Origin: Selenomonadaceae bacterium
GTDB taxonomy: Bacteria > Bacillota > Negativicutes > Selenomonadales > Selenomonadaceae
Length of the DNA stretch: 64,000 nucleotides
Direction: 5' to 3'
NCBI GenBank assembly: GCA_017614505.1
Contig: JAGABT010000016.1
Span: forward strand, 248,001 to 312,000
Shown: positions 1-64,000 of the stretch, piece after piece
Layout of the letters: every line of letters begins with the position of its first letter
Numbering within the stretch: position 1 is the stretch's first letter
Position numbers and translations under genes: made by a program
The notes under the pieces: model-generated
The model's input: only the letters and a program-made list of their open reading frames with translations
What the model was told of the DNA's origin: nothing
Database searches by the model: none

Positions 1-2
1 AG

Positions 3-407
3 GAATGCTACGCCTACGCGACGCTGAGCAATTCGGGCGTGAAGGTTTTGCTTTTCGGCAGCGCACACGGGCGCGGCGAGGCGATCAACAACGCGACCGG
101 CGAAAAAGTTTACCTGCACATGGAGGAAATTTCGGCGGGACTTGGAATTGGCGCCACGGAATACGATCTGATTTTCCTTATCGCGAACAAAGAGGCGTGG
201 GATTCGTTTATCGTCGGGAAAACGAGATTCGGCGCGTCTGCTGAGGCTTCGGCGAGCGACGGCTATGTTGGCGGCACAATCGAGGGCGCGGAGTACGTTG
301 CCAGCGGCATTTGGGTTTACCAGATGACTAAGAAGGGTATTTCGCTTGAGGCGACGCTCAACGGTATCAAAATTCACGCTGACAAGAAACTCAACGGCGG
401 CTACTGA
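3..407 (+). CDS. SYLF/YSC84-type lipid-binding domain protein, 3' part
   Basis: This is the C-terminal end of a gene that begins left of the window; the frame is open from base 3 to the TGA at 405-407. The readable 134 residues are Gly/Ala-rich and follow the SYLF (YSC84) pattern: VKVLLFGSAHGRGEA, a DLIFLIANKEAWDSF core, then GASAEASASD and a closing KGISLEATLNGIKI strand. SYLF domains bind phosphoinositide-type lipids in eukaryotes; bacterial members are usually exported and of unknown role. The signal peptide would lie outside the window. It converges on the chemoreceptor at 577-2370 across a repeat-bearing gap. Confidence 0.75.
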   Translation, partial: ECYAYATLSNSGVKVLLFGSAHGRGEAINNATGEKVYLHMEEISAGLGIGATEYDLIFLIANKEAWDSFIVGKTRFGASAEASASDGYVGGTIEGAEYVASGIWVYQMTKKGISLEATLNGIKIHADKKLNGGY

Positions 408-463
408 TTAAAAATAAATCGGCATTTATCCATGGGCGCCTTCTTTTTATTTGCAAAGACAAA

Positions 464-566
464 AAAAGAGGCCGCCCAAGGACGGGCGGCCGCCCGCGCC
501 ATTCGCTGGACGCGAATGCAGCGGGCTGTTTTCTTTGCTACTTTCTTTTGCACCAAAAGAAAGTAG
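464..566 (+). repeat. Triple-hairpin intergenic repeat, diverged copy D
   Basis: Three consecutive hairpins fill the gap between convergent genes. The first is GCCGCCC (471-477) with GGGCGGC (484-490). The second is ATTCGC (501-506) with GCGAAT (512-517). The third is a perfect 13-bp stem, CTACTTTCTTTTG (538-550) with CAAAAGAAAGTAG (554-566), preceded by TTTTCTTTG. Order and spacing match the copies near 17.9, 32.2 and 43.7 kb, although most of the sequence differs. It may act as a bidirectional terminator or be a dispersed palindromic element; that is inference. Confidence 0.6.
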
Positions 567-576
567 ATACAAAACC

Positions 577-2370
577 TTAAACCTTGAACCTGCCAATAAT
601 ATCCTGCATAGCCTGCGCCATTTCGGCGAGGGAGCGGCTGGCTTCGGCGATTTCGTGCATAGTAGCGGACTGCTGTTCGCCGGACGCGGAGACGGTTTCC
701 GATTCCTTAGCGACTTCGCGGCTCTTGACGTTGATATTTTCGACGGACTGCGTGATAACGTCAGTGCTGGCAGAAAGTTCACCGACGATTTTTTCCATGC
801 GCTCGGAACTCTTGGAAACCTCGGTGACTTTTTCGCTGATAATCTGGAAAGTTCTGCCCGCGTCGTCGACAGCCTCGGCGCCGGTTTTGACGTTGGTAAC
901 GCCTTCCTGCATAGCCTGCACGGCGTCCTGAGATTTTTCCTGAATGGAGCCAATGAGCGTGGAAATTTCCTTCGCGGAACTTTGCGACTGCTCAGCGAGC
1001 TTGCGAACTTCGTCAGCGACGACGGCGAAACCTTTACCGTGTTCACCGGCGCGCGCGGCTTCAATGGCGGCGTTCAGCGCGAGGAGATTTGTCTGGTCGG
1101 CGATAGCAACAATGGCGTCGACGATTTTGCCAATCTTTTCGGATTCTTCGCCGAGCTGAGCGATAACGTCCGCCGAGGCGCTGACGGAAGTTTCAATGCG
1201 CTCCATCTGCGAAATTGCGTTTTTGACAGCCTTGTTTCCGTTATCGGCGGCGACGTTTGTTTCAGCAATTTCTTTGGCGGAGGCGTGCAAAGTCTTGTTG
1301 AAACTTTCCATGTGGCTTTTGAGTTCGTCCGCCTTCGTTGAGGCGTTTTCGACTTCGGTAAACTGTTCGGTGCAGGCGCCGGCGACGTTGACGATTGAAT
1401 CCGCAACCTGATTAATCGCCGTGGTAGACTGGTCGGCGCTGGCGGTGAGCTGCTCACTGGCGGCGGCAACCTGCGCGGCAGAGGTTATGATTTTTTCTAT
1501 CATCTCGTGAACATTATCGCGAAGCGCCACAACTGCGCGCGCCATTACGCCAATTTCGTCCGAACGCTCGGTGTCAGCATTTTTGCCGTTGTCTTTCAAA
1601 CGGAAATCGCCCGTACTCAGAACGTCCAGCACTTCCGTCATACGGCGAATCGGCGCTATCAAATGGTTGGAAAAAGCAGCGGCGGCGATAATCATTATGA
1701 CGGCGATAACTACGGCGAGAATCGTCATTCTGACAAAAATGCTGTGAAGATTTTCGTCGGCTCTTGCCTGAGCTTCAGCGACGCGCGCGTCAATGTAATC
1801 AATCCAGACGCCGGTGCCTACAACCCACTGGTACGGCTCAAAAGCTGCGGTATAACCTCTTTTCGGCAGAGGCTCAGTCTCCCCAGGTTTCGCGAACATA
1901 AAATCAGTGTAACCGCCGCCGGCTTTACGACCGTTCTCAATCAGTTCGCGGATAAAATGCTTGCCGGTCTGGTCGGTAGCGTCGATACGGGATTTGCCTT
2001 CAACGTCGCGTCCTAGCAGTGCAACATTAACGCCTTCGTAGGTGTCAATCCAGAAATAACCGTCGCCGTCCGCGTAGCGCAAATCTCTGACGATAGCCGC
2101 CGCGTCTATCCGCGCCTGCGCCGGTGAAATTATTCCCGCCTTTTCGCGTTCGTAAATCCCCTGTATCGCGCTTAACGCCGTCTGCGTCTGATCCTTCAGT
2201 TCACGCTCGACGTCTGCCGTCAGGATTTGTCGAAATTCTTCTACTTCCTTCTCGCTGTTGGAAATCATCGTCATCGTGACCATTGTGCAGACCACGAACA
2301 TTGTGAAAAACGATGCGGCGATCATCATGATCATGAACTGCGTCTTCATTGACGACCTTGCCTTGTCCAT
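577..2370 (-). CDS. Methyl-accepting chemotaxis protein, single-Cache sensor
   Basis: 597-residue inner-membrane chemoreceptor. TM helix 1 is about residues 13-35. A periplasmic single Cache (sCache_2-like) domain follows to about 205, with [13 protein letters not shown] and [15 protein letters not shown] near its ends. TM helix 2 is about 209-232, then a HAMP linker, then the cytoplasmic signalling coiled coil with the conserved tip ([20 protein letters not shown]) that contacts CheA and CheW. The ligand cannot be told; sCache_2 receptors often sense small organic acids. The start at 2370 has GGGGGAG about 8 nt upstream; an internal ATG (MKTQF) lies 7 codons in. It is transcribed alone, and its 3' end faces the SYLF gene. 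Confidence 0.95.
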
Positions 2371-2446
2371 AAAAAACTCCCCCTACAAGCTTATTATTTT
2401 TAGAAAATTCGCGTTGACAGAGGAAAGTTCCTGCAGAAAAATTCGC

Positions 2447-3112
2447 TCAGCCGTTGGAAAAATTTTTAATGCTGTTGAGTTCAGCGGCGAGATTTTTTTC
2501 AAGCGCGGCTTCAAGTTCCTTGAGCGTCACGGCGTCGAAGAGGTAGCTGACATGCGGCACGAGCCGGATTTTGGATTCGCCGGTAAAATTTTCGGTGTAG
2601 ACGTTGTAGAAAACGCTGAAGTCGCTGGCGGCGTCGAAGTCGCTGTAGTTCAGCAGAATATAGGAGCCGTTGGTCGTTTTAGCGGGATTGTCCGGCGAAA
2701 TGAACAGTTCAAAGCCTTCAAGATTTTTCGGCAGAGTCTTAGCGTATTCCCAGTCGGCGAAATTTTTTTCAGCCAGCAGCGAGTCGGTAACCGGCGCCGT
2801 CAGATTTTCGATAGCGCTGTCGAGTTCTGCGCGAAGGAGTTCGGTAAAGCGCTTGAAGTCGCCGGTGAAAAATTTCGTGAGGCAAAATTCGTTCAGCCCA
2901 ATCGACACGCGAACTTTGTATTCGGCGGTTTCTTCGTGGAAGTACGCGGTAAGACTGCGGTGGTCTTTCTCGTAGCGGAAATAGTTGAACTTGTCGAGTT
3001 CGTCGTCGAAAATTTTCTTCAGCGCAAAGCCGCGAATGTTGTTGGGCAGGCTGGTAAAAAATTCAGCGCTGGCGGCTTCCTCGGCAATGCGGGTTTTGGT
3101 TTCGGGATTCAA
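2447..3112 (-). CDS. Hypothetical protein, 221 aa
   Basis: I do not recognise this family. It is a soluble, acidic protein without signal peptide or TM segment. The central part (about residues 120-185) is rich in aromatic residues and looks beta-structured, including LEGFELFISPDNP and SYILLNYSDFD; the C-terminus is helical and ends in KNFSNG. The start is TTG (3110-3112) with AAAGG about 12 nt upstream, a rather long spacing, so the start is uncertain. It is divergent from the DJ-1 gene across about 57 bp. GC-rich third positions and an uninterrupted frame support it as real. Confidence 0.7.
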   Translation of the reverse strand: MNPETKTRIAEEAASAEFFTSLPNNIRGFALKKIFDDELDKFNYFRYEKDHRSLTAYFHEETAEYKVRVSIGLNEFCLTKFFTGDFKRFTELLRAELDSAIENLTAPVTDSLLAEKNFADWEYAKTLPKNLEGFELFISPDNPAKTTNGSYILLNYSDFDAASDFSVFYNVYTENFTGESKIRLVPHVSYLFDAVTLKELEAALEKNLAAELNSIKNFSNG

Positions 3113-3142
3113 TTTACAGTTCGACCTTTCGTGTGTTATAAT
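3113..3142 (+). promoter_or_regulatory. Extended -10 promoter for the DJ-1 family gene
   Basis: TTTACA (3113-3118), an 18-bp spacer, then a perfect TATAAT (3137-3142) preceded by TG at 3134-3135, giving TGTTATAAT. The ATG is at 3170 behind GGAGG (3158-3162). The same TGnTAnAAT form recurs at several other promoters in the window. Confidence 0.75.
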
Positions 3143-3169
3143 CTCGGAAAAATTTTTGGAGGTTTTAAC

Positions 3170-3736
3170 ATGAAGAAAGCAGCGATTTTCCTGGCGGACG
3201 GCTTCGAGGAAGGCGAGGCGCTGTTCACGCTTGACATAATCCGGCGCGCGGGCATAACCTGCGATTCGTACTCAATCGGCGGCGAATTTGTAACCAGCAG
3301 CCGGAAAATTACCGTCAAAGCCGACAACCTGCTTGGCGATAAAAATCTGGCGGAATATGACATGGTTATCCTGCCTGGCGGACAGCCTGGCTCCACGAAC
3401 CTTTCCAAAGACGAACGCGTTCTGAAAATCGTCCGCAGCTTTATCGGCGACAAAAACAAATTCGTAGCCGCAATCTGCGCCGCGCCAATGGTACTCAAAG
3501 CCGCCGGCGTCAGCAAGGGCAGGACACTCACTTCCTACCCAGGCGAAAACTTTACCGAAATGTTCAGCGACGCCAACTACGTCGAAGATGAACTCGTCGT
3601 GCAGGACGGCAATCTGATAACCAGCCGCGCCGCCGCTACCTGCCTGCCTTTCGCCTACAAAATTATCGACGCGCTCGGCGGAGATTCTGAGCCAATCAAA
3701 AAATCCATGCTCTACGATAAACTTACCGGCAAGTAA
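3170..3736 (+). CDS. DJ-1/PfpI family protein (YajL-like)
   Basis: 188-residue single-domain DJ-1 superfamily protein of the usual length. The N-terminus is MKKAAIFLADGFEEGEAL, with the conserved glutamate next to the active site. The nucleophile elbow AAICAAP carries the reactive cysteine at about residue 105, and ITSRAAAT follows. Known relatives (YajL, YhbO, DJ-1) act in glyoxal/methylglyoxal handling or as redox-sensing chaperones; the exact activity here is unknown. The reading frame is open far upstream, but the ATG at 3170 has GGAGG 7 nt before it and a promoter at 3113-3142. It stands alone and ends at a bidirectional terminator. Confidence 0.92.
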   Translation: MKKAAIFLADGFEEGEALFTLDIIRRAGITCDSYSIGGEFVTSSRKITVKADNLLGDKNLAEYDMVILPGGQPGSTNLSKDERVLKIVRSFIGDKNKFVAAICAAPMVLKAAGVSKGRTLTSYPGENFTEMFSDANYVEDELVVQDGNLITSRAAATCLPFAYKIIDALGGDSEPIKKSMLYDKLTGK

Positions 3737-3741
3737 AATCC

Positions 3742-3780
3742 AACCGCCGCAAGTTCAACTTGAACTGCGGTTTATTTTTT
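3742..3780. terminator. Bidirectional intrinsic terminator
   Basis: Inverted repeat built on CCGCAAGTTCAA / TTGAACTGCGG (3747-3770), followed on the plus strand by TTTATTTTTTT and on the minus strand by an A/T-rich flank. It sits between the convergent DJ-1 gene and the PP2C phosphatase, so it probably serves both. Confidence 0.75.
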
Positions 3781-5931
3781 TGCCGTCAGCCTCAGCGCCA
3801 GCATCGTTATATCGTCGGACTGTTCCGCCGCGCCAACGTGCTTTGCTACGTCCGTGCGAAGTGCCGCCAGCAAATCTTCAAGCGGCGCCGCGCAGTCTGT
3901 ACCGTTCATGAACTCCAGCAGCCGCTCCGACGTGTATTCCTCATGCGCCTCGTTCATCGCCTCGTTCACGCCGTCGCTGTATGCGAAAATCAAATCGCCG
4001 TGCTCCAGATTTATTTCCTGCTGCCTGAACGGCACATCTTCCATTCCCGCGACCACAAAATTTTTCTTCACGTTCAAAAACTCACAGCGATTTTCCGCGC
4101 GCCGGTAAATTACCGGCGGATTGTGTCCACCGTTCACGTAGACGAATCTGCCCGTGGAAATTTCCAGCACGCCGAAAAATACCGTCACGAACATCATTTC
4201 ATCGTTGCCCTGACAAAGCTGGTTATTCGTCCGGCTCATAACTTCGGCGTAGTTGTCCGGCTCGGCGGCGAACATCGCAAAATTTTTCAGCACCGTCTTT
4301 GAAATGACCATGAACAGCGACGCCGGTATTCCCTTACCAGAAACGTCCGCCACGGTTATCGCCAGATGATTATCGTCCAGCAGGTAGAAATCGTAGAAAT
4401 CGCCGCCGACTTCTCTGGCTGGGTACGTCACGGCGTCAAGCTCGAAGCGGTCTTTGCAAACTTCCGCCGGAAAATTTTTCGGCAGCATTCCCGCCTGAAT
4501 ACCCGTCGCAACGTTCAGCTCAGTTTCAATGCGCTCCTTTTCAGCTGTAACGGCGGCAAGATTTTGCATTTGCTTTTTCAGCTCGTCCGTCATGGCGTTA
4601 AAGCAGGTTGCCAGATGCTCAATCTCGTCGTCGGTTTTTATGTTCAGCTTGCTGTCCAGGTTGCCCTGCGCGATATGTTTCACGCCCTCGGTGAGTTCCG
4701 TTATCGGCTTTGAGAATTTCCGCGACATCCATAAGCCCAGCGCGAGCATGAAGACAAACAACAGCGCCAGTATCGGGCGCGCCATTTCCTGCATGTGCGC
4801 AAGGAACGGCTCAAGCCTTTTGTTAAATTCGTTCAGCTGCCACGACAAAATCTGCCGCATGTTGACGAAGGGCTGGTTGACTTCCTCCGCCGCTATCAGC
4901 GTGCCGAAACTCCAGCCAATCGTCGGTATTGGCGCGAACGCCAGATAATATTCCTCGCCGTCCAGAATTACCGGCATAACGCCATTTTCGCCCGCCGTCA
5001 TTTTTCCGGCTGCCTCGGCTATTGTTTTTTCCGCAGATTCGCGCAGGTCTTCCTGATTGACGCTCACCGACAATTCGCCTTCGTACCGCGAAGAAAACAA
5101 AACTGCGCCCTTGCTGTCCAGCACGAAATTAAAATTCGTTTCGCCCATCGACACACTTTCCATCATATGCTGGAATGTGTCAAGACTGCTGCCGACGCCT
5201 ACTACGCCCGCAAATCCATTCGCGTCGTAGTACGGCATCGCCCCGTCTATCACAAGGTAGCCCTGCATGTCAAAATAAAAATCCGTGAAGATAAAATCGC
5301 CAGCCGCCTTCGTCTGCTTGTACCATGGACGCTCGCGCGGGTCGAAAGTTTCCAGAAATTCTTCCGTGAAATTCACGTATTCTTCCTCGCCGGAATAAGT
5401 ATCGACGCAGATAATGTAGCCGTTTTTGGAGCCGACATAATACGACGCCTGCGCGCCTTCGCCCAGATTCGCCGTCGACATCAAATCTTCCGCAATGTTC
5501 GACGCCAGCCGGTATTCCGCTTCAATTTCCGGCGTCATGGCGATTTTCGGATTGTAGAAAACATACGGCGTATTTACTGGAACCTGCCCGTCCACGCTCG
5601 GATTCAGCAGGTCGCGCGGCTGATAATCTTCCGCGTGCGTCAGAATATCCGTCATCTTGAACGACAGCCGCTCCACGTCCGAGCGGTAATACTGCATTGC
5701 CAAATCTATCACATACGCCTTGACCCGCGCCATGCTGGCAAGCCGCTTTGTGGATTCTTCCTGCGCTATCGTCTCAAGATTTTTCACGGCGAACTCTTTT
5801 ACACTTTCCTGCCAGTCGCCCATAATTCCGCGCAGCGCCGTTATTCCCAGAACCGAAATCAGAAAAAGCGCCAGCACCGTCACTAAAACCGACGCCGCCG
5901 CAAGGAGCATAACCCTCCGCCTTATATTCAA
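3772..5931 (-). CDS. PP2C/SpoIIE-type serine phosphatase with dCache sensor and HAMP
   Basis: 719-residue membrane-bound signal-output phosphatase. TM1 is about residues 8-33. A large periplasmic double-Cache-like sensor follows, with RERPWYKQTK and YYDANGFAGVVGVG. TM2 is about 375-400 (ALLFVFMLALGLWM), then HAMP, a short coiled coil, and a C-terminal SpoIIE/PP2C domain from about 470. Metal-binding motifs are intact: REVGGDFYDFY, VADVSGKGIPAS, AYSDGVNEAMN and QSDDITMLAL. RsbU-type enzymes of this kind usually dephosphorylate an anti-anti-sigma factor; no STAS partner lies nearby. TTG start at 5929-5931; an ATG seven codons later is the alternative. The gene begins 3 bp after a close paralogue. 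Confidence 0.93.
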   Translation of the reverse strand: MNIRRRVMLLAAASVLVTVLALFLISVLGITALRGIMGDWQESVKEFAVKNLETIAQEESTKRLASMARVKAYVIDLAMQYYRSDVERLSFKMTDILTHAEDYQPRDLLNPSVDGQVPVNTPYVFYNPKIAMTPEIEAEYRLASNIAEDLMSTANLGEGAQASYYVGSKNGYIICVDTYSGEEEYVNFTEEFLETFDPRERPWYKQTKAAGDFIFTDFYFDMQGYLVIDGAMPYYDANGFAGVVGVGSSLDTFQHMMESVSMGETNFNFVLDSKGAVLFSSRYEGELSVSVNQEDLRESAEKTIAEAAGKMTAGENGVMPVILDGEEYYLAFAPIPTIGWSFGTLIAAEEVNQPFVNMRQILSWQLNEFNKRLEPFLAHMQEMARPILALLFVFMLALGLWMSRKFSKPITELTEGVKHIAQGNLDSKLNIKTDDEIEHLATCFNAMTDELKKQMQNLAAVTAEKERIETELNVATGIQAGMLPKNFPAEVCKDRFELDAVTYPAREVGGDFYDFYLLDDNHLAITVADVSGKGIPASLFMVISKTVLKNFAMFAAEPDNYAEVMSRTNNQLCQGNDEMMFVTVFFGVLEISTGRFVYVNGGHNPPVIYRRAENRCEFLNVKKNFVVAGMEDVPFRQQEINLEHGDLIFAYSDGVNEAMNEAHEEYTSERLLEFMNGTDCAAPLEDLLAALRTDVAKHVGAAEQSDDITMLALRLTAKK

Positions 5932-5934
5932 CTT

Positions 5935-8112
5935 CTACGCCCCCCGCACTTTTAATGTCAGCATTGTTATATCGTCGGACTGCTCCGCCGCGCCCGCATG
6001 CGCACGTACCGCCGCCAGCACCGCCTCGATTGTTTCCTTCGGACTGGCTTCCAGCGGCTGCCCGTTCAACGCCTCCTGCAAGGCTTTTTCGCCGAAAAGT
6101 TCATGCGCCTCGTTCATTGCCTCGGTTACGCCGTCCGTGTACAGGAAAATCTCGTCGCCCGCCTCCAGCGTTATGCTTTTCTGCGCGAAGTTCAAATCCT
6201 CTATCACGCCCAGCGGCGGACTCTTTTTTACCGCTGTCAGATATTCAAACGCGCCGGTCTTGCTGTGTCGCACCAGCGGCGGATTGTGTCCCGCGTTCAC
6301 GTAATAGAATTTCCCTGTCGAAATTTCCAGCACGCCGAAAAATACCGTCACGAACATCATTTCCTCGTTGCTCTGACAAAGCCGGTTATTCGCGCAGGAT
6401 ACCGTGCCCGCAAAATCTTCCGAGCCGCGTGACATCATCGCAAAGTTTTTCAGCAGCGTCTTGGAAATTACCATGAACAGCGCCGCCGGTACACTCTTGC
6501 CCGACACGTCCGCTATCGTCACAACCAGATGATCGCTGTCAATTAAATAAAAATCGTAGAAATCGCCGCCGACTTCCTTCGCCGCATTCATCGTCGCGTA
6601 AATATCGAACTCGTTGCGCTCTGGGAAGGCTGGGAAGACGTTCGGCAGCATGGAATGCTGAATATTCGTCGCAACGTTAAGCTCCGTCGCTGTACGTTCG
6701 CGCTCAGACGTTACCTCCGCAATATTTTTCATCTGCGTCTTGAGTTCAACTATCATATCGTTGAAACTGTCCGCCAGCAGCTCAATTTCATCGCCGGTCT
6801 TAACCTCCAGTTTCCGCTCAAGGTTGCCGCTGGCAATGTCACGCACGCCGTCCGCCAGTTCCATAATCGGCTGTGAAAATCTTTTTGCGACCTTAGACGC
6901 GCCGCGCGTCAGCAGCCAGAAAATCAGCACGAAAAATCCTCCCGCCGCTACTACCGCCAGCAGAAAATCCATCGCCATCGCATGTTTCGAGCGGGCTATC
7001 TGCGCGTCCCCGCGTTCCCGCGCCCGCAGTGCCGGCAGCGACGCCTTGTCTTCCTCTATCAGCGTTCCGAAACTCCAGCCCACCGTCTTTATCGGCGCGT
7101 ACGCCAGATAATATTCCTTCCCGCCAAATATCAGCTCGATAAATCCTTCCTCGCCTGCCGTCATCTTCTTAACCGCCGCCGCCAGTGCCGGTTCCTCTCG
7201 ATTTTTCCGCAAATCTACATTTATATCAATGGCGCTCAAAATTCCTTCCTTCTGCGTCGACGACAGAATTTCGCCGTCCGCTCCAATTATAAAACTGATT
7301 TCGTCCTCTATGAACGCATTTTCCGCAACTATCTTGTGAATGTTTCGAAGCTCCACGTCCAGCCCCACTACGCCCGCCAGCCCGTTCGCGTCGTAGTACG
7401 GCATTGCGCACGAAAAACACGGCGTGTTCACCGTCGACAGATATATTTCCGTGAACGCCGGCTCCTCATTTGCTCTGCCCAGCCTGTACCAGCTCCGCAT
7501 TCGCGAATCGTAGCTGTGCCGCTGCGTTGCCTGACACAGCCGCGCCAGCTGCCCTTCATAATCCTTATGCTCTATTCGTATCGTGTAGCCCGTCTCCGAC
7601 CCGATAAATATCGCCGGATAATCGCTGTACTTTTTCATCATAAAATCCAGGTCGTCGGCTATGTTCGACGCAATTTCTATTTCGTATTCCAAGCCCGCGT
7701 CCACGCCACGCTCTGCCAGTTCCGGCGCAAAGTGTACGTACGGCGTTCCCACTGGAACATCTTCGTACAGCGCGTTCGGCAGTTTCCGCGGCGCGTGTTC
7801 AGCCGGCGCCCGCAAAAGTTCCGTCAGCATGAACGATAGATGCTCTACGTCTTCCTGTATCGAGCTCGCTTCGTAGTCTATCAGCCCCGCACGCAAATAC
7901 GTTGCCTCTATCAGCCGCTCTTCCTCTTCGCCTCGCGTGAAATTTTCCGCCTGCGCTGTCAGACTCCTACCCAGCGCCACTCCCCAATCGCTCAGCACTT
8001 CCCATAGCCTCAGCGCGCCCAAGGCTCCCAGCACTCCGAACAGCACAAATCCCAGCACGCTCCCTGAAAGTACCAGCAGCCGCATTTTCTGCCTTATGTC
8101 AAATTTTCTCAT
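5935..8112 (-). CDS. PP2C/SpoIIE-type serine phosphatase with dCache sensor and HAMP (paralogue)
   Basis: 725 residues, same architecture as the next gene (3772-5931) and clearly paralogous: TM1 about 11-33, periplasmic dCache-like sensor (RMRSWYRLGRA, YYDANGLAGVVGLD), TM2 about 390-412, HAMP, then SpoIIE/PP2C with KEVGGDFYDFY, VADVSGKSVPAA, YTDGVTEAMNEA and QSDDITMLTL. The phosphatase halves are much more alike than the sensors, as expected after duplication followed by sensor divergence. It follows the methyltransferase gene by 23 bp, so the two phosphatases are probably the last genes of the minus-strand run that begins at sbcD. Confidence 0.93.
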   Translation of the reverse strand: MRKFDIRQKMRLLVLSGSVLGFVLFGVLGALGALRLWEVLSDWGVALGRSLTAQAENFTRGEEEERLIEATYLRAGLIDYEASSIQEDVEHLSFMLTELLRAPAEHAPRKLPNALYEDVPVGTPYVHFAPELAERGVDAGLEYEIEIASNIADDLDFMMKKYSDYPAIFIGSETGYTIRIEHKDYEGQLARLCQATQRHSYDSRMRSWYRLGRANEEPAFTEIYLSTVNTPCFSCAMPYYDANGLAGVVGLDVELRNIHKIVAENAFIEDEISFIIGADGEILSSTQKEGILSAIDINVDLRKNREEPALAAAVKKMTAGEEGFIELIFGGKEYYLAYAPIKTVGWSFGTLIEEDKASLPALRARERGDAQIARSKHAMAMDFLLAVVAAGGFFVLIFWLLTRGASKVAKRFSQPIMELADGVRDIASGNLERKLEVKTGDEIELLADSFNDMIVELKTQMKNIAEVTSERERTATELNVATNIQHSMLPNVFPAFPERNEFDIYATMNAAKEVGGDFYDFYLIDSDHLVVTIADVSGKSVPAALFMVISKTLLKNFAMMSRGSEDFAGTVSCANNRLCQSNEEMMFVTVFFGVLEISTGKFYYVNAGHNPPLVRHSKTGAFEYLTAVKKSPPLGVIEDLNFAQKSITLEAGDEIFLYTDGVTEAMNEAHELFGEKALQEALNGQPLEASPKETIEAVLAAVRAHAGAAEQSDDITMLTLKVRGA

Positions 8113-8135
8113 TGTTCGATACCCTGCCGCCGTTG

Positions 8136-9191
8136 TTAGTTGTTTGTTGGACGCCGCCGAATGAACAGCCGCTTGTATGTACTTTTTCCGCCAATCAATC
8201 CATTCCAGTCCGTGCCGTCTTTATGATAGCCGCAGTCGCCGTATTGATACGTACAGCCGAGAATTTCAAACTGCTCTGGATTGTACTTGTCTAAGAAAGT
8301 TATCGGCACGCCCATGACGCCGAAATAATCTTTCGGGATTCGCGCAGTCTTTGAAACTTCAATCGCGTCGTAGTTATCGTACCGCGGATATTCCTCCGGC
8401 GAATATTCAAAGTCCAGCAAAAGTTCTTCCTTGTGCTTGCGCAGCGGAATATTCGTGTACCACGTCACGCCGGAATTTCTAATCAGACCTTCGCGGTGGT
8501 CACTGGCAACAGCATAATCTTCATATGGCGCGCTGAAAAATCCGACGGCGTTTTTAAAACCGTAGCCGAGGTGAATTTTATTTTCTTTAATTAGCGGGAA
8601 AATTTCCTTGTAGGTTATGGCGTTCTGGTGACCGATAATGGCGAATTTTTTCCGATAGTCCATGAGCTGGGCGACGTATTCACGAAACAGGCTGAACGGC
8701 GGGTTGGTAACTACCACGTCCGCCTCGCGGAGAAGTTCAATGCATTCAGCGGAGCGAAAATCGCCGTTGCCCTTGAGGCGTTCCCAGCAGCCGCCGTGAT
8801 TCAGAATGTAATGCCTGATGTCGTCAAGGTCTTCGCGCCCGTCGCCGTTCCAGTCGAAAAGCTCAGGGATAACGATTTTGTAGGCGTGCTGGTTGCGGTG
8901 TTCATGAATGTTGACGCCGCCGGTATCAAAGTTGAGTTCGGTCTGAACGATAGGACTGCCAGCGTAGCAGGTGACGATAAGTTTTTTGAGTTCAAGAGCG
9001 TTGAAGTTCATGGCGAAATACTTGAAGAACTCGCTCTCGTAGGGGTCGTCGCAGTTGCAGAGGATAGTTTTGCCGCGGAAAAATTCGCGGTAGTCGTCGT
9101 GATTGAGTTCGTTTTCGATGTCTTCAATCTGGGTGTAAAATTCGTCTTTCTTAGCGCGAGCAGCGTCGTTTAGATTTTTATTTTTAGCCAT
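8136..9191 (-). CDS. EcoRI-family adenine-specific DNA methyltransferase
   Basis: 351-residue protein of the EcoRI methylase family. It has the amino-MTase catalytic motif IV as NPPF in VVVTNPPFSLFREY (about residues 160-172). ILCNCDDPYESEFFKYFA near residue 45 and the EFYTQ N-terminus are typical of the family. Such enzymes methylate N6 of adenine, classically in GAATTC. No EcoRI-like endonuclease is adjacent, so this is an orphan or serves a nuclease elsewhere. ATG start at 9189-9191 with AGGAG upstream. It lies 12 bp after the adaptor gene and 23 bp before the phosphatase pair, an odd operon position for a modification enzyme. Confidence 0.92.
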   Translation of the reverse strand: MAKNKNLNDAARAKKDEFYTQIEDIENELNHDDYREFFRGKTILCNCDDPYESEFFKYFAMNFNALELKKLIVTCYAGSPIVQTELNFDTGGVNIHEHRNQHAYKIVIPELFDWNGDGREDLDDIRHYILNHGGCWERLKGNGDFRSAECIELLREADVVVTNPPFSLFREYVAQLMDYRKKFAIIGHQNAITYKEIFPLIKENKIHLGYGFKNAVGFFSAPYEDYAVASDHREGLIRNSGVTWYTNIPLRKHKEELLLDFEYSPEEYPRYDNYDAIEVSKTARIPKDYFGVMGVPITFLDKYNPEQFEILGCTYQYGDCGYHKDGTDWNGLIGGKSTYKRLFIRRRPTNN

Positions 9192-9203
9192 GTTTAAACT
9201 CCT

Positions 9204-10364
9204 TTACATAGGCGGGGGGCCGCCCATACCGCCGCGCCGCATACCGCCGCCGCCCATGTTCTTGCCGGTCTGAGCGGAAGTGGTTTTGGCAGCCGCCTGA
9301 TAGGTAACAGAAATGTCGTCGCCTTCGCGCAAATCGCCGCTGGCAACTTCAACAAATTCGTCGCCGTAAATGCCAATGGTGATGTAGACTTTTTCGGCGG
9401 ACTGCCTGCCCTTGGGGTCGGTGGTAATGCGTTCGACGTAGGAGCCGGAGCCGTCGGTTTTGATGGCTTCGATAGGAACGCAGAGGGATTGTTCAGCGCG
9501 CCCAACGGTAATATCGAGGCGCGCAGTCATGGCGGGCAGCAGAAGATTTTTGGGGTCGGGGGCGTTGAAGGTGACGTAGTAATAAATGACGGAGTTGGAG
9601 GAACTGGAACTGTTGCCGCTGGAGCTGGTGGAGTCCCAGGAATTGGCGGTATCGGTCTGGGAAATTGTGTGTACGGTTGCAGAAAATTCTTCGTCGGGGT
9701 AAGCGTCGACGGTGAAGGTAGCGCGGGCGCCGACTTTGACGCTGCCAATATCGGTTTCGTCAACCTTAGCCTTGACGAGCTTTTCGCTTAGGTCAGCAAT
9801 GCGCATGATAACGGTGGGGTTGCTGTTGCCCTGAACAGCCATACTGCCGGCGGTGAGGGGTTCGCCAACGACAATGCCGTCCATGGGGGCGGTGATAACG
9901 GTTTCGTTGACGTCGGATTCAGCGAGTTCGACTTCAGATTTGGCGCGGTCGTAGTTGTACTGGGCGTCTTCAAGGGCTTCGAGGGACTTGGCGCCAATTT
10001 CGTAGAGCCGCTTGGTGCGGGCGAGTTTCTGCGCCATGTTAGTCAGCGCGAAGTTAGCCTGATTGAGCCGCGCCTCGTAGTCTTTGCCGTCGAGAATCGC
10101 CACAACCTGACCGGCGGTGACGCGCTGATTTTCTTTGACGAGAACTTCCTTGATGCGGGCGGTGATTTTGCTGGAGACTTCAACGCTTTCGCGCGGCTGA
10201 ATGGTGCCGGTTGCGCTGACGGTCTTGGATAAATCCATACGCATGACTTTTTCAGTTTCGTAGGTTTGAGCGGTTTCCGCCTCGATTTGCTGGGAATAAA
10301 AGTAGTAGCCAGCGACGGCAGCCGAGATTAGTAGCACCGCCGCCAGTAGAATTTTCCATTTCAA
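9204..10364 (-). CDS. RND/MacA-type periplasmic adaptor (membrane fusion protein)
   Basis: About 386 residues. An N-terminal TM anchor (KWKILLAAVLLISAAVAGYY) is followed by a barrel-sandwich/lipoyl half-motif (GTIQPRESVEVSSKITARI), an alpha-hairpin from about 100 to 165, the second lipoyl half (TAPMDGIVVGEPLTAGSM), a beta-barrel and a membrane-proximal domain. A Ser-rich insert near residue 245 and a Gly/Met/Pro-rich tail (GGGGMRRGGMGGPPPM) are unusual. It should bridge an inner-membrane pump and the TolC-type channel encoded 5 bp upstream; no MacB or RND pump gene follows. The TTG at 10362-10364 has GGCGGTG at a good distance; a GTG three codons earlier is possible. Confidence 0.9.
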   Translation of the reverse strand: MKWKILLAAVLLISAAVAGYYFYSQQIEAETAQTYETEKVMRMDLSKTVSATGTIQPRESVEVSSKITARIKEVLVKENQRVTAGQVVAILDGKDYEARLNQANFALTNMAQKLARTKRLYEIGAKSLEALEDAQYNYDRAKSEVELAESDVNETVITAPMDGIVVGEPLTAGSMAVQGNSNPTVIMRIADLSEKLVKAKVDETDIGSVKVGARATFTVDAYPDEEFSATVHTISQTDTANSWDSTSSSGNSSSSSNSVIYYYVTFNAPDPKNLLLPAMTARLDITVGRAEQSLCVPIEAIKTDGSGSYVERITTDPKGRQSAEKVYITIGIYGDEFVEVASGDLREGDDISVTYQAAAKTTSAQTGKNMGGGGMRRGGMGGPPPM

Positions 10365-10377
10365 AAAAATCACCGCC

Positions 10378-11625
10378 TTAGTTTAGTACGGAAAGCGTAT
10401 TGCCGACAGCATGAGCCAGATCGAATCTGTAGCGCGCCACGTCGTAGGTAGCGCTTACGTGATTCTTGCGCGCGGTAGCCAGCGAAACTTCGGCGTCAAG
10501 CACGTCGAGCAGGATACCTTCACCGGCGCGGTAGCGTTCAGTAGCGATAAAGCGTTCTTCCTCGGCGAGAGCGACGGCGCGCTGGGTGGTACGAAGGCGC
10601 AGCACGGCGATTTTCAGATTTTTGTACGCAGTGATAACGCTTTCGTGCGCGGCGTTCATATCGTTCTGCAGGTCGAGGCGCGTCTGTTCGAGCTGAATTT
10701 CCGCCTGCTGAATCTGGGCGCGGGTAATGCCGCCGTCGAAAATGTTCCAGCTGGCGCTGACGCCGCCGGAAATATCTGGGCTGAAATGCCAGCTTGAAGA
10801 CTGCCCGCTGACGCCGGTACCGACTTCGGCGGAAATGGTCGGGCGTTTAGCGGCGCGGGCAATTTCAATATCGAGTTCGCTCTGGTCAAGCTTGAGTTCG
10901 TCAGCGCGCAAATCGTAGCGGTTCTCGTCCGCCAGCGCGATGTAACTTTCAATATCGCCGAGTTCGAGCGCGGTGGAAATGTTCTCAACGGTCAGACCGG
11001 AAATTCCGTCAATCGACATGAGCGTTGCCAGATTGGTGAGGCTGACTTCGTAGGCGGCGTGGGATTTGGCGGTAGACTGCTGAGCGTTGCTGGTCTCAAC
11101 CTGCGCGCGCAGTAAATCGATTCGCGCAGTGGCTCCGGCGTCGTAGAGCGCGGCGATATTGCGTTCGTGGTCGGCGAGGTTTTCCTCGGTCTGCAGGTCA
11201 ACCTGCGTCGTGGCGTAATTTTCCAGCGCAGTGATATAGGCGGTTGCCACGCGGTAAACCAAATCGTCCTGCGCCTGCATGAAGTTCAGCCGCGCCACGT
11301 CAATTCCAAGTTCAGCGGATTTGATTTGCGATTCGAGTTTGTTGCCGGAATAAATTGGCAGGGAGCCGCGCAGACGTGCAGACGCGCTTTCGGAAATGGA
11401 ACTGCCCTCGGCTTTGGACGCATTGGCGCTGCCGCTGGCAGAAATGCTCAAGCCCTTATTCGCCCGCGAGATTTTTAAAGCTTTTTCCGCCAGCTCGATT
11501 GAGCGTTCGGTTTTATGCAGGCTGGGATTATTTTCCAGTGCAATTCGCGCCGCCTCGCGCAGGGGCATTGCCTGCGCCGCCGCCGGTATCGCCAGAACTA
11601 AAATCGCCGCTAAAAATTTTTTCAT
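10378..11625 (-). CDS. TolC-family outer-membrane efflux channel
   Basis: 415 residues with a clear signal peptide (MKKFLAAILVLAIPAAAQA) and two repeated OEP halves of long amphipathic helices, starting MPLREAARIALENNPSL. The second half has WNIFDGGITRAQIQQAE and RYRAGEGILLDVLDAEVSLA, hallmarks of the outer-membrane efflux protein family. It forms a trimeric exit duct with the adaptor encoded 5 bp downstream. Its ATG overlaps the sbcD stop by 4 bp, so translation is probably coupled. It is direct evidence that the organism has an outer membrane. Confidence 0.95.
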   Translation of the reverse strand: MKKFLAAILVLAIPAAAQAMPLREAARIALENNPSLHKTERSIELAEKALKISRANKGLSISASGSANASKAEGSSISESASARLRGSLPIYSGNKLESQIKSAELGIDVARLNFMQAQDDLVYRVATAYITALENYATTQVDLQTEENLADHERNIAALYDAGATARIDLLRAQVETSNAQQSTAKSHAAYEVSLTNLATLMSIDGISGLTVENISTALELGDIESYIALADENRYDLRADELKLDQSELDIEIARAAKRPTISAEVGTGVSGQSSSWHFSPDISGGVSASWNIFDGGITRAQIQQAEIQLEQTRLDLQNDMNAAHESVITAYKNLKIAVLRLRTTQRAVALAEEERFIATERYRAGEGILLDVLDAEVSLATARKNHVSATYDVARYRFDLAHAVGNTLSVLN

Positions 11626-12746
11626 AGCCGCTGTCTCCCGTAAGATTCATTTTCAAGTTCAGCCAGAAAATTTTCCATTGCAATGCGTTCATCGCCGCTC
11701 AAATCGCCGCCGGTTTCGTGCCTGAAAAAATCCGCGAAATATTCCAGCGTGGAAACGTCCGCCGCGCGTTTAGCTTTATTGGAAGCATTTTCCGCCTCGC
11801 GCTCAAGGCTTGCGAAACTCAGGCTCAAAATATTCGGGAAGGCGCTGTTGCGGAGCTTGTCCATGGCGTAAAGCACGTAGTTTTTATCCGTCAGGTTGGC
11901 GTGGATATAATCCGTGGTGTATTCAGATTCGCGCAGATTTGCCAGTGTGCCTTCGACAATGCGAACATCACGGCGCGGCGTCAGGTCGATATGCTCAGTG
12001 GTAACTGCGCCGGTGCCGTCAAGTTCAACGAGCGTCACGCCCTTGCTGTAACCGGTTTCGTCGAAGGAATATTTGAGCAGAGAGCCGCTGTACCGCACGA
12101 CAAAGCCGGTTTTCTTCATGGTCTGGGGCTTGTGCAGGTGACCGAGCGCGGTGTAGTTGAAGTCGGAAAAAATTTGCGCGTCGACGTTGCCGATACCGCC
12201 AACGAGTTTGTGTTCAGATTCGGAAACAACGCCGCCCGTAACGAAAAGGTGAGCGACTGCCACGCTGCGTTTACCTGCTGGAATTTTTTTGCGCGCCTCG
12301 TCGACGTAGAATTTGTTGGCGTCGTCTACGTCCTGCGCGAAAATATTTTTAATTTCAGCCGAGTTGCGGTAGGGCATCAGCGCGAAATAAACTTCGCCAA
12401 ATTTATCTTCAAGCGCAACGGGTTCGCTGGCGTTGATAAAAAAATTCTGCCGCGCCAAAATCCTGCTGCCGAAATTCAGCCGCGCAAGGCTGTCGTGGTT
12501 GCCGGAAATGCAAAGCACAGGGATTTTCCTGCTGATAATTTTGTAAACAGTTTCGTCAAAAAGCGCAACGGCGTCAACCGGCGGAATGTTGCGGTCGTAA
12601 ACGTCACCGGCAATAACAACGGCGTCGGGCTTAGTATCGTCTATCAGTTTTAAAAGTTCGTTCAGAATGTAAATCTGGTCGTCAAGGAGCGGCTGGCTCT
12701 TCAAAGTCTTGCCGAGGTGCCAGTCAGCAGTATGAATGAATCGCAT
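11622..12746 (-). CDS. sbcD: SbcD-type DNA exonuclease/endonuclease subunit
   Basis: 374-residue calcineurin-like phosphoesterase of the SbcD/Mre11 family. The metal-binding motifs are in order: FIHTADWHLGK (DxH), VIAGDVYDR (GD), CISGNHDSLARL (GNHD), VAVAHLFVTGG and ALGHLHKPQ (GHxH). SbcD normally forms a complex with the SMC-like ATPase SbcC that cuts hairpins and blocked DNA ends. No sbcC follows; the next gene is tolC-like. The ATG at 12744-12746 has GGGAGGAA 7-8 nt upstream and is preferred over an in-frame start 16 codons earlier that would place the promoter inside the gene. Confidence 0.93.
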   Translation of the reverse strand: MRFIHTADWHLGKTLKSQPLLDDQIYILNELLKLIDDTKPDAVVIAGDVYDRNIPPVDAVALFDETVYKIISRKIPVLCISGNHDSLARLNFGSRILARQNFFINASEPVALEDKFGEVYFALMPYRNSAEIKNIFAQDVDDANKFYVDEARKKIPAGKRSVAVAHLFVTGGVVSESEHKLVGGIGNVDAQIFSDFNYTALGHLHKPQTMKKTGFVVRYSGSLLKYSFDETGYSKGVTLVELDGTGAVTTEHIDLTPRRDVRIVEGTLANLRESEYTTDYIHANLTDKNYVLYAMDKLRNSAFPNILSLSFASLEREAENASNKAKRAADVSTLEYFADFFRHETGGDLSGDERIAMENFLAELENESYGRQRL

Positions 12747-12765
12747 AAAAAATTCCTCCCGCGTC

Positions 12766-12794
12766 ATTTTATCACGCCGCCGAAAAATTAACAA
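12766..12794 (-). promoter_or_regulatory. Promoter of sbcD and the downstream run
   Basis: On the minus strand, TTGTTA (12794-12789), a 17-bp spacer, then TAAAAT (12771-12766) preceded by TGA, an extended -10. The expected start of transcription lies about 10 nt before the sbcD ATG. Confidence 0.65.
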
Positions 12795-12800
12795 TGGCGT

Positions 12801-12829
12801 TCGACTTTTGAAAAATCCTGTGATATACT
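12801..12829 (+). promoter_or_regulatory. Promoter of the lrp-like operon
   Basis: TCGACT (12801-12806), 17 bp, then TATACT (12824-12829) preceded by TGA (12821-12823), an extended -10. GGAGG precedes the ATG at 12863. Confidence 0.65.
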
Positions 12830-12862
12830 TTGGCGGAAAAATTTTTATAGCCGGAGGTTGCT

Positions 12863-13342
12863 ATGAGAGAACTGCTTGAAATTTTGGAGAAGAACGCACG
12901 AATCCCCCTGCCGGAGCTCGCCGCGATACTTCAGAAATCCGAATACGAAATCGAAAAAGATATTGAACGCCTCGAACGCGAAAAAATAATTCTGTCGTAC
13001 AACACGCAGATTGACTGGGAAAAATTCGGCGACGATACCGTTACCGCCGTCATTGAAATTAATCTGACGCCGCAGCGCGAAGTTGGTTTCGACGCCATTG
13101 CCGAGCGAATTTACCGCTTCGACGAAGTTAAGACGGTTTACCTTATGAGCGGGAATTTCGACCTGCTGGTTATCATTGAAGGCAAATCGCTCAAGGACGT
13201 TGCGAACTTTGTAGCGACGCGGCTTTCGACGATTGACGGCGTAACGCAGACGCGCAGTCACTTCATGCTGAAGGCGTACAAGAAAGACGGCGTGATTATC
13301 GACGACGAGGAACATGACAGAAGGCTGGTGGTATCGCCGTGA
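12863..13342 (+). CDS. Lrp/AsnC family transcriptional regulator
   Basis: 159 residues. An N-terminal winged helix-turn-helix (ELLEILEKNARIPLPELAAIL, then EKDIERLEREKII) is followed by a RAM/ACT-like ligand domain (EINLTPQREVGFDAIAERI, VYLMSGNFDLLVIIEG). The length is normal for the family. Its GTGA overlap with the following aminotransferase matches the B. subtilis yugG-yugH arrangement, so it probably controls that gene in response to an amino acid. SD GGAGG 7 nt before the ATG. Confidence 0.93.
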   Translation: MRELLEILEKNARIPLPELAAILQKSEYEIEKDIERLEREKIILSYNTQIDWEKFGDDTVTAVIEINLTPQREVGFDAIAERIYRFDEVKTVYLMSGNFDLLVIIEGKSLKDVANFVATRLSTIDGVTQTRSHFMLKAYKKDGVIIDDEEHDRRLVVSP

Positions 13343-14514
13343 GCTGGAGCGATAAACTTTCAAATTCCGTGCAGTCAATCGCGCCTTCTGGTATCAGAAA
13401 ATTTTTTGACATTGCGGCGCAGATGCAGGACGTAATTTCGCTGGGCGTAGGCGAGCCGGATTTTGTGACGCCATGGACGATTCGCGAGAGCTGCGTTTAC
13501 GGACTGGAGCGCGGCTACACGAGCTACACCGCCAATCGCGGTATGCCGGAACTTCGCGCGGAAATTGCGAACCATTTCAAAAAGCGCCATAATCTCAGCT
13601 ACGACAGCGACAGGGAAGTTCTGGTAACGGTCGGCGTCAGCGAGGCGATGGATCTGGCGATTCGCGCGGTTATAAATCCAGGCGACGAAGTTTTAATTCC
13701 AGAGCCGTGCTACGTTTCCTATCAGGCGTGTACAATTCTGGCGGGCGGCGTGCCGGTTTCCGTACCGGCGAAAATCGAAAATGAGTTCAGGATTACGCCG
13801 GAGGAGCTTGAGCCGTTTGTTACCGCTAAGACGAAAGTACTGCTGATTGGCTACCCGAACAATCCCACCGGCGCGATTATGGAGCGAGAGGATTTGCTCA
13901 AGCTGGCGGATTTTGCCGAAGCGCATGACTTGATTGTTATCAGCGACGAAATTTACGGCGATTTGACGTACAACGGCGTTCATGAATGTTTCGCCGCCCT
14001 GCCGAAAATGCGCGACCGCACGATTCTTCTGAACGGTTTCAGCAAGGCGTATGCGATGACCGGCTGGCGAATTGGCTACGCGCTCAGCAACGCGGATTTT
14101 ATTGGCGCAATGACGAAAATTCACCAGTATACGATGCTCTGCGCGCCGATAACTGCGCAGGTTGCCGCTATCGAGGCGCTGAGGCGCGGCGAAAAGTACA
14201 TGAAGAAAATGGTTGCAGAGTACGACCGCCGCCGGAAATTAATCTACGACGGTTTTAAAAATCTGGGAATGGACAGTTTCGAGCCGCGCGGCGCGTTTTA
14301 CATTTTCCCCAATATCACGTCGAGCGGTCTGACGGCTGAAGAGTTCGCTGAAAAATTAATCAAGGCTGAACACGTCGCGCTGGTTCCAGGCACCGCCTTT
14401 GGCAAATCCGGCGCCGGTCACGTCCGCTGCTCCTACGCAACCAGCATTGACAAAATTTCAGAGGCGCTCAATCGAATTGAACATTTTTTGAATCGAGGTA
14501 AGAGCCATGTTTAA
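13339..14514 (+). CDS. PLP-dependent class I/II aminotransferase (YugH/PatA-like)
   Basis: 391 residues, aspartate-aminotransferase fold type I. Motifs in order: SGIRKFFDIA at the N-terminus, SLGVGEPDF, YPNNPTGA, ISDEIYGDLTY, the PLP-lysine site NGFSKAYAMTGWRIGYA, and the C-terminal HVRCSYATS arginine. Relatives act on aromatic amino acids or on N-acetyl-LL-diaminopimelate; the substrate cannot be told from sequence. The GTG start overlaps the Lrp stop (GTGA), and the 3' end overlaps the M48 protease start by 8 bp. A separate DapL at 33-34 kb makes the lysine-pathway role less likely. Confidence 0.93.
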   Translation: MSWSDKLSNSVQSIAPSGIRKFFDIAAQMQDVISLGVGEPDFVTPWTIRESCVYGLERGYTSYTANRGMPELRAEIANHFKKRHNLSYDSDREVLVTVGVSEAMDLAIRAVINPGDEVLIPEPCYVSYQACTILAGGVPVSVPAKIENEFRITPEELEPFVTAKTKVLLIGYPNNPTGAIMEREDLLKLADFAEAHDLIVISDEIYGDLTYNGVHECFAALPKMRDRTILLNGFSKAYAMTGWRIGYALSNADFIGAMTKIHQYTMLCAPITAQVAAIEALRRGEKYMKKMVAEYDRRRKLIYDGFKNLGMDSFEPRGAFYIFPNITSSGLTAEEFAEKLIKAEHVALVPGTAFGKSGAGHVRCSYATSIDKISEALNRIEHFLNRGKSHV

Positions 14515-15610
14515 ATCACTCAACAAAAAAATCGCCGCCGGTCTTACCGCAACGGCACTGGGATTTTCCATGACAACTTTTTCACCGGCAGTCGTCGAAG
14601 CGGCGATAGACTGGGGCGGAGTCATTGGCGCTGGAATCAGCGGCGCCGCCGCCTACAAGCAAATCAACGCGCAAATCAAAACTTTCAACGAAACTGAGGA
14701 AGGGCGCACCGCGCTCATGGGGCAGTTTCAGGAAAAATATGGCGTCAATGAAGACCCCGTGCTGAACGCGCGCCTTGATAAAATCATGGCGAATCTCACG
14801 GACGCCGTCGCGCAGATTGACCCGTCGATTAACGATAAGCCCTACAAGTATTTTGTCTCGGCGGATAAAAGTCTGAACGCCGCCTGCAGTCTCGGTCATG
14901 TCATGATGGTCAACACCGGCGCTTTCGATTATCTTGCAACTGATGACGAAATTGCGGCTATCGTCGGACACGAAATGGGACACGGGCAGAAAGACCACGT
15001 AGCCAAAGGCAACAAGAGCCGCATTAACCAGCAGGTTCTCGCTCAAGCGGGCGTATCGGCGGCAGGCGGCGGCACGCTGGCAAATATCGTCGGCAGTGTG
15101 ATGCTAAATAATTCCGTGGCGCACAGCGATAAAAATCACGAAACCGAGGCGGATAATCTCGCCTGGGAATACATGCTCAACACCAACTACAACATTGGCG
15201 CCTGCGCGGCAGTCATGCAGCGCCTCTCCGAACTTTACGGCGGCAAAGCCAGAAATAAGCTCGAAGCCTGGCTCAATCCGTCCAATCACCCCAACACCGA
15301 CAAGCGCCGCGATAACTACGTTACGAAACTTTACGAGTACAGCGGCAAGCACGCCACCGCCAAAGACGGCGTTGTTACGATTAACGGCAAAGAGTTCATG
15401 ACCGTCGCCGCCGCCAATGGAATGTCTTCCGCCGAACGCGCCTACTTCGTGCTGGGAAATCTGGCGCGCGCTTACCACGACGGCGAAAATGAAGCTGAAG
15501 TCACGGTTTACGACGGCACCATTTACCTCGGCAACCAGACGATTGTCACGCCCGCCGACGGTGACGAAGATGTTTACGCGCTGGCTGAAAGGCTGAGCGA
15601 AATTAAGTAA
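14507..15610 (+). CDS. Exported M48-family zinc metallopeptidase
   Basis: 367 residues with a signal peptide ending near VVEAA. The M48 catalytic site is complete: HEMGH (about residue 155) for zinc and catalysis, plus ETEADNLAWEYM (about 200) for the third ligand. Relatives include YggG/LoiP and BepA, which work in envelope quality control. The C-terminal third (NGKEFMTVAAANGM onward) is not part of the standard domain. It is the third gene of the lrp operon, with an ATG inside the aminotransferase 3' end and GAGG about 8 nt upstream. Confidence 0.9.
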   Translation: MFKSLNKKIAAGLTATALGFSMTTFSPAVVEAAIDWGGVIGAGISGAAAYKQINAQIKTFNETEEGRTALMGQFQEKYGVNEDPVLNARLDKIMANLTDAVAQIDPSINDKPYKYFVSADKSLNAACSLGHVMMVNTGAFDYLATDDEIAAIVGHEMGHGQKDHVAKGNKSRINQQVLAQAGVSAAGGGTLANIVGSVMLNNSVAHSDKNHETEADNLAWEYMLNTNYNIGACAAVMQRLSELYGGKARNKLEAWLNPSNHPNTDKRRDNYVTKLYEYSGKHATAKDGVVTINGKEFMTVAAANGMSSAERAYFVLGNLARAYHDGENEAEVTVYDGTIYLGNQTIVTPADGDEDVYALAERLSEIK

Positions 15611-15619
15611 GGTGATTTT

Positions 15620-17158
15620 ATGCGGAAAAAATTTTTGGCAAAGGCTCTGGCTGGGATTTTAGGCGTCGGAATTTTTACCGCGACCGTTCCAAATTTTTAC
15701 GAAATCGGTGAGGCTATGACGCTCCCCTACGAGGAAACCGTTTACGATTTGAATTTTGCTGAGGCGATTGGCACTGAAAAAACTTTGACGGTTGACGGGC
15801 GCGAAATTAAATTTGTCGCCTACGAAAATATCGTTTACGTCCGAAATCCCGCGAATGTCGACGCGCAGTGCCTGAGCATTTACATTCCGGCGGAATATTT
15901 CAGCGGCGGCACGATTAACGGCTACACCGCCGCAACCGCGCCGATTTTCATGCCCAATGGCGTCGGCGGCTACATGCCTGGCGAAATTCAGGCGCCCGCT
16001 GAAAAAACCAGATTCAGCGATTCGCCCAACGCCTCGCTTGTAGCCTTGAGCCGCGGCTTAGTTGTTGTCAGTCCGGCGATTCGCGGCAGAACTACCACGA
16101 CCGACGGCGTTTACGTTGGCAAGGCTCCCGCGCTGATTGTCGACTACAAAGCCGCCGTCCGATACCTGCGTCATAACCGCGGAAAACTTCCGGCGGGCGA
16201 TACCGAAAAAATTATTTCCAACGGCACTTCGGCTGGCGGAGCTTTGAGCGCGGCGCTGGGAAGTATGGGTAATGCGCCCGAATTTGAACCGTACCTGCGC
16301 GAAATTGGCGCGGCGGACGAGCGCGACGATATTTTTGCCTCCAGCGACTACTGCCCTATCACCAATCTGGAAAATGCCGACGCCTCCTACGAATGGATTT
16401 TCTACGGCGAAAATAAATATTATCCCGCGATGTGGCAGATTAAAGCCAACGCCACGGCTGACGACGCCAATAATCCAACTGCCGTCAAGCAGGCGACGAA
16501 TATGACTGCCGCCGAAATTAAAATTTCCAAGAAACTGCGCGACGCCTTTCCAGCCTATGTCAACAGCCTCAAACTGCGCGACGAGTACGGCAAAATTCTG
16601 ACGCTCGACAAAAAGGGCAACGGCACTTTCAAAAGCTACATCAAGCGCAAGTACGTCGAATCCGCGCAGGACGCCCTTGAGCGCGGCGAGGATTTATCCG
16701 GCGTCGACTGGCTGATTTTTGAGAACGGCAGAGTCGTCGACGTGGATTTGACAAAGTACCCCGCTGCCGCTACCAGAATGAAAGCCGCGCCCGCCTTCGA
16801 CAAAATGGATTTGAGCTCCGCTGAGAACGATGAATTTGCTACCGCTGATAACAGCCCGCGCCACTTCAACGCGCTGGTGCAGAAAAATTCTAAGGGCGAT
16901 ATGGCGGACGCCGAGCTGATTAAAATCATGAACCCGATGAATTTTATCGGCAGGGACGACGTGACTGTCGCAAAACATTTCCGAATTCGCCACGGCGCAG
17001 TTGACAGAGATACCGCGCTGGCGATTCCGGCGATTCTCGCGCTGAAACTTCAGAATACCGGCGTCGACGTGGATTTTTTCAGCCCGTGGGGACGCGGACA
17101 CAGCGGCGACTACGATTTGGACAAACTGTTCGACTGGATTGACAGCATTTGCAAATAA
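15620..17158 (+). CDS. Exported alpha/beta hydrolase, subtype-B tannase-like
   Basis: 512 residues with a signal peptide (MRKKFLAKALAGILGVGIFTATVP). The nucleophile elbow is GTSAGGALSAALGSMG (Ser about residue 205), an oxyanion-side PAIRGR lies upstream, and C-terminal GAVDRDT and GRGHSGDYD supply the likely Asp and His. This arrangement and the length agree with subtype-B tannases (gallate ester hydrolases), which are related to feruloyl esterases. The substrate is inferred; another carboxylesterase is possible. RBS AAGGTGA before the ATG. It is the last gene of the lrp operon and is followed by an intrinsic terminator. Confidence 0.75.
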   Translation: MRKKFLAKALAGILGVGIFTATVPNFYEIGEAMTLPYEETVYDLNFAEAIGTEKTLTVDGREIKFVAYENIVYVRNPANVDAQCLSIYIPAEYFSGGTINGYTAATAPIFMPNGVGGYMPGEIQAPAEKTRFSDSPNASLVALSRGLVVVSPAIRGRTTTTDGVYVGKAPALIVDYKAAVRYLRHNRGKLPAGDTEKIISNGTSAGGALSAALGSMGNAPEFEPYLREIGAADERDDIFASSDYCPITNLENADASYEWIFYGENKYYPAMWQIKANATADDANNPTAVKQATNMTAAEIKISKKLRDAFPAYVNSLKLRDEYGKILTLDKKGNGTFKSYIKRKYVESAQDALERGEDLSGVDWLIFENGRVVDVDLTKYPAAATRMKAAPAFDKMDLSSAENDEFATADNSPRHFNALVQKNSKGDMADAELIKIMNPMNFIGRDDVTVAKHFRIRHGAVDRDTALAIPAILALKLQNTGVDVDFFSPWGRGHSGDYDLDKLFDWIDSICK

Positions 17159-17173
17159 ATTTTTGTAAACAAA

Positions 17174-17217
17174 AACGGGGGCGATTTCCGCGCTGGAGGT
17201 CGTCCCCAAATTTTTTT
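17174..17217 (+). terminator. Intrinsic terminator after the tannase-like gene
   Basis: GGGGGCGA pairs with TCGTCCCC across about 15 nt, followed by AAATTTTTTT. It separates the lrp operon from thiT. No TPP-riboswitch core is visible in the 70 nt before thiT. Confidence 0.8.
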
Positions 17218-17231
17218 CCGAGGTGATTTGA

Positions 17232-17750
17232 TTGAAAACGTCGAAGCTGATAAACATATCGCTGATGGTCGCGCTGGCGTTCCTGCTGAGCCAAATCCAG
17301 CTGTACCATTTTCCGCAGGGCGGCTTGGTGACGCTGGGCTCAATGGTGCCGCTGCTTTTGGTTTCGTTTCGGTACGGCGCGAAAGCAGGCGCGCTGGCGG
17401 GATTTTTGTACGGGCTGCTCCAGATAATTCAAGACCCGTTTATCCTGCACCCAGTTCAAGTGCTGTTCGATTATCCGTTGCCGTTCATGGCAATGGGGCT
17501 GGCAGGATTTTTCCCGCGGCGAATGATTCTTGCGGCGGCGCTGTCATTCGCCGGAAGATTTGCGTGCCACTTCATTTCGGGCGTGGTATTTTTTGCGTCA
17601 TACGCGCCGGAAGGAGTGTCGCCGGTGATTTATTCGCTGACGGCAAACGCAACTTACATTGTGCCGGAAATGCTGATTTGCTGCGTGATTCTGAAAGTCC
17701 TGCCAGTGGAAAGACTGCTCGCCGCTATGGATAAAAATTCGCAGCGATAA
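17232..17750 (+). CDS. thiT: ThiT thiamine ECF transporter substrate-binding subunit
   Basis: 172-residue integral membrane S-component with about six TM helices. Family signatures are strong: GLLQIIQDPFILHPVQ, LFDYPLPFMAMGLAGFFP and GRFACHFISGVVFFASYAP, including the Trp/His/Tyr-rich thiamine pocket region, and TANATYIVPE. It binds thiamine and works with a shared EcfAA'T energising module encoded elsewhere. TTG start (17232) with GAGGTGA 6 nt upstream. It is a single gene between a terminator and a repeat-filled convergent gap. Confidence 0.95.
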   Translation: MKTSKLINISLMVALAFLLSQIQLYHFPQGGLVTLGSMVPLLLVSFRYGAKAGALAGFLYGLLQIIQDPFILHPVQVLFDYPLPFMAMGLAGFFPRRMILAAALSFAGRFACHFISGVVFFASYAPEGVSPVIYSLTANATYIVPEMLICCVILKVLPVERLLAAMDKNSQR

Positions 17751-17760
17751 AAAATGCGAA

Positions 17761-17851
17761 TTTAAGAAGCGCCACATTGAGAAGCGCGCCATGGACGCAC
17801 GCGTTTAAGAAGCGCGCCATTAAGAAGCGCGCCATGGACGCACGCGCTTAA
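17761..17851 (+). repeat. Degenerate tandem repeats, 43-bp period
   Basis: A 23-bp sequence beginning GAAGCGCGCCATGGACG occurs exactly at 17781-17803 and 17824-17846 (period 43). Partial versions (TTAAGAAGCGC...) lie at 17761-17775 and 17804-17822. These units duplicate the first hairpin module of the adjoining triple-hairpin repeat. There is no sign of a gene here. Confidence 0.8.
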
Positions 17852-17953
17852 GAAGCGCCCCATGGATGGGGCGCGGGCCGTCACAGGTCGCCGGAAGCGA
17901 CCTATGCGGCCCAGTTTTCTTTGCCAGCGTTTCTTTTTCAAAAGAAATGCTGA
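17852..17953 (+). repeat. Triple-hairpin intergenic repeat, copy A
   Basis: Hairpin 1: GCGCCCCAT with ATGGGGCGC. Hairpin 2: inner stem AGGTCGC/GCGACCT, loop CGGAA, extended by an outer GGGCCG/CGGCCC. Hairpin 3: TTTCTTTT with AAAAGAAA, then TGCTGA. It lies between the convergent genes thiT and the P-type ATPase. The middle module is nearly identical in copies B and C. Confidence 0.85.
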
Positions 17954-17966
17954 AACAATTTAAAAT

Positions 17967-19841
17967 TCACGCTGACAGCGCGCGCAGAGCATTCAGCACC
18001 GCCAGCACCATAACTCCCACGTCCGCGAAAATCGCAAACCACATATTCGCAATTCCGACCGCGCCCAACGCTAAACACAAAACCTTGACGCCAATCGCGA
18101 AATAAATATTTTCCCTGACAATCGCCAGCGTCTTTTTGGCAATTTCAATCGCGCGGGAAATTTTGAGCGGGTCGTCGTCCATTAAAACCACGTCCGCAGC
18201 CTCAATCGCTGCGTCAGCGCCAAGCGCGCCCATTGCAATTCCAATATCAGCGCGAGCCAGAACCGGCGCATCGTTAATCCCGTCGCCCACAAACGCCACG
18301 GCAAAACTTTTCTCGCTCAGAATACTTTCAAGCCGCTCAACTTTCTGCGCGGGCAAAAGCTCGGCGTAGTATTCGCCAATCCCCAAATCGCCAGCAACTT
18401 TCGCCGCAACTTTTTTCAAATCGCCGGTCAGCATAACAATTCTGTTGACGCCAGCGCGGTAAAGTTCCTCGACAGATTTTTTCGCGCGGGGCTTGAGCTT
18501 ATCAGCAACAATGACGTGCCCCGCGTAAGCGCCGTTTACCGCCACGTGAATTATCGTGCCGAGCCTGTCGCAGGGCTTCCACGCCGCGCCAATTTTTTCC
18601 ATGAGCTTTTCGTTTCCGACGTGAATCACATTGCCGTTGACTTCCGCGCGAATCCCCAGCCCAGCCAGTTCCTCGACGTTCTCAACCGTACAGCCGTCGT
18701 TTTCAGCGGGGTAGGCTTTACGAATCGAAGTGGCGATTGGGTGCGTGGAATATTTTTCGACGTGCGCCGAGTAATGCAGAATCTGCCGCGCCTCGGTGGG
18801 ATTTTCCGAAATGCAGTTGGTGCTTATCGGGTGAACCGCGTCAACTTCAAAAATCCCGCGCGTCAGGGTGCCGGTCTTGTCCATGACGACGGTTTTGACT
18901 TTCGAGAGCGTTTCAAGAAAGTTCGAGCCTTTGATTAAAATTCCGGCGCGGCTCGCTCCGCCCAATCCCGCGAAAAATGTCAGCGGTATGCTGATAACCA
19001 GCGCGCACGGGCAGCTTATCACCAGAAATATCAGCGCGCGGTACAGCCACGTTGCAAAATCGCCCGTCACCAGCGAAGGGATTACTGCCAGCGCGACGGC
19101 GCTCCCTACGACGACCGGCGTATAAATCCGCGCGAACTTCGTGATAAAATTTTCCGAGCGCGACTTCCGCGAGCTGGCGTTTTCCACTAAATCCAGAATC
19201 TTCGACGCCGTGGACTCTTCAAAAAGTTTCGTCGTCCGCACTTTCAAAACGCCGTTGAGATTTATGCAGCCGCTCAGAACTTCATCGCCGACCGCAACAT
19301 TTCGCGGCAGACTTTCGCCGGTAAGCGCGCTGGTATTCAGCGTAGAATTTCCGTCAACAACTACGCCGTCCAGCGGAACTTTCTCGCCTGGCTGGATAAT
19401 TATCGTCGTGCCAGTTTCAATTTCGCTGGGGTCAACCTGCTCAAGCCGACCGAGATTTTCAATGTTGGCGTAGTCAGGGCGAATGTCCATCAGCGCGGAA
19501 ATATTCTGGCGGCTCCTGCCAATGGCGTAGCTCTGGAACCATTCGCCAATCTGGTAGAAAAGCATGACGGCAACCGCCTCGGTGTAGTCGCCGCTGCCGC
19601 TGTAAACCGCCAGCACTATCGCGCCAATCGTCGCCACTGCCATTAAAAAATTTTCGTCCAAAGCCTGCAGATTTTTAATCCCGCGCGCCGCCTTTATCAG
19701 TATGTCATAGCCGACGATTAAATACGGCACCATGTACAGCGCGAACCGCTCAGCTCCCGCCACTTCGACGAAGTTCAAGCCAATCATCAGAGCCGCCGCC
19801 GCGATTATCCGCAGCAAATTTTTCCGCTGTTTACGATTCAT
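17967..19841 (-). CDS. P1B-type heavy-metal (Zn/Cd/Pb) exporting ATPase without N-terminal HMA
   Basis: 624-residue P-type ATPase. It has the actuator TGES (SALTGESLP), the metal-site CPC in helix 6 (ISCPCALVIS), the phosphorylation site DKTGTLT, the HP locus (YSTHPIATS), GDGINDAP and about eight TM helices. The CPC motif and overall pattern fit CadA/ZntA-type export of divalent metal. It starts directly with TM helices and lacks the usual N-terminal heavy-metal-associated domain. A free 72-residue HMA protein is encoded two genes upstream in the same operon (20745-20963). The ATG overlaps the yitT-like stop by 4 bp. Confidence 0.93.
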   Translation of the reverse strand: MNRKQRKNLLRIIAAAALMIGLNFVEVAGAERFALYMVPYLIVGYDILIKAARGIKNLQALDENFLMAVATIGAIVLAVYSGSGDYTEAVAVMLFYQIGEWFQSYAIGRSRQNISALMDIRPDYANIENLGRLEQVDPSEIETGTTIIIQPGEKVPLDGVVVDGNSTLNTSALTGESLPRNVAVGDEVLSGCINLNGVLKVRTTKLFEESTASKILDLVENASSRKSRSENFITKFARIYTPVVVGSAVALAVIPSLVTGDFATWLYRALIFLVISCPCALVISIPLTFFAGLGGASRAGILIKGSNFLETLSKVKTVVMDKTGTLTRGIFEVDAVHPISTNCISENPTEARQILHYSAHVEKYSTHPIATSIRKAYPAENDGCTVENVEELAGLGIRAEVNGNVIHVGNEKLMEKIGAAWKPCDRLGTIIHVAVNGAYAGHVIVADKLKPRAKKSVEELYRAGVNRIVMLTGDLKKVAAKVAGDLGIGEYYAELLPAQKVERLESILSEKSFAVAFVGDGINDAPVLARADIGIAMGALGADAAIEAADVVLMDDDPLKISRAIEIAKKTLAIVRENIYFAIGVKVLCLALGAVGIANMWFAIFADVGVMVLAVLNALRALSA

Positions 19842-20734
19842 TTCGCCAAATCCTTCTTTTTGATAATATCCGAAACGTCCTGCAGAGAAATGAAGGCGTT
19901 TTTGTCAATCTCGTAGACGATTTTTTTCAGCCGGTTAATCTGGAAATGGTTGACAACAAAATACATAATCTGCTTTTCTTCGTGCGAGTAGCCGCCAATC
20001 GCATTGACAATCGTGCCGTTCGACTGAAAATTTTCGCTGAGCGCGTCGGAAATTTCCAGCGCCTTCGTAGTGACAATCATCGCGCATTTCGAGCGGTCGA
20101 GACCTTCAACGACGAAATCCACCGTGTTCGAGCCGATATAGTACGTCACAATCGAATAGAGCGGCAGAATCCAGCTGTTAATCGTCAAGCCGCAAATCAC
20201 GTAGAGAATCGTATCGAAAATCATGACGAATGAGCCGAGCGATAAGCCCATGCCCTTCGCGAAAATTACCGACAGCACGTCGATACCGTCAATCGCGCCG
20301 CCGAATCGAATCGTCATACCGCTGCCAATTCCCGAAAGTACGCCGCCAAAAATTGCACACAGTAATAAATCCATTTCAGCCAGCGGCGACGCGCCAGTTT
20401 CCAGCTCAAAATAATTCGGGATTATCGCCGACGCTATCGAGTAAACTACCACCGCGAAAATCGAATAGACCGTGAAAACTATTCCCTGCCGCTTCAGCCC
20501 GAACAGAAATATCGGCACGTTCAGCACGAACAGGAACAGCGACAGCGTGAGTTCCGGCGGCGTCAGCTGATTCAAAAACATCGACACGCCCGAAATTCCG
20601 CTGTCGTAAAGTTTCACTGGGTACAGAAATAGCATGACGCCGAACGCATTGATTGTGCCGGCGATTAGCAGCCAGACGAAGTGCGAGAACTGAATTTCCT
20701 TCCAGCCGCGCAGGAATTTGTACTTTAAATTCAT
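19838..20734 (-). CDS. YitT-family membrane protein (DUF161/DUF2179)
   Basis: 298 residues. Five or six TM helices form the YitT membrane domain (FLYPVKLYDSGISGVSMFLNQ, FGGAIDGIDVLSV, SFVMIFDTILYVICG). A cytoplasmic DUF2179 domain follows (CAMIVTTKALEISDAL, TIVNAIGGYSHEEKQIM, ISLQDVSDI). The family function is unproven; some members act in transport or export. It sits between the free HMA metal-binding protein and the metal ATPase, with a 4-bp overlap to the latter and 10 bp to the former, so it is likely cotranscribed and may take part in the same metal response. Confidence 0.9.
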   Translation of the reverse strand: MNLKYKFLRGWKEIQFSHFVWLLIAGTINAFGVMLFLYPVKLYDSGISGVSMFLNQLTPPELTLSLFLFVLNVPIFLFGLKRQGIVFTVYSIFAVVVYSIASAIIPNYFELETGASPLAEMDLLLCAIFGGVLSGIGSGMTIRFGGAIDGIDVLSVIFAKGMGLSLGSFVMIFDTILYVICGLTINSWILPLYSIVTYYIGSNTVDFVVEGLDRSKCAMIVTTKALEISDALSENFQSNGTIVNAIGGYSHEEKQIMYFVVNHFQINRLKKIVYEIDKNAFISLQDVSDIIKKKDLAK

Positions 20735-20744
20735 TCACGCCGCC

Positions 20745-20963
20745 TCAGATAAAAATTTCGCAATCGCTTTCGACGCGCTTGCAGTTTTCGCGGACGCGCC
20801 CCATGACTTCCTTAGCGTCCGCGCCGTCTTCAAACTCGACCTGCATTTTCAGCGTCATGAAATTCACCACGGCATTTTTCACACCGGCGGTATCGTTCGC
20901 CGCAACTTCCATTTTATTCGCGCAGTTCGCGCAGTCCACGTCGATTTTGTAATTCTTTCTCAT
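20745..20963 (-). CDS. Stand-alone heavy-metal-associated (HMA) domain protein
   Basis: 72 residues, one ferredoxin-like HMA domain. The metal motif is CxxC in VDCANCANKME (Cys about 11 and 14), with the GV..A.VNF.T.K..V pattern behind it and CKRVESDCEIFI at the end. It probably replaces in trans the missing N-terminal domain of the ATPase encoded downstream; it could also be a metallochaperone. ATG with GGAGGCG 8 nt upstream; first gene of the three-gene operon. Confidence 0.9.
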   Translation of the reverse strand: MRKNYKIDVDCANCANKMEVAANDTAGVKNAVVNFMTLKMQVEFEDGADAKEVMGRVRENCKRVESDCEIFI

Positions 20964-20990
20964 TTTAGCGCCTCCAATAATTTTTTCTGC

Positions 20991-21035
20991 AGTCTAGCAC
21001 TTTTGATTGAATTTGTCGACAGTTGGGGGTAAAAT
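20991..21035. promoter_or_regulatory. Overlapping divergent promoters (HMA operon / radical SAM operon)
   Basis: Minus strand: TCGACA (21019-21014), 17 bp, TAGACT (20996-20991) with TGC before it. Plus strand: TTGAAT (21007-21012), 17 bp, TAAAAT (21030-21035). The two -35 regions lie side by side within 13 bp, so RNA polymerases at the two promoters should exclude each other. Confidence 0.6.
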
Positions 21036-21053
21036 AGCGGCGGAGGTATTGGT

Positions 21054-21692
21054 ATGATTATTTATATGACTGAAAACGGGAAATATTTTCCACCGACGGC
21101 GGAGAAGCGGCGCGGCTTGTACGTCAACCTTACGAATCGCTGCAACTGCGACTGCGTTTTCTGCCTGCGCGGCAAAAAAGTTATGAGCGCGGAAAAATCC
21201 CTGTGGCTTGAGCGCGAGCCGACGGTTGACGAAGTTAAGGCTGAACTTGACGCGGCGCCGTGGAATTTCGTCAGCGAAGTTGTATTCTGCGGATTTGGAG
21301 AACCGACGCTTAGGCTGGCGGAACTGCTGGAACTTTTGCGCTACGTTAAAAAAATTCAGCCGGAAATTCCGACGCGGCTCAATACCAATGGGCTCGGCGA
21401 GCTTGAGTACGGCAGGGAAATTGCGGCGGAGTTTGAAGGAATTTTGGACGTGGCGTCGATAAGTTTGAATGCGGCGACGTCTGAAAAATATTTTGCACTG
21501 ACGCGCTCGAAGTTCGGCGTAAAATCCTGGGAGGCGATGCTGACTTTCGCCGAGCATATGCAAAAGTTTGTACCGAAAGTTATTCTGACGATTGTCGACA
21601 AAGTTACGCCGCCGGAGGAAATTGACGCCTGCCGGAAAATCTGCGCTGAGCGCGGCTTGACACTGCGCGTCCGCCCATACGAAAATAGTTGA
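21054..21692 (+). CDS. Radical SAM protein, TatD-associated type
   Basis: 212 residues. The [4Fe-4S] motif CxxxCxxC is present as CNCDCVFC (about residues 27-34), followed by the SAM-binding GFGEPTLR and RLNTNGLGE. The short length and pattern fit the TatD-linked radical SAM family; reaction unknown. No tatD gene is adjacent. RBS GGAGG about 8 nt before ATG 21054. First of a five-gene plus-strand run with the ftsY group. Confidence 0.85.
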   Translation: MIIYMTENGKYFPPTAEKRRGLYVNLTNRCNCDCVFCLRGKKVMSAEKSLWLEREPTVDEVKAELDAAPWNFVSEVVFCGFGEPTLRLAELLELLRYVKKIQPEIPTRLNTNGLGELEYGREIAAEFEGILDVASISLNAATSEKYFALTRSKFGVKSWEAMLTFAEHMQKFVPKVILTIVDKVTPPEEIDACRKICAERGLTLRVRPYENS

Positions 21693-21705
21693 GGTGTTTG
21701 AATTT

Positions 21706-22233
21706 ATGAACAGAAAATTTTTAGCGACGCTGGTACTAGCGTCGAGTCTGTTAATTTCGGAAAACTGTTTTGCTGAATTCAGCGGCGAAAATAATCCGGC
21801 GCTGATAGCGAATATGACTCAGAACCGCGCCAACTACATAAACTGCGGCGCCGAAAATATTTCCTGGCAGATTGACAAAACTTCGCTGAACGTGATGAAG
21901 TACGAGCCGCCGGAATACATTATCGCCGTGAATCTGATTTGCACTTCGAGCAACGGTCTTAGCGGCACGAACGCAATGACGCTGGCGAAATCTCAGACGC
22001 GCCAGTACCGCTACAATTACAACGACCGCCGGATTTACGTCAAGCGTACCGACGACAGCGGCGCCGCCTACTGGATTTTTATCGACCCGAAAGTTATTGG
22101 CACGCCCGACGGCTACAAAAACGACTGGGATACCGATATGGCGGCGGGCGAAATTGCGTTTTACCTCGCTTACGGCATGAGCTTTTTCGACAAGCCCGTT
22201 TCCAAACTCGCCAGCGATTACATTAAGAAATAG
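21706..22233 (+). CDS. Hypothetical exported protein, 175 aa
   Basis: I do not recognise the family. A signal peptide (MNRKFLATLVLASSLLISENCFA) is followed by a mature part of about 150 residues with WQIDKTSLNVMKYEPPEYII and YNYNDRRIYVKR, suggesting a small beta-rich periplasmic domain. The ATG at 21706 is 11 nt after GAGG; an upstream in-frame GTG overlaps the SD and is rejected. It lies between the radical SAM gene and ftsY with short gaps. Confidence 0.8.
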   Translation: MNRKFLATLVLASSLLISENCFAEFSGENNPALIANMTQNRANYINCGAENISWQIDKTSLNVMKYEPPEYIIAVNLICTSSNGLSGTNAMTLAKSQTRQYRYNYNDRRIYVKRTDDSGAAYWIFIDPKVIGTPDGYKNDWDTDMAAGEIAFYLAYGMSFFDKPVSKLASDYIKK

Positions 22234-22243
22234 GAGGGTGCTT

Positions 22244-23155
22244 ATGGGATTTTTCGACAGACTAAAAGCCGGTCTCACCAAAACCCGCGAAAAACTCGCT
22301 GACAAAATCGACGAACTTTTGAACGGCTCCGTTAAAATCGACGACGAACTTCTGGACGAACTTGAAGAAACTTTAATCATGTCCGACGTTGGCACTAAGA
22401 CGACCGAAAAGCTCATGGAAAATCTGCGCAAGGGCGTCCGCAAGGCTGAAATTAATTCGCCGCAGGACGTGAAAGTTTTTCTGTCGAATCAGATTCGCGA
22501 AATTCTTGCGGAGGAGCAGGGCGATATGTCAGCCGTGGAGCCGCCGCACGTGATTCTGATGATTGGCGTCAACGGCGCTGGCAAAACTACCACGATTGGC
22601 AAGCTCAGCGCGTATTACAGCGAGCAGGGCAAGAAAGTTATGGTTGCCGCCGCCGATACCTTTCGCGCAGGTGCGATTGACCAGCTGGAAATTTGGGCTG
22701 AACGTACTGGCGCGGAAATTGTCAAGCACAGTGCCGGTTCAAATCCTTCGTCCGTCGCGCTGGACGCCGCCCGCTCCGCCGTCGCTAAAAAAATCGACGT
22801 GCTGATTGTTGACACCGCCGGTCGCCTGCAAAATAAATTCAACCTTATGGAAGAGCTGAAAAAAATCAACCGCATTCTCGGCAAGGGAATTTCCGGCGCG
22901 CCGCATGAAGTCCTGCTCGTGCTTGACGCTACGACGGGGCAGAACGCTTTGCGGCAGGCTGAACTTTTTTCCAAGTCCGCCGAAATTACCGGCATCGTTC
23001 TGACGAAACTCGACGGCACGGCTAAGGGCGGCATGATTATCGGTATCAAGGAGGAACTCAACATTCCCGTGAAATGGATTGGCGTCGGCGAGCGGCTCGA
23101 CGATTTGCGCCCCTTCAACGCCAAAGAATTTGCTGACGCACTTTTTGGACTGTGA
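22244..23155 (+). CDS. ftsY: FtsY, signal recognition particle receptor GTPase
   Basis: 303 residues. A short NG-type receptor begins MGFFDRLKAGLTKTREKL with no acidic A-domain, as in Firmicutes. GTPase motifs: G1 GVNGAGKTTTIGKL, G2 DTFRAGAIDQL, G3 DTAGRL, G4 TKLDGTAKGG and a closing GVGERLDDLRPF. It docks SRP-bound ribosomes at the membrane for cotranslational export. The ATG at 22244 follows AGGAGGG; a GTG two codons upstream is less well placed. smc and rnc, its usual neighbours in Firmicutes, are absent. Confidence 0.97.
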   Translation: MGFFDRLKAGLTKTREKLADKIDELLNGSVKIDDELLDELEETLIMSDVGTKTTEKLMENLRKGVRKAEINSPQDVKVFLSNQIREILAEEQGDMSAVEPPHVILMIGVNGAGKTTTIGKLSAYYSEQGKKVMVAAADTFRAGAIDQLEIWAERTGAEIVKHSAGSNPSSVALDAARSAVAKKIDVLIVDTAGRLQNKFNLMEELKKINRILGKGISGAPHEVLLVLDATTGQNALRQAELFSKSAEITGIVLTKLDGTAKGGMIIGIKEELNIPVKWIGVGERLDDLRPFNAKEFADALFGL

Positions 23156-23165
23156 GGTAATTTGA

Positions 23166-23939
23166 ATGAGAACGCTGAAAATTTTTTTAATCTGCGCGAT
23201 AGTTTTTATCTGCAACGCTGTTGAAGCCGGACACCTTGAAGAAATTGCTGAGCGTGGCACGATTCGCATTGGCACGACCGGCGATTATCGCCCAATGTCT
23301 TACTTCAACGAAAAAACCGGCGAGTACGAGGGCATTGACGCTGAACTTTCAAAAATTATCGCTGATTCGCTCGGCGTCGAAATTGAGTACGTGCCGACGA
23401 CGTGGAAAACTCTGACGGCGGATACGCTGGCTGGCAAGTTCGACATTGCGCTCTGCGGAATTTCCAGAAACTACGCCCGCGCGAAAACTATGGCTATGTC
23501 CGACGGCTACGGCGTTGGCTATTTCGGCAAAACGATTCTCTGCCGCAAGAAGGACGCTAAAAAATTCCGCACGCTCGCTGACATTGACAAGCCGAGCGTC
23601 CGCGTCATGATTAATCCTGGCGGCACCAACGAAATTTTCGCTAAGACGAATCTCAAGCGCGCGCAGCTGATTGTTTACAACGAGAACGCCGAAATTCCCA
23701 ACCAGATTTCCATTGGCAACGCTGACATTATGATTACAGAAACTGTTGAGGCTCTGCGTTATATCGCGCTGGACAAAAATTTAGCCGCCCCGCTGATTGA
23801 CAAGCCGTTCACAACGCATTCGTGCGGCATTCTCATGCAGAAGGGCGACCAGGAATTTTTGAACTACATAAATTTCGTGCTGGCGGAAATTCGCGACGAC
23901 GGCACGCTGGCTAAACTTGAACAAAAATATTTGAGGTAA
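23166..23939 (+). CDS. PheC-like periplasmic cyclohexadienyl dehydratase or family 3 solute-binding protein
   Basis: 257 residues. Signal peptide, then a two-lobed family 3 substrate-binding fold. Several segments resemble PheC (arogenate/prephenate dehydratase) more than amino-acid binding proteins: GTIRIGTTGDYRPMSYF, FDIALCGISRN, VMINPGGTNEIFAKTNLKRA and MITETVEALRY, where the glutamate corresponds to the region of the PheC catalytic acid. PheC would make phenylpyruvate or phenylalanine in the periplasm. No transporter genes flank it, which also suits an enzyme. An ordinary solute-binding role is not excluded. Confidence 0.7.
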   Translation: MRTLKIFLICAIVFICNAVEAGHLEEIAERGTIRIGTTGDYRPMSYFNEKTGEYEGIDAELSKIIADSLGVEIEYVPTTWKTLTADTLAGKFDIALCGISRNYARAKTMAMSDGYGVGYFGKTILCRKKDAKKFRTLADIDKPSVRVMINPGGTNEIFAKTNLKRAQLIVYNENAEIPNQISIGNADIMITETVEALRYIALDKNLAAPLIDKPFTTHSCGILMQKGDQEFLNYINFVLAEIRDDGTLAKLEQKYLR

Positions 23940-23943
23940 AATT

Positions 23944-24393
23944 ATGGCTGAAAAATACACCCGCCCCGACTGGGACGAATACTTTCTGAATATCGCCGAG
24001 GAAGTCGGCAAGCGCTCAACCTGCCTGCGCCGGCGTTACGGCGCGATTATCGTCAAGGATAACATTATCGTCAGCACCGGCTACAACGGCGCGCCGCGCG
24101 GCGAGGCGAACTGCATTGACATTGGCACCTGCGAACGCGAAAGGCTCAACGTTCCCAAGGGCGAGCGCTACGAACTTTGCCGCGCTGTTCACGCTGAAGA
24201 AAATTCTATTATCAACGGCGACCCGCTCAAAATGAACGGCGCCACGATTTACATCGTCGGTATTAACGCCTCTGACGGCTCCTACGCGTCCGGCGAACCC
24301 TGCCTTTTGTGCCGCCGCATGATTAAAAATGCGCAAATCGCTAAAGTTATCTGCCGCAATCCCGCCGGTGAAATTGTCGAAGTCACGCTGTAA
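23944..24393 (+). CDS. dCMP deaminase family protein
   Basis: 149 residues, cytidine/deoxycytidylate deaminase zinc fold. The catalytic HAEEN (about residue 82) and second zinc motif PCLLCRRMI (about 118) are intact. The N-terminal TRPDWDEYFLNIA and GYNGAPRGEANC are typical of ComEB-type dCMP deaminases that make dUMP for thymidylate synthesis. ATG 4 bp after the preceding stop, with GAGG upstream. The 3' end overlaps the convergent nucleotidyltransferase gene by 11 bp. Confidence 0.93.
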   Translation: MAEKYTRPDWDEYFLNIAEEVGKRSTCLRRRYGAIIVKDNIIVSTGYNGAPRGEANCIDIGTCERERLNVPKGERYELCRAVHAEENSIINGDPLKMNGATIYIVGINASDGSYASGEPCLLCRRMIKNAQIAKVICRNPAGEIVEVTL

Positions 24394-25024
24394 TTAATTT
24401 CTGCGACCACTGAAAAATTTCCTCGGACAGTTTCTCAAAATCAGCGGCGCCATTTTTCAGCGCGAAAAAATTCTGCAGAATCTTTTTGTCGGCAGAATCA
24501 GCCAGCTCTACCAAATTTCTGTGCGCGCGGACGTACTCGCCGGTTTTTCTGAAATGAATCGCCTGCACCACGAACGCGGCATTTTTGTACAAGCTTTTCA
24601 AAATGTCAGCGCTTTTCTCGTGAATCAGATTGTGAACGCAGCCGTGGTAAATCGCGCAGGCACCGGCTTTAATCGCCCTGTCAACGTCAAGGCGCGGCTG
24701 AAGAATTTCCAGACTGCCAAAAATTGGCGTGGTATCGTAGTAAAACTGAAAAAGCTCTGCCGCGTCCCAGTTTAGCAGTTCCGCCCTGCCAGAAATAAAT
24801 CCGCAAATCAAATCTCGGTGCGGCAGCTCGTCGAGCATGGCGGAATATTTTTTCGCGTCGGAAATTGTAAATTCGTCGAGAATAACAACCACGTCCAAAT
24901 CGCTGGTATCAGTTGCCTCACCGCGAGCGTAACTGCCCTGCAAGCCGATAAACCAGATCCTGTCGCCGAAATTCCGCCGCAAAATCTCTACAAAATTTTT
25001 AATCCAGTCGTCAAGATTAATCAT
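24383..25024 (-). CDS. Nucleotidyltransferase-domain protein
   Basis: 213 residues. The N-terminal Pol-beta-type nucleotidyltransferase core has GSYARGEATDTSDLDVVVIL with the two catalytic aspartates. A helical C-terminal half of about 110 residues (AIYHGCVHNLIHEKSADILKSL) resembles HEPN-like or substrate-binding bundles of aminoglycoside-type transferases. Substrate unknown. The ATG at 25022-25024 has GAGGA five nt upstream; a TTG four codons earlier overlaps the SD. Last gene of the minus-strand run from tyrS. Confidence 0.8.
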   Translation of the reverse strand: MINLDDWIKNFVEILRRNFGDRIWFIGLQGSYARGEATDTSDLDVVVILDEFTISDAKKYSAMLDELPHRDLICGFISGRAELLNWDAAELFQFYYDTTPIFGSLEILQPRLDVDRAIKAGACAIYHGCVHNLIHEKSADILKSLYKNAAFVVQAIHFRKTGEYVRAHRNLVELADSADKKILQNFFALKNGAADFEKLSEEIFQWSQKLITA

Positions 25025-25025
25025 T

Positions 25026-25808
25026 TCAGTCCTCAATAATCTGGCTCAGAACTTTGCGCACTTCGTCCATGTCAACGCGCGTGTTGTAGCACGGACCGTT
25101 CGGGCGAATGTTCAAAACTCCTACCGCCGGCAGCGGGTAAACGTCCTGGATACCGCTCATCAAATCGCGTTCGCAGGCAATGGCGAGCACGGCTTGAGGG
25201 CGGTTATTTATTACCACCTGCCGCGCCAGAGTCCCGCCCGTCGCTACGAAAAATACAAAGCCGAGCTCATGCGAAAGTTTTACCAAATCGCCAATGTTAC
25301 AGCCGCCGCAACGCTTGCAGTTATTCGGATCCCGCGTGATTTTATGCGGACACGTCGCCAGCTGTAAACAATGCGGCACCAGCACCAGAAGTTTGTTTGC
25401 CTTCACGCGGATTCGGCTTTTCATGAAAATCAGATTGCTCACCGCTACGAAGGAACCTTCCAGCTGCCGCCGCTTTATCCCGAAAATTTTCCCGATTCGT
25501 ACCGCCATCGGAAACAAAAATTTTATGATTGCAAAGCTGTAGCGGTGGAATAATTTCAGCGTCGGCAAGCCCTTGACCGCCAGCACCATGTTGCAGACCG
25601 CCCCGAATGAAAATGTTGACACGAAAATTAGAAACGCTCCGACTATCGCCGGCAGGTACTCCGAGATATTTTCCAGCCCAAGGTAACTTATCCGCCAGAT
25701 TCCGTACAGCGCCAGCGCCACTAAAAATTCCGCCGCCAGCATCAGCCCCAGGAACAGCCGCTTTTTTGGACGCAACGCCGCCAATGTGCCTGACACTTTC
25801 ACCACCAC
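25026..25808 (-). CDS. DUF116 family membrane protein
   Basis: 260 residues. Two N-terminal TM helices (about 19-40 and 52-75) precede a cytoplasmic DUF116 domain with a metal- or Fe-S-like cysteine set: LVPHCLQLATCPHKI, then NNCKRCGGCNIGD. GGTLARQVV, AIACERDL and a C-terminal GPCYNTRVD follow. The family is common in Clostridia and Negativicutes and its function is unknown. GTG start (25806-25808) right after the acetyltransferase stop; the SD is weak. Confidence 0.88.
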   Translation of the reverse strand: MVVKVSGTLAALRPKKRLFLGLMLAAEFLVALALYGIWRISYLGLENISEYLPAIVGAFLIFVSTFSFGAVCNMVLAVKGLPTLKLFHRYSFAIIKFLFPMAVRIGKIFGIKRRQLEGSFVAVSNLIFMKSRIRVKANKLLVLVPHCLQLATCPHKITRDPNNCKRCGGCNIGDLVKLSHELGFVFFVATGGTLARQVVINNRPQAVLAIACERDLMSGIQDVYPLPAVGVLNIRPNGPCYNTRVDMDEVRKVLSQIIED

Positions 25809-25811
25809 CAG

Positions 25812-26423
25812 TCAAAAAATTTGCGTCGGCAATTTCAATTTCTGCTTCGGCGGGAATTTCCTGTCGAACGATTCAGCCTCCGCCGCGTCAACAAAATATC
25901 CCGCCGGTGTCGAATAAGTTCCCGTGACGCCGCTTAGAAAATCCGGCAGCAGCTCTTTCACGAGAAAATACTCCGCGTCAGGGTCGTCCCTGTAAAAAAT
26001 ATTTCTCAACTTACCGACGCCGAAACCCGCTTTGCCGTAAAAATTAATGTTGCCAGGAATAGCCAGCGCGCCAACACCAAGATTTTTCGCGCGGTTCATC
26101 GACTCGACTAAAAGTTTCATGCCGTAGCCCTGCCGCTGAAATTTGGGCGCAATGCTTATCGGTCCGAACGTCATTATTGGAAGTGCGCCGCCGCCAGCCA
26201 GTTCAATTTCTGCGCGAACGTACATAGTTTGCCCAATAATTTCGCCGTCTTTTTCCAGCACCAAATCCAGCTCCGGCACAAAATCTTCCCTACCGCGAAA
26301 ACAATGCAAAACGTAATGTTCCAGACAGCCAGGGCGATAAACATTCCAGAACGCCTCGCGCACCAGATTTTCAACCGCCGCGTAGTCAGATTTATTTTCC
26401 TGCCGAATTGTATAATCGTCCAT
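25812..26423 (-). CDS. GNAT-family N-acetyltransferase (YhbS-like)
   Basis: 203 residues. The acetyl-CoA motif A is IAPKFQRQGYGMKLL, and the GKAGFGVGK segment is typical of YhbS-type acetyltransferases. The acceptor substrate is unknown. Eight bp separate it from ruvA upstream and three from the DUF116 gene, so it is part of the tyrS-ruv run. Confidence 0.88.
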   Translation of the reverse strand: MDDYTIRQENKSDYAAVENLVREAFWNVYRPGCLEHYVLHCFRGREDFVPELDLVLEKDGEIIGQTMYVRAEIELAGGGALPIMTFGPISIAPKFQRQGYGMKLLVESMNRAKNLGVGALAIPGNINFYGKAGFGVGKLRNIFYRDDPDAEYFLVKELLPDFLSGVTGTYSTPAGYFVDAAEAESFDRKFPPKQKLKLPTQIF

Positions 26424-26431
26424 AATCTACC

Positions 26432-26998
26432 TCAAAATCGATTCAGTTCCTTCAGCGCGAATTTTATCAGCTGTTCCGTCGTCAGATTTTTCGGCGCGCG
26501 CTTCAACGCTGTGGAAATTTCTGCGTCCGTGTAGCCCAGCGCCGACAGCGCTTCCGCCGCCTCGTCCAATGCGTTCGACTTTCTGATTTGCACCGGCGCA
26601 AATTCCTGCGCGACTGAAAGTTTCCCCTGCAGCTCCAGCAAAATCCTCTGCGCCGATTTTTTCCCGACGCCTGGCAGTTTCGTGAGCGCCGCCAAATCCT
26701 GATTCGCTACCGCCGCCGCAAATTCTGCCGGTGAAATTTTTGCAACTATCGCCGCCGCCGTTTTCGTACCAAGCCCCGTCACCGTCAGCAGATTTTCAAA
26801 AAGCTCGAACTCCGCGCGTTCCCTGAACCCGTACAAATTGATAGCGTTCTCACTGACCGCCGTGTGAATGAAAAGTTCAGCCGCCGCGCCAGTTTCAAAT
26901 TCGCCAGCCGCGAAAATCCTGTAGCCGACGCCTTGCACGTCCAAAATAATTTCGCCGCCAAAATTAAATTTGACGGTGCCGCTCAAATATCCAATCAT
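26432..26998 (-). CDS. ruvA: RuvA, Holliday junction branch-migration subunit
   Basis: 188 residues, slightly short for RuvA (about 200). The N-terminal OB fold begins MIGYLSGTV with VGYRIFA. Two helix-hairpin-helix motifs follow (LLTVTGLGTKTAAAI and LTKLPGVGKKSAQRILLEL), and a C-terminal domain III (EAAEALSALGYTDAEI) contacts RuvB. It binds four-way junctions as a tetramer. The ATG overlaps the EcsC-like gene stop by 4 bp. No ruvB follows; an acetyltransferase does. Confidence 0.96.
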   Translation of the reverse strand: MIGYLSGTVKFNFGGEIILDVQGVGYRIFAAGEFETGAAAELFIHTAVSENAINLYGFRERAEFELFENLLTVTGLGTKTAAAIVAKISPAEFAAAVANQDLAALTKLPGVGKKSAQRILLELQGKLSVAQEFAPVQIRKSNALDEAAEALSALGYTDAEISTALKRAPKNLTTEQLIKFALKELNRF

Positions 26999-27462
26999 GA
27001 ATTTTTACCTGCTGCCAGCTGTTTTTTCGCCCAGTCTGGAACTTCCGATTCAGTCACGACGCGCGTCAACTCTTTAGTCGGAGGGTTAGCGATGAAAAAA
27101 CTTTTTGCCGCCGCGCCGATAGCCTTCGTAGTCACGCCGTCGAAACCCGCGCTGACAATCCCGCCGATAATTGGAATGGCCTTGACGAGCTGCGTCGCGC
27201 TCTTGCTGATAATTTTTTCGGCGACGGTTTGCTGAACCTTGCTGAGAATCGCGCCGGAAATTTTCTTCTCGGCAAAATCCATCGCCATCTTCATTCCAAT
27301 TTCCTTGACGACCTCATTCGCCGCGTTCCCAGCCAGCGAAAGGTAGACCATCGTTTTAACCTTGTCGTGGTGAATTTCGTAGCCGCCCATGTAAGCGATA
27401 GCCGCCGCCATTCGCGCCTGCACGTAAATCGAGTTCAAAACGCCGAGAGAATTTTCCGCCAT
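26995..27462 (-). CDS. EcsC-like protein
   Basis: 155 residues, alanine-rich. The middle segment KAIPIIGGIVSAGFDGVTTKAIGAAAK matches the EcsC family hallmark (glycine-rich hydrophobic stretch, then FD..TT). It is shorter than most EcsC proteins (over 200). Function unknown. Inserted between ruvC and ruvA: 17 bp after ruvC, with a 4-bp overlap into ruvA. ATG with AAGGAG 6-7 nt upstream. Confidence 0.75.
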   Translation of the reverse strand: MAENSLGVLNSIYVQARMAAAIAYMGGYEIHHDKVKTMVYLSLAGNAANEVVKEIGMKMAMDFAEKKISGAILSKVQQTVAEKIISKSATQLVKAIPIIGGIVSAGFDGVTTKAIGAAAKSFFIANPPTKELTRVVTESEVPDWAKKQLAAGKNS

Positions 27463-27478
27463 GTGAATGCTCCTTTCG

Positions 27479-27976
27479 TCAGGCTAAAAGATTTCTTCTG
27501 GCTAAACTGTTCGCCTCGTAAGTCGCGCTGATTGCTATCGCCAATGCGTCGGCAACGTCGTCGGGCGCGGGCGGCTCGGCTAAGTTCAAAATTTTCGTGA
27601 CCATGTAGATGATTTGTTCCTTAGTCGCTCCGCCGTAGCCCGTGACTGACATTTTGACTTCGTTCGGCGTCATTTCCAGCACGTCGAGTTTATTCTGCGC
27701 GGCGCAGAGCAAAACTATCCCGCGCGCCTGTCCGACGGGTATTGCCGTCGTAGCGTTCCGCCCGAAGAATAATTTTTCGACGCCCATAACCTGCGGCTGG
27801 AATTTCTTAACGATAATGTCGAGTTCCATGTAAATTTTGAGCAGGCGGTCCTGCATACGCGCCTTCGAGTCGGTAGTTATCGCGCCGAAAGTTTTAGGGA
27901 CAATCCGCCCGTTAATCTGCTCAACGACGCCGTAGCCGCAAATCGCCGTTCCAGGGTCAATTCCCAGCGCGCGCAT
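27479..27976 (-). CDS. ruvC: RuvC, Holliday junction resolvase
   Basis: 165 residues, RNase H-like endonuclease that cuts Holliday junctions symmetrically. Acidic catalytic residues are visible: Asp7 in LGIDPGTA, Glu in MGVEKLFFGRN, and the aspartate pair in PAPDDVADALAIA. GQARGIVLL and TPNEVKMSVTGYGGATKEQI are family motifs. The ATG overlaps the yebC TAA (TAAATG arrangement), so the two are translationally coupled. Confidence 0.97.
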   Translation of the reverse strand: MRALGIDPGTAICGYGVVEQINGRIVPKTFGAITTDSKARMQDRLLKIYMELDIIVKKFQPQVMGVEKLFFGRNATTAIPVGQARGIVLLCAAQNKLDVLEMTPNEVKMSVTGYGGATKEQIIYMVTKILNLAEPPAPDDVADALAIAISATYEANSLARRNLLA

Positions 27977-28708
27977 TTACTCTTCGGCAAGTTCGTAGTT
28001 GCCGTAAACATTCTGAACGTCGTCGTCTTCATCGAGCGCGTCCAGCAGTTTCTGCATTTTCTCAGAATCTTTGTCGGAAAGTTTGACGGTGGTATCCGGC
28101 ACCTGCGTAATTTCGGCGCTGGCGGTTTCAATTCCCTTTTCAGCGAGCGCGGCTTCAATGGCGTCGAAATCTTCGGGCGCGGCGGTAATTTCAAACGCCT
28201 CGTCGTCCGCTTCAAAATCTTCGGCGCCGGCTTCCATGACAATTTCCATGAGCGCATCTTCATCGTCGAAAGTTTCCTTCGCAACGACGAAGACGGCTTT
28301 TTTCTTGAACATCCAGCTGACGCAGCCGTTTTCGCCGAGGTTGCCGCCGTGCTTGCTGAAAATGTGGCGGACGGCAGCGGCAGTGCGGTTGCGGTTGTCA
28401 GTGAGAATGTCGAGCATAAGCGCCGAGCCGCCAGGTCCGTAGCCTTCGTAGGTGATTTCTTCGTAGTTGGAGGTGTCGGACGTGCCGAGCCCTTTCTGAA
28501 TCGCGCGGTTGATATTGTCCTTGGTGATATTGTTGGCGCGGGCTTTGCTGAGCGCGAGCTTGAGGCGCATGTTGCCGGTCGGGTCAGCGCCGCCCATTTT
28601 CACGGCGATTGTAATTTCGCGGCTGATTTTGGTAGTCATGGCGCCGCGAATCGCGTCGTTGGCGCCCTTCTTGCGTTTGATATTCGCCCATTTAGAATGT
28701 CCTGACAT
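27977..28708 (-). CDS. YebC/PmpR/TACO1-family protein
   Basis: 243 residues, full length. It starts MSGHSKWANIKRKKGANDA and has KMGGADPTGNMRLKLALSKA, YEGYGPGGSALMLDILTDN and a conserved GENGCVSWMF. Members were annotated as transcriptional regulators; recent work on relatives links the family to translation through difficult peptide stretches. The gene lies directly upstream of ruvC, the common arrangement. Confidence 0.95.
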   Translation of the reverse strand: MSGHSKWANIKRKKGANDAIRGAMTTKISREITIAVKMGGADPTGNMRLKLALSKARANNITKDNINRAIQKGLGTSDTSNYEEITYEGYGPGGSALMLDILTDNRNRTAAAVRHIFSKHGGNLGENGCVSWMFKKKAVFVVAKETFDDEDALMEIVMEAGAEDFEADDEAFEITAAPEDFDAIEAALAEKGIETASAEITQVPDTTVKLSDKDSEKMQKLLDALDEDDDVQNVYGNYELAEE

Positions 28709-28711
28709 AAT

Positions 28712-29077
28712 TTATCTCCTCTCGTTAAATAACATTTCAATGCGCTGGCGGGCGTGTTCCTCACCGGCGTTGGCGGCTTCGACGTACCACTTGAGCGCCT
28801 CGCTAATATTCTGTTCAGTGCCAATTCCCAGCTCGTACATTCTGGCAGTCATAGCCATCGCGGTTGGATTTTTAAGCTCCGCCGCCTTTTTAATCCAGCT
28901 GAAACCTGCGCGTTCATCTTTTTCGACGCCGGTGCCGCCCATGTACATGGAGCCAACTTCATTCATGGCGAAGACGCTGCCGAGTTCCGCCGCCTCAAGG
29001 TACAGCTTAAAAGATTTTTGAAAGTCCCCGCCAGCGTCAACTTTCAGCGCGCGTTTGACCAGTTCTTCAACGTAAAT
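28712..29077 (-). CDS. Sel1-repeat protein with non-canonical start
   Basis: The frame is open from a stop at 29119-29117 to the TAA before yebC. Sel1-like repeats occupy nearly all of it: FQKSFKLYLEAAELGSVFAM, then MYMGGTGVEKDERAGFSWI and MYELGIGTEQNISEALKWY. The first ATG (28966) would cut into the first repeat. Upstream there is no ATG, GTG or TTG, only CTG (29089-29087) and ATT (29077-29075); the ATT lies behind GGAAGA, which overlaps the end of the acetyltransferase gene. Start at 29077 is my guess. Sel1 proteins act as protein-interaction scaffolds. Confidence 0.6.
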   Translation of the reverse strand: MYVEELVKRALKVDAGGDFQKSFKLYLEAAELGSVFAMNEVGSMYMGGTGVEKDERAGFSWIKKAAELKNPTAMAMTARMYELGIGTEQNISEALKWYVEAANAGEEHARQRIEMLFNERR

Positions 29078-29078
29078 T

Positions 29079-29567
29079 TTATCTTCCAGCTGAATCGCCC
29101 TCCTGCAGAATTTTTTTCATGTAAATCACGTCGCTCATGGGATTATCGTAGTACGGCGCGGTTTCGACGAAGCCGAATTTTTTGTAGAGGTGAATGGCGC
29201 CCTTGAGCGGCTGAATCGTGTCAAGCACCATTTCGCGGTAACCGTCGGCTCTGGCGGCGTCAATGATAGCGCTGATTAGCAGGCGACCGGCGTGCAGTTC
29301 GCGGAAATTTTCCCTGACGAAAAGGCGTTTCATTTCGCAGCGTTCAGCGTTGTGGCGGTGGTAGGCGACGCAGCCGATAATTTCGCCGGTCTCAATCTGC
29401 GCGACGAGCAGGCGACCTTCGGGCGGCAAATATTTTTCAGCGAGGTCGGCTAATTCTGCGTCAAGATTTTGGAATGACAAGTCGCGTCCGAGAAATTTGG
29501 TGTAGTCTAGAATGAGCTGTTTAGTTTCGGCGAGGTGGCTGGTGCCGTCGACGATGTTAATTTGCAT
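29079..29567 (-). CDS. GNAT-family N-acetyltransferase
   Basis: 162 residues. Motif A appears as [19 protein letters not shown], and [17 protein letters not shown] near the end is typical of putative acetyltransferases of about 160 residues. Substrate unknown. The ATG lies inside the tyrS 3' end (11-bp overlap). Confidence 0.88.
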
Positions 29568-30771
29568 TGGCGAGCCTGTAAAATTTTTTCTTGCCCTTGC
29601 GAATGACGGCGGGAAAATCTTTCTCCGCGAAAACGTACTCGGCGTCGGTAACTTTTTCGTCGTTGAGCGTCAAGCCGTTCTGCGCGATAAGTCTGCGCCC
29701 TTCCGCCTTCGACTCGATAACTTTGGCGGAAACTAAAACGTCGAGCAACTTTTTACCAGCGGCGCCGGTAACTTCGACTGTCGGGATATTTTCCGAGCTT
29801 TGACCTGTGAAAATTTCAGCGGCAGACTTCGCGGCGGCGTCAGCGTTTTCCTTACCGTGAACAAGCTTGGTGACTTCATACGCCAGAATTTTCTTAGCCT
29901 CGTTAATCTCGGAATCCTTGAGCGCGCTGAGGCGGTTCACTTCGTCCATAGGCAGGAAAGTCAGCAGCGACAGGCAGGTTTTAACGTCCGCGTCGTCGAC
30001 GTTGCGCCAGTACTGATAGAAATCGTAGGGCGAAACTTTATCAGCGTCAAGCCAGAGCGCGCCGCCAGCCGTCTTGCCCATTTTCGAGCCGTCGCTCTTA
30101 GTCAGCAGTTTGTTCGTCAAGCCGAAAACATTCCTGCCGGTTTTGCGCCGCACGAGTTCGACGCCGGCGATAATGTTCGACCACTGGTCGTCGCCGCCCA
30201 GCTGAATTTCGCAACCGTAATCCGCGTTCAGCTTGTAAAAATCGTAAGCCTGCATAACCATGTAGTTGAACTCCAGGAACGTCAAGCCCTTTTCCCAGCG
30301 CTGCTTGTAGCATTCAGCCGCCAGCATTCGATTAACGGTAAAATGCGCGCCAACTTCGCGCAGGAGTTCAATGTAGCCGAGTTTGCGGAGCCAGTCGCCG
30401 TTGTTGACCATGAGCGCCCTGCCGTTGCTGAAATCGATAAAGCGCGAAATCTGTTTCTTGAAGCATTCGCAGTTGTGCTCAATAATTTCATCAGTCATAA
30501 CCTTGCGCATGTCAGTTCTGCCGGAAGGGTCGCCAATCGTGCCGGTGCCGCCGCCGACCAGCGCTATCGGGCGGTGACCGGCGCGCTGCAGGTGCGCCAT
30601 AACCATCAGCGCGATAAAATGACCGGCGTGCAGGCTGTCAGCCGTCGGGTCGAAGCCAATGTAAAACGTCACAGATTTTTCGCCGAGCAGTTTCCGAACG
30701 GCGTCTTCGTCGGTACACTGCGCGATAAATCCGCGCTCGCTCAAAGTGTCAAAAACATTTTCTGCCAACAA
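29557..30771 (-). CDS. tyrS: Tyrosyl-tRNA synthetase
   Basis: 404 residues, class Ic aminoacyl-tRNA synthetase. HIGH-type motif HAGH in [13 protein letters not shown], tyrosine pocket [13 protein letters not shown]-type KMGKT in [13 protein letters not shown], and a C-terminal S4 RNA-binding domain ([15 protein letters not shown]). It charges tRNA-Tyr. The start is one of two adjacent TTG codons (30771 or 30768) behind GGGGAG; the second has the better spacing. The leader is too short for a T-box. A promoter at 30811 drives this gene and the following run. Confidence 0.96.
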
Positions 30772-30810
30772 AATCTCCCCTTTGGTATTTGAAGAATTTT
30801 TCCGCCGCAG

Positions 30811-30820
30811 ATTATAACAG
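30811..30820 (-). promoter_or_regulatory. Extended -10 promoter of tyrS
   Basis: Minus-strand TGTTATAAT: TATAAT at 30816-30811 with TG at 30819-30818. No convincing -35 box lies 17 bp upstream, where the ridA terminator T-run is. It is an extended -10 promoter directly behind the ridA terminator. Confidence 0.65.
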
Positions 30821-30821
30821 A

Positions 30822-30857
30822 TACTGCAAAAAAAATCACCCCTTCGGTGAGGGGCGT
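30822..30857 (-). terminator. Intrinsic terminator of ridA
   Basis: On the minus strand CCCCT pairs with AGGGG around CACCGA, followed by TGATTTTTTTT. It lies 20 bp after the ridA stop and just upstream of the tyrS promoter. Confidence 0.75.
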
Positions 30858-30876
30858 CGAAGTTTCGGAAAAAATT

Positions 30877-31248
30877 TTATTTCGCGGCGATAACTTCAAT
30901 TTCGCAAAGCGCGCCCGCCGGTAAATCCTTCACTGCAACGCAGCTCCGCGCAGGTTTGCTGACAAAATATTTTTCGTAGACCGCGTTGAAAGTTTTGAAG
31001 TCGGCAATTTCCGCCAGAAAGCACGTCGTCTTAACAACGTTCTCGAAAGTCAAGCCCGCCGCCTCAAGAATCGCGCCGAGATTTTTGCAGCACTGTTCCG
31101 CCTGCCCTGCGATGTCAGTGGTGACAATTTTTCCAGCCGCTGGGTCTATTGCTATCTGCCCTGAAGTATACAAAATCCTGTCGACTTCGACGGCCTGGCT
31201 GTACGGTCCAATCGCCGTCGGAGCTTTGTCTGTGCTAATTTTTCTCAT
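30877..31248 (-). CDS. ridA: RidA family reactive enamine/imine deaminase
   Basis: 123 residues, normal length. It begins with DKAPTAIGPYSQAV and has LYTSGQIAIDP, NLGAILEAAGLTFENVVKTT and the catalytic arginine in PARSCVAVKDLPAGALCEIE. RidA trimers hydrolyse 2-aminoacrylate and related enamines formed by PLP enzymes. Single gene with its own terminator; ATG behind AAAGGA. Confidence 0.95.
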   Translation of the reverse strand: MRKISTDKAPTAIGPYSQAVEVDRILYTSGQIAIDPAAGKIVTTDIAGQAEQCCKNLGAILEAAGLTFENVVKTTCFLAEIADFKTFNAVYEKYFVSKPARSCVAVKDLPAGALCEIEVIAAK

Positions 31249-31386
31249 GGTTGCATTTTCCTTTCAAAAGTTTTAGAATATCGCCCGTTGTCATTTTACC
31301 CGCTGAACGTGGAAACAATCTGGCAGAATTTTTTATTTTTCAGTACAATTCCACCAAAACTTCATGACTTTTTCAGTGCAATATGG

Positions 31387-31512
31387 CATAATAGCATTGT
31401 AGAGTAAACAATGGTTTTTGCTAACGAAAGGGGGAAGGCTGCTCCGAAGCACGAGTTGACTTATCCGGTCGGCAAGCTCGGGCGCGTTTTGAACGCGTTA
31501 GGCAGCGGAATA
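31387..31512 (+). promoter_or_regulatory. Promoter and possibly structured leader of the 3D-domain gene
   Basis: Extended -10 TGGCATAAT (-10 box 31387-31392), with ATGACT (31364-31369) 17 bp upstream. The leader of about 110 nt can form a closing helix CTAACG (31421-31426) with CGTTAG (31496-31501), enclosing TGCT/AGCA (31440-31451), GAGTTG/CAAGCTC (31453-31479) and CGCGTT/AACGCG (31483-31497). The last partly competes with the closing helix. It matches no riboswitch class I recognise. Alternatively this stretch is coding from an ATG at 31411. Confidence 0.45.
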
Positions 31513-32097
31513 ATGAAGCGTAATATATTCAAAAAGCTGGGCATAAGCGAAAAAAAATGGGGACTTAGCTTACTGCTGGCAGGATTTGCAGCACTGAACG
31601 TCGGCTTTACCAATCAGGTGAACGAAATTGAAGCGACGAAGGTTGCACAAGTCGAGGAGTCAACTGTCAGCATGGCAGATTTCTCCGCAATTAACGATAC
31701 CAATGCGATTGAACTTAACGAATACGTAGACAGCACCAGTGCGGCGGAAGTTGCAGTGAACCTGCCGCCCACCAACGGCGAAGGCACCTGGCAGCCCCTT
31801 TATTACGACGGCGATTATGCTGACGTTTTGACGATGGAAGCCACGGCGTATCTGCCTACGGACGGTGACGGCTACGGCATTACCGCAACCGGCATTCCCG
31901 CGACTTACGGCGTAGCGGCGGTTGACCCCTACGTCATTCCGCTCGGCACCAGACTTTATATTCCTGGTTACGGCGAGGCTATCGCGGCTGATACCGGCGG
32001 CGCAATTATTGGCTACAGAATCGACCTTTGCATGGAAAGCTATGACGAGTGCATGCAGTTTGGGCGCCGCAACGTCACGGTTTACATTCTTAGATAA
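31513..32097 (+). CDS. 3D (Asp-Asp-Asp) domain protein, cell-wall active
   Basis: 194 residues. An N-terminal membrane anchor or signal segment (KWGLSLLLAGFAALNVGF) is followed by a Thr/Asn-rich linker and a C-terminal 3D domain: VDPYVIPLGTRLYIPGYGEA, AADTGGAIIG and RIDLCMESYDECMQFGRR, which hold the three conserved aspartates. These domains cleave peptidoglycan as lytic-transglycosylase-like double-psi barrels. ATG 31513 gives a normal short N-terminus; an in-frame ATG at 31411 would add 34 residues encoded by the leader. Both SDs are weak. Confidence 0.85.
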   Translation: MKRNIFKKLGISEKKWGLSLLLAGFAALNVGFTNQVNEIEATKVAQVEESTVSMADFSAINDTNAIELNEYVDSTSAAEVAVNLPPTNGEGTWQPLYYDGDYADVLTMEATAYLPTDGDGYGITATGIPATYGVAAVDPYVIPLGTRLYIPGYGEAIAADTGGAIIGYRIDLCMESYDECMQFGRRNVTVYILR

Positions 32098-32119
32098 ATT
32101 TTTTCGATTAATATAGATT

Positions 32120-32156
32120 CGGCTGTCGCTGGTTTTACTGGCGGCAGTTTTTAGTT
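32120..32156 (+). terminator. Intrinsic terminator of the 3D-domain gene
   Basis: CTGTCGC pairs with GCGGCAG (one G-T pair) across a TGGTTTTACTG loop, followed by TTTTTAG. It lies about 25 bp after the stop codon and upstream of repeat copy B. Confidence 0.65.
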
Positions 32157-32176
32157 TGTCGAATGTTAGATGTTTA

Positions 32177-32300
32177 TCAGCATTTCTTTCTTTTTATATG
32201 TTACTTTCTTTCGAGAAAGAAAGTAACCAAAGAAAGCTGGGCCGCATAGGTCGCATCCGGCGACCTGTGACGGCCCGCGCCCCATCCATGGGGCGCCTCT
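32177..32300 (-). repeat. Triple-hairpin intergenic repeat, copy B (reverse orientation)
   Basis: Read on the minus strand: hairpin 1 is a GGCGCCCCAT/ATGGGGCGC-type stem. Hairpin 2 has AGGTCGC/GCGACCT with loop CGGAT and outer GGGCCG/CGGCCC. Hairpin 3 is enlarged to a 12-bp TTACTTTCTTTC stem (32201-32226), and the shared TTTCTTT...AAATGCTGA ending follows. It lies between the convergent 3D-domain gene and ychF. Confidence 0.85.
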
Positions 32301-32316
32301 GAGCGCTTACATAAAA

Positions 32317-33420
32317 TTATACGTTGAATCTGAAATAAGTAACGTCGCCGTCCTGCATGACATATTCCTTGCCCTCGAGGCGCACCAGACCCTTATCGCG
32401 GGCGGCGGCGATTGAGCCGAGCTTGACCAAATCGTCGTAGTTGACAATTTCTGCGCGAATGAAACCGCGTTCAATGTCGCTGTGAATTTTACCGGCGGCT
32501 TTAACGGCGGGCGTGCCTTTTTTAATCGTCCAGGCGCGCGTTTCTTCGGGACCGGCTGTCAGAAAAGTCATGAGTCCCAGCAGGTCGAACGCCGCGCCTA
32601 TCAGCCTGTCGAGCCCAGATTTTTCCAAGCCAATATCCGCCAGAAATTCCTTCGCCTCGTCGTCGTCAAGCTCCGCAATTTCAGATTCGACCTTCGCGCA
32701 AATTACTACAACCTGCGCGTCTTCAGCCTTTGCAATTTCCGCAACCTTCGCCACGTACTGATTCCCCGCGTAGTCCGCCGCCTCGTCTTCGGCAACGTTC
32801 GCCACGTACAGCGTCGGCTTGAGCGTCAGCAGATTCGTTTCGCGTATCGCATAAAGTTCATCTTCAGTCAGATTCAGACTGCGCGCGGGCTTAGCCTCGT
32901 CAAGCGCGGCTTTTATTTTGTTCAGAATTTCGTTTTCCGCCTTAGCCTCCTTGTTGCCGGATTTCAAAACGCGCGTCAGGCGTTCCAGCCGCCTGTCGAT
33001 AATTTCCAAATCCGCCAGACAAAGTTCCGTCTGAATCGTGTCAATATCGCGCGCCGGATCAATCGTATTCGCAACGTGCGTGATATTTTCATCTTCAAAG
33101 CAGCGGACAACGTGAGCGATAGCGTCAACCTGCCGGATATGCTCAAGGAATTTGTTGCCGAGACCTTCGCCCTTCGACGCGCCCTTAACTAAGCCTGCAA
33201 TGTCCACAAAACGAACCGTTGCCGGCGTAGTTTTTTTCGAGCTGTACATTTTCGTTAAAACTTCCAGCCGCGCGTCCGGCACCGCCACTATCCCGACGTT
33301 CGGCTCAATCGTGCAGAACGGGTAATTCGCCGCCTCCGCGCCCGCCTTCGTGATAGCGTTAAAAAGCGTCGACTTGCCAACATTCGGCAGCCCGACGATA
33401 CCAACTTCCAAACTGCTCAT
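32317..33420 (-). CDS. ychF: YchF/OLA1 redox-regulated ribosome-binding ATPase
   Basis: 367 residues, Obg-family P-loop protein. G1 is [15 protein letters not shown]3 is [20 protein letters not shown], and G4 is the non-canonical NVAEDE instead of NKxD, which explains ATP preference. The C-terminal TGS domain ends [15 protein letters not shown]. It binds ribosomes and responds to oxidative stress. It overlaps dapL by 4 bp and is the last gene of the ilvB-dapL-ychF operon. Confidence 0.97.
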
Positions 33421-34634
33421 GCTAATCTCTCCATTGCTTTCAGTGTATTTTCGCGCGAACCGAACGCCGTCAGCCGCAAATATCCTTCTCCGCAGGGTCC
33501 GAAGCCCGCGCCTGGCGTTCCAACGATTTTATATTCGCGCAGGAGTTTATCGAAAAATTCCCAGCTCGAAATTCCTTCCGGCGTCTTGAGCCAGATGTAT
33601 GGCGCGTTAATTCCGCCGTAAGTTTTAAAGCCAGCCGCGCTCAAACCCTCGCGGATAATTCTGGCGTTGGTCATGTAATAATCAATCAGCGCGTGAATTT
33701 GCGCCTGCCCCTCGTCGGAGTAAATCGCCGCCGCGCCGCGTTGAACGATGTACGCCGTGCCATTGAACTTGGTTGTCTGACGCCGGATCCACAGATTTTT
33801 GAGCGGAACTTTATCGCCGGTTGAAGTAGTGCCGCACAAATTTTCTGGAATGACGACGTAGCCGCAGCGGGTGCCGGTAAAGCCGGCGGTTTTGCTGAAA
33901 GAGCGGAATTCTATCGCAACGTCGCGCGCACCGGCGATTTCGTAAATCGAACGGGGAATATTTTCTTCGGTGATGTAGGCGGCGTAGGCGGCGTCGTAGA
34001 GAATCACGGCGTCATTGGCTTTGGCGAAGGCAACCCAGCGTTCTAGCGCGGCTTTGTCAAGCGTCGTGCCGGTGGGATTGTTCGGCGAGCAAAGGTAAAT
34101 CAAATCGACGTGAGTATCCGGCGGCGCGGGCGAAAAATTATTTTCAGCAGTGCAGGGCAGGTAAGTCACGCCTTCAAATCTGCCGTCGCGCAGAGTGCCG
34201 GTGCGCCCAGCCATAACGTTTGTGTCAAGGTAGACGGGGTAAACTGGGTCGGCGATGGCGATTTTGCTGTCGGCTGAAAAGATTTCCTGAATGTTGCCGC
34301 AGTCGCATTTGGAGCCGTCGCTGATAAAAATTTCGTCCGCCGTGACGCTGATACCGCGCCGCGTGTAATTCCATTCGGCGATTTTTTCGCGCAGGAATGA
34401 ATAGCCCTGTTCAGGACCGTAGCCGTGGAAAGTTTCCGCGCGGGACATTTCAGCCACGGCGGCAGTCATAGCGTCAGTGCAGACTTTCGGCAGGGGCTGA
34501 GTAACGTCGCCAATGCCGAGGCGGATAATTTCAGCGGCGGGGTTTTCAGCCTGAAATTTTTTGACACGGCGCGCAATTTCGGTGAACAGATAACTTTCGG
34601 GCAGCTTGAGATAATTTTCATTGATACGAGCCAT
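33417..34634 (-). CDS. dapL: LL-diaminopimelate aminotransferase
   Basis: 405 residues. DapL signatures are clear: [15 protein letters not shown] at the N-terminus, [39 protein letters not shown], the PLP-lysine site [17 protein letters not shown] and [16 protein letters not shown]. It makes LL-diaminopimelate directly from tetrahydrodipicolinate for lysine and peptidoglycan synthesis, bypassing the acyl pathways. Ten bp after ilvB; ATG overlaps into ychF by 4 bp at its end. Confidence 0.97.
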
Positions 34635-34643
34635 AAAATCGCC

Positions 34644-36326
34644 TCACTTGTTGTAGCCGAGCCCTTCGACAAATTCGTCAATGCGGGCGTTGACCTTAAT
34701 CATGGGCTCAACGAAACTGCGCCAGACGTTGAGCACAATAACGCGCGGGTGGTCGGTATCAGCCAGCGCCTCAGCCAGCGCGTGAGCAAATTCTTCCTGC
34801 GTGGAAACCGCCTCCGCCTTAATGCCGAAACTCTGCGCGTAGGCAACGTAGTCCATCTGATAATCGAATTCGCAGGCGATATAGCGTTCGTTGAAGTTGA
34901 CTTTCTGGAGCTGGCGAATCATACCGAGGCTGGTGTTGTTGACAATCAGCGAAATCACGGGCAGGTTGAGCCGCGCGATAGTATAGTACTCGTTGCCGGT
35001 CATTTTGATACCGCCGTCGCCGGTGACGCAGATAACGCGGCGGGTGTTGCCGTAAGCAAGCTGCGCGCCCATGGCGGCTGGCAAGCCGAAGCCCATAGTT
35101 CCTAAGCCGCCGCTGGTAAGCCACGTGCGCGGCTCCTCAACGCGCAGATGATTCGCGCTCCACATTTGGTGCTGACCAACGTCGGTTGCATAGGCGTAGG
35201 GTTTACCGGCGGTTTTCTTAGCGATTTGGTTCATAGCCCATGGAACGGTTAAGCGGCTGACCTGATAGTCGTAGTCAAATTCCTCGTTCCAGCTTTCAAT
35301 CTGTTTCCACCAGTCTGCGCGAGGCGGCGGGGCGTCGTGGCGCATTAAAAGATTCAGAATAACTTTCATGTCGCCGGCTAAGCCGAGGCTGCCTTCGATA
35401 TTTTTATCAATCTCGGCGGGGTCAATGTCGATGTGGATAAATTTTTTGGACTGGGTGTACTTGCTGACGTTGCCGGTCTGCCTGTCGCCGAAGCGGCTGC
35501 CAATGGCGATAACCAGATCCGCGTTGGCAATGGCGTGGTTAGCGGCTTTTCTGCCGTGCATACCGGCGAAACCGAGATTCTGCGGGTGGCTGGCAGGAAC
35601 TGCGCCAATGCCCATGAGCGTCTGAACAACGGGCAGGTTGAATTTTTCAATGAAGGCGATAATTTCCTTCGACGCACCGGCTGAGACCGCTCCTCCGCCT
35701 ACGATAACCGCAGGGCGTTCGGCTTTGGCAATTTCGTCCGCCGCCTCCGCCGCGCAGATTATAAAATCAGCGTCGGGCTTGCCTGGAATTTTTTCTTCAA
35801 CGACCTGCGGCTTGTAGTCAACTTCGGCAAAAAATATATCGCGCGGAATGTCGATAAGCACTGGACCGCGCCTGCCGCTGCGGGCTATCTCGAACGCCTG
35901 CCTGACAGTTTCAACCAGCTTGCGCGGGTCTTTCACCTTGAAATTGTGCTTCGTGATTGGAATGGTAATGCCCTGTATATCGACTTCCTGAAAAGAATCG
36001 CGCCCCAGCAAAGCCCTGTCGACCTGCCCAGTGATAGCCACGATTGGAATTGAATCCATGAACGCCGTGGCGATACCAGTAACCAGATTCGTCGCGCCAG
36101 GTCCAGAAGTCGCCAGACATACGCCAACTTTGCCAGTCGCCCGCGCGTAGCCGTCCGCCGCGTGCGCCGCGTTTTGCTCGTGCGTCACCAATATCTGGCG
36201 GATTTCTTTTTCATTAGCCAGCTCATCGTAGAGCTTGAGCACAACGCCGCCTGGGTAGCCAAAGATTGTATCGACGCCCTGCTCCCGCAAACATTCCAAG
36301 ACTGCTTTTGCGCCGTTTATCAGCAT
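34644..36326 (-). CDS. ilvB: Acetolactate synthase, large (catalytic) subunit
   Basis: 560 residues, ThDP-dependent. The catalytic glutamate lies in VTHEQNAAHAADGYARA. ThDP-binding GDGG...N is VTGDGGIKMTGNEYY to SLIVNN. FAD-domain and inhibitor-contact segments (GFAGMHGRKAAN, GSRFGDRQTG) are present. It condenses pyruvate for valine/leucine or with 2-oxobutyrate for isoleucine. No regulatory ilvN subunit is adjacent. The ATG at 36326 has GGAAGTGA upstream; a longer in-frame start 29 codons earlier would overlap the promoter. Confidence 0.96.
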   Translation of the reverse strand: MLINGAKAVLECLREQGVDTIFGYPGGVVLKLYDELANEKEIRQILVTHEQNAAHAADGYARATGKVGVCLATSGPGATNLVTGIATAFMDSIPIVAITGQVDRALLGRDSFQEVDIQGITIPITKHNFKVKDPRKLVETVRQAFEIARSGRRGPVLIDIPRDIFFAEVDYKPQVVEEKIPGKPDADFIICAAEAADEIAKAERPAVIVGGGAVSAGASKEIIAFIEKFNLPVVQTLMGIGAVPASHPQNLGFAGMHGRKAANHAIANADLVIAIGSRFGDRQTGNVSKYTQSKKFIHIDIDPAEIDKNIEGSLGLAGDMKVILNLLMRHDAPPPRADWWKQIESWNEEFDYDYQVSRLTVPWAMNQIAKKTAGKPYAYATDVGQHQMWSANHLRVEEPRTWLTSGGLGTMGFGLPAAMGAQLAYGNTRRVICVTGDGGIKMTGNEYYTIARLNLPVISLIVNNTSLGMIRQLQKVNFNERYIACEFDYQMDYVAYAQSFGIKAEAVSTQEEFAHALAEALADTDHPRVIVLNVWRSFVEPMIKVNARIDEFVEGLGYNK

Positions 36327-36353
36327 ATTATCACTTCCAAAATTTTTAAAGCT

Positions 36354-36382
36354 ATGATACACCACGGCGCGGAATTTTTCAA
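36354..36382 (-). promoter_or_regulatory. Promoter of ilvB-dapL-ychF
   Basis: Minus strand TTGAAA (36382-36377), exact 17-bp spacer, TATCAT (36359-36354). Transcription would start about 20 nt before the ATG at 36326, so no peptide attenuator fits between them. Confidence 0.7.
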
Positions 36383-36458
36383 TCTTCGCTCCAGTAAGCC
36401 GCCAGCCTTTCAAAATTTATTGACAAAGCACAGGCAAGGCGATAAAATTTAAAATCTA

Positions 36459-36515
36459 AAAACCTCGTCGGCGTGTGACCTGTTGTCAAGCAAATTGTAC
36501 GCCAGATGAGGTTTT
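36459..36515. promoter_or_regulatory. Inverted repeat upstream of the dCache chemoreceptor gene
   Basis: AAAACCTC (36459-36466) pairs with GAGGTTTT (36508-36515) and GGCGT (36470-36474) with ACGCC (36499-36503), separated by a 24-nt loop. The right arm holds the only GAGG that could serve the GTG at 36525. It may be a translational or transcriptional control element or an operator between divergent genes. Confidence 0.45.
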
Positions 36516-36524
36516 CTGGCAAGT

Positions 36525-38570
36525 GTGGAAAAATTTTTTGCAAAGGCGGCGGTGAAAATGGGCGGGCAGACAGTCAAGGGCAAAATTTTAATGCTGGTGA
36601 TACCGACGGTTGCCATTGGGCTAATTGTGATGGCGAGCGTTATATTCAGTTACGTCAAGGGCGAATTTGAAGAGCAAATCGTCAGCAGCAGCATGAACAC
36701 GGTAGCTGAAGTCGGCGATGGCGTAAGTGCCTGGCTCGATACGCGCATGCTTGAAACTGCCGAGACCGCCGCTACACCCATGGCGAAAACCGTCAACGCC
36801 GAAATGCTTAACCAAAATAATAAATACCGCTATGAGCTCGCGCAGAAACGATACCCTGGAACAATGGACAGCTGTAGCTGGGGCGTGTTTGACGGCAGCG
36901 GCGTTTTGTACGGCTGGACTTCAAGCGGGGCAAAAACTCTAGAAAATAAATCACGCGCATGGTACGCTCAAACTATGCGGGCGGAGCAAGATTCCTTTAT
37001 GTCAAGCCCTGTAGTAAGCCAAGCCACGGGCAAGATAATCGTGAACAGTATCGCCATTTCGCGCAACGACGCCGGTCAGCCTGTGGCAATGGTTCTGGCA
37101 GCGATTTACGTGCAGTCTGTCATGGACAAAGTTCAGGCGACGAAGCTCGGCGAAAAGGGCTACAGCCTGCTGGTTTCAAAAGAGGGCGTCTATATCGTCC
37201 ACCCCGACGAGGAAGCGATTATGCACAAAAAAATTTCCGAGGAGAGCGACGCGGCGGTTGCTGAACTCGGAAACAGAATGCTTAGCGGAACCAGCGGCGT
37301 TTACCACTACACCTCCGGCGGCGATAAAATGATTGCGTTTTACACGCCAATTAAATCCACCGGCTGGGGAATGGCAACCGTCGCCTATGAAGATGAACTG
37401 TTCGCGCCGGTAAACAATATGCTGAAAATCATGGTCGGAATTTCAATCGTGCTGCTGATTTTGACGTCGGCGGGAATTTTAATGACAGTCAACCGCGTCA
37501 TGGCGCCGCTGGGCGTGATGATGGAAGAAATGAAATTCCTGGCGCAGGGCGATTTCCGCGACAGACCGCTTGAAACAAATTCGCAGGACGAACTGGGGTT
37601 GCTGGCTAAGGCGGTAGCGGAAATGCGGCGCGGCGTAGCAACGGTAATGCGCGACGTAAATTCTTCGGCGGAAAGTTTGTCGGCGTCGGCGGAGGAACTC
37701 AACGCAACTACGGAACAATCTTCACTGGCGGCAAATCAGGTCGCGCAGTCGATAGTAAAAGTTGCGGAGGGTACCAACCAGCAGCTGGACGCGGTAAACG
37801 AAACTTCCAGCGCGATTGAAAGTCTAAACGAAGCAATTCAGTCAATGGCGTCGGATTCGGCGCGGGCGGCGTCCAAGAGCCGCGAGGCGTCGGATATTGC
37901 TACCGAAGGCGAAAAAACTCTTGAACTGGCTATCGAGCAGATTAAAAACATGGAACGTTCTTCCGCGCAGACAGCAAACTCAGTCATGACGCTCGGCGAA
38001 AATTCCAAACAAATCGGGCAGATTGTCGGCACTATCAGCGGTATCGCTGAACAGACAAATCTGCTGGCGCTCAACGCCGCTATAGAAGCCGCTCGCGCAG
38101 GGCAGCAGGGACGCGGTTTCGCAGTTGTTGCTGATGAAGTCCGCAAGCTTGCCGAAAGTTCGCAGGAAGCCGCTCAGCAAATCGCCGACCTTATCAAAAT
38201 TACTCAGGCGGATACCGAAAAGGCGATTCAGGATATGAACGCGGGCAGTGAATCTTTCCGCGTCGGCGCCAAAAATATTATGGACATGGGCGAGGCGTTC
38301 CGCAAAATCGCTGATATTGTCGAAACTGTCAGCAACCAGATGAATGGAATTTCCGTCTCGTCGAAGGATATGGCGAGCAACGGCGAAAAGATTGTCGCTA
38401 ACGTCCGCACGATTGGCGAGGCGAGTAAAACCGCCGCCGAGGAAGCTGAAACCGTCAGCGCCGCTACCGAGGAGCAAACTGCCTCCGTCCACGAAATTGC
38501 CGGTGAATCTGAAAACCTTTCGCGTATGGCGGGCGAACTCCAGCGCGAAGTCAACAAGTTCAAGGTCTAA
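36525..38570 (+). CDS. Methyl-accepting chemotaxis protein, double-Cache sensor
   Basis: 681 residues. TM1 is about 23-45. A large periplasmic dCache_1-type sensor spans about 46-295 ([42 protein letters not shown]). TM2 is about 300-322, then HAMP, and the signalling hairpin with [20 protein letters not shown]. dCache_1 receptors commonly bind amino acids or similar small ligands. The start is uncertain: GTG 36525 has a poor SD, while an ATG at 36558 (MGGQTVKGK) follows GGCGG. The 3' end nearly touches the convergent YgiT-type gene (2-bp gap). Confidence 0.94.
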
Positions 38571-38572
38571 AT

Positions 38573-38821
38573 TCAGTCTTTGCCAATTTCCGCCGCTTGA
38601 AAATCCACTATAAAAGTTCGCTCAGGAAAATGCCGGTAGAAATCCCGCAAATCCTTCAGTTTCAGTACCGTCGGCTCCGAAATAAAACCTTCGCCGCAAT
38701 TACTGCACTTTTGGCACGGAACATTTTCAATGACGAGTTTGCCGCGTCCCATCTGAATGGAACACGTCTGCAAGCCGTCAACCATTTTGACGTTGGATTT
38801 ATTGCAAACGGGACATTTCAT
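38573..38821 (-). CDS. YgiT-type zinc-finger protein
   Basis: 82 residues from ATG 38821 (GGGAGG 7 nt upstream). It begins MKCPVCNKSNVKM and has CQKCSNCGEGF near residue 40, the two CxxC pairs of the YgiT/MqsA zinc-finger family, then EPTVLKLKDLRDF. MqsA-type proteins serve as antitoxins, but this one lacks the C-terminal HTH domain. It lies 4 bp after a Fic protein gene, so a partner role is possible. Confidence 0.82.
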   Translation of the reverse strand: MKCPVCNKSNVKMVDGLQTCSIQMGRGKLVIENVPCQKCSNCGEGFISEPTVLKLKDLRDFYRHFPERTFIVDFQAAEIGKD

Positions 38822-38825
38822 TTTT

Positions 38826-39449
38826 TTACCTCCCACCGTGTTTCGGCTGCAAATCTTCACTGCGATAAGCAAAATAATTTTCGTAGAAATAGCTGGCGTC
38901 GAGCCCCTTCATAAAAATTTCCCTGTCGTCAACCCTGCCAGTCAGGGCGGCGGCAAGGATTTTTTTTATTTCGGCGTCGTTGATAGGACTGCGCTCCATT
39001 GCCTGCAGATATTTATTCTTGTCGACCCTGCTCCAGTCAATAACCTTGCCGAGCTCAACCTTCAGAATGTGGTCAAGCCAGAGCCGCGTACTGCGCCCGT
39101 TGCCTTCGCGGAAAGGGTGAGCCACGTTCATTTCAACATACTTTTCGATTATCTCTTTGAACGTCGACTGCGTCATTTTCTCAACGCTGGCAACCGCCTC
39201 GCCGAGGTACAGCGCCGACGCAAATCGAAAGTTCCCCTTGCTGATATTTTCGTTCCGCAGCTTACCGGCAAAGTCATAAATTTCTTCAAACAAAATCCTG
39301 TGGATACCTGCCAGCGTCTCAAAAGTTCCAGCGCGATTTTCCTTGAAAAAGTCGCCGTTCCAAAGTCCAATCGCTTTCTGCTTGCTGATTTTCTCCTCAA
39401 CGCGCGCAAGCTCCACAGGATTTTCAATTCCAAGTTTGTTCTTCATCAA
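38826..39449 (-). CDS. Class III Fic-domain AMP-transferase (NmFic-like)
   Basis: 207 residues. The Fic motif is canonical: HPFREGNGRSTR (about residues 125-136), with flap region YDFAGKLRNENISKGNFRF. A C-terminal helix carries SYFYEN, matching the (S/T)xxxE(G/N) inhibitory motif of class III Fic proteins such as NmFic, where the glutamate blocks ATP until oligomers dissociate. It is probably a self-restrained protein AMPylase; targets of relatives include DNA gyrase. ATG overlaps the leuB stop by 4 bp, and a YgiT-type gene follows. Confidence 0.93.
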   Translation of the reverse strand: MMKNKLGIENPVELARVEEKISKQKAIGLWNGDFFKENRAGTFETLAGIHRILFEEIYDFAGKLRNENISKGNFRFASALYLGEAVASVEKMTQSTFKEIIEKYVEMNVAHPFREGNGRSTRLWLDHILKVELGKVIDWSRVDKNKYLQAMERSPINDAEIKKILAAALTGRVDDREIFMKGLDASYFYENYFAYRSEDLQPKHGGR

Positions 39450-40510
39450 ATCCGCGCGATAATTTCCGCCGTCATTTCGGTCGTGCCGACTTTCTTGCAG
39501 CCGTCGCGGAAAATTTCAGCGGTGCGGTAACCGTCAGCCAGCGTCTGGTCGACGGCTTTTTCAATTGCCTCGGCGGCGGCGGGCGCGTTCAGGCTGTAGC
39601 GCAGGAGCATTGCCGCGCTGAGAATTTCAGCGATAGGATTGGCAAGATTTTTACCGGCGATGTCAGGCGCAGAACCGGCTATCTGCTCAAAAAATCCCGT
39701 GCCTTCGCCGAGAGACGCGCTGGGCAGCAAACCGATTGAGCCGCCGATAACCGACGCCTCGTCGCTCAAAATATCGCCGAACATGTTGCTGGTAACGATA
39801 ACGTCGAACTGGCGGGGATTGATAGCAAGTTGCATCGCGCAGTTGTCAACGTAAAGCATATCGAGTTCAACGTCGGGATAATCTTTGGCGAGTTCGCTGA
39901 CGACGCGGCGCCAGAGTCTGCTTGACGCCAGAACATTCGCTTTGTCGACGGAAGTAACTTTCTTGCGGCGCTTACGAGCGGATTCAAAGGCGAGGCGGGC
40001 GATTCGCTCAATTTCCGGCACGGAATACATTTCGGTATCCCATGCGCGCTCAACGCCGTCGACAATTTCAGATTCGCAGCGGGCGCCGAAATAAATTCCG
40101 CCAACGAGTTCGCGCACGATTAAAACGTCGCAGCCGCGCACCAGTTCCGGCTTGAGCGGAGAACCGTCTATCAGCGCGTCGTAGACTTTAACGGGACGCA
40201 GGTTGCCGTACAAGCCGAGACCTTTGCGCAGACCGAATAAAGCTTTTTCTGGGCGCTTGTCAACCGGCAGGCTGTCCCACTGCTTGCCGCCGACCGCGCC
40301 AAATAAAATCGCGTCAGCTTTCTTGCAGACGTCGAGCGTTTCAGCGGTAAGCGGCTCGCCGTACTTTTCGTAGGACGCGCCGCCCGCGTCGCGGTACTCA
40401 AATTCCAGACCGAGATTAAATTTCGCGTCAACTTTTTTCAGAACTTCCACGGCGGACGCGGTAACTTCCACGCCAATGCCGTCGCCAGGGATAACGATAA
40501 TTTTGCTCAC
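39446..40510 (-). CDS. leuB: 3-isopropylmalate dehydrogenase
   Basis: 354 residues, isocitrate/isopropylmalate dehydrogenase fold. It starts IIVIPGDGIGVEVTASAVEVL, with LFGLRKGLGLYGNLRPVK, RELVGGIYFGAR, and the metal site FDVIVTSNMFGDILSDEASVIGG. It oxidises and decarboxylates 3-isopropylmalate with NAD in leucine synthesis. leuA and leuCD are absent here. Twelve bp after the preceding unknown gene and overlapping the Fic gene by 4 bp. Confidence 0.96.
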   Translation of the reverse strand: MSKIIVIPGDGIGVEVTASAVEVLKKVDAKFNLGLEFEYRDAGGASYEKYGEPLTAETLDVCKKADAILFGAVGGKQWDSLPVDKRPEKALFGLRKGLGLYGNLRPVKVYDALIDGSPLKPELVRGCDVLIVRELVGGIYFGARCESEIVDGVERAWDTEMYSVPEIERIARLAFESARKRRKKVTSVDKANVLASSRLWRRVVSELAKDYPDVELDMLYVDNCAMQLAINPRQFDVIVTSNMFGDILSDEASVIGGSIGLLPSASLGEGTGFFEQIAGSAPDIAGKNLANPIAEILSAAMLLRYSLNAPAAAEAIEKAVDQTLADGYRTAEIFRDGCKKVGTTEMTAEIIARI

Positions 40511-40522
40511 GATAACAACTCC

Positions 40523-41104
40523 TCAATCGTAAAATTTACCAAAATTTATATTCGGAATAACTTTGTTCAGCCAGGCAATAAAATCTTTCCAGTTCGGCGG
40601 ATAATCATTTGAACCGTCAATATGCCGAACGCTGTTCCCGTCTATGAAAGTCAAACTCCACTGCTCGCCGTCCAAAATAGTATTATCCCAGTATTTGTTT
40701 TTCCAGTCAGCAATTTTTATGGCGTCGAGTTCGCTAACGCGTTCAGCAATATCTTCAGTCGTTATCGGCAAATGTTGCACAGGTATATCCGAAAAAGGCT
40801 CCCAGTCGAGTCTGCTCCCAGGAAGTTTGTTCAAAATCCGATAAACGATATGCTCGCCGTCAATGAAAAGCTCAGCTTCTTTATACCCTGGAGAAAATCC
40901 GCCGTCAAGAAAACGTATATACTTCAGAGTTTGAAATTTGTTTCCGCTGACAATTAAATTCGCGCTTTTAAAATCATTGTCATTGAAATTTTCAATATTA
41001 GCAACGCTGGCGCATTTTTCTAGCTGTTCTGCGATAACACCAAAAGCGTCGAGATAGCGTTTGTCGGGAACTTTGAACTTCACAGAAACAACAATTTCGT
41101 CCAT
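40523..41104 (-). CDS. Hypothetical protein, 193 aa
   Basis: I do not recognise this family. It is soluble and acidic, with an N-terminal DEIVVSVKFKVPDKRYLDAF, a central LDWEPFSDIPVQHLPITT and a C-terminal WSLTFIDGNSVRHIDGSNDY plus PPNWKDFIAWLNKVI. The C-terminal pattern (Trp-rich, then a closing amphipathic helix) recalls small immunity-like or accessory proteins, but this is only an impression. The ATG at 41104 has AGGTGAGG upstream; the frame stays open further but that part overlaps the Nif3 gene and is not coding. First gene before leuB. Confidence 0.75.
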   Translation of the reverse strand: MDEIVVSVKFKVPDKRYLDAFGVIAEQLEKCASVANIENFNDNDFKSANLIVSGNKFQTLKYIRFLDGGFSPGYKEAELFIDGEHIVYRILNKLPGSRLDWEPFSDIPVQHLPITTEDIAERVSELDAIKIADWKNKYWDNTILDGEQWSLTFIDGNSVRHIDGSNDYPPNWKDFIAWLNKVIPNINFGKFYD

Positions 41105-41116
41105 AGCAACCTCACC

Positions 41117-41167
41117 TTTACCAACGGGAAAAATTTTGCTATAATCAGCGCGGAAAATATTATAGCA
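41117..41167. promoter_or_regulatory. Face-to-face extended -10 promoters (Nif3 gene / leuB operon)
   Basis: Plus strand: TTTACC (41117-41122), 17 bp, TATAAT (41140-41145) with TGC before it. Minus strand: TATAAT (41164-41159) also with TGC before it. The two boxes form an 8-bp inverted repeat, GCTATAAT-N13-ATTATAGC (41138-41166), and both predicted start sites fall between them near 41152. Confidence 0.65.
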
Positions 41168-41194
41168 CAACTCGCTAAGAAAGGCGATACGCGT

Positions 41195-41989
41195 ATGAAA
41201 AAAATTACAGTTCAGCACATTGCGGAAGTCATGAACCGAATCGCGCCGCGCCAGCTCGCTGAAGAATGGGACAACCCAGGCTTGCTTGTAGGCAGTTTCG
41301 ACGCGCCGGTTGAAAAAATTTTCGTCAGCCTTGACGTGACGGACGAAGTTGCCGCCGCCGCCATTGAATCTGGCGCGCAAATGATTATCGCTCACCACCC
41401 GATTATTTTTCGCGCGGTGAAGAATTTCCGCACGGATTTGCCGCTCGGTAAAAGGCTGGCGGCGCTGATAAAAAATGACATGGCGGTTTTCGCGGCGCAT
41501 ACGAATCTTGATACGGTTGCTGGCGGCGTGAATGACGTGCTGGCTCAGAAAATCGGTCTGGTTGACGTGAAAAATTTCGGCGACGAAGAATTTTCGCTCG
41601 GCAGAATTGGCAGCCTGCCGGAAAAAATGACTGCGCGAAGTTTTGCCGCTCACGTCAAAAAAAGTCTGAACGCGAATTTTGTCCGACTGGTTGACGCTGG
41701 CGATTTTGAAATTGAGCGCGTAGGGTTTTGCAGCGGCGCTGGTGCGGAGTTCATCAGCAAGGCGAAATTTTACGGCGCGCAGGCTTTTGTTACCGGCGAT
41801 TTGAAGTACCACGAGGCTCAAAGCGCGGTCGAAAATAAAATCCACGTCGTCGACGCGGGACATTTCGCCACGGAATTTCCAATCGTTCACGCGCTGGCTG
41901 AAATTCTTCGCGCGGAATTTGACAAGCTCGACTACAAAATAAAAATCGCGGAAGATACAACCTCCCGCGACGTTTTCACAGCGATTTGA
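41195..41989 (+). CDS. Nif3-like dinuclear metal centre protein (GTP cyclohydrolase I type 2 family)
   Basis: 264 residues, the short form without the central PII-like insert. Metal-ligand segments: EEWDNPGLLVG, MIIAHHPIIF, FAAHTNLDTVAGGVND and the C-terminal VTGDLKYHEAQ and VDAGHFATEFP. Hexameric metal hydrolase-like protein of unsettled function. AAAGGCGA precedes the ATG. Convergent with rpmE across 6 bp. Confidence 0.94.
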   Translation: MKKITVQHIAEVMNRIAPRQLAEEWDNPGLLVGSFDAPVEKIFVSLDVTDEVAAAAIESGAQMIIAHHPIIFRAVKNFRTDLPLGKRLAALIKNDMAVFAAHTNLDTVAGGVNDVLAQKIGLVDVKNFGDEEFSLGRIGSLPEKMTARSFAAHVKKSLNANFVRLVDAGDFEIERVGFCSGAGAEFISKAKFYGAQAFVTGDLKYHEAQSAVENKIHVVDAGHFATEFPIVHALAEILRAEFDKLDYKIKIAEDTTSRDVFTAI

Positions 41990-41995
41990 AAAAGT

Positions 41996-42196
41996 TTACG
42001 CTTTTTTGTAACGCTTGTTGAATTTCTCGATACGACCGCCGGCTTTGACATCGCGCTGGCGCCCCGTGAAGAACGGATGGCACTTGGAGCAAACGTCGAC
42101 GCGCAGTTCCTTCTTAGTCGAGCCGGTCTTGAACGTGTTGCCGCAGCCGCAAATGACCGTCGCCTCAAAATATTTCGGGTGAATTTTATCTTTCAA
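41996..42196 (-). CDS. rpmE: 50S ribosomal protein L31, zinc-binding form
   Basis: 66 residues. It begins (M)[19 protein letters not shown] and has [16 protein letters not shown], the cysteine set of the zinc-binding type A L31. The start is TTG (42196-42194) with GGGAGG 8 nt upstream; the longer in-frame ORF starts before this SD and is rejected. Located in a short gap between Nif3-like and clpX genes. Confidence 0.96.
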
Positions 42197-42316
42197 ACTG
42201 ATTACCTCCCAGTTGTTGATTTCCAAAAAGTTGACGCACAAATAGCGCAAGGTGTATTATACACCGTGAAAATTTTCTTTGCAAGGTATTTATTGAAAAT
42301 GAGGAGCTAAAAATAA

Positions 42317-43630
42317 ATGAATACAGGAAGTTTCCGTTGCAGCCTGTGCGGACGCCGGATTAAAGTTCAGAGCCAGATCGACATGCCGATTTTCGACCCG
42401 AACACCGGTTTCGCCGTCTGCAAGAATTGCATAAAGGAGCTCAACCGCTACATCGACGAGGACGAACACCGCAAGGCGCACGATACCAAAAAAACTTTCG
42501 CCGATACGCTGGGTGAACTGCTCGAGAAAAACAAGCCGCACGTTATCAAAGCCTACCTCGACGAATTTATCATCAAGCAGGAACGCGCGAAAAAAATTCT
42601 GTCCGTCGCCGTCTACAACCACTACAAGCGCATGAAGTACGGGATTGACCACGCCGGCACTGACGAGGAAATCGACAAGTCCAACGTGATTATCATGGGA
42701 CCGACCGGCTGCGGCAAAACCGCGCTCCTGAGCCACCTTTCCAAACTGCTGGATATTCCCTTCGCGGTAACTGACGCGTCAAGCCTGACTGAAGCCGGTT
42801 TCGTCGGCGCGGACGTGGAAGTTGCCGTCAGAAATTTGTACTACGCCGCAGGGCAGGACATTGAAAAAACTGAGCACGGGATTATCTACCTTGACGAGTT
42901 CGACAAAATTGCGCGCAAGTCCGGCGAAAATAATTCCATTACCGCCGACCCTGGTCATGAAGGCGTACAGCAGGGCTTGCTGAAAATGCTTGAAGGCAGC
43001 GTTGTGGAATTTACCGCGCGCGGGCAGCGCAAGCACCCCGAAGCTCCGACGATTAAAGTCGACACGCGGAATATTCTGTTTATCGTCGGCGGCGCGTTCG
43101 TTGGAATTGATAAAATTGTTGCAAAGCGCGTGCGCAAGGGCGAGGCAAGTCTCGGTTTCGGCGTCGACATTCAGCCTAAGGAAGATTCGGACGAAAAATT
43201 CAACGAGCTGATTCATCAGGTTCGCCCCGAAGATTTAATGAAGTACGGAATAATTCCAGAAATTATCGGGCGCCTGCCGGTAATCTGCACGCTGGAAATT
43301 CTGGACGAACACTCCCTGCTGAGAATTTTAACCGAGCCGAAAAATGCGCCGGTCAAGCAGTACCAGAAACTGCTGGCAATGGATAACGTCCAGCTGGAGT
43401 TCGAGGAAGCGGCACTCTTAGCCGTCGCCAAAAAAGCTATCGAGCGTAAGACCGGCGCGCGTTCGCTCAAGGGAATTATCGAAGATGTCATGCTTGACGT
43501 GATGTTCGACATTCCGAAAGTCGAATCGCCGCGCAGGGTTATCGTTACCGAGGAATGCATTACCGACCACGCCGAGCCGAAAATTATTTTCCTTGACGAC
43601 GAAGAGCCACTCGCGCAGGCTGCGAACTGA
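42317..43630 (+). CDS. clpX: ClpX, ATP-dependent protease unfoldase subunit
   Basis: 437 residues. An N-terminal zinc finger (CSLCGRRI, then CKNCIKEL) precedes the AAA+ core: Walker A GPTGCGKTALL, Walker B IIYLDEFDKIAR, GYVG-type pore loop as GFVGADVE, sensor 2 GARSLKGI. The ClpP-docking loop reads LGF (SLGFGVDI) instead of IGF. Pore and docking loops suggest normal substrate unfolding for ClpP. No clpP is adjacent. Its 3' end faces the autotransporter gene across repeat copy C. Confidence 0.95.
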   Translation: MNTGSFRCSLCGRRIKVQSQIDMPIFDPNTGFAVCKNCIKELNRYIDEDEHRKAHDTKKTFADTLGELLEKNKPHVIKAYLDEFIIKQERAKKILSVAVYNHYKRMKYGIDHAGTDEEIDKSNVIIMGPTGCGKTALLSHLSKLLDIPFAVTDASSLTEAGFVGADVEVAVRNLYYAAGQDIEKTEHGIIYLDEFDKIARKSGENNSITADPGHEGVQQGLLKMLEGSVVEFTARGQRKHPEAPTIKVDTRNILFIVGGAFVGIDKIVAKRVRKGEASLGFGVDIQPKEDSDEKFNELIHQVRPEDLMKYGIIPEIIGRLPVICTLEILDEHSLLRILTEPKNAPVKQYQKLLAMDNVQLEFEEAALLAVAKKAIERKTGARSLKGIIEDVMLDVMFDIPKVESPRRVIVTEECITDHAEPKIIFLDDEEPLAQAAN

Positions 43631-43644
43631 CATAGCGTAAAAAA

Positions 43645-43749
43645 GCGCGCCATGGACGGCGCGCGGGCCGTCACAGGTCGCCGGATGCGACCTATGCGGC
43701 CCCCTTTCTTTGCCAGCGTTTCTTTCGAGAAAGAAATGCTGATTTTTTT
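43645..43749 (+). repeat. Triple-hairpin intergenic repeat, copy C
   Basis: Hairpin 1: GCGCGCC with GGCGCGC around ATGGAC (43645-43664). Hairpin 2: AGGTCGC/GCGACCT, loop CGGAT, with outer GGGCCG/CGGCCC. Hairpin 3: TTTCTTTC with GAAAGAAA, then TGCTGA and TTTTTTT. It lies between convergent clpX and the autotransporter. The stem 1 change relative to copies A and B (CCCC/GGGG to CGCC/GGCG) preserves pairing. Confidence 0.85.
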
Positions 43750-43755
43750 ATTGCA

Positions 43756-46041
43756 TTAAAAGTCCCGTTTAAATTTTGCGCTGAAGGTAACGCCCTTCTG
43801 GTGTCCAACCCAGCCAACCATCGAAGCGTCGAACATGGTATCAGACGAGCCGCTTTGCTTAATGCGCCAGCCGAGTTCAATCAGACCGCTGCTGCCGCTC
43901 ATACCGACCTTGTTAGTAGTCCTGCCGAGGTATTCGCCAACAGTCTCGCCGGTAAATTCGTGCACGAAAGCGAGACCGGAATAAAAAGTATTTTTGTTAT
44001 CTTCGCGGGTAAGTCTGGCGCCAATGCGCATTCTGCCGCTGTTGACGGCGCTGAATTTGTATTCTTCGCCGGTAGAAAGCGTCGTCGTGAAGCCGTTGAC
44101 TCTGTTCAGGGAATAAATTCCATAAGCGTCGAGGCGATTTGTGCCGCCAAGACTGCCAGCCCAGCCAATGCGAACGTGACCGGCGAAACACGGCGTTGAG
44201 GCGCTGTACTCAGCGTGCGTCGGCTCGTTGTGAACTAAAAAGTTGTCGCTGGAAAAATTGGTGCGGACTCTGCCGCCGCGCAGGCTGCCTTCGTAGTACA
44301 TTCCATTGTTATTCGCAGTCATCTGGCGGGCGATAATTCCGGCGGCGAAATATTGGGAAGTGCCGGAGCCTTCCGTCGTGTACATTTCGGGGTCGTTTTC
44401 ACTCTTTGGGTGCGTAAGGCGGCTTTCGTAAGAGTCGCGCCCGTAGTCGGTTATTGGACCGAAAACCAGCATTCCGCTGCCGTTTCTGATAAAGCGCGCC
44501 ATTCCAACATCGAGACCGGCGTTCTTGCTCTTGAGTTTCTGCCCGTCGGAAGTTTTGATTTTAAAGACGCTGCCTCCAAGACCGGCGAAGGGATTGAACT
44601 GCGTAGTAGGAATACTTTCGCCCAGACCTTCCGGCGGGAGCCATTCAGCGAGCCTGTCGGTTCCGCTGTCCAAAAGCCCCGCGCTGTCGATTATCGCCGA
44701 GCCGAGAAGATCTGTCGGTCTTTTGAGATTGCCTGGCGCGCCGACCGTCGCCGTGTAAGCCGTGCCATCTTCACTCAAGCCCAGCGTCAAGCCGTAGTCC
44801 AGCGAAATTCCCTGCGCGATTGTTTCGCCGGTTGTTATGTCAGAAATATTTATGCCGTTGGTATTCGTCAGCAAATTTATCTGATTGCCAGGAACGAGAT
44901 TGGCGCTGCCGTTGGCGTTTACGTTTAACTTCGTCTTAGTTAAATTGGTTGTGCCGTCCGTCAAAGTCAAAATCGTATCGCCGTTCTGTACGCCCGCTGG
45001 CAGAGTAAAATTCAATGTGTCGAAGCCGCCGATATTCTTCGCGGTTATTCTCTTTGTGAAAAAGTTCAGCGAGTTGCCGGAGCCGTATAAATCAGTATTG
45101 CTGCCGATTTTGCCAGCGAAAATTGTGGCGCCGCTCAAATCTGGATTGCCAGAAATATTAATCGCGTTATTGGTGACGGTGCCGCTGCCGACGTAACCGC
45201 CGAGAATTTCGCCGGTGATTTTACCGCCAGAAACATTTACGCTGTTACCGCTGGCGTCACCGCTATTTTTGACGTAGCCGCCATGAACATCGCCGGTAAT
45301 ATTGCCGCCGCTGACATTAGTGCTGTTTCCGCGAACGTTGCCGCTGTTATTCATATAAGCGCCAGCAATCGTCGCACCACCGCTTATCGTGCCGCCGGAA
45401 ATATTTGTTTCGTTGCCTGTCGCCGTCGTATTGCTGGTAACCCACGCGCCGGAAATTGTTCCGCCGTGAATGTTGCCACCGTAAATGTTGACGACGTTAT
45501 TTGTGTGAGTGCCGGCGCCCCAGCTGCCCTCGATGTAACCAATATTAAAATCGCCGCCGTAAATATTGACGACGTTGCCGCTCGCCGTGCCGTTCTCTCT
45601 AAGGTAAGCGCCGCTAATCCATCCATTATTAAAGCCGGTAAAATTTCCACCGCGAATATTCAGCACATTGTTAGAGACTTTGCCATTTATTGCTTCACCG
45701 ACATGAATTTTGCTAAAAATGGTACCGCCGTCGATATTAATCGTATTGTTGCTGGCATTACCCGAACCTGTCACACGTCCACCAAGGGTATTCCCATTAT
45801 TACCGTCATCGGAATTACGGATACTGGTATCACTGCCGGAAATATTGACAGTGTTATTCGAGGCATCACCCGAAGAAGTATCGCCGCCCACAATATCGCT
45901 GGTAACTGTCTCGTTTACGATATTCACGGTATTATCCGAATTATCTTCTGCACTGGCGACGCTCATAAAGCCACCAAAAAAAATCGCTGATGTCGCGCAG
46001 TACGCCAAAATCTGCAGAGTTTTTTTCTTACTGAGTTTCAT
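43756..46041 (-). CDS. Autotransporter with beta-helical repeat passenger
   Basis: 761 residues. The signal peptide is about residues 1-31 (ending SVASA). The passenger (about 35-330) holds roughly ten degenerate units of the form NVVNIYGG-x-I-x-GG..SGAY, predicted to stack as a beta-helix. After a linker, a C-terminal autotransporter beta-barrel from about 490 ends in the typical aromatic VTFSAKFKRDF. The passenger has very few cysteines, as usual. Function is probably adhesion or surface display. SD GGAGG (46053-46049) is preceded by a GC-rich hairpin (46059-46088). Last gene of the exported cluster. Confidence 0.9.
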   Translation of the reverse strand: MKLSKKKTLQILAYCATSAIFFGGFMSVASAEDNSDNTVNIVNETVTSDIVGGDTSSGDASNNTVNISGSDTSIRNSDDGNNGNTLGGRVTGSGNASNNTINIDGGTIFSKIHVGEAINGKVSNNVLNIRGGNFTGFNNGWISGAYLRENGTASGNVVNIYGGDFNIGYIEGSWGAGTHTNNVVNIYGGNIHGGTISGAWVTSNTTATGNETNISGGTISGGATIAGAYMNNSGNVRGNSTNVSGGNITGDVHGGYVKNSGDASGNSVNVSGGKITGEILGGYVGSGTVTNNAINISGNPDLSGATIFAGKIGSNTDLYGSGNSLNFFTKRITAKNIGGFDTLNFTLPAGVQNGDTILTLTDGTTNLTKTKLNVNANGSANLVPGNQINLLTNTNGINISDITTGETIAQGISLDYGLTLGLSEDGTAYTATVGAPGNLKRPTDLLGSAIIDSAGLLDSGTDRLAEWLPPEGLGESIPTTQFNPFAGLGGSVFKIKTSDGQKLKSKNAGLDVGMARFIRNGSGMLVFGPITDYGRDSYESRLTHPKSENDPEMYTTEGSGTSQYFAAGIIARQMTANNNGMYYEGSLRGGRVRTNFSSDNFLVHNEPTHAEYSASTPCFAGHVRIGWAGSLGGTNRLDAYGIYSLNRVNGFTTTLSTGEEYKFSAVNSGRMRIGARLTREDNKNTFYSGLAFVHEFTGETVGEYLGRTTNKVGMSGSSGLIELGWRIKQSGSSDTMFDASMVGWVGHQKGVTFSAKFKRDF

Positions 46042-46058
46042 ATTTAAGCCTCCAGCAA

Positions 46059-46088
46059 GGCGCGCCCTCCACTTTGAAAGAGCGCGCC
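46059..46088 (-). promoter_or_regulatory. GC-rich hairpin in the autotransporter 5' leader
   Basis: GGCGCGC (46088-46082 on the minus strand) pairs with GCGCGCC (46065-46059) across about 16 nt, six nt before the SD. It may affect mRNA stability or translation. On the plus strand it is followed by GAAAATTTTTTT, so it could also stop antisense transcription. Confidence 0.55.
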
Positions 46089-46131
46089 GAAAATTTTTTT
46101 AGTTCATGAAATTAGTACGTGCCGCCGAAAT

Positions 46132-46305
46132 TTACTGGAAATGGTAGCCGCAATCCCACGCTCTGAAAGGCTGCTCATTATTCGAGTAAATCACGCCATT
46201 TTGAATCCAATACGCCGAGTCAGAATAACGGACGGTGTGGTTAGTCCAGTTGCCTTCGATTGTCGTAAGACTTACGCCATAGGCACCACCTCCATTGACA
46301 AACAA
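46132..46305 (-). other. Possible small gene or gene remnant in frame behind the M23 stop
   Basis: After the M23 peptidase stop (46317-46315) the same frame stays open for 60 codons to a TAA at 46134-46132. The translation looks protein-like (VNGGGAYGVSLTTIEGNW, SDSAYWIQNGVIYSNNEQPF, CGYHFQ). There is no ATG; a TTG at 46305-46303 is the first possible start and has no good SD. It contains one copy of the shared 16-bp element. It could be a short gene, a readthrough extension or the remnant of an exported protein gene. Confidence 0.35.
46278..46293 (-). repeat. 16-bp SD-plus-ATG element, copy 1
   Basis: Minus-strand GGAGGTGGTGCCTATG, identical to copies at 47102-47117 and 47616-47631. Here the ATG would begin a two-codon ORF (Met-Ala-stop). 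It lies about 240 bp upstream of the autotransporter. Confidence 0.8.
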
Positions 46306-46314
46306 AAAATCCGC

Positions 46315-47055
46315 TTATCTGTCGAAGTAATCGTTTATGTTGCGTTTGTTGCCGTTCTCAATCAATTCAAAATGCAGATGTGGACCTGTGGAATTGCCCG
46401 TGGTGCCGACGTAACCGATTAAATCGCCTCTGTTGACTCTGCGCGTGCCAACCAGTTTTTTGCCGTAATTCGTGCAGGCGGTATAAGTCGAGCCAGGATT
46501 TTTGATGCTTTCATACTGAAGCCCAACACCCTCGAAGCGGCTCAAATGCGCGTATTTCGCCAGTGCGCCATTATCGCAGTGGAGCTCAATGAAGTTGCCA
46601 TAGCTAACAGTGGCGTAACGTCCATTGTAGTTGCCCATGACTTGATAAAATCTGGCTTCGCCGTTCGCAATGGCATAAACAGGAGTTCCCTCTGCAATCG
46701 CGTGGTCGTGACCGTTGCCAAAATTCGTTCTGTGTCCAAGCGGATAAGCGTAACCACTCGGTGAAATTGCGGAATTGCCGCCGTTTTGAGCGTCATTGAA
46801 AACATTTTTAGGAACCCAGCGGTCTTTAGTGCCGTTGCGGACGGGATAGCGGACGTAGTAGGAATTTTCCCGCTCCTCGAAAACTATCAGCCTGTCGCCC
46901 GCGTCAACGCGTTCATTGCCGTTGCGGTTGCGAAGTTCTGGGTCGGTGTAAGCCGGTACCGTGTTATCTGCCGTGCGCTCGTACGACGCGAAAGCCGCCG
47001 CCGATATTATCAGCGTCAAAAGCATAGCCGCCAGCGCGAAAAATCTTTTAGTCAT
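46315..47055 (-). CDS. Exported M23-family (LytM-type) protein with SH3-like N-terminal domain
   Basis: 246 residues. A signal peptide ending AAAFA precedes an SH3-like region (RLIVFEERENSYYVRYPVRN) and a LytM fold with GTPVYAIANGEA, LAKYAHLSRFEGV and the catalytic HxH in TGPHLHFELIE. The first zinc-ligand motif (HxxxD) is altered: NFGNGHDHA keeps the aspartate but has no histidine at the usual position. It may still bind zinc through a shifted His, or be a non-enzymatic LytM factor. ATG behind GGAGGG. Confidence 0.88.
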   Translation of the reverse strand: MTKRFFALAAMLLTLIISAAAFASYERTADNTVPAYTDPELRNRNGNERVDAGDRLIVFEERENSYYVRYPVRNGTKDRWVPKNVFNDAQNGGNSAISPSGYAYPLGHRTNFGNGHDHAIAEGTPVYAIANGEARFYQVMGNYNGRYATVSYGNFIELHCDNGALAKYAHLSRFEGVGLQYESIKNPGSTYTACTNYGKKLVGTRRVNRGDLIGYVGTTGNSTGPHLHFELIENGNKRNINDYFDR

Positions 47056-47083
47056 TTTAAAATCCCTCCATTACAAAAATCTG

Positions 47084-47117
47084 TCAGAAAATCAGCGCAA
47101 GCATAGGCACCACCTCC
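47084..47117 (-). other. 16-bp SD-plus-ATG element, copy 2, with 6-codon ORF
   Basis: GGAGGTGGTGCCTATG (47117-47102 on the minus strand) has ideal SD spacing to an ATG that opens MLALIF-stop (47104-47084), 28 nt before the M23 gene start. It shares 21 bp with copy 3. It may be a leader peptide or a translated initiation decoy. Confidence 0.5.
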
Positions 47118-47141
47118 CTTAAAAATTTACAGTGCAACACA

Positions 47142-47567
47142 TCAAAGCTGTCTCACGGAAAAGCCAGGAGCGTCAATATCTACACGAACGTTATTGCCGC
47201 GCGCCCGCTGCAGTCCGAGCGTGATGTACATTTGCCCTTTGCCGCGAAAGTTTATAGTTTTAGATTGTCCGTTGTTGACGTAGGAACCCGTACTCCCCGC
47301 AATGTAAGATCCAATTTCGATATTGCTGTACTTGAAAGTCGTGTCAGTGTAGACCATGATTTGCTGACCGGCGCCGCCAGTAACGCGCACGGTTATGGAA
47401 TAATCTTTCTTGAACCAGCCGCCTTTACCCTCAATGGCAAATTTCTGAACGCTGCCAGTATTCTTAAGCGTGAAAGACTGCGCATTAGCTACAGACGGTG
47501 TAAAGCTCATATCGGCGACAGCCAGCGCCAGCACAAACGCCAGCGCGATAAAAATCTTGTTCTTCAT
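47142..47567 (-). CDS. Hypothetical exported protein, 141 aa
   Basis: The signal peptide ends near SVANA. The mature part of about 110 residues (KFAIEGKGGWFKKDYSITVRV, QQIMVYTDTTFKYSNIEIG, GQMYITLGLQRARGNNVRVDI) looks all-beta, without cysteine or TM segment. No family recognised. The ATG 47567 follows GGAGGAA; a start five codons earlier overlaps that SD. It sits between the SH3-like protein and the M23 gene. Confidence 0.8.
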   Translation of the reverse strand: MKNKIFIALAFVLALAVADMSFTPSVANAQSFTLKNTGSVQKFAIEGKGGWFKKDYSITVRVTGGAGQQIMVYTDTTFKYSNIEIGSYIAGSTGSYVNNGQSKTINFRGKGQMYITLGLQRARGNNVRVDIDAPGFSVRQL

Positions 47568-47591
47568 AACAAATTCCTCCATTCAAAAAAT

Positions 47592-47631
47592 TCACTCGGC
47601 AAAAATTTCAGCAAGCATAGGCACCACCTCC
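47592..47631 (-). other. 16-bp SD-plus-ATG element, copy 3, with 8-codon ORF
   Basis: It begins directly after the stop codon of the SH3-like gene. GGAGGTGGTGCCTATG (47631-47616 on the minus strand) opens MLAEIFAE-stop (47618-47592), 24 nt before the ATG of the exported protein at 47567. Confidence 0.5.
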
Positions 47632-48228
47632 TTATTTGTCGTCGTCGTAAGTCATATCAGAATCGGCGTTGGAATTGCCGCTGTCTTCGTAGCCTTCAAG
47701 CGTCGCCGGAAAATCGCTGGAACCTGAACTTGAGCCGGAATATTTCGTGAGCAAACTTTTTAAAATCCAGCCCATGCGAAAGTAGCCGCCTTCCGCCGCG
47801 AAAATAACTTTAGCCCTGTCGCCGCGCTCCGCCACAACAATCAAATCTTCGCCGCCGACAACTTTGCCGACGTAGTTCGTTGAAGTGCGCGTGCGGGAAG
47901 CCTCAACGTCATAAGTCACGCGGTCGGTGTAGTTTGCAAAATCCGCGTAGCCCTGCAGGTCACTCATTCTGAACCAGCGGTAGACGCGGCGTTTCGCATT
48001 CGCTGGCATGTAGCTGCCGTAAGCCCAGCCGTCCGCGCCAATTCCCTTGACCTGCACAAGACTAGTACCGGCGGGAATACTGCCTTTACTGGCGCCGTCC
48101 GGCGAATCGTAGACCGTAACCGGCGTCTCCGCGTAGGTAAGCAGCGGCACCTTCTCCGGCTCGAATTTCGCCTCCGCCGAAGAAAAAATCAGCGCAAATC
48201 CCAGCGCTGCCGCTAAAAATTTTTTCAC
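47632..48228 (-). CDS. Exported SH3-like domain protein
   Basis: 198 residues from GTG 48228 (GAGGTGG about 6 nt upstream). Signal peptide MKKFLAAALGFALIFSSAEA (GTG read as Met). Two SH3b-like stretches: TPVTVYDSPDGASKGSIPAG with GWAYGSY, and EASRTRTSTNYVGKVVGGE with GYFRMGWIL. The tail is Ser/Asp-rich and ends TYDDDK. SH3b domains often bind cell wall. It lies 10 bp after a CsgG-like gene. Confidence 0.8.
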   Translation of the reverse strand: MKKFLAAALGFALIFSSAEAKFEPEKVPLLTYAETPVTVYDSPDGASKGSIPAGTSLVQVKGIGADGWAYGSYMPANAKRRVYRWFRMSDLQGYADFANYTDRVTYDVEASRTRTSTNYVGKVVGGEDLIVVAERGDRAKVIFAAEGGYFRMGWILKSLLTKYSGSSSGSSDFPATLEGYEDSGNSNADSDMTYDDDK

Positions 48229-48238
48229 TAAAACCACC

Positions 48239-48856
48239 TCAGTCAGTTTCATCAGCCAGATTCGGGAGCTGCGAAATCATGTTGTCAACCACGGCATAAG
48301 CCGCCTTCTCAATCGCGTTGTGAACGCTGTTCTGGGGGATTTTTTTCTTGCCAATCGTCACGAAACCAGCGCCGTCCCTGCCAACTTTTACTTTTGAACT
48401 TTTTGACGCGCCCTCGCCGCGAGAGACAATCAGCCTGCCGGTTTTCGCGTACATCATGTCGACAATCAGAATCGCCCGCACGGTATGAATATCCGCGCCG
48501 TTCGAGACAACCTCAATCGTCATGGTATCGCCGTTCACGCCGTTGACCGTGCCGTAAATCACGTAGTCGACGTTCAACACCGCCGCGATTTTCCGCGCCA
48601 TACTCGGAGCGATTATCCCCGAAGTCTGAATGTTCGCCGCGGCTATCTGTTCCGCAGCGTGATCCCGCGCTATCACTGAAAATTTTCCGCTGTCCTTCAG
48701 CGCCTCAATCAGATATTCCGACGCCATTTCTCCAATTTGGTCTGAATCGCCGTACTGCCCCAAATCCATTACCGCCACGCGGACTTTTTCCTCAGCGAAC
48801 GCCCTGCCGCTCAAAACTGCGAAAATCAGCGCGACCACTAAAAATATTTTTGCCAC
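48239..48856 (-). CDS. Exported CsgG-like protein (short)
   Basis: 205 residues. The signal peptide ends GRAFA. The CsgG-type core is RVAVMDLGQYG, then SEYLIEALKDSGKFSVIAR, ASMARKIAAVLNVDYVIYGTVNG and a late IEKAAYAVVDNMISQL. CsgG forms the outer-membrane pore for curli export; this member has no lipobox cysteine and probably stays periplasmic or membrane-attached in another way. GTG 48856 has the better SD spacing (GAGGG); ATG two codons earlier is possible. Third CsgG-like gene of the cluster. Confidence 0.75.
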   Translation of the reverse strand: MAKIFLVVALIFAVLSGRAFAEEKVRVAVMDLGQYGDSDQIGEMASEYLIEALKDSGKFSVIARDHAAEQIAAANIQTSGIIAPSMARKIAAVLNVDYVIYGTVNGVNGDTMTIEVVSNGADIHTVRAILIVDMMYAKTGRLIVSRGEGASKSSKVKVGRDGAGFVTIGKKKIPQNSVHNAIEKAAYAVVDNMISQLPNLADETD

Positions 48857-48896
48857 GGTCATTCACCCTCATAAAAATTTTTAGCATTCCTTTACC

Positions 48897-49721
48897 TCAT
48901 TTCAAGAAAAGCTTGTTAGACTCCAGATCAGCAACCAGCGCGCCGACAATTTTATTTGCCGCCTTGTCCAGCGCTTTGGCGTAGAGCTTGCTGCTCAAAT
49001 TCGAGTGCCCGAAAGTCACTGGACCAACATGAACATTCATCTGCTCGCCAATTCCCAGCACGCGCCTGCTCCAGACAACTTCGCCGGTCGCCGCCTTAAT
49101 CAGCCGAATGTCGCACTGAACGCCAATCCCAATAAATTTCACGTTGACGGCGGTCAGGCCGTTCAGAAATCCCATGGAGCCGGTGATAAGATTAGCCGCC
49201 TGCGAACTGGCGGCAATCGCCACGTTGTTGACGACGTTCGCGATAACTTCCAAATCCTCGTTCAGCCAGGCGCCGGTGCCAAGATTGACAATCGTGCCCT
49301 GAATCAGATACTCAACGCCGTTGACATTGCCAATCTCGGCGGTAATTTCCGGCGTGACGATTTGCCCGACCTGCGCCGTAGCAATGCTCTGCGCCTTCCG
49401 CTCGTCGAAGCCAGTGCCTTCAAAAAGTGCGTTGTAATCGTTGCTGGAAATGGCGGCGTCGAATTTCGTCAGCTCGTCAACTTTTTCGTCATAAAGCCGC
49501 GCCTCTATGTCCACGTCCAGCACTTCGGAACCGTGCAGATTGAATTTTCCGCTCTCAGAAATTTTATTCCAGACACGGCGCGAAAGCTCATGCGCAGTAT
49601 TCATTGAATCGTAGCGCGTATCGTCGGTGAATTTCATCAGCGCACAGCGGGGATTTGCGCAAACTAAATTCGCCGGAACTAAAACTGCCAGCGCGAACAG
49701 AATCGCAATGAAATTTTTCAA
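48897..49721 (-). CDS. Exported CsgG-like protein
   Basis: 274 residues. The signal peptide ends NLVCA. CsgG/HfaB-type features: RCALMKFTDDTRYD, long helical part ELSRRVWNKISESGKF, NGVEYLIQGTIVNLGTG, QCDIRLIKAATGEVVWSRR and a C-terminal ALDKAANKIVGALVADL. An amphipathic Ala/Ser-rich stretch (IANVVNNVAIAASSQAANLI) could be membrane-active. TTG start with GGAGG 7 nt upstream. Confidence 0.78.
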   Translation of the reverse strand: MKNFIAILFALAVLVPANLVCANPRCALMKFTDDTRYDSMNTAHELSRRVWNKISESGKFNLHGSEVLDVDIEARLYDEKVDELTKFDAAISSNDYNALFEGTGFDERKAQSIATAQVGQIVTPEITAEIGNVNGVEYLIQGTIVNLGTGAWLNEDLEVIANVVNNVAIAASSQAANLITGSMGFLNGLTAVNVKFIGIGVQCDIRLIKAATGEVVWSRRVLGIGEQMNVHVGPVTFGHSNLSSKLYAKALDKAANKIVGALVADLESNKLFLK

Positions 49722-49733
49722 ACCGGCACCTCC

Positions 49734-50504
49734 TCAGCGTTTGGTAACGTCTTTAAGCTCGGCGGGCAGTTTCAGCAGAGATTTTTCGGGCGTCGCGCTG
49801 AACTCGCTGATTTTGATAATGCACCTGCGCCCGTCGATTTTGCCGTCAGCTTTGCGGTAGTAGGACGCGGCGGCGATTTTAACCAGCTTGCCGGCGTCGA
49901 AGTAGTAGCGGACAACCTCGGTGACGCCGCCGGAATCTGCGCGAAAATCCTCGTAGTCAAGCCCGCTGGCGATTTTACCGGCGGCGATGAATCTGTAGCT
50001 GGACTGCGCGGCGCTCTTCATTTCATTGGGCAGAATGGCGTTGAGCAAATGCGTCATGTCAGCGTCGCCGAAACTTTTGCCCTCCAGAATTTCCGCAAGA
50101 TAATTTTTATCGTTGGCAACGACGCGGTTTTTGCTTTCGCCAACGTATTCCCATTTGCCGCGCTTTTTGTACTTCGTGAAAAAAAAATCTTCGCCGCCCT
50201 TCGACAGCCGGCACATGTAAAAATCTTCGCCGCCAACTTCCTCGTAGCGGTCGCCGCCGTCCGCCGTAATGACGCCAGTTTTCGGACGGTTGAGCAGGTA
50301 ATCATTTTCCTCGACAGCCAGCCCGCTCTTGCCGTAGAGTTCAACGCGGTCTTTATTGGTGACGCGCGGCGCCGGCGTAATGTTCTCGTAGCGAATCGTA
50401 TAAGAATTGCTCAGCAGAATTTCCCTGTACGCGTCGATTTGAGCCGCCTCAGCTTCCGCAAAGATAAAAAAAATCAGCGCGCTGGCGATTAGAAATTTTT
50501 TCAT
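49734..50504 (-). CDS. Hypothetical exported protein B, 256 aa
   Basis: Signal peptide MKKFLIASALIFFIFAEAEA. The mature protein opens AQIDAYREILLSNSYTIRYE and has FYMCRLSKGGEDFFFTKYKK, GKIASGLDYEDFRADSGGVT, then a closing CIIKISEFSATPEKSLLKLP. Its general layout (N-terminal helix, antiparallel strands, final 'F.LP' segment) recalls LolA-like lipoprotein carriers, but I cannot assign it. It appears distantly related to its upstream neighbour. Its ATG overlaps that gene by 4 bp. Confidence 0.8.
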   Translation of the reverse strand: MKKFLIASALIFFIFAEAEAAQIDAYREILLSNSYTIRYENITPAPRVTNKDRVELYGKSGLAVEENDYLLNRPKTGVITADGGDRYEEVGGEDFYMCRLSKGGEDFFFTKYKKRGKWEYVGESKNRVVANDKNYLAEILEGKSFGDADMTHLLNAILPNEMKSAAQSSYRFIAAGKIASGLDYEDFRADSGGVTEVVRYYFDAGKLVKIAAASYYRKADGKIDGRRCIIKISEFSATPEKSLLKLPAELKDVTKR

Positions 50505-51316
50505 CTTAAATCCTCCAGCGTGCCGATTTGCCTTGGCGTCTCCAGAAGGTCTGCCTCGTCGCCCATACCAGCCGCGTAAAGTTTCGTGCGCTTAGAAATT
50601 TTGAAAGTGCCGTCTGGAATATCCGGCTGAATCTTTTTGACTTCGAGCGCGTTAATCGGGTAGGTGCGCTCGTTCCTGAGAATGTAACTTTCCGCGCGAA
50701 AAAGCTGCCCGTCGCGGTACAGAATTTCATAGACAATCTGCGCCGCACCGCCGCCGGTAAGGGTTTTAATTTCGCAGGCGTAGCGGTCGCAGTCGTAGTC
50801 CGCGCCCTTGAAATTTTTCCTGAAACTTTCCCTGAAGACCGGCGCGTCGATAGATGGCGTAGTCGCGCGGAATTTGTCGTTCCAGCAGAAAACAGCCAGT
50901 TCGTCCGGCAGCGCAAGTTTCTGCGCGATTTTGTTCCAGCCCTCGCGCGGGTCGAGATTTTCGTTGTCAAGGTCTTTCTCGTCGCAGACGTCAGCTTTTT
51001 CCTTTTCGACGAAGTGATAGAACCTGCCGTCGCGGTAGAGAACTTCCGGCGTTTTGTCTTCGCCGCCGAGAAAAATCGCGCCCAGCGGATTAACCCACTG
51101 CCTGCCGCCGCTTTCAATGTCGTAGCGCATGCGCTCCATGCGCTCCCCGTCCTTACCGGCTAAAATCCGCACGCCCCACTTGTCAGCAAATTCCAGATAA
51201 AAATTTCCAGCGCGAAACATCTGCCGGTAATTTTCAGCGGCGGGCTGTTCCGCGTTCGCAGTTACAAAATTCGCCCAAATAAAAAAAATGGCGGCGATAA
51301 AATTTTTCCCGCTCAT
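50501..51316 (-). CDS. Hypothetical exported protein A, 271 aa
   Basis: Signal peptide ends TANA. The mature part starts ENYRQMFRAGNFYLEFADKW, has VLYRDGRFYHFVEKEKADVC, DYDCDRYACEIKTLTGGGA and QIVYEILYRDGQLFRAESY, and ends PDGTFKISKRTKLY. The N-terminal YR..F.S.NFY pattern and the late strand pair with a charged loop resemble protein B (next gene), so the two are probably old paralogues. Family unknown; LolA-like carrier fold is a guess. Confidence 0.8.
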   Translation of the reverse strand: MSGKNFIAAIFFIWANFVTANAEQPAAENYRQMFRAGNFYLEFADKWGVRILAGKDGERMERMRYDIESGGRQWVNPLGAIFLGGEDKTPEVLYRDGRFYHFVEKEKADVCDEKDLDNENLDPREGWNKIAQKLALPDELAVFCWNDKFRATTPSIDAPVFRESFRKNFKGADYDCDRYACEIKTLTGGGAAQIVYEILYRDGQLFRAESYILRNERTYPINALEVKKIQPDIPDGTFKISKRTKLYAAGMGDEADLLETPRQIGTLEDLR

Positions 51317-51319
51317 AAC

Positions 51320-52117
51320 TCAGACCTTCTTGCGCTTGCTCTTACCGTCAAGCTTGGCGAGGACGCCATAATTTTTGTTGCAAACCATGTCGTCGACCGC
51401 CTTGAAAAGCGCGTTGCGAACCTGATTCAAACTGTAGTCCTGCCCGCCAATCGCCACTTTAATTTCCGAAGAATTGAGCTCCGTCGCCAGGCTGGGCGTT
51501 TCGTAGCCGCTGGCGTCACTGCCGCTGGTTTCGTAAGTGTCTTCGGTAATTTTCGTGAGCTTGAACTCAGCGTTGGTGCGCGAAGATTCGCCGGTACCGC
51601 TAGCCGCCAGCATAATTTCGCCGGTCTCAACGTCGATAAATCTGATTGTGACGCTCGCCACGACCGACATTTTGTTGAAGTCAGCGTTGCTCTTCAGAAA
51701 ACTGACATCGAGCCCGCTCGGCTTGGTGCTAAGCCCCGTTATCGCCCCTGCAACGAGGAATTGCGCGCCGAGCAGTTTACCAGCCTGCAGAACCGTCGAA
51801 GAATCAATCATTCCGCCACGGCTTGAGGCAATTTCTACAGCCGCGTCACTTAAATGCTCGCGCTCAACCAGTCTGAAACGGTGCGTGTCGTAAAGTTTTT
51901 CAATGACAAATTCGTTGACCAGCGTGGCGTCCGTCAATTTTATTTCCGGCGCATTTACGGGCTTGTCAGAAATTCCCTGTATGCGTGTAATGGAAACCGT
52001 CGCCTTGTTGGTGTAAGGCAGGAGCCCAACCGTTGGGTGTTCGTGCAAAGACGCCGCCCAGGCTTTTGAAAATCCCAGCGCCAGAATCAGCGCGCAGACT
52101 AAAAATATTTTCCGCAT
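51320..52117 (-). CDS. Exported CsgG-like protein
   Basis: 265 residues. The signal peptide ends KAWA. The best CsgG match of the cluster: TVGLLPYTNKATV, LVNEFVIEKLYDTHRFRLVER (the E-R motif after an amphipathic helix), VLQAGKLLGAQFLVAGAITGL, TIRFIDVETGEIMLAASGTGES and a final NALFKAVDDMVCNK helix. There is no lipobox. By analogy it could contribute to an export channel or a periplasmic scaffold. ATG behind GGAGGG. Confidence 0.82.
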   Translation of the reverse strand: MRKIFLVCALILALGFSKAWAASLHEHPTVGLLPYTNKATVSITRIQGISDKPVNAPEIKLTDATLVNEFVIEKLYDTHRFRLVEREHLSDAAVEIASSRGGMIDSSTVLQAGKLLGAQFLVAGAITGLSTKPSGLDVSFLKSNADFNKMSVVASVTIRFIDVETGEIMLAASGTGESSRTNAEFKLTKITEDTYETSGSDASGYETPSLATELNSSEIKVAIGGQDYSLNQVRNALFKAVDDMVCNKNYGVLAKLDGKSKRKKV

Positions 52118-52130
52118 GAAAAATCCCTCC

Positions 52131-53201
52131 TCAATTAATCCGCAGGGTACAACTGCTGTTTGTCATATTCTCAACAAAAACTCCGAGCTTAGTGCGGTTC
52201 TTCAAAATCGAAACGAGCTCGTAGGGTTTTTGCGCAGAATCAATCGCAAGGATAGCGGTGACGCCGGAAAGTTCGCGGACGCGGACGTTATCGACTTTGC
52301 CAATGTCGCGGAGTTCAGCGATAATTTTTTCAAGTTTGGACGCGTCGGCGGCGATTAGCGTGAAGGAAAGGTACTGCGTGGCGCGGGCGCTGAATCTTTT
52401 GAAAGTGACGGTGAGTTTATCAGCCGCCAGTTTCGACGCCTCGGCAACGGAAATTCTTCGCGCAGGTTCGTCGCCGTTATCGACGCCGGTGCCTTCCACG
52501 GAGAAATTGCCAATGAGTTCGCCGGTATCGCACTTAATCACGTCGACGCTGAGCGTTGTGCGGATATTTTTAAAATCAGTTGCCACCGGCTTTTTCGTAT
52601 TGTAATGGTCGGGAATGGTGACGGCGCTGGAATTTTCGCTGCACCGGCAGAAAACCAGATAGTCAATGCCCTGCACGTTTTTAAAGCCTTCGGGCGTTGC
52701 CGCGTCAACGTTTTTGAAAACAAGGTCGCTGTCCAGAATATGAGCGAAGCCGGCGCTTATGAGACTTTCAGCCAGAACGCCTTCGACGCTTTTGTTTCGC
52801 GCAGAACCTGAGCCGACGGCGGCTACGGCAATTCGCGGATCGTTTAGCTGCATAATCATTGTGAGTTCGTCGACAAGCGCACTGTTGGGAGCGTCGTCAA
52901 CGTCAACCAGCGCCTGTACGCGGTAAACTTCGTCGCCGATAAAGCCTTCGTCCAGAATTTTTATGCTTTTGACGAAACCGCGCGATTTTTTGTAAACCTC
53001 GTCGAGCTGAATCACGAGATTTTCCATGAGCGTCCGAGAATCGATGAAAGTTCCGGCAACCTGTTCGACGGCAAAGCTGGCGGCGTCTTTAACCGCGCTG
53101 TCCCTGTCCACGCCCATTCCAATGACAGTCACTTCCTGCGCGGCGGCGTTCCCAGAAAAAGCAAATGCTGCCAGCGCCGCCAGCAAAAATTCCTTCAGCA
53201 T
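52131..53201 (-). CDS. Exported FlgT-like protein
   Basis: 356 residues. Signal peptide ends GNAAA. The N-terminal domain reads EVTVIGMGVDRDSAVKDAASFAVEQVAGTFIDS, the pattern of FlgT/LPP20-type N domains, with EVYRVQALVDV closing it. A middle TolB/CsgG-like domain follows (DPRIAVAAVG, VEGVLAESLISAGFAHIL, GIDYLVFCRC), then a C-terminal alpha-beta domain. In Vibrio, FlgT builds the flagellar H ring; no flagellar gene is near, so the role here is probably different. First gene of the exported cluster, ATG behind GGGAGG. Confidence 0.78.
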   Translation of the reverse strand: MLKEFLLAALAAFAFSGNAAAQEVTVIGMGVDRDSAVKDAASFAVEQVAGTFIDSRTLMENLVIQLDEVYKKSRGFVKSIKILDEGFIGDEVYRVQALVDVDDAPNSALVDELTMIMQLNDPRIAVAAVGSGSARNKSVEGVLAESLISAGFAHILDSDLVFKNVDAATPEGFKNVQGIDYLVFCRCSENSSAVTIPDHYNTKKPVATDFKNIRTTLSVDVIKCDTGELIGNFSVEGTGVDNGDEPARRISVAEASKLAADKLTVTFKRFSARATQYLSFTLIAADASKLEKIIAELRDIGKVDNVRVRELSGVTAILAIDSAQKPYELVSILKNRTKLGVFVENMTNSSCTLRIN

Positions 53202-53277
53202 AACTTCCTCCCACTGAAATAAAAAAATGAAGATTAAACTCCCTTCGAGCGTATAGTATAAAATTATTTATTTCAAA

Positions 53278-53297
53278 GTTAGTGAATTATCGCTAAC
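53278..53297. promoter_or_regulatory. Palindromic operator candidate
   Basis: GTTAGTGA-N4-TCGCTAAC, 7 of 8 arm positions symmetric, in the 150-bp gap between the divergent exported cluster and the XRE regulator. A possible -35 for the XRE gene (CTAACA, 53293-53298; -10 TATATT 53317-53322) overlaps its right arm, which suits autoregulation. Confidence 0.5.
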
Positions 53298-53351
53298 AAA
53301 AAACTTTCGCGTAGTTTATATTTGGGGTGATACGTATGAGGAGGGGTTTCT

Positions 53352-53594
53352 ATGGGCACGAGAGAAGCTGTCGCAAAAAGAATCCTCAATCTTTGCGAAG
53401 AGCACAAGGTTACGCCGAATGGAATCAGCTATATCGCCGGTGTTCCGCAATCCACCGTAAAGAGCATTCTGAACGGCGAAAGCAAAAACCCTGGGACTGT
53501 TACCATAAAAAAGTTGTGTGATGGATTTGAAATTACTTTGGGAGAATTTTTTTCAACGTCTGAATTTGATAATCTGGAACAGGAGATAAAATAA
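53352..53594 (+). CDS. XRE-family (Cro/CI-type) transcriptional regulator
   Basis: 80 residues, essentially one HTH_3 domain: VAKRILNLCEEHKVTPNGIS, then YIAGVPQSTVKSILNGESKN and TVTIKKLCDGFEITLGEFF. ATG behind GAGGAGGGG. It reads away from the exported-protein cluster with a palindrome between, so it likely controls its own gene and perhaps the cluster. Ends before a terminator at 53683. Confidence 0.9.
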   Translation: MGTREAVAKRILNLCEEHKVTPNGISYIAGVPQSTVKSILNGESKNPGTVTIKKLCDGFEITLGEFFSTSEFDNLEQEIK

Positions 53595-53682
53595 TTGAAT
53601 AAGAACTGCAGAGTATTCAAAAAAAATGAGCCTCACTAATTCCGCTCCAACTTCATGCGGAGAGTCATGAGACTAAAAAAAT

Positions 53683-53726
53683 TGCCCGCAGGGCGTCGTT
53701 TGACGTAACCCCGCGGGCTTTTACTT
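53683..53726. terminator. Bidirectional intrinsic terminator
   Basis: GCCCGC (53685-53690) pairs with GCGGGC (53714-53719), with further inner pairing around GTCGTTTGAC. It is followed by TTTTAC on the plus strand and AATTTTTTT on the minus strand, between the convergent XRE gene and the small protein gene at 53741-54046. Confidence 0.65.
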
Positions 53727-53740
53727 TGTGCGATTTAAAA

Positions 53741-54046
53741 TTATTTCTTGCCGGATTTCGCGCTGGGCGCGGGCTTTTCAGCCCTCTCCGGCTTTTCGAG
53801 TTTTTCAGGTTTTTCAGCTTTTGCCGGTGCCGGTGAAGGAGGCGGCGGAATAACTTCGGTGATGATGTCAACCAGCGCGACTTTCATGACGCTCAGGACT
53901 TCAGCCAGAACCGCGTTGTAAAGGTCGCCGCCGTCAACTACGCCGCGCCCATTTTCCGTGATGAAAAATCTCTTGGGTGTATCATTCGCCTTGAGTGCGG
54001 CGTCAATTTTCGCGGCTACAATTTTCGCAAGCTGATCTTTTCCCAT
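53741..54046 (-). CDS. Small protein with Pro/Lys/Glu-rich tail
   Basis: 101 residues from ATG 54046 (GGAGCG upstream). The N-terminal 70 residues are helical (KDQLAKIVAAKIDAALKAND, then GDLYNAVLAEVLSVMKVALVD). The last 40 are low complexity, PPPPSPAPAKAEKPEKLEKP-like. No signal peptide. The helical part with a basic disordered tail suggests a nucleic-acid or scaffold-binding protein; the family is not recognised. Confidence 0.7.
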   Translation of the reverse strand: MGKDQLAKIVAAKIDAALKANDTPKRFFITENGRGVVDGGDLYNAVLAEVLSVMKVALVDIITEVIPPPPSPAPAKAEKPEKLEKPERAEKPAPSAKSGKK

Positions 54047-54152
54047 AGTCTCACGCTCCAAATTTTTTTTCGATTTTATCAAAGTTTAAATGCGGCGTCA
54101 ACGCCTGAACTTCGCCGGTAAATCTGGTCGAAAGTGCCGCTCTTTTTTTAGT

Positions 54153-54181
54153 TTGCATAAACCGGCGGAAAATTGTACAAT
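54153..54181 (+). promoter_or_regulatory. Promoter of uvrA
   Basis: TTGCAT (54153-54158), 17 bp, TACAAT (54176-54181). The SD GGAGG lies near 54198-54202 and the TTG start at 54210. Confidence 0.6.
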
Positions 54182-54209
54182 GGCGGAAATTTCTAGCGGA
54201 GGTAATAAT

Positions 54210-56723
54210 TTGGATTTTATCAAAGTGCGCGGCGCCCGCGTCCACAATCTCAAGAATATCGACGTGGAAATTCCGCGCGAAAAATTTGTAGTCATAACCG
54301 GCGTCAGCGGCAGCGGCAAAAGTTCCCTTGCGTTCGACACGATTTACGCCGAGGGTCAGCGCCGCTACATGGAAAGCCTTTCGAGCTACGCGCGCCAGTT
54401 CCTCGGCTTACCCGATAAGCCCGACGTTGAGCAAATCGAAGGCTTGAGCCCCGCTATCGCCATTAATCAGAAAACTACCAACAACAACCCGCGTTCGACC
54501 GTCGGCACCGTCACCGAAATTTACGATTATCTGCGCCTTTTATTCGCGCGCATTGGCAAGCCGCACTGTCCGAATTGCGGTAAGCCCGTCACGCCGCAGA
54601 GCCTTGACCAGATTCTCGCGCAGATTCTCAAACTTCCCGAAGGCACGCGCTTTACGCTCCTTGCGCCAATCGTCAACCAGCAGAAAGGTACGCACAAAGA
54701 AACTTTCGACCGGCTGAAAAATTCCGGCTTCGTGCGCGTTCAAGTCGACGGCGAAATCCACGAACTCGACGAGGAAATTACGCTCGCTAAAACCAAAAAG
54801 CATAACATTGAACTCGTCGTCGACCGAATGATTATGCGCGACGGTATTCGTTCGCGGCTGGCTGATTCGCTGGAAACCGCGCTCAAATTCGGCGGCGGGA
54901 TTGTCTACGCTAAGACTGACAGCGAAACTTTGACGTTCAGCGAGAAAAATGCCTGCGTCAACTGCGGGATTAGTCTGCCGGATATTGAGCCGCAGCTTTT
55001 TTCGTTCAACAGCCCGCGCGGCGCCTGTCCGAAATGCGGCGGTCTCGGAAGAATTTTCAAGGAACTCAACTGGGAGACTATGTTTGAATGGATGCATGCG
55101 GTTCACGAGTTCAAAACCAACGATGACGGCTTTGAGCTTTGCCCCGACTGCCACGGTGACAGGTTGAATCCCGCCGCGCTCAGCGTCACCGTCGCTGAAA
55201 AAAATATCGCGCAGGTTGTCGATATGTCCGTGGAAAGCTGTGGAATTTTTTTCACTGAGCTGGAAAATCACCTGGACGATACCGATAAAAAAATTTCGCG
55301 GCAGGTTCTCAAGGAAATTAAGTCCCGCCTGAAATTTCTGCGCGACGTCGGTCTGGATTATCTCACGCTGTCAAGAAAATCTTCAACGCTCAGCGGCGGC
55401 GAATTTCAGCGAATCCGGCTCGCCACGCAAATCGGCTCGGCGCTTACCGGCGTGCTGTACGTGCTTGACGAGCCGTCGATTGGACTTCACCAGCACGATA
55501 ACCAGAAACTCCTCGATACGCTGAAAAATCTGCGCGACCTCGGCAATACCCTGCTGGTTGTCGAACACGACGAAGAAACCATGCGCGCGGCGGATATGCT
55601 GGTTGACATTGGGCGCGGCGCCGGTAAAAATGGCGGCGAAGTCATTGCGCAGGGTACCGCCGACGAAGTTGCCGCCAATCCCAAATCTTTGACCGGCGAT
55701 TATCTCAGCGGGCGCGAAATTATTCCCGTGCCGGAAACTCGCCGCGTTCCGAAAAATTTTCTCGAATTTAAAAATATCAGCGCGAATAATATTCACAACC
55801 TCGACGTGAACATTCCGCTGGAAATTCTGACAGTCATAACCGGCGTCAGCGGCTCCGGCAAATCCACGCTCGTCGACGAAATTATTTACCCGCGCCTTAT
55901 CAATGACACCGACACGCTGAAAAAATTCGGCGTCAACACCGTGATTAAAATCGACCAGGACCCGATTGGGCGTTCGCCGCGCTCAAACGTCGTAACCTAC
56001 ACCAAAATTTTCGACAGGATCAGAAATCTTTTCGCCGAGACGCAGGGCGCCAAAATTCGCGGCTACACTTCCAGCCGGTTCAGCTTCAACATCAAGGGCG
56101 GGCGCTGTGAAACCTGCGGCGGCAACGGCGTGCTGAAAATTCCCATGAACTTCCTGCCCGACGTGTACGTTACCTGCGATGTCTGCCACGGCGCGCGCTT
56201 CAACGCTGAAACGCTCGAAGTTCGCTACAAGGGCAAAAATATCGCCGAGGTGCTGGCTATGACTGTCGACGAGGCGCTGGAATTTTTTGAGAATCTGCCC
56301 GTCATTTCGCGAATGCTCCAGGTTCTGAGCGACGTTGGCTTAGGCTACATTGAACTTGGTCAGCCTGCGAATACGCTAAGCGGCGGCGAATCTCAGCGCG
56401 TGAAACTTGCGGCGCAGCTTGCGCGTCCGATAACTAAGCTGAAAAATATTTACATCATGGACGAGCCGACCACCGGCTTGCACTTCGACGACGTGAAAAA
56501 ATTAATCGCCGTAGTTCAGCGGCTGGTTGAGCGCGGCGACAGCGTGATTATCATCGAACATAATCTTGACGTGATTAAAAATGCGGATTATATTGTTGAT
56601 TTGGGTCCCGAAGGCGGCGACCGCGGCGGAAATTTAGTTGCCAGCGGCACGCCGGAAAATGTCGCGCAGGTTGAAAATTCCTACACGGGGCAGGCGCTGA
56701 AAAATATCTTGGGAGGAAATTAA
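54210..56723 (+). CDS. uvrA: UvrA excinuclease ATPase subunit, shortened form
   Basis: 837 residues against about 940-960 usually. Two ABC ATPase modules: Walker [15 protein letters not shown] and [13 protein letters not shown]; signatures [13 protein letters not shown] and [13 protein letters not shown]; Walker [13 protein letters not shown] and [12 protein letters not shown]. The UvrB-binding region and zinc CxxC pairs remain, including CETCGGNG and CDVCHG. Between CPKCGGLG and CPDCHGDRL only about 30 residues remain where B. subtilis UvrA has about 130. It detects bulky DNA damage with UvrB. TTG start behind GGAGG. No uvrB adjacent. Confidence 0.95.
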
Positions 56724-56724
56724 T

Positions 56725-57279
56725 TTGAGCAAACTGACACTGGAACGCGCGAAAGAAATTTTGCGCAAACATACGACGGAGGAACATTTATTCACGCACG
56801 CGGCGGCGGTCTCGGCGGCGCTGGGCGCAATGGCTGAGCATTTCGGCGAAGACAAGGAACACTGGCAGGCGATTGGCTACCTGCACGACGTGGATTTTGA
56901 AAAATTTCCAGAGGAACACTGCCTGCACGTGCGGGAACTTTTGGAGCCGGAAGGCGTTGATGCCGCTGACATTGACACGATAATTTCTCACGCCTACGGT
57001 CTGCACCCCGTCACTGTCAAGCCGGAAACGAACTGCCAGAAAAGTCTTTTCGCCGTCGACGAACTCACCGGCATTGTTCACGCTTATTCTTTAATGCGTC
57101 CCGAAAAATTCGACGGCATGAGCGTTAAAAGTCTCAAGAAAAAGTTCAAGGACAAGCGCTTCGCCGCCAAATGCAGCCGCGAAGTTATAACAAAAGGCGT
57201 TGACGATTTGGGAATGACGCTCGATGAAGTTATGGCGCTTTGTATCAAAGGAATGAGCGAGCACGCGGCGGAACTATAG
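56725..57279 (+). CDS. HD-domain protein (HDIG-like phosphohydrolase)
   Basis: 184 residues. HD metal motif GYLHDVDFEKFP (about residue 52), an upstream HLFTHAAAVSAALG helix, and ISHAYGLHP and VDELTGIVHAYSLMRP that complete the site. Small HD proteins of this type hydrolyse nucleotides or related phosphoesters; substrate unknown. TTG start right after uvrA, with GGGAGG about 10 nt upstream, so probably cotranscribed. Confidence 0.9.
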   Translation: MSKLTLERAKEILRKHTTEEHLFTHAAAVSAALGAMAEHFGEDKEHWQAIGYLHDVDFEKFPEEHCLHVRELLEPEGVDAADIDTIISHAYGLHPVTVKPETNCQKSLFAVDELTGIVHAYSLMRPEKFDGMSVKSLKKKFKDKRFAAKCSREVITKGVDDLGMTLDEVMALCIKGMSEHAAEL

Positions 57280-57340
57280 ACGGCGGCTGAATTTCGTGGT
57301 AAAATCTGCGCAGATTGACTTGAAAGGTGTGTTGGTATTC

Positions 57341-58006
57341 ATGGTGTTGAGGGTTCTGGTGATGGTTTTGATTTTGCTGATGGCGAGTCCGACGACTTTC
57401 GCGGCAACGGCGTTCCGATTAGGCGACCAGGGCAAGGAAGTGGCGGAAATTCAAAACGTCCTTGTGCGGCTGGGCTACGACGTAATTGCCGACGGAGACT
57501 TTGGACCTTCGACGGTTGAAGCGGTTAAAACTTTCCAAAAGTCAAAGGGAATGACGGTGGACGGGCTGGTTGGCGAAAAAACTTACGCCGCGCTCATGGG
57601 ACGCGCAATTCCAGAAATCAGCCGCAGTTCCGGCAATTTAATCAGCCGCCGCCTTATCAACAACGCCATGCAATACCTCGGCACGCCCTACGTTTTCGGC
57701 GGCAATTCGCTCTACTACGGTATCGACTGCTCCGCTTACACGCAGCAGATTTTCGCGATGGTTGGTATCAGCCTTCCGCGCACCGCCGATTATCAGTTTG
57801 AAGTTGGCACGCCGGTTTCCCGCGCGGATTTAATTCCTGGCGACATGGTTTTCTTCACGACCTATACCTACGGCGCGTCGCACTGCGGGATTTACATTGG
57901 CGACGGCAATTTCATTCACGCCAGCTCCAGCCAGGGCGTTACAATTTCCTCGCTGAGCCACCCCTACTACAGCTCGCGCTACATCGGCGCCCGCCGTATG
58001 ATTTAA
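57341..58006 (+). CDS. Exported NlpC/P60 endopeptidase with peptidoglycan-binding domain
   Basis: 221 residues from ATG 57341. The signal peptide ends TTFAA. A PG_binding_1 domain (VAEIQNVLVRLGYDVIADGD, STVEAVKTFQKSKGM) is followed by an NlpC/P60 catalytic domain: Cys in YYGIDCSAYTQQ, His in ASHCGIYIGDG and the third polar residue in FIHASSS. It cuts the cell-wall stem peptide. A TTG three codons earlier has a similar SD (AAAGGTG). A possible extended -10 (TGGTAAAAT) lies at 57297-57305. Confidence 0.94.
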   Translation: MVLRVLVMVLILLMASPTTFAATAFRLGDQGKEVAEIQNVLVRLGYDVIADGDFGPSTVEAVKTFQKSKGMTVDGLVGEKTYAALMGRAIPEISRSSGNLISRRLINNAMQYLGTPYVFGGNSLYYGIDCSAYTQQIFAMVGISLPRTADYQFEVGTPVSRADLIPGDMVFFTTYTYGASHCGIYIGDGNFIHASSSQGVTISSLSHPYYSSRYIGARRMI

Positions 58007-58575
58007 TGCTGCGGCTTGAGGGAAAATTTGCCGTGCTGGAAGAAATTTCGCCAAAATATTTTCAGCCGGTGATTGAGTGGCGCAACGACAAATCGCTGAA
58101 CAGATTTTTGAATCAGCCGTTTGAGCTGACGCCGGAACTTGAGCGGCGCTGGTACGAGGAAGTTTATCTGCGCGACGAAACGCAGTGCCTGCTGATAATT
58201 TTGGACAAAGCTACGGCAACGCCGCTCGGTACTAAGGGCTGGACTGATTTTGACGCGGAAAAACGGCAGTGCATTTCCGGCAGGCTTTTGTTTGGAAATG
58301 AAAAATTCGCGCGGCATCCGGCGTTCACGGAAGGAATTCTGCTGGCGTATGATTACACCTTCGCGCGGGCTGACGTTCAGTATTCGCACGTCGTCGAGGA
58401 AAATTTTAAAAGCGCGGAGCATATAAAAAAATTCGGCTTCGTGGAAAATACCGGCGAGGTTCAGTATCCGGCGGAACTTCTGGTGAACGGAATGCGCCAG
58501 CGCGAATATTTCTGCACGCGGGAAATGTACCTTGCGGCGCGGAAAAAGTTCGAGCGATTTTTTGACAGGCGGTGA
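58006..58575 (+). CDS. GNAT-family acetyltransferase (RimJ/RimL-like)
   Basis: 189 residues. The GNAT fold is seen from PVIEWRNDKSLNRFLNQPF through GTKGWTDFDAEKRQCISGRL to a C-terminal SAEHIKKFGFVENTGE. It resembles enzymes that acylate amino groups of sugars or ribosomal proteins. Its ATG overlaps the NlpC/P60 stop (TAATG). An acyl carrier protein gene follows 4 bp later, which suggests the acyl donor could be an acyl-ACP. Confidence 0.85.
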   Translation: MLRLEGKFAVLEEISPKYFQPVIEWRNDKSLNRFLNQPFELTPELERRWYEEVYLRDETQCLLIILDKATATPLGTKGWTDFDAEKRQCISGRLLFGNEKFARHPAFTEGILLAYDYTFARADVQYSHVVEENFKSAEHIKKFGFVENTGEVQYPAELLVNGMRQREYFCTREMYLAARKKFERFFDRR

Positions 58576-58579
58576 AATT

Positions 58580-58819
58580 TTGACGAACTCTGAGAAATAT
58601 GACGGCGCATTTTGCAGAGCGCTGGGCGTTGCTGAAAGAGATTTGCTCGCGCTGAAATACGGCAGCGTTGCGGCGTGGGATTCAGCCGGTCACATGATTC
58701 TGGTCGCGGAAATTGAGGACACCTTCAGAATTTCGCTTACGGTCGCCGAGATTATGAAGTTCAATTCCTACGCGGAAGGGCGGCAGATTCTGGAAAAATA
58801 CGGCGTGAAACTTGATTAA
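58580..58819 (+). CDS. Acyl carrier protein
   Basis: 79 residues from TTG 58580 (GGCGGTGA upstream). The four-helix ACP pattern has the phosphopantetheine serine at about residue 35 in AAWDSAGHMILVAEIEDTF (DSAG instead of the usual DSLG). TVAEIMKFNSYAEGRQIL closes it. It probably serves a specialised acylation pathway, not bulk fatty-acid synthesis, since the neighbouring gene is an acetyltransferase-fold enzyme. Confidence 0.88.
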   Translation: MTNSEKYDGAFCRALGVAERDLLALKYGSVAAWDSAGHMILVAEIEDTFRISLTVAEIMKFNSYAEGRQILEKYGVKLD

Positions 58820-58835
58820 AAAATTTTTCAGCCAC

Positions 58836-58864
58836 TTGTAAAATTTTTACGCCTGTGTTAGTAT
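58836..58864 (+). promoter_or_regulatory. Promoter of the AICAR transformylase gene
   Basis: TTGTAA (58836-58841), 17 bp, TAGTAT (58859-58864) preceded by TGT, an extended -10. Transcription is expected to begin near 58871, leaving a leader of about 98 nt. Confidence 0.55.
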
Positions 58865-58870
58865 ACGTTT

Positions 58871-58968
58871 CGAGGGACTTGCTGAAGGCGACAGCAAGAG
58901 GGAGTACTTGGCGACAGAAACGAGGGCGTTCGGTAGCTCTCGTTTTTGGCTTTAGGAGGAATTTTTTT
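58871..58968 (+). promoter_or_regulatory. Attenuator/riboswitch-like leader of the AICAR transformylase gene
   Basis: A 7-bp hairpin CTTGCTG/CAGCAAG (58878-58898, loop AAGGCGA) is followed by a second GGCGACAG (58911-58918) and an intrinsic terminator: ACGAGGGC (58920-58927) with GCTCTCGT (58936-58943), then TTTTT. The leader opens with CGAGGG (58871-58876), a copy of the terminator 5' arm at 58921-58926, so it can compete for the 3' arm as an antiterminator. The SD and ATG lie just after the terminator. I see no ZTP, THF, purine or PRPP riboswitch core. Control by a purine or folate metabolite is inferred. Confidence 0.6.
58920..58947 (+). terminator. Intrinsic terminator in the AICAR transformylase leader
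   Basis: Eight-bp stem (one G-T pair), 8-nt loop GTTCGGTA, then five T. It stands between the promoter and the gene, so it must be conditional. Confidence 0.75.
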
Positions 58969-60132
58969 ATGCGCGAACTGGAATTGAAATACGGCTGTAA
59001 CCCAAATCAGAAACCCGCGAAAGTTTTCATGGACTCCGGCGAACTGCCTTTTGAAGTTCTGAACGGCAGACCTGGCTACATAAATTTGCTCGACGCGCTC
59101 AACGGCTGGCAGCTGGTACGCGAACTGCGCGAAGCAACCGGCTTACCGGCGGCGGCGTCATTCAAGCACGTCAGCCCTGCAGGCGCGGCTGTCGGCGTTC
59201 CCCTTGACGATGTACTGAAAAAAATTTATTTCGTCAAAGACGAGCTCAGCCCCATTGCCACTGCCTACGTTCGGGCGCGCGGCGCGGACAGGATGAGTTC
59301 CTACGGCGATTTCGCAATTCTTTCGGACGAGTGCGACGAATCCACCGCCGCTTATCTGAAACAGGAAGTCAGCGACGGCGTTATAGCTCCCAGTTATACT
59401 GACGGCGCGCTGGAAATTCTCAGGAGCAAGCGCAAGGGCGGTTATCTCGTTTTGAAAGTCGACAAAGACTACGAGCCACCGGCGGCTGAACGCAAGCAGG
59501 TTTTCGGCGTGACATTCGAGCAGAACCGCAACGATATGAAAATTTCCGCCGACTGCCTCAGCGATATTCCAACGGCGAATAAAAATTTCACGGACGACGC
59601 GAAAAGGGATTTGCTTATCGCGCTGATAACTTTGAAGTACACGCAGTCCAATTCGGTTTGCTACGCGAAAGGCGGGCAGGCGATTGGCATTGGCGCCGGT
59701 CAGCAGAGCCGCGTTCACTGCACCCGTCTCGCCGGTAACAAGGCGGATTTCTGGTTCCTTCGCCAGAGCCCGCAGGTTTTGAATTTGCCGTTCAGAGCCG
59801 ACGTGAAGCGCCCCGACCGCGATAATGCGATTGATGTTTACATTGGCGCGGAGAGCGAAGATATTCTGAACGATTGGCAGCGCGTCTTTACCGTCAAGCC
59901 GGAAAAATTTACCGACGAAGCCAAACGCGAATGGCTGAACAATTTGAAAGGCGTTGCGCTTGCATCCGACGCATTTTTCCCGTTCGGCGACAATATCGAG
60001 CGCGCGCATAAATCCGGCGTGGAATTTATCGCGCAGACCGGCGGCTCAATCCGTGACGATAATGTTATTGAGACCTGCGACAAATACGGGATTGTTATGG
60101 CAATGACGCACATTCGCCTTTTCCACCACTGA
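58969..60132 (+). CDS. Stand-alone AICAR transformylase (PurH C-terminal domain type)
   Basis: 387 residues, only the formyltransferase half of bifunctional PurH. It begins MRELELKYGCNPNQKPAKVF, has RPGYINLLDALNGWQLV, the catalytic Lys-His in ASFKHVSPAGAAVG, KYTQSNSVCYAKGGQAIG, GAGQQSRVHCTRLA, and ends with ASDAFFPFGDNIE and IAQTGGSIRD. It formylates AICAR with 10-formyl-THF in purine synthesis; IMP cyclohydrolase must be elsewhere. ATG 58969 follows AGGAGG; the longer in-frame ORF reads through the leader and is rejected. Confidence 0.94.
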   Translation: MRELELKYGCNPNQKPAKVFMDSGELPFEVLNGRPGYINLLDALNGWQLVRELREATGLPAAASFKHVSPAGAAVGVPLDDVLKKIYFVKDELSPIATAYVRARGADRMSSYGDFAILSDECDESTAAYLKQEVSDGVIAPSYTDGALEILRSKRKGGYLVLKVDKDYEPPAAERKQVFGVTFEQNRNDMKISADCLSDIPTANKNFTDDAKRDLLIALITLKYTQSNSVCYAKGGQAIGIGAGQQSRVHCTRLAGNKADFWFLRQSPQVLNLPFRADVKRPDRDNAIDVYIGAESEDILNDWQRVFTVKPEKFTDEAKREWLNNLKGVALASDAFFPFGDNIERAHKSGVEFIAQTGGSIRDDNVIETCDKYGIVMAMTHIRLFHH

Positions 60133-60133
60133 G

Positions 60134-61342
60134 ATGCTAAAGTTTTCGCGAATTGCGGACATCGAGCGGCGGGTATTCCTGTACGCGTGCGGGCTGGCAT
60201 TTTTCCTGCCGCTGTCGAAGGCGGTCGGGAATATTTTTTTAGTGCTGGCGTTGCTCGGCACGATTCACCGGCTGATTCTGAAGCGCGACGACGTTGCAGA
60301 AATTTTCCGCGCGTATGAAAAAATTTTTCTGGTAACGGGAATTTTGCTGGCGGCGGTATTCGTCTCGGCGCTGAGTTCAGATTTTCCGCTGGAAGGCGCG
60401 GGGAAATTTTTGGACAGGTACGTTTACCACATGGCGGCGATGCTGCCGGTAATTCTGTTGCGGTTCGAGCGGCGGCGGATAATCGTGCTGACGGAATTTT
60501 TGCTGGCTGGCGTATTCTTCAGCAACCTGGCAACGGTTTTGCAGGCGCTGCCGCATTTGTCGGAGGAGCAGTGGCGGTTCGGCGGAACGATGACGCCAAT
60601 GACGCAGGCGAGCCTGCTGGCGATGTTCCTGCCGGTCTTCGTGATTTTGTTCATGCGCCTTAGCGGGCGGCGGAAAATTTTCTGCGCGCTGGCGATTTCA
60701 GTTGGACTGGCGGCGGCGCTGTTCAATGGCACGCGCGGAGCCTGGCTGGCGATTTTGATTTTGACGCCGGCGGTTGTCAGTCTGTACGCGAAAAGCCGGC
60801 TGAAATCTTTGGGCGCAGTATTCGCCGTAGTCATACTGGTTGGCGGGATTTTCGCGGCGACGCCGACGCTTTCCAATCGGTTCGCGACGCTGACAAATAT
60901 TCACATGCAGTCAAATTCGGAGCGCCTGCTGATGTGGGAGAGCGCGCTGAAAATGTTTGAAGATCACCCGCTGCTCGGAATTGGCTACGGGCAGTACACG
61001 CGCGCCTACCAGACGCAGTACATTTCGCCGGACGCTAAGGAGCCTCAGCAACAGCACGCGCATAACAATTTCATTCAGCTGCTGGCGGAGTGCGGAATTA
61101 TCGGCGCGGCGGCGTTCCTGCTGGTCTGGGCGTATTTTTCGTACTTCAGTCTGCGCGGCTGGCTTAAGCGGAAAAATCTGGCGGATTTATTATTTTTCTG
61201 CGTGCTTTGGGGGCTAATGCTCCACGGTCTGACGGAGTACAATTTTGAAACGTCGGTGCCGAGCAAAATTTTCTGGTATGCGCTGGGGTTATGCTTAGCC
61301 TTTAATCGTGGCGATTCTCCTTATCGAAGTAGTACAGCTTGA
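60134..61342 (+). CDS. O-antigen ligase/polymerase family membrane protein (Wzy_C)
   Basis: 402 residues, about 10-12 TM helices. A large periplasmic loop holds SERLLMWESALKMFEDHPLLGIGYGQY and the catalytic-type HAHNNFIQLLAECGIIGAA, both hallmarks of the WaaL/Wzy_C superfamily. It would attach or polymerise glycan on lipid A-core or another lipid carrier. The ATG comes one base after the AICAR transformylase stop. The last 41 bp overlap the convergent glycosyltransferase gene. Confidence 0.9.
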   Translation: MLKFSRIADIERRVFLYACGLAFFLPLSKAVGNIFLVLALLGTIHRLILKRDDVAEIFRAYEKIFLVTGILLAAVFVSALSSDFPLEGAGKFLDRYVYHMAAMLPVILLRFERRRIIVLTEFLLAGVFFSNLATVLQALPHLSEEQWRFGGTMTPMTQASLLAMFLPVFVILFMRLSGRRKIFCALAISVGLAAALFNGTRGAWLAILILTPAVVSLYAKSRLKSLGAVFAVVILVGGIFAATPTLSNRFATLTNIHMQSNSERLLMWESALKMFEDHPLLGIGYGQYTRAYQTQYISPDAKEPQQQHAHNNFIQLLAECGIIGAAAFLLVWAYFSYFSLRGWLKRKNLADLLFFCVLWGLMLHGLTEYNFETSVPSKIFWYALGLCLAFNRGDSPYRSSTA

Positions 61343-62069
61343 CGTATTTCGACATGGTGTAGTAGCAGTTGAAGCTGGCGAGGATAAAGCCGAGCAGACC
61401 GTCTCGAAACCCGCCGCGAAAGACGTACATTTTCAGCCACGCCCAGATTGGGTGCGCAACAATATCGAACACGCCAGCGCGTTTGCCGTCGGCGTGCATT
61501 TTTTTTGCCATCAGCGTCGAATAAGTGTTCATCTTGCTGAAATAATTTTCCCAGTCGCGGTAGGGGTAGTGAATCAGATATTTTTCGGCGTCAAGATTTT
61601 TTTCGGCGCAGATGTGATTGATTTTCTGGTGAACGTAGCCGGTGACGTAAGTGCCAGCTTTGGGCAGGAGCCGCGTCACGTAATCGGGAAACCAGCCGCC
61701 GTGGCGAATCGGTTTGCCCCAGAAATGACTCAGCCGCGCGCATCGGTACGCGAAATTTTTATCGTCCTGCGCGATAATTTTTTTTATTTCGGCGGAAAGT
61801 TCCGGCGTAGCGCGTTCGTCCGCGTCGATTATGAAAATCCAGTCGCACGTCGCCTGCTGAATCGCAAAAGTCTGCTGCGCACCAAAGTCTCCGTTCAAAG
61901 CGCGCTGAACAACTCTCGCGCCTAAACTTTTACAAATCTCCGCAGTTTTATCCGTGCTGAAATCGTCGACAACAACAATTTCGTCGGCGAAATCCTTCAC
62001 GCTGGCAATGCACGCGCCGATAAATTTTTCCTCGTTGCGCGCCAGAATCACCACTGACACCTTAGCCAT
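61302..62069 (-). CDS. Glycosyltransferase family 2 (WaaE/KdtX-like LPS core type)
   Basis: 255 residues from ATG 62069 (GGAGGA upstream). GT-A fold: VSVVILARNEEKFIGACIAS, the first DD in DEIVVVDDFSTDKTAEI, the metal-binding DxD in WIFIIDADERATPEL, then GKPIRHGGWFPDYVTRL and VHQKINH. It resembles core-LPS glucosyl/heptosyl GT2 enzymes. The C-terminal FRGGFRDGLLGFILASFNC may associate with the membrane. It has its own promoter at 62113-62141. Confidence 0.92.
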   Translation of the reverse strand: MAKVSVVILARNEEKFIGACIASVKDFADEIVVVDDFSTDKTAEICKSLGARVVQRALNGDFGAQQTFAIQQATCDWIFIIDADERATPELSAEIKKIIAQDDKNFAYRCARLSHFWGKPIRHGGWFPDYVTRLLPKAGTYVTGYVHQKINHICAEKNLDAEKYLIHYPYRDWENYFSKMNTYSTLMAKKMHADGKRAGVFDIVAHPIWAWLKMYVFRGGFRDGLLGFILASFNCYYTMSKYVKLYYFDKENRHD

Positions 62070-62085
62070 TTGAATCCTCCAAATC

Positions 62086-62141
62086 TTGACAATTCGCCAT
62101 TCGATGTCTAAGATTGTAACCGTTGAAAAATTTTTTTGCAA
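62086..62141. promoter_or_regulatory. Overlapping divergent promoters of ung and the glycosyltransferase
   Basis: Plus strand: TTGACA (62086-62091), 17 bp, TAAGAT (62109-62114). Minus strand: TTGCAA (62141-62136), 17 bp, TACAAT (62118-62113). The -10 boxes overlap by two bases, so occupation of one should block the other. Confidence 0.65.
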
Positions 62142-62156
62142 CAGGAGGGGTGAATC

Positions 62157-62831
62157 TTGAAAATTTTCAGGAATGACTGGGCGGAATACCTCGACGCCGA
62201 GCTGGAGAAGCCGTACTATCAGGATTTGCGGCAGTTTCTTATCGGCGAGTACCGTCATCAGAAAATTTACCCCGACATGTACGATATTTTCAACGCGCTG
62301 CACTACACGAGCTACGCCGCAACGAAAGTTGTAATTCTGGGGCAGGACCCGTACCACGAGCCAGGGCAGGCGCATGGCTTGAGCTTTTCGGTGCTGCCGA
62401 ATGTTCCGCCGCCGCCGTCACTGCAAAATATTTTCAAGGAACTCCACGAAGATTTGGGCTGCAAAATTCCGAACAACGGCTGTCTGAAATTCTGGACGGA
62501 GCAGGGCGTATTACTATTGAACACGGTGCTGACAGTGCGGGCGCACGTGGCAAATTCTCACAGGGGCAAGGGCTGGGAAATTTTCACTGACAGAATTATT
62601 TCGCTCCTCAACGAGCATGAAAGACCGATAGCATTTATTCTTTGGGGACGCCCTGCCCGCGCGAAAAAGTCCATGATAACCAATCCGCGCCACTTTATCG
62701 TTGAGTCGGCGCACCCCAGCCCGCTTTCCGCGTTCAACGGATTTTTCGGCAGCAGACCTTTTTCAAAGGTGAATAATTTTCTGGCGTCCGTCGGCGAAAC
62801 GCCAATCGACTGGCAGATTCCTGACGTTTGA
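62157..62831 (+). CDS. ung: Uracil-DNA glycosylase, family 1
   Basis: 224 residues. Water-activating GQDPYH (about residue 62), uracil-pocket [17 protein letters not shown] and [10 protein letters not shown], and the DNA-intercalating HPSPLSA loop (about 186-192) are intact. It removes uracil from DNA. TTG start with AGGAGGGGTGA upstream. Confidence 0.97.
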
Positions 62832-62857
62832 CAAGACGCCACGATTTAAAATAAAAT
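62828..62857 (+). promoter_or_regulatory. Promoter of sufC
   Basis: A consensus TTGACA (62828-62833) overlapping the ung stop codon, 18 bp, TAAAAT (62852-62857). sufC starts at 62892. Confidence 0.6.
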
Positions 62858-62891
62858 GTATGGTACTATTTTGACTGGCGGTGAACAGCTT

Positions 62892-63629
62892 ATGCTTGAA
62901 ATAAAAAATCTTCGCGCAGGCGTCGACGGCAGGGAAATTCTGCGCGGATTGAGTTTGACGGTCGGCACCGGCGAAATTCACGTGATTCTCGGTCCGAACG
63001 GTTCCGGCAAATCCACGCTCATGAATGTTATTCTCGGTCACCCGAAGTACGAAATTACCGGCGGCTCGATGATTTTTGACGGCGAAGATTTAACTGCGCT
63101 GAAAACTTTTGAGCGGGCGCGGCGCGGAATTTTTCTTTCGTTCCAGACGCCGGAGGAAATTCCAGGTATAACCGTGGAGAATATGATTCGGACGGCGGCG
63201 CAGGCTGTCAGCGGCGAGAAAATTAAAATTCTGCCCTTCCGCAAAAAGCTCTACGCCATGATGGACGAACTCCAGATTGACAGGGAATACGCCAGCCGAT
63301 ACATGAACGTTGGCTTCAGCGGCGGCGAGAAAAAGCGCAATGAAATTCTTCAGCTCTTAATGCTTGAGCCGAAACTGGCGCTGCTGGACGAAACCGATTC
63401 AGGTCTTGACGTTGACGCAGTGCAGATTGTTTCGAGCGGCGTGGCGAAATTCCACAGCGCGGAAAATTCCTGTATAATCATCACGCATAACACGCAGATT
63501 TTGAAGAGCCTGACTGTCGACAGGGCGCATGTCCTGCTGAACGGGCGGATTGTTAAGAGCGGCGGCGCGGAACTCGTCGCTGAAGTTTCGGAGCGCGGCT
63601 ACGCACATTTTGAAAAGGAGTTTTCATGA
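62892..63629 (+). CDS. sufC: SufC, Fe-S assembly ABC ATPase
   Basis: 245 residues. Walker A GPNGSGKSTLMNVILGHP, Q-loop SFQTPEEIPGI, signature FSGGEKKRNEILQLL, Walker B LALLDETDSGLDVDA and H-loop ITHNTQ are all typical of SufC. It powers the SufBD scaffold in Fe-S cluster assembly. No sufB or sufD follows; a CtpA-type protease gene overlaps its stop by 4 bp. ATG 62892 after GGCGGTGA; an in-frame ATG 12 codons earlier would lie within the expected transcription start region. Confidence 0.92.
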   Translation: MLEIKNLRAGVDGREILRGLSLTVGTGEIHVILGPNGSGKSTLMNVILGHPKYEITGGSMIFDGEDLTALKTFERARRGIFLSFQTPEEIPGITVENMIRTAAQAVSGEKIKILPFRKKLYAMMDELQIDREYASRYMNVGFSGGEKKRNEILQLLMLEPKLALLDETDSGLDVDAVQIVSSGVAKFHSAENSCIIITHNTQILKSLTVDRAHVLLNGRIVKSGGAELVAEVSERGYAHFEKEFS

Positions 63630-64000
63630 TTATAAAAAGACTCGCGTGGATTGTCCTGACGGCGTTTATCGGCGCGCTGGGCATAGTCGTAGGATTTTGC
63701 GTGGCGCAGGGGATTAACGCGAAAAATCTCACCAATCTCGCAAGATTCATCGGCGCAATGAATTTTATCGAGACCCATTACGTGCAGGAAGTCGATGAAG
63801 ATAAACTGGTCGACGGCGCCATAAGCGGAATGGTTCGCTCGCTGGGCGACCCGCATTCGATTTACCTTGAGCCGAAACTCTACAGCCAGCTCAAAGCGGA
63901 TACCACCGGCAGTTTCGGCGGAATTGGCGTGTACATGGGCTTCCGCGAAAACAGCGTCTACGTGCTTGGCGTCATTCCCGACAGCCCTGGCGAAAAGGCT
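63626..64000 (+). CDS. CtpA-type S41 carboxy-terminal processing peptidase, 5' part
   Basis: The gene runs off the right edge; 125 codons are visible. An N-terminal TM anchor (LAWIVLTAFIGALGIVVGFC) is followed by the S41 N-domain (FIETHYVQEVDEDKLVDGAI, MVRSLGDPHSIYLEP) and the start of the PDZ domain (GSFGGIGVYMGF). The catalytic Ser/Lys would lie beyond the window. Periplasmic processing protease. ATGA overlap with sufC. Confidence 0.92.
   Translation, partial: MIIKRLAWIVLTAFIGALGIVVGFCVAQGINAKNLTNLARFIGAMNFIETHYVQEVDEDKLVDGAISGMVRSLGDPHSIYLEPKLYSQLKADTTGSFGGIGVYMGFRENSVYVLGVIPDSPGEKA

Follow-up and report, generated by a model that had tools for sequence, protein, structure and literature searches.

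The AICAR formyltransferase gene (AICARFT) of the 64-kb window, by which the whole stretch of Selenomonadaceae DNA analysed here is meant, is preceded by a leader that homology searches identify as the window's copy of an uncatalogued small-RNA family of the Negativicutes, which measures about 85-100 nt and occurs mainly in the Selenomonadaceae. Judged by its genomic setting, the RNA forms an independent transcription unit, and because it is retained from genome to genome beside varying neighbours, it most likely acts in trans. The reading favoured here, at a probability of roughly two in three, is a stand-alone small RNA that probably acts in trans together with Hfq and would double in the window as the leader of AICARFT through read-through. 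As far as the open-licence papers extend, it represents a new RNA family of a kind already known, the terminator-ended small RNA.

The regulatory RNAs of the Negativicutes have been little studied, and only a handful of candidate riboswitch motifs for this group was found in the open-licence literature (PMC8632094, PMC6429828). A single-copy, class-restricted RNA with two covarying helices and an unusual conservation of its terminator loop offers a concrete object for work on rumen and gut bacteria. It also illustrates that a terminator-ended leader before a biosynthetic gene can resemble a riboswitch and yet be the tail of another transcription unit.

Anatomy of the AICARFT leader

All elements of the leader are located on the forward strand. 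A sigma-70-type promoter (TTGTAA-17-TAGTAT, 58836-58864), which has a correspondingly placed counterpart in almost every member of the family, is followed by the small RNA gene, which comprises the whole conserved RNA and was delimited at 58869-58950, with a 5' end at about 58871, by the full-length covariance model R2 (E=1.3e-7 over 64 kb). The transcript would begin with the conserved G-rich start CGAGGGA (58871-58877; GGGGA or GGGAG in the family, where alignment columns 4-8 are mostly G) and continue into the P1 hairpin CTTGCTG-AAGGCGA-CAGCAAG (58878-58898), an inverted repeat supported by covariation, whose arms of 7 bp occupy 58878-58884 and 58892-58898. A purine-rich single-stranded linker (58899-58914), regarded as a candidate seed, connects P1 with the intrinsic terminator (58915-58948, arms 58915-58927 and 58936-58948), which is likewise recognised by its inverted repeat and covariation and carries the conserved apical loop GUUCGGUA and a U-tract. 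The linker corresponds to conserved unpaired columns with the family consensus GGCARAAGGUAUAGAGGCGGC, from which the window copy has diverged. The Shine-Dalgarno sequence AGGAGG (58954-58959) falls within the 20 nt that separate the terminator from the ATG (58969) of AICARFT, a stand-alone enzyme of the PRK07106 type (58969-60132), whose protein scores 690.6 bits against NCBIfam NF005492, over the cut-off, and also matches Pfam PF01808.

The promoter, hairpin, repeated motif and terminator that the preliminary description had placed before the Shine-Dalgarno sequence can all be found in the sequence, and the structured, terminator-ended leader of AICARFT is real, its helices and promoter being kept in relatives. 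Generic consensus scans of the window called neither the leader promoter nor the terminator. The fold of the leader beats 200 of 200 dinucleotide shuffles (z -2.84). Two short motifs are present twice in the leader, namely CGAGGG (58871 and 58921) and GGCGACAG (58887-58894 and 58910-58917). The latter repeat was considered as a functional unit and rejected; it appears to be incidental, because its first copy is absent beyond the closest relatives and only the second is kept.

Discovery and distribution of the RNA family

A BLAST search with the leader in the bacterial family retrieved two congeners in which AICARFT has this leader too, together with the 3' half of the leader in other genera, where it precedes a guanylate-kinase-like (GMK-like) P-loop gene. 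The first covariance model, R1, which covered the 3' half only, recovered the RNA across the bacterial family, and the full-length model R2 was built on 16 sequences, all from genera other than the window's. With the window's genus thus left out of its training, R2 matched the leader in the window as given above, the only other match listed being a weak echo of this terminator on the opposite strand (E=0.094), and 58869-58950 was the single place matched in the window's genome.

At E<=0.001, R2 detected the family in 94 of 380 genomes of the class, whose hosts are mainly Selenomonadaceae with about a dozen other families; one copy per genome was found in all but one case, the second copy there being an opposite-strand echo. 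A phylum-wide sample gave matches in 8 of 398 genomes, seven of which are Selenomonadaceae. Many weak R1 matches with E>1e-4 (for example L243, L246, L248 and L249) and a few lower ones (L233, L235 and L238) proved to be ordinary GC-rich terminators and were excluded, and the opposite-strand matches of R2 were set aside as the product of a symmetric terminator.

Conserved structure and promoter

Homologous leaders were collected and examined for covariation, which supports the two helices of the family. Among 61 aligned members, 23 of the 23 pairs of P1 and the terminator change on both sides somewhere, and 95.3% of the cells are paired, versus 45-53% after a shift of the partner by 1-3 columns, no shuffle reaching the observed values, in an alignment fitted to the structure of R2, which favours that structure. 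Every pair of P1 changes on both sides across the 61 relatives, and its arms are wholly different between genera with the pairing retained, while in the terminator 13 of 13 pairs covary and 99.7% are paired. Among the unpaired parts, conservation is seen in the G-rich 5' start, the linker and the terminator loop, the last of which has a UCGG core and reads UUCGGU among the Selenomonadaceae and AUCGGA among the other families. A TTGnnn-17-TAnnnT promoter lies 6-9 nt before the start of nearly every copy, and the mean promoter match amounts to 8.9 of 12 positions versus 6.5 in shuffles.

Comparison with catalogued RNAs

The scan of the window against Rfam 15 at gathering thresholds gave no match, the ZTP, THF, THF-II, PRPP and purine classes included, which agrees with the earlier remark that the ZTP (pfl) and THF cores are not seen. 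Around the leader, the sole match at E<=10 was HIV-1_DIS (dimerisation initiation site), with 21.7 bits versus a cut-off of 35, at 58875-58901; this interval is the P1 hairpin, and the match was dismissed as a sub-threshold chance resemblance between hairpins. The leader is consequently in no class of Rfam 15, as had been supposed, and the other family members yielded chance matches only against the same release and none of their own. No earlier description of the family was found in the open-licence literature, and neither the Negativicutes candidate motifs gltD, ldh2, ilvD and potE (PMC8632094) nor the SLH candidate motif (PMC6429828) fits it.

Genomic neighbours

A GMK-like gene is next on the same strand in 28 of 68 loci, often 20-130 nt away, according to a simple longest-ORF scan in which a few loci are mislabelled where an ORF overlaps the RNA and the counts are therefore approximate. 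In at least 11 loci (L178, L179, L190, L222, L225, L226, L234, L240, L241, L242 and L244) the next gene lies on the opposite strand and encodes, for instance, an HtpX-like, a MATE-like or a small protein; genes of this orientation separate the RNA from the GMK-like gene in L222, L225, L240 and L241. The RNA is retained where the GMK-like gene was undetected (G043; G062, G045 and G018 of g18). AICARFT stands behind the RNA only in the window's subclade, and in the window's genome the GMK-like gene is situated about 50 kb from the RNA on the same contig.

The RNA accompanies AICARFT in about 15 species of the window's genus, of which two rest on weak matches; it lies elsewhere in four more (G141, G151, G098 and G150), and further species of the genus possess AICARFT with the RNA undetected. 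In the AICARFT tree, G098, whose RNA lies elsewhere, is sister to G070, whose RNA lies at AICARFT. Between the RNA terminator and AICARFT, a TTGACT-17-TAAAAT promoter occurs in G142, G126 and G139, and a TTGATA-TATAAT promoter occurs in G153. The gap between the terminator and the Shine-Dalgarno sequence of AICARFT accommodates no promoter in the window and in several relatives, and for this reason the RNA is read there as the cis leader of AICARFT as well.

Several further features of the surroundings were observed. The GMK-like gene is a divergent paralogue that adjoins the RNA in many Negativicutes genera (L180, L202, L241 and others; G000:C16:357586-358161), and its product scores under the Pfam and NCBIfam cut-offs in L180 and under the NCBIfam cut-off in L241. 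In genus g16, an HtpX-like gene directly follows the RNA in L179 and L190, and a GMK-like gene does so in the sister species L180 and L187; neither G043 nor the incomplete G180 (g16) yielded a GMK-like gene. In several families, a gene oriented convergently to the RNA, 14-73 nt downstream of it on the opposite strand (L222, L225, L240, L241 and L261), encodes a small protein (about 70-100 aa) that contains a DVRDILDVFVIxNL-like motif; the copy in L241 gave no Pfam match.

Attenuator, riboswitch or independent small RNA

The leader had been interpreted as a transcription-attenuating riboswitch before AICARFT, of which the structured, terminator-ended leader outside every Rfam class stood, whereas a switch dedicated to AICARFT was not supported, the same RNA being found beside other genes or lacking a co-directional gene behind it. 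According to that interpretation, the CGAGGG start would pair with the 3' arm of the terminator under the control of ZMP/ZTP or folate, for which the distance of only 20 nt to the ATG with the Shine-Dalgarno sequence in between, the joint occurrence of RNA and AICARFT in about 15 species and the lack in this genus of the ZTP riboswitch that relatives use at this place can be adduced. However, the start does not covary with the terminator arm, its complementarity to its own arm (750) is no better than that to the arms of other members (769 +/- 14), and the forced antiterminator CGAGGG/CUCUCG attains -22.1 versus -32.5 kcal/mol for the terminator fold, a loss of about 10 kcal/mol, the proposed role of the start as an antiterminator being left unsupported. 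A conserved, mutually exclusive antiterminator is thus supported neither by energy nor by partner shuffling across the family. Moreover, the same RNA occurs without AICARFT, and AICARFT has its own promoter in four relatives. Because the antiterminator is costlier and the own-arm pairing is no better than with shuffled partners, attenuation specific to AICARFT is unlikely, the window's subclade being the place left for it, and a cis switch dedicated to this gene is given quite a low probability.

The purine-related neighbours might instead indicate a new class of purine-nucleotide riboswitch, whose regulon would include the GMK-like gene and AICARFT and whose loci devoid of a co-directional gene would be relics. 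The frequent same-strand position of the GMK-like gene (28/68) and the conserved unpaired residues around P1, which could form an aptamer, are in its favour, but the RNA is single-copy in each genome and stays intact where the GMK-like gene is undetected or is cut off by opposite-strand genes, and the GMK-like protein falls under the guanylate kinase cut-offs; such a class is deemed unlikely. Similarly doubtful is a dual-function RNA, whose linker or terminator loop would sense a purine-nucleotide signal and control read-through into the GMK-like gene or AICARFT where these are present, and which would act in trans elsewhere. A CsrA-type sponge, which would titrate a protein in place of base pairing, could draw on the unpaired G-rich start and on the GGAUCGGAA terminator loops outside the Selenomonadaceae, but it is disfavoured because the loops of the Selenomonadaceae (GUUCGGUA/U) are without GGA; the start in g21, moreover, is GGGUGAAC, and this explanation is rated as very improbable.

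The stand-alone small RNA is preferred to these alternatives, its own promoter and terminator and a position independent of the neighbouring gene being found in the sequence. It would act in trans by base pairing with the assistance of Hfq, a gene for which was found in 12 of the 13 genomes tested (the window's among them), and either the linker or the loop of the terminator would probably serve as its seed. In the window's subclade, expression of AICARFT would depend on transcription reading through the RNA's terminator, since the RNA gene lies 20 nt before the start codon and no other promoter is visible, and the coupling of AICARFT to the RNA's promoter would be fixed and fractional, possibly also regulated. 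A point against the trans reading is that the two commonest same-strand neighbours, the GMK-like gene and AICARFT, both have a connection with purine nucleotides, as would be expected of a purine sensor acting in cis. The role of the RNA as a cis leader in the window and several relatives and the divergence of the linker in the window copy likewise count against it.

Relation to known systems

With the Hfq-associated, terminator-ended small RNAs of bacteria, the family shares its own promoter, a 5' hairpin, a linker, a U-tract terminator, the single copy and the variable neighbours, whereas it differs in the unusually conserved terminator loop and the lack of a match in Rfam 15, the role of Hfq being putative here. 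Transcription-attenuating leaders resemble it in the terminator directly before the Shine-Dalgarno sequence of a biosynthetic gene; in contrast with them, the window RNA has no supported antiterminator, and the same RNA is found away from AICARFT. In sister genera (L005, L006, L007, L016, L017 and L020), this position before AICARFT is taken by the ZMP/ZTP riboswitch RF01750, but the window RNA differs from it in structure and sequence and gives no match to its covariance model. The 60 genomes examined from the window's genus yielded no ZTP riboswitch, which amounts to a lineage-specific loss of control by ZTP.
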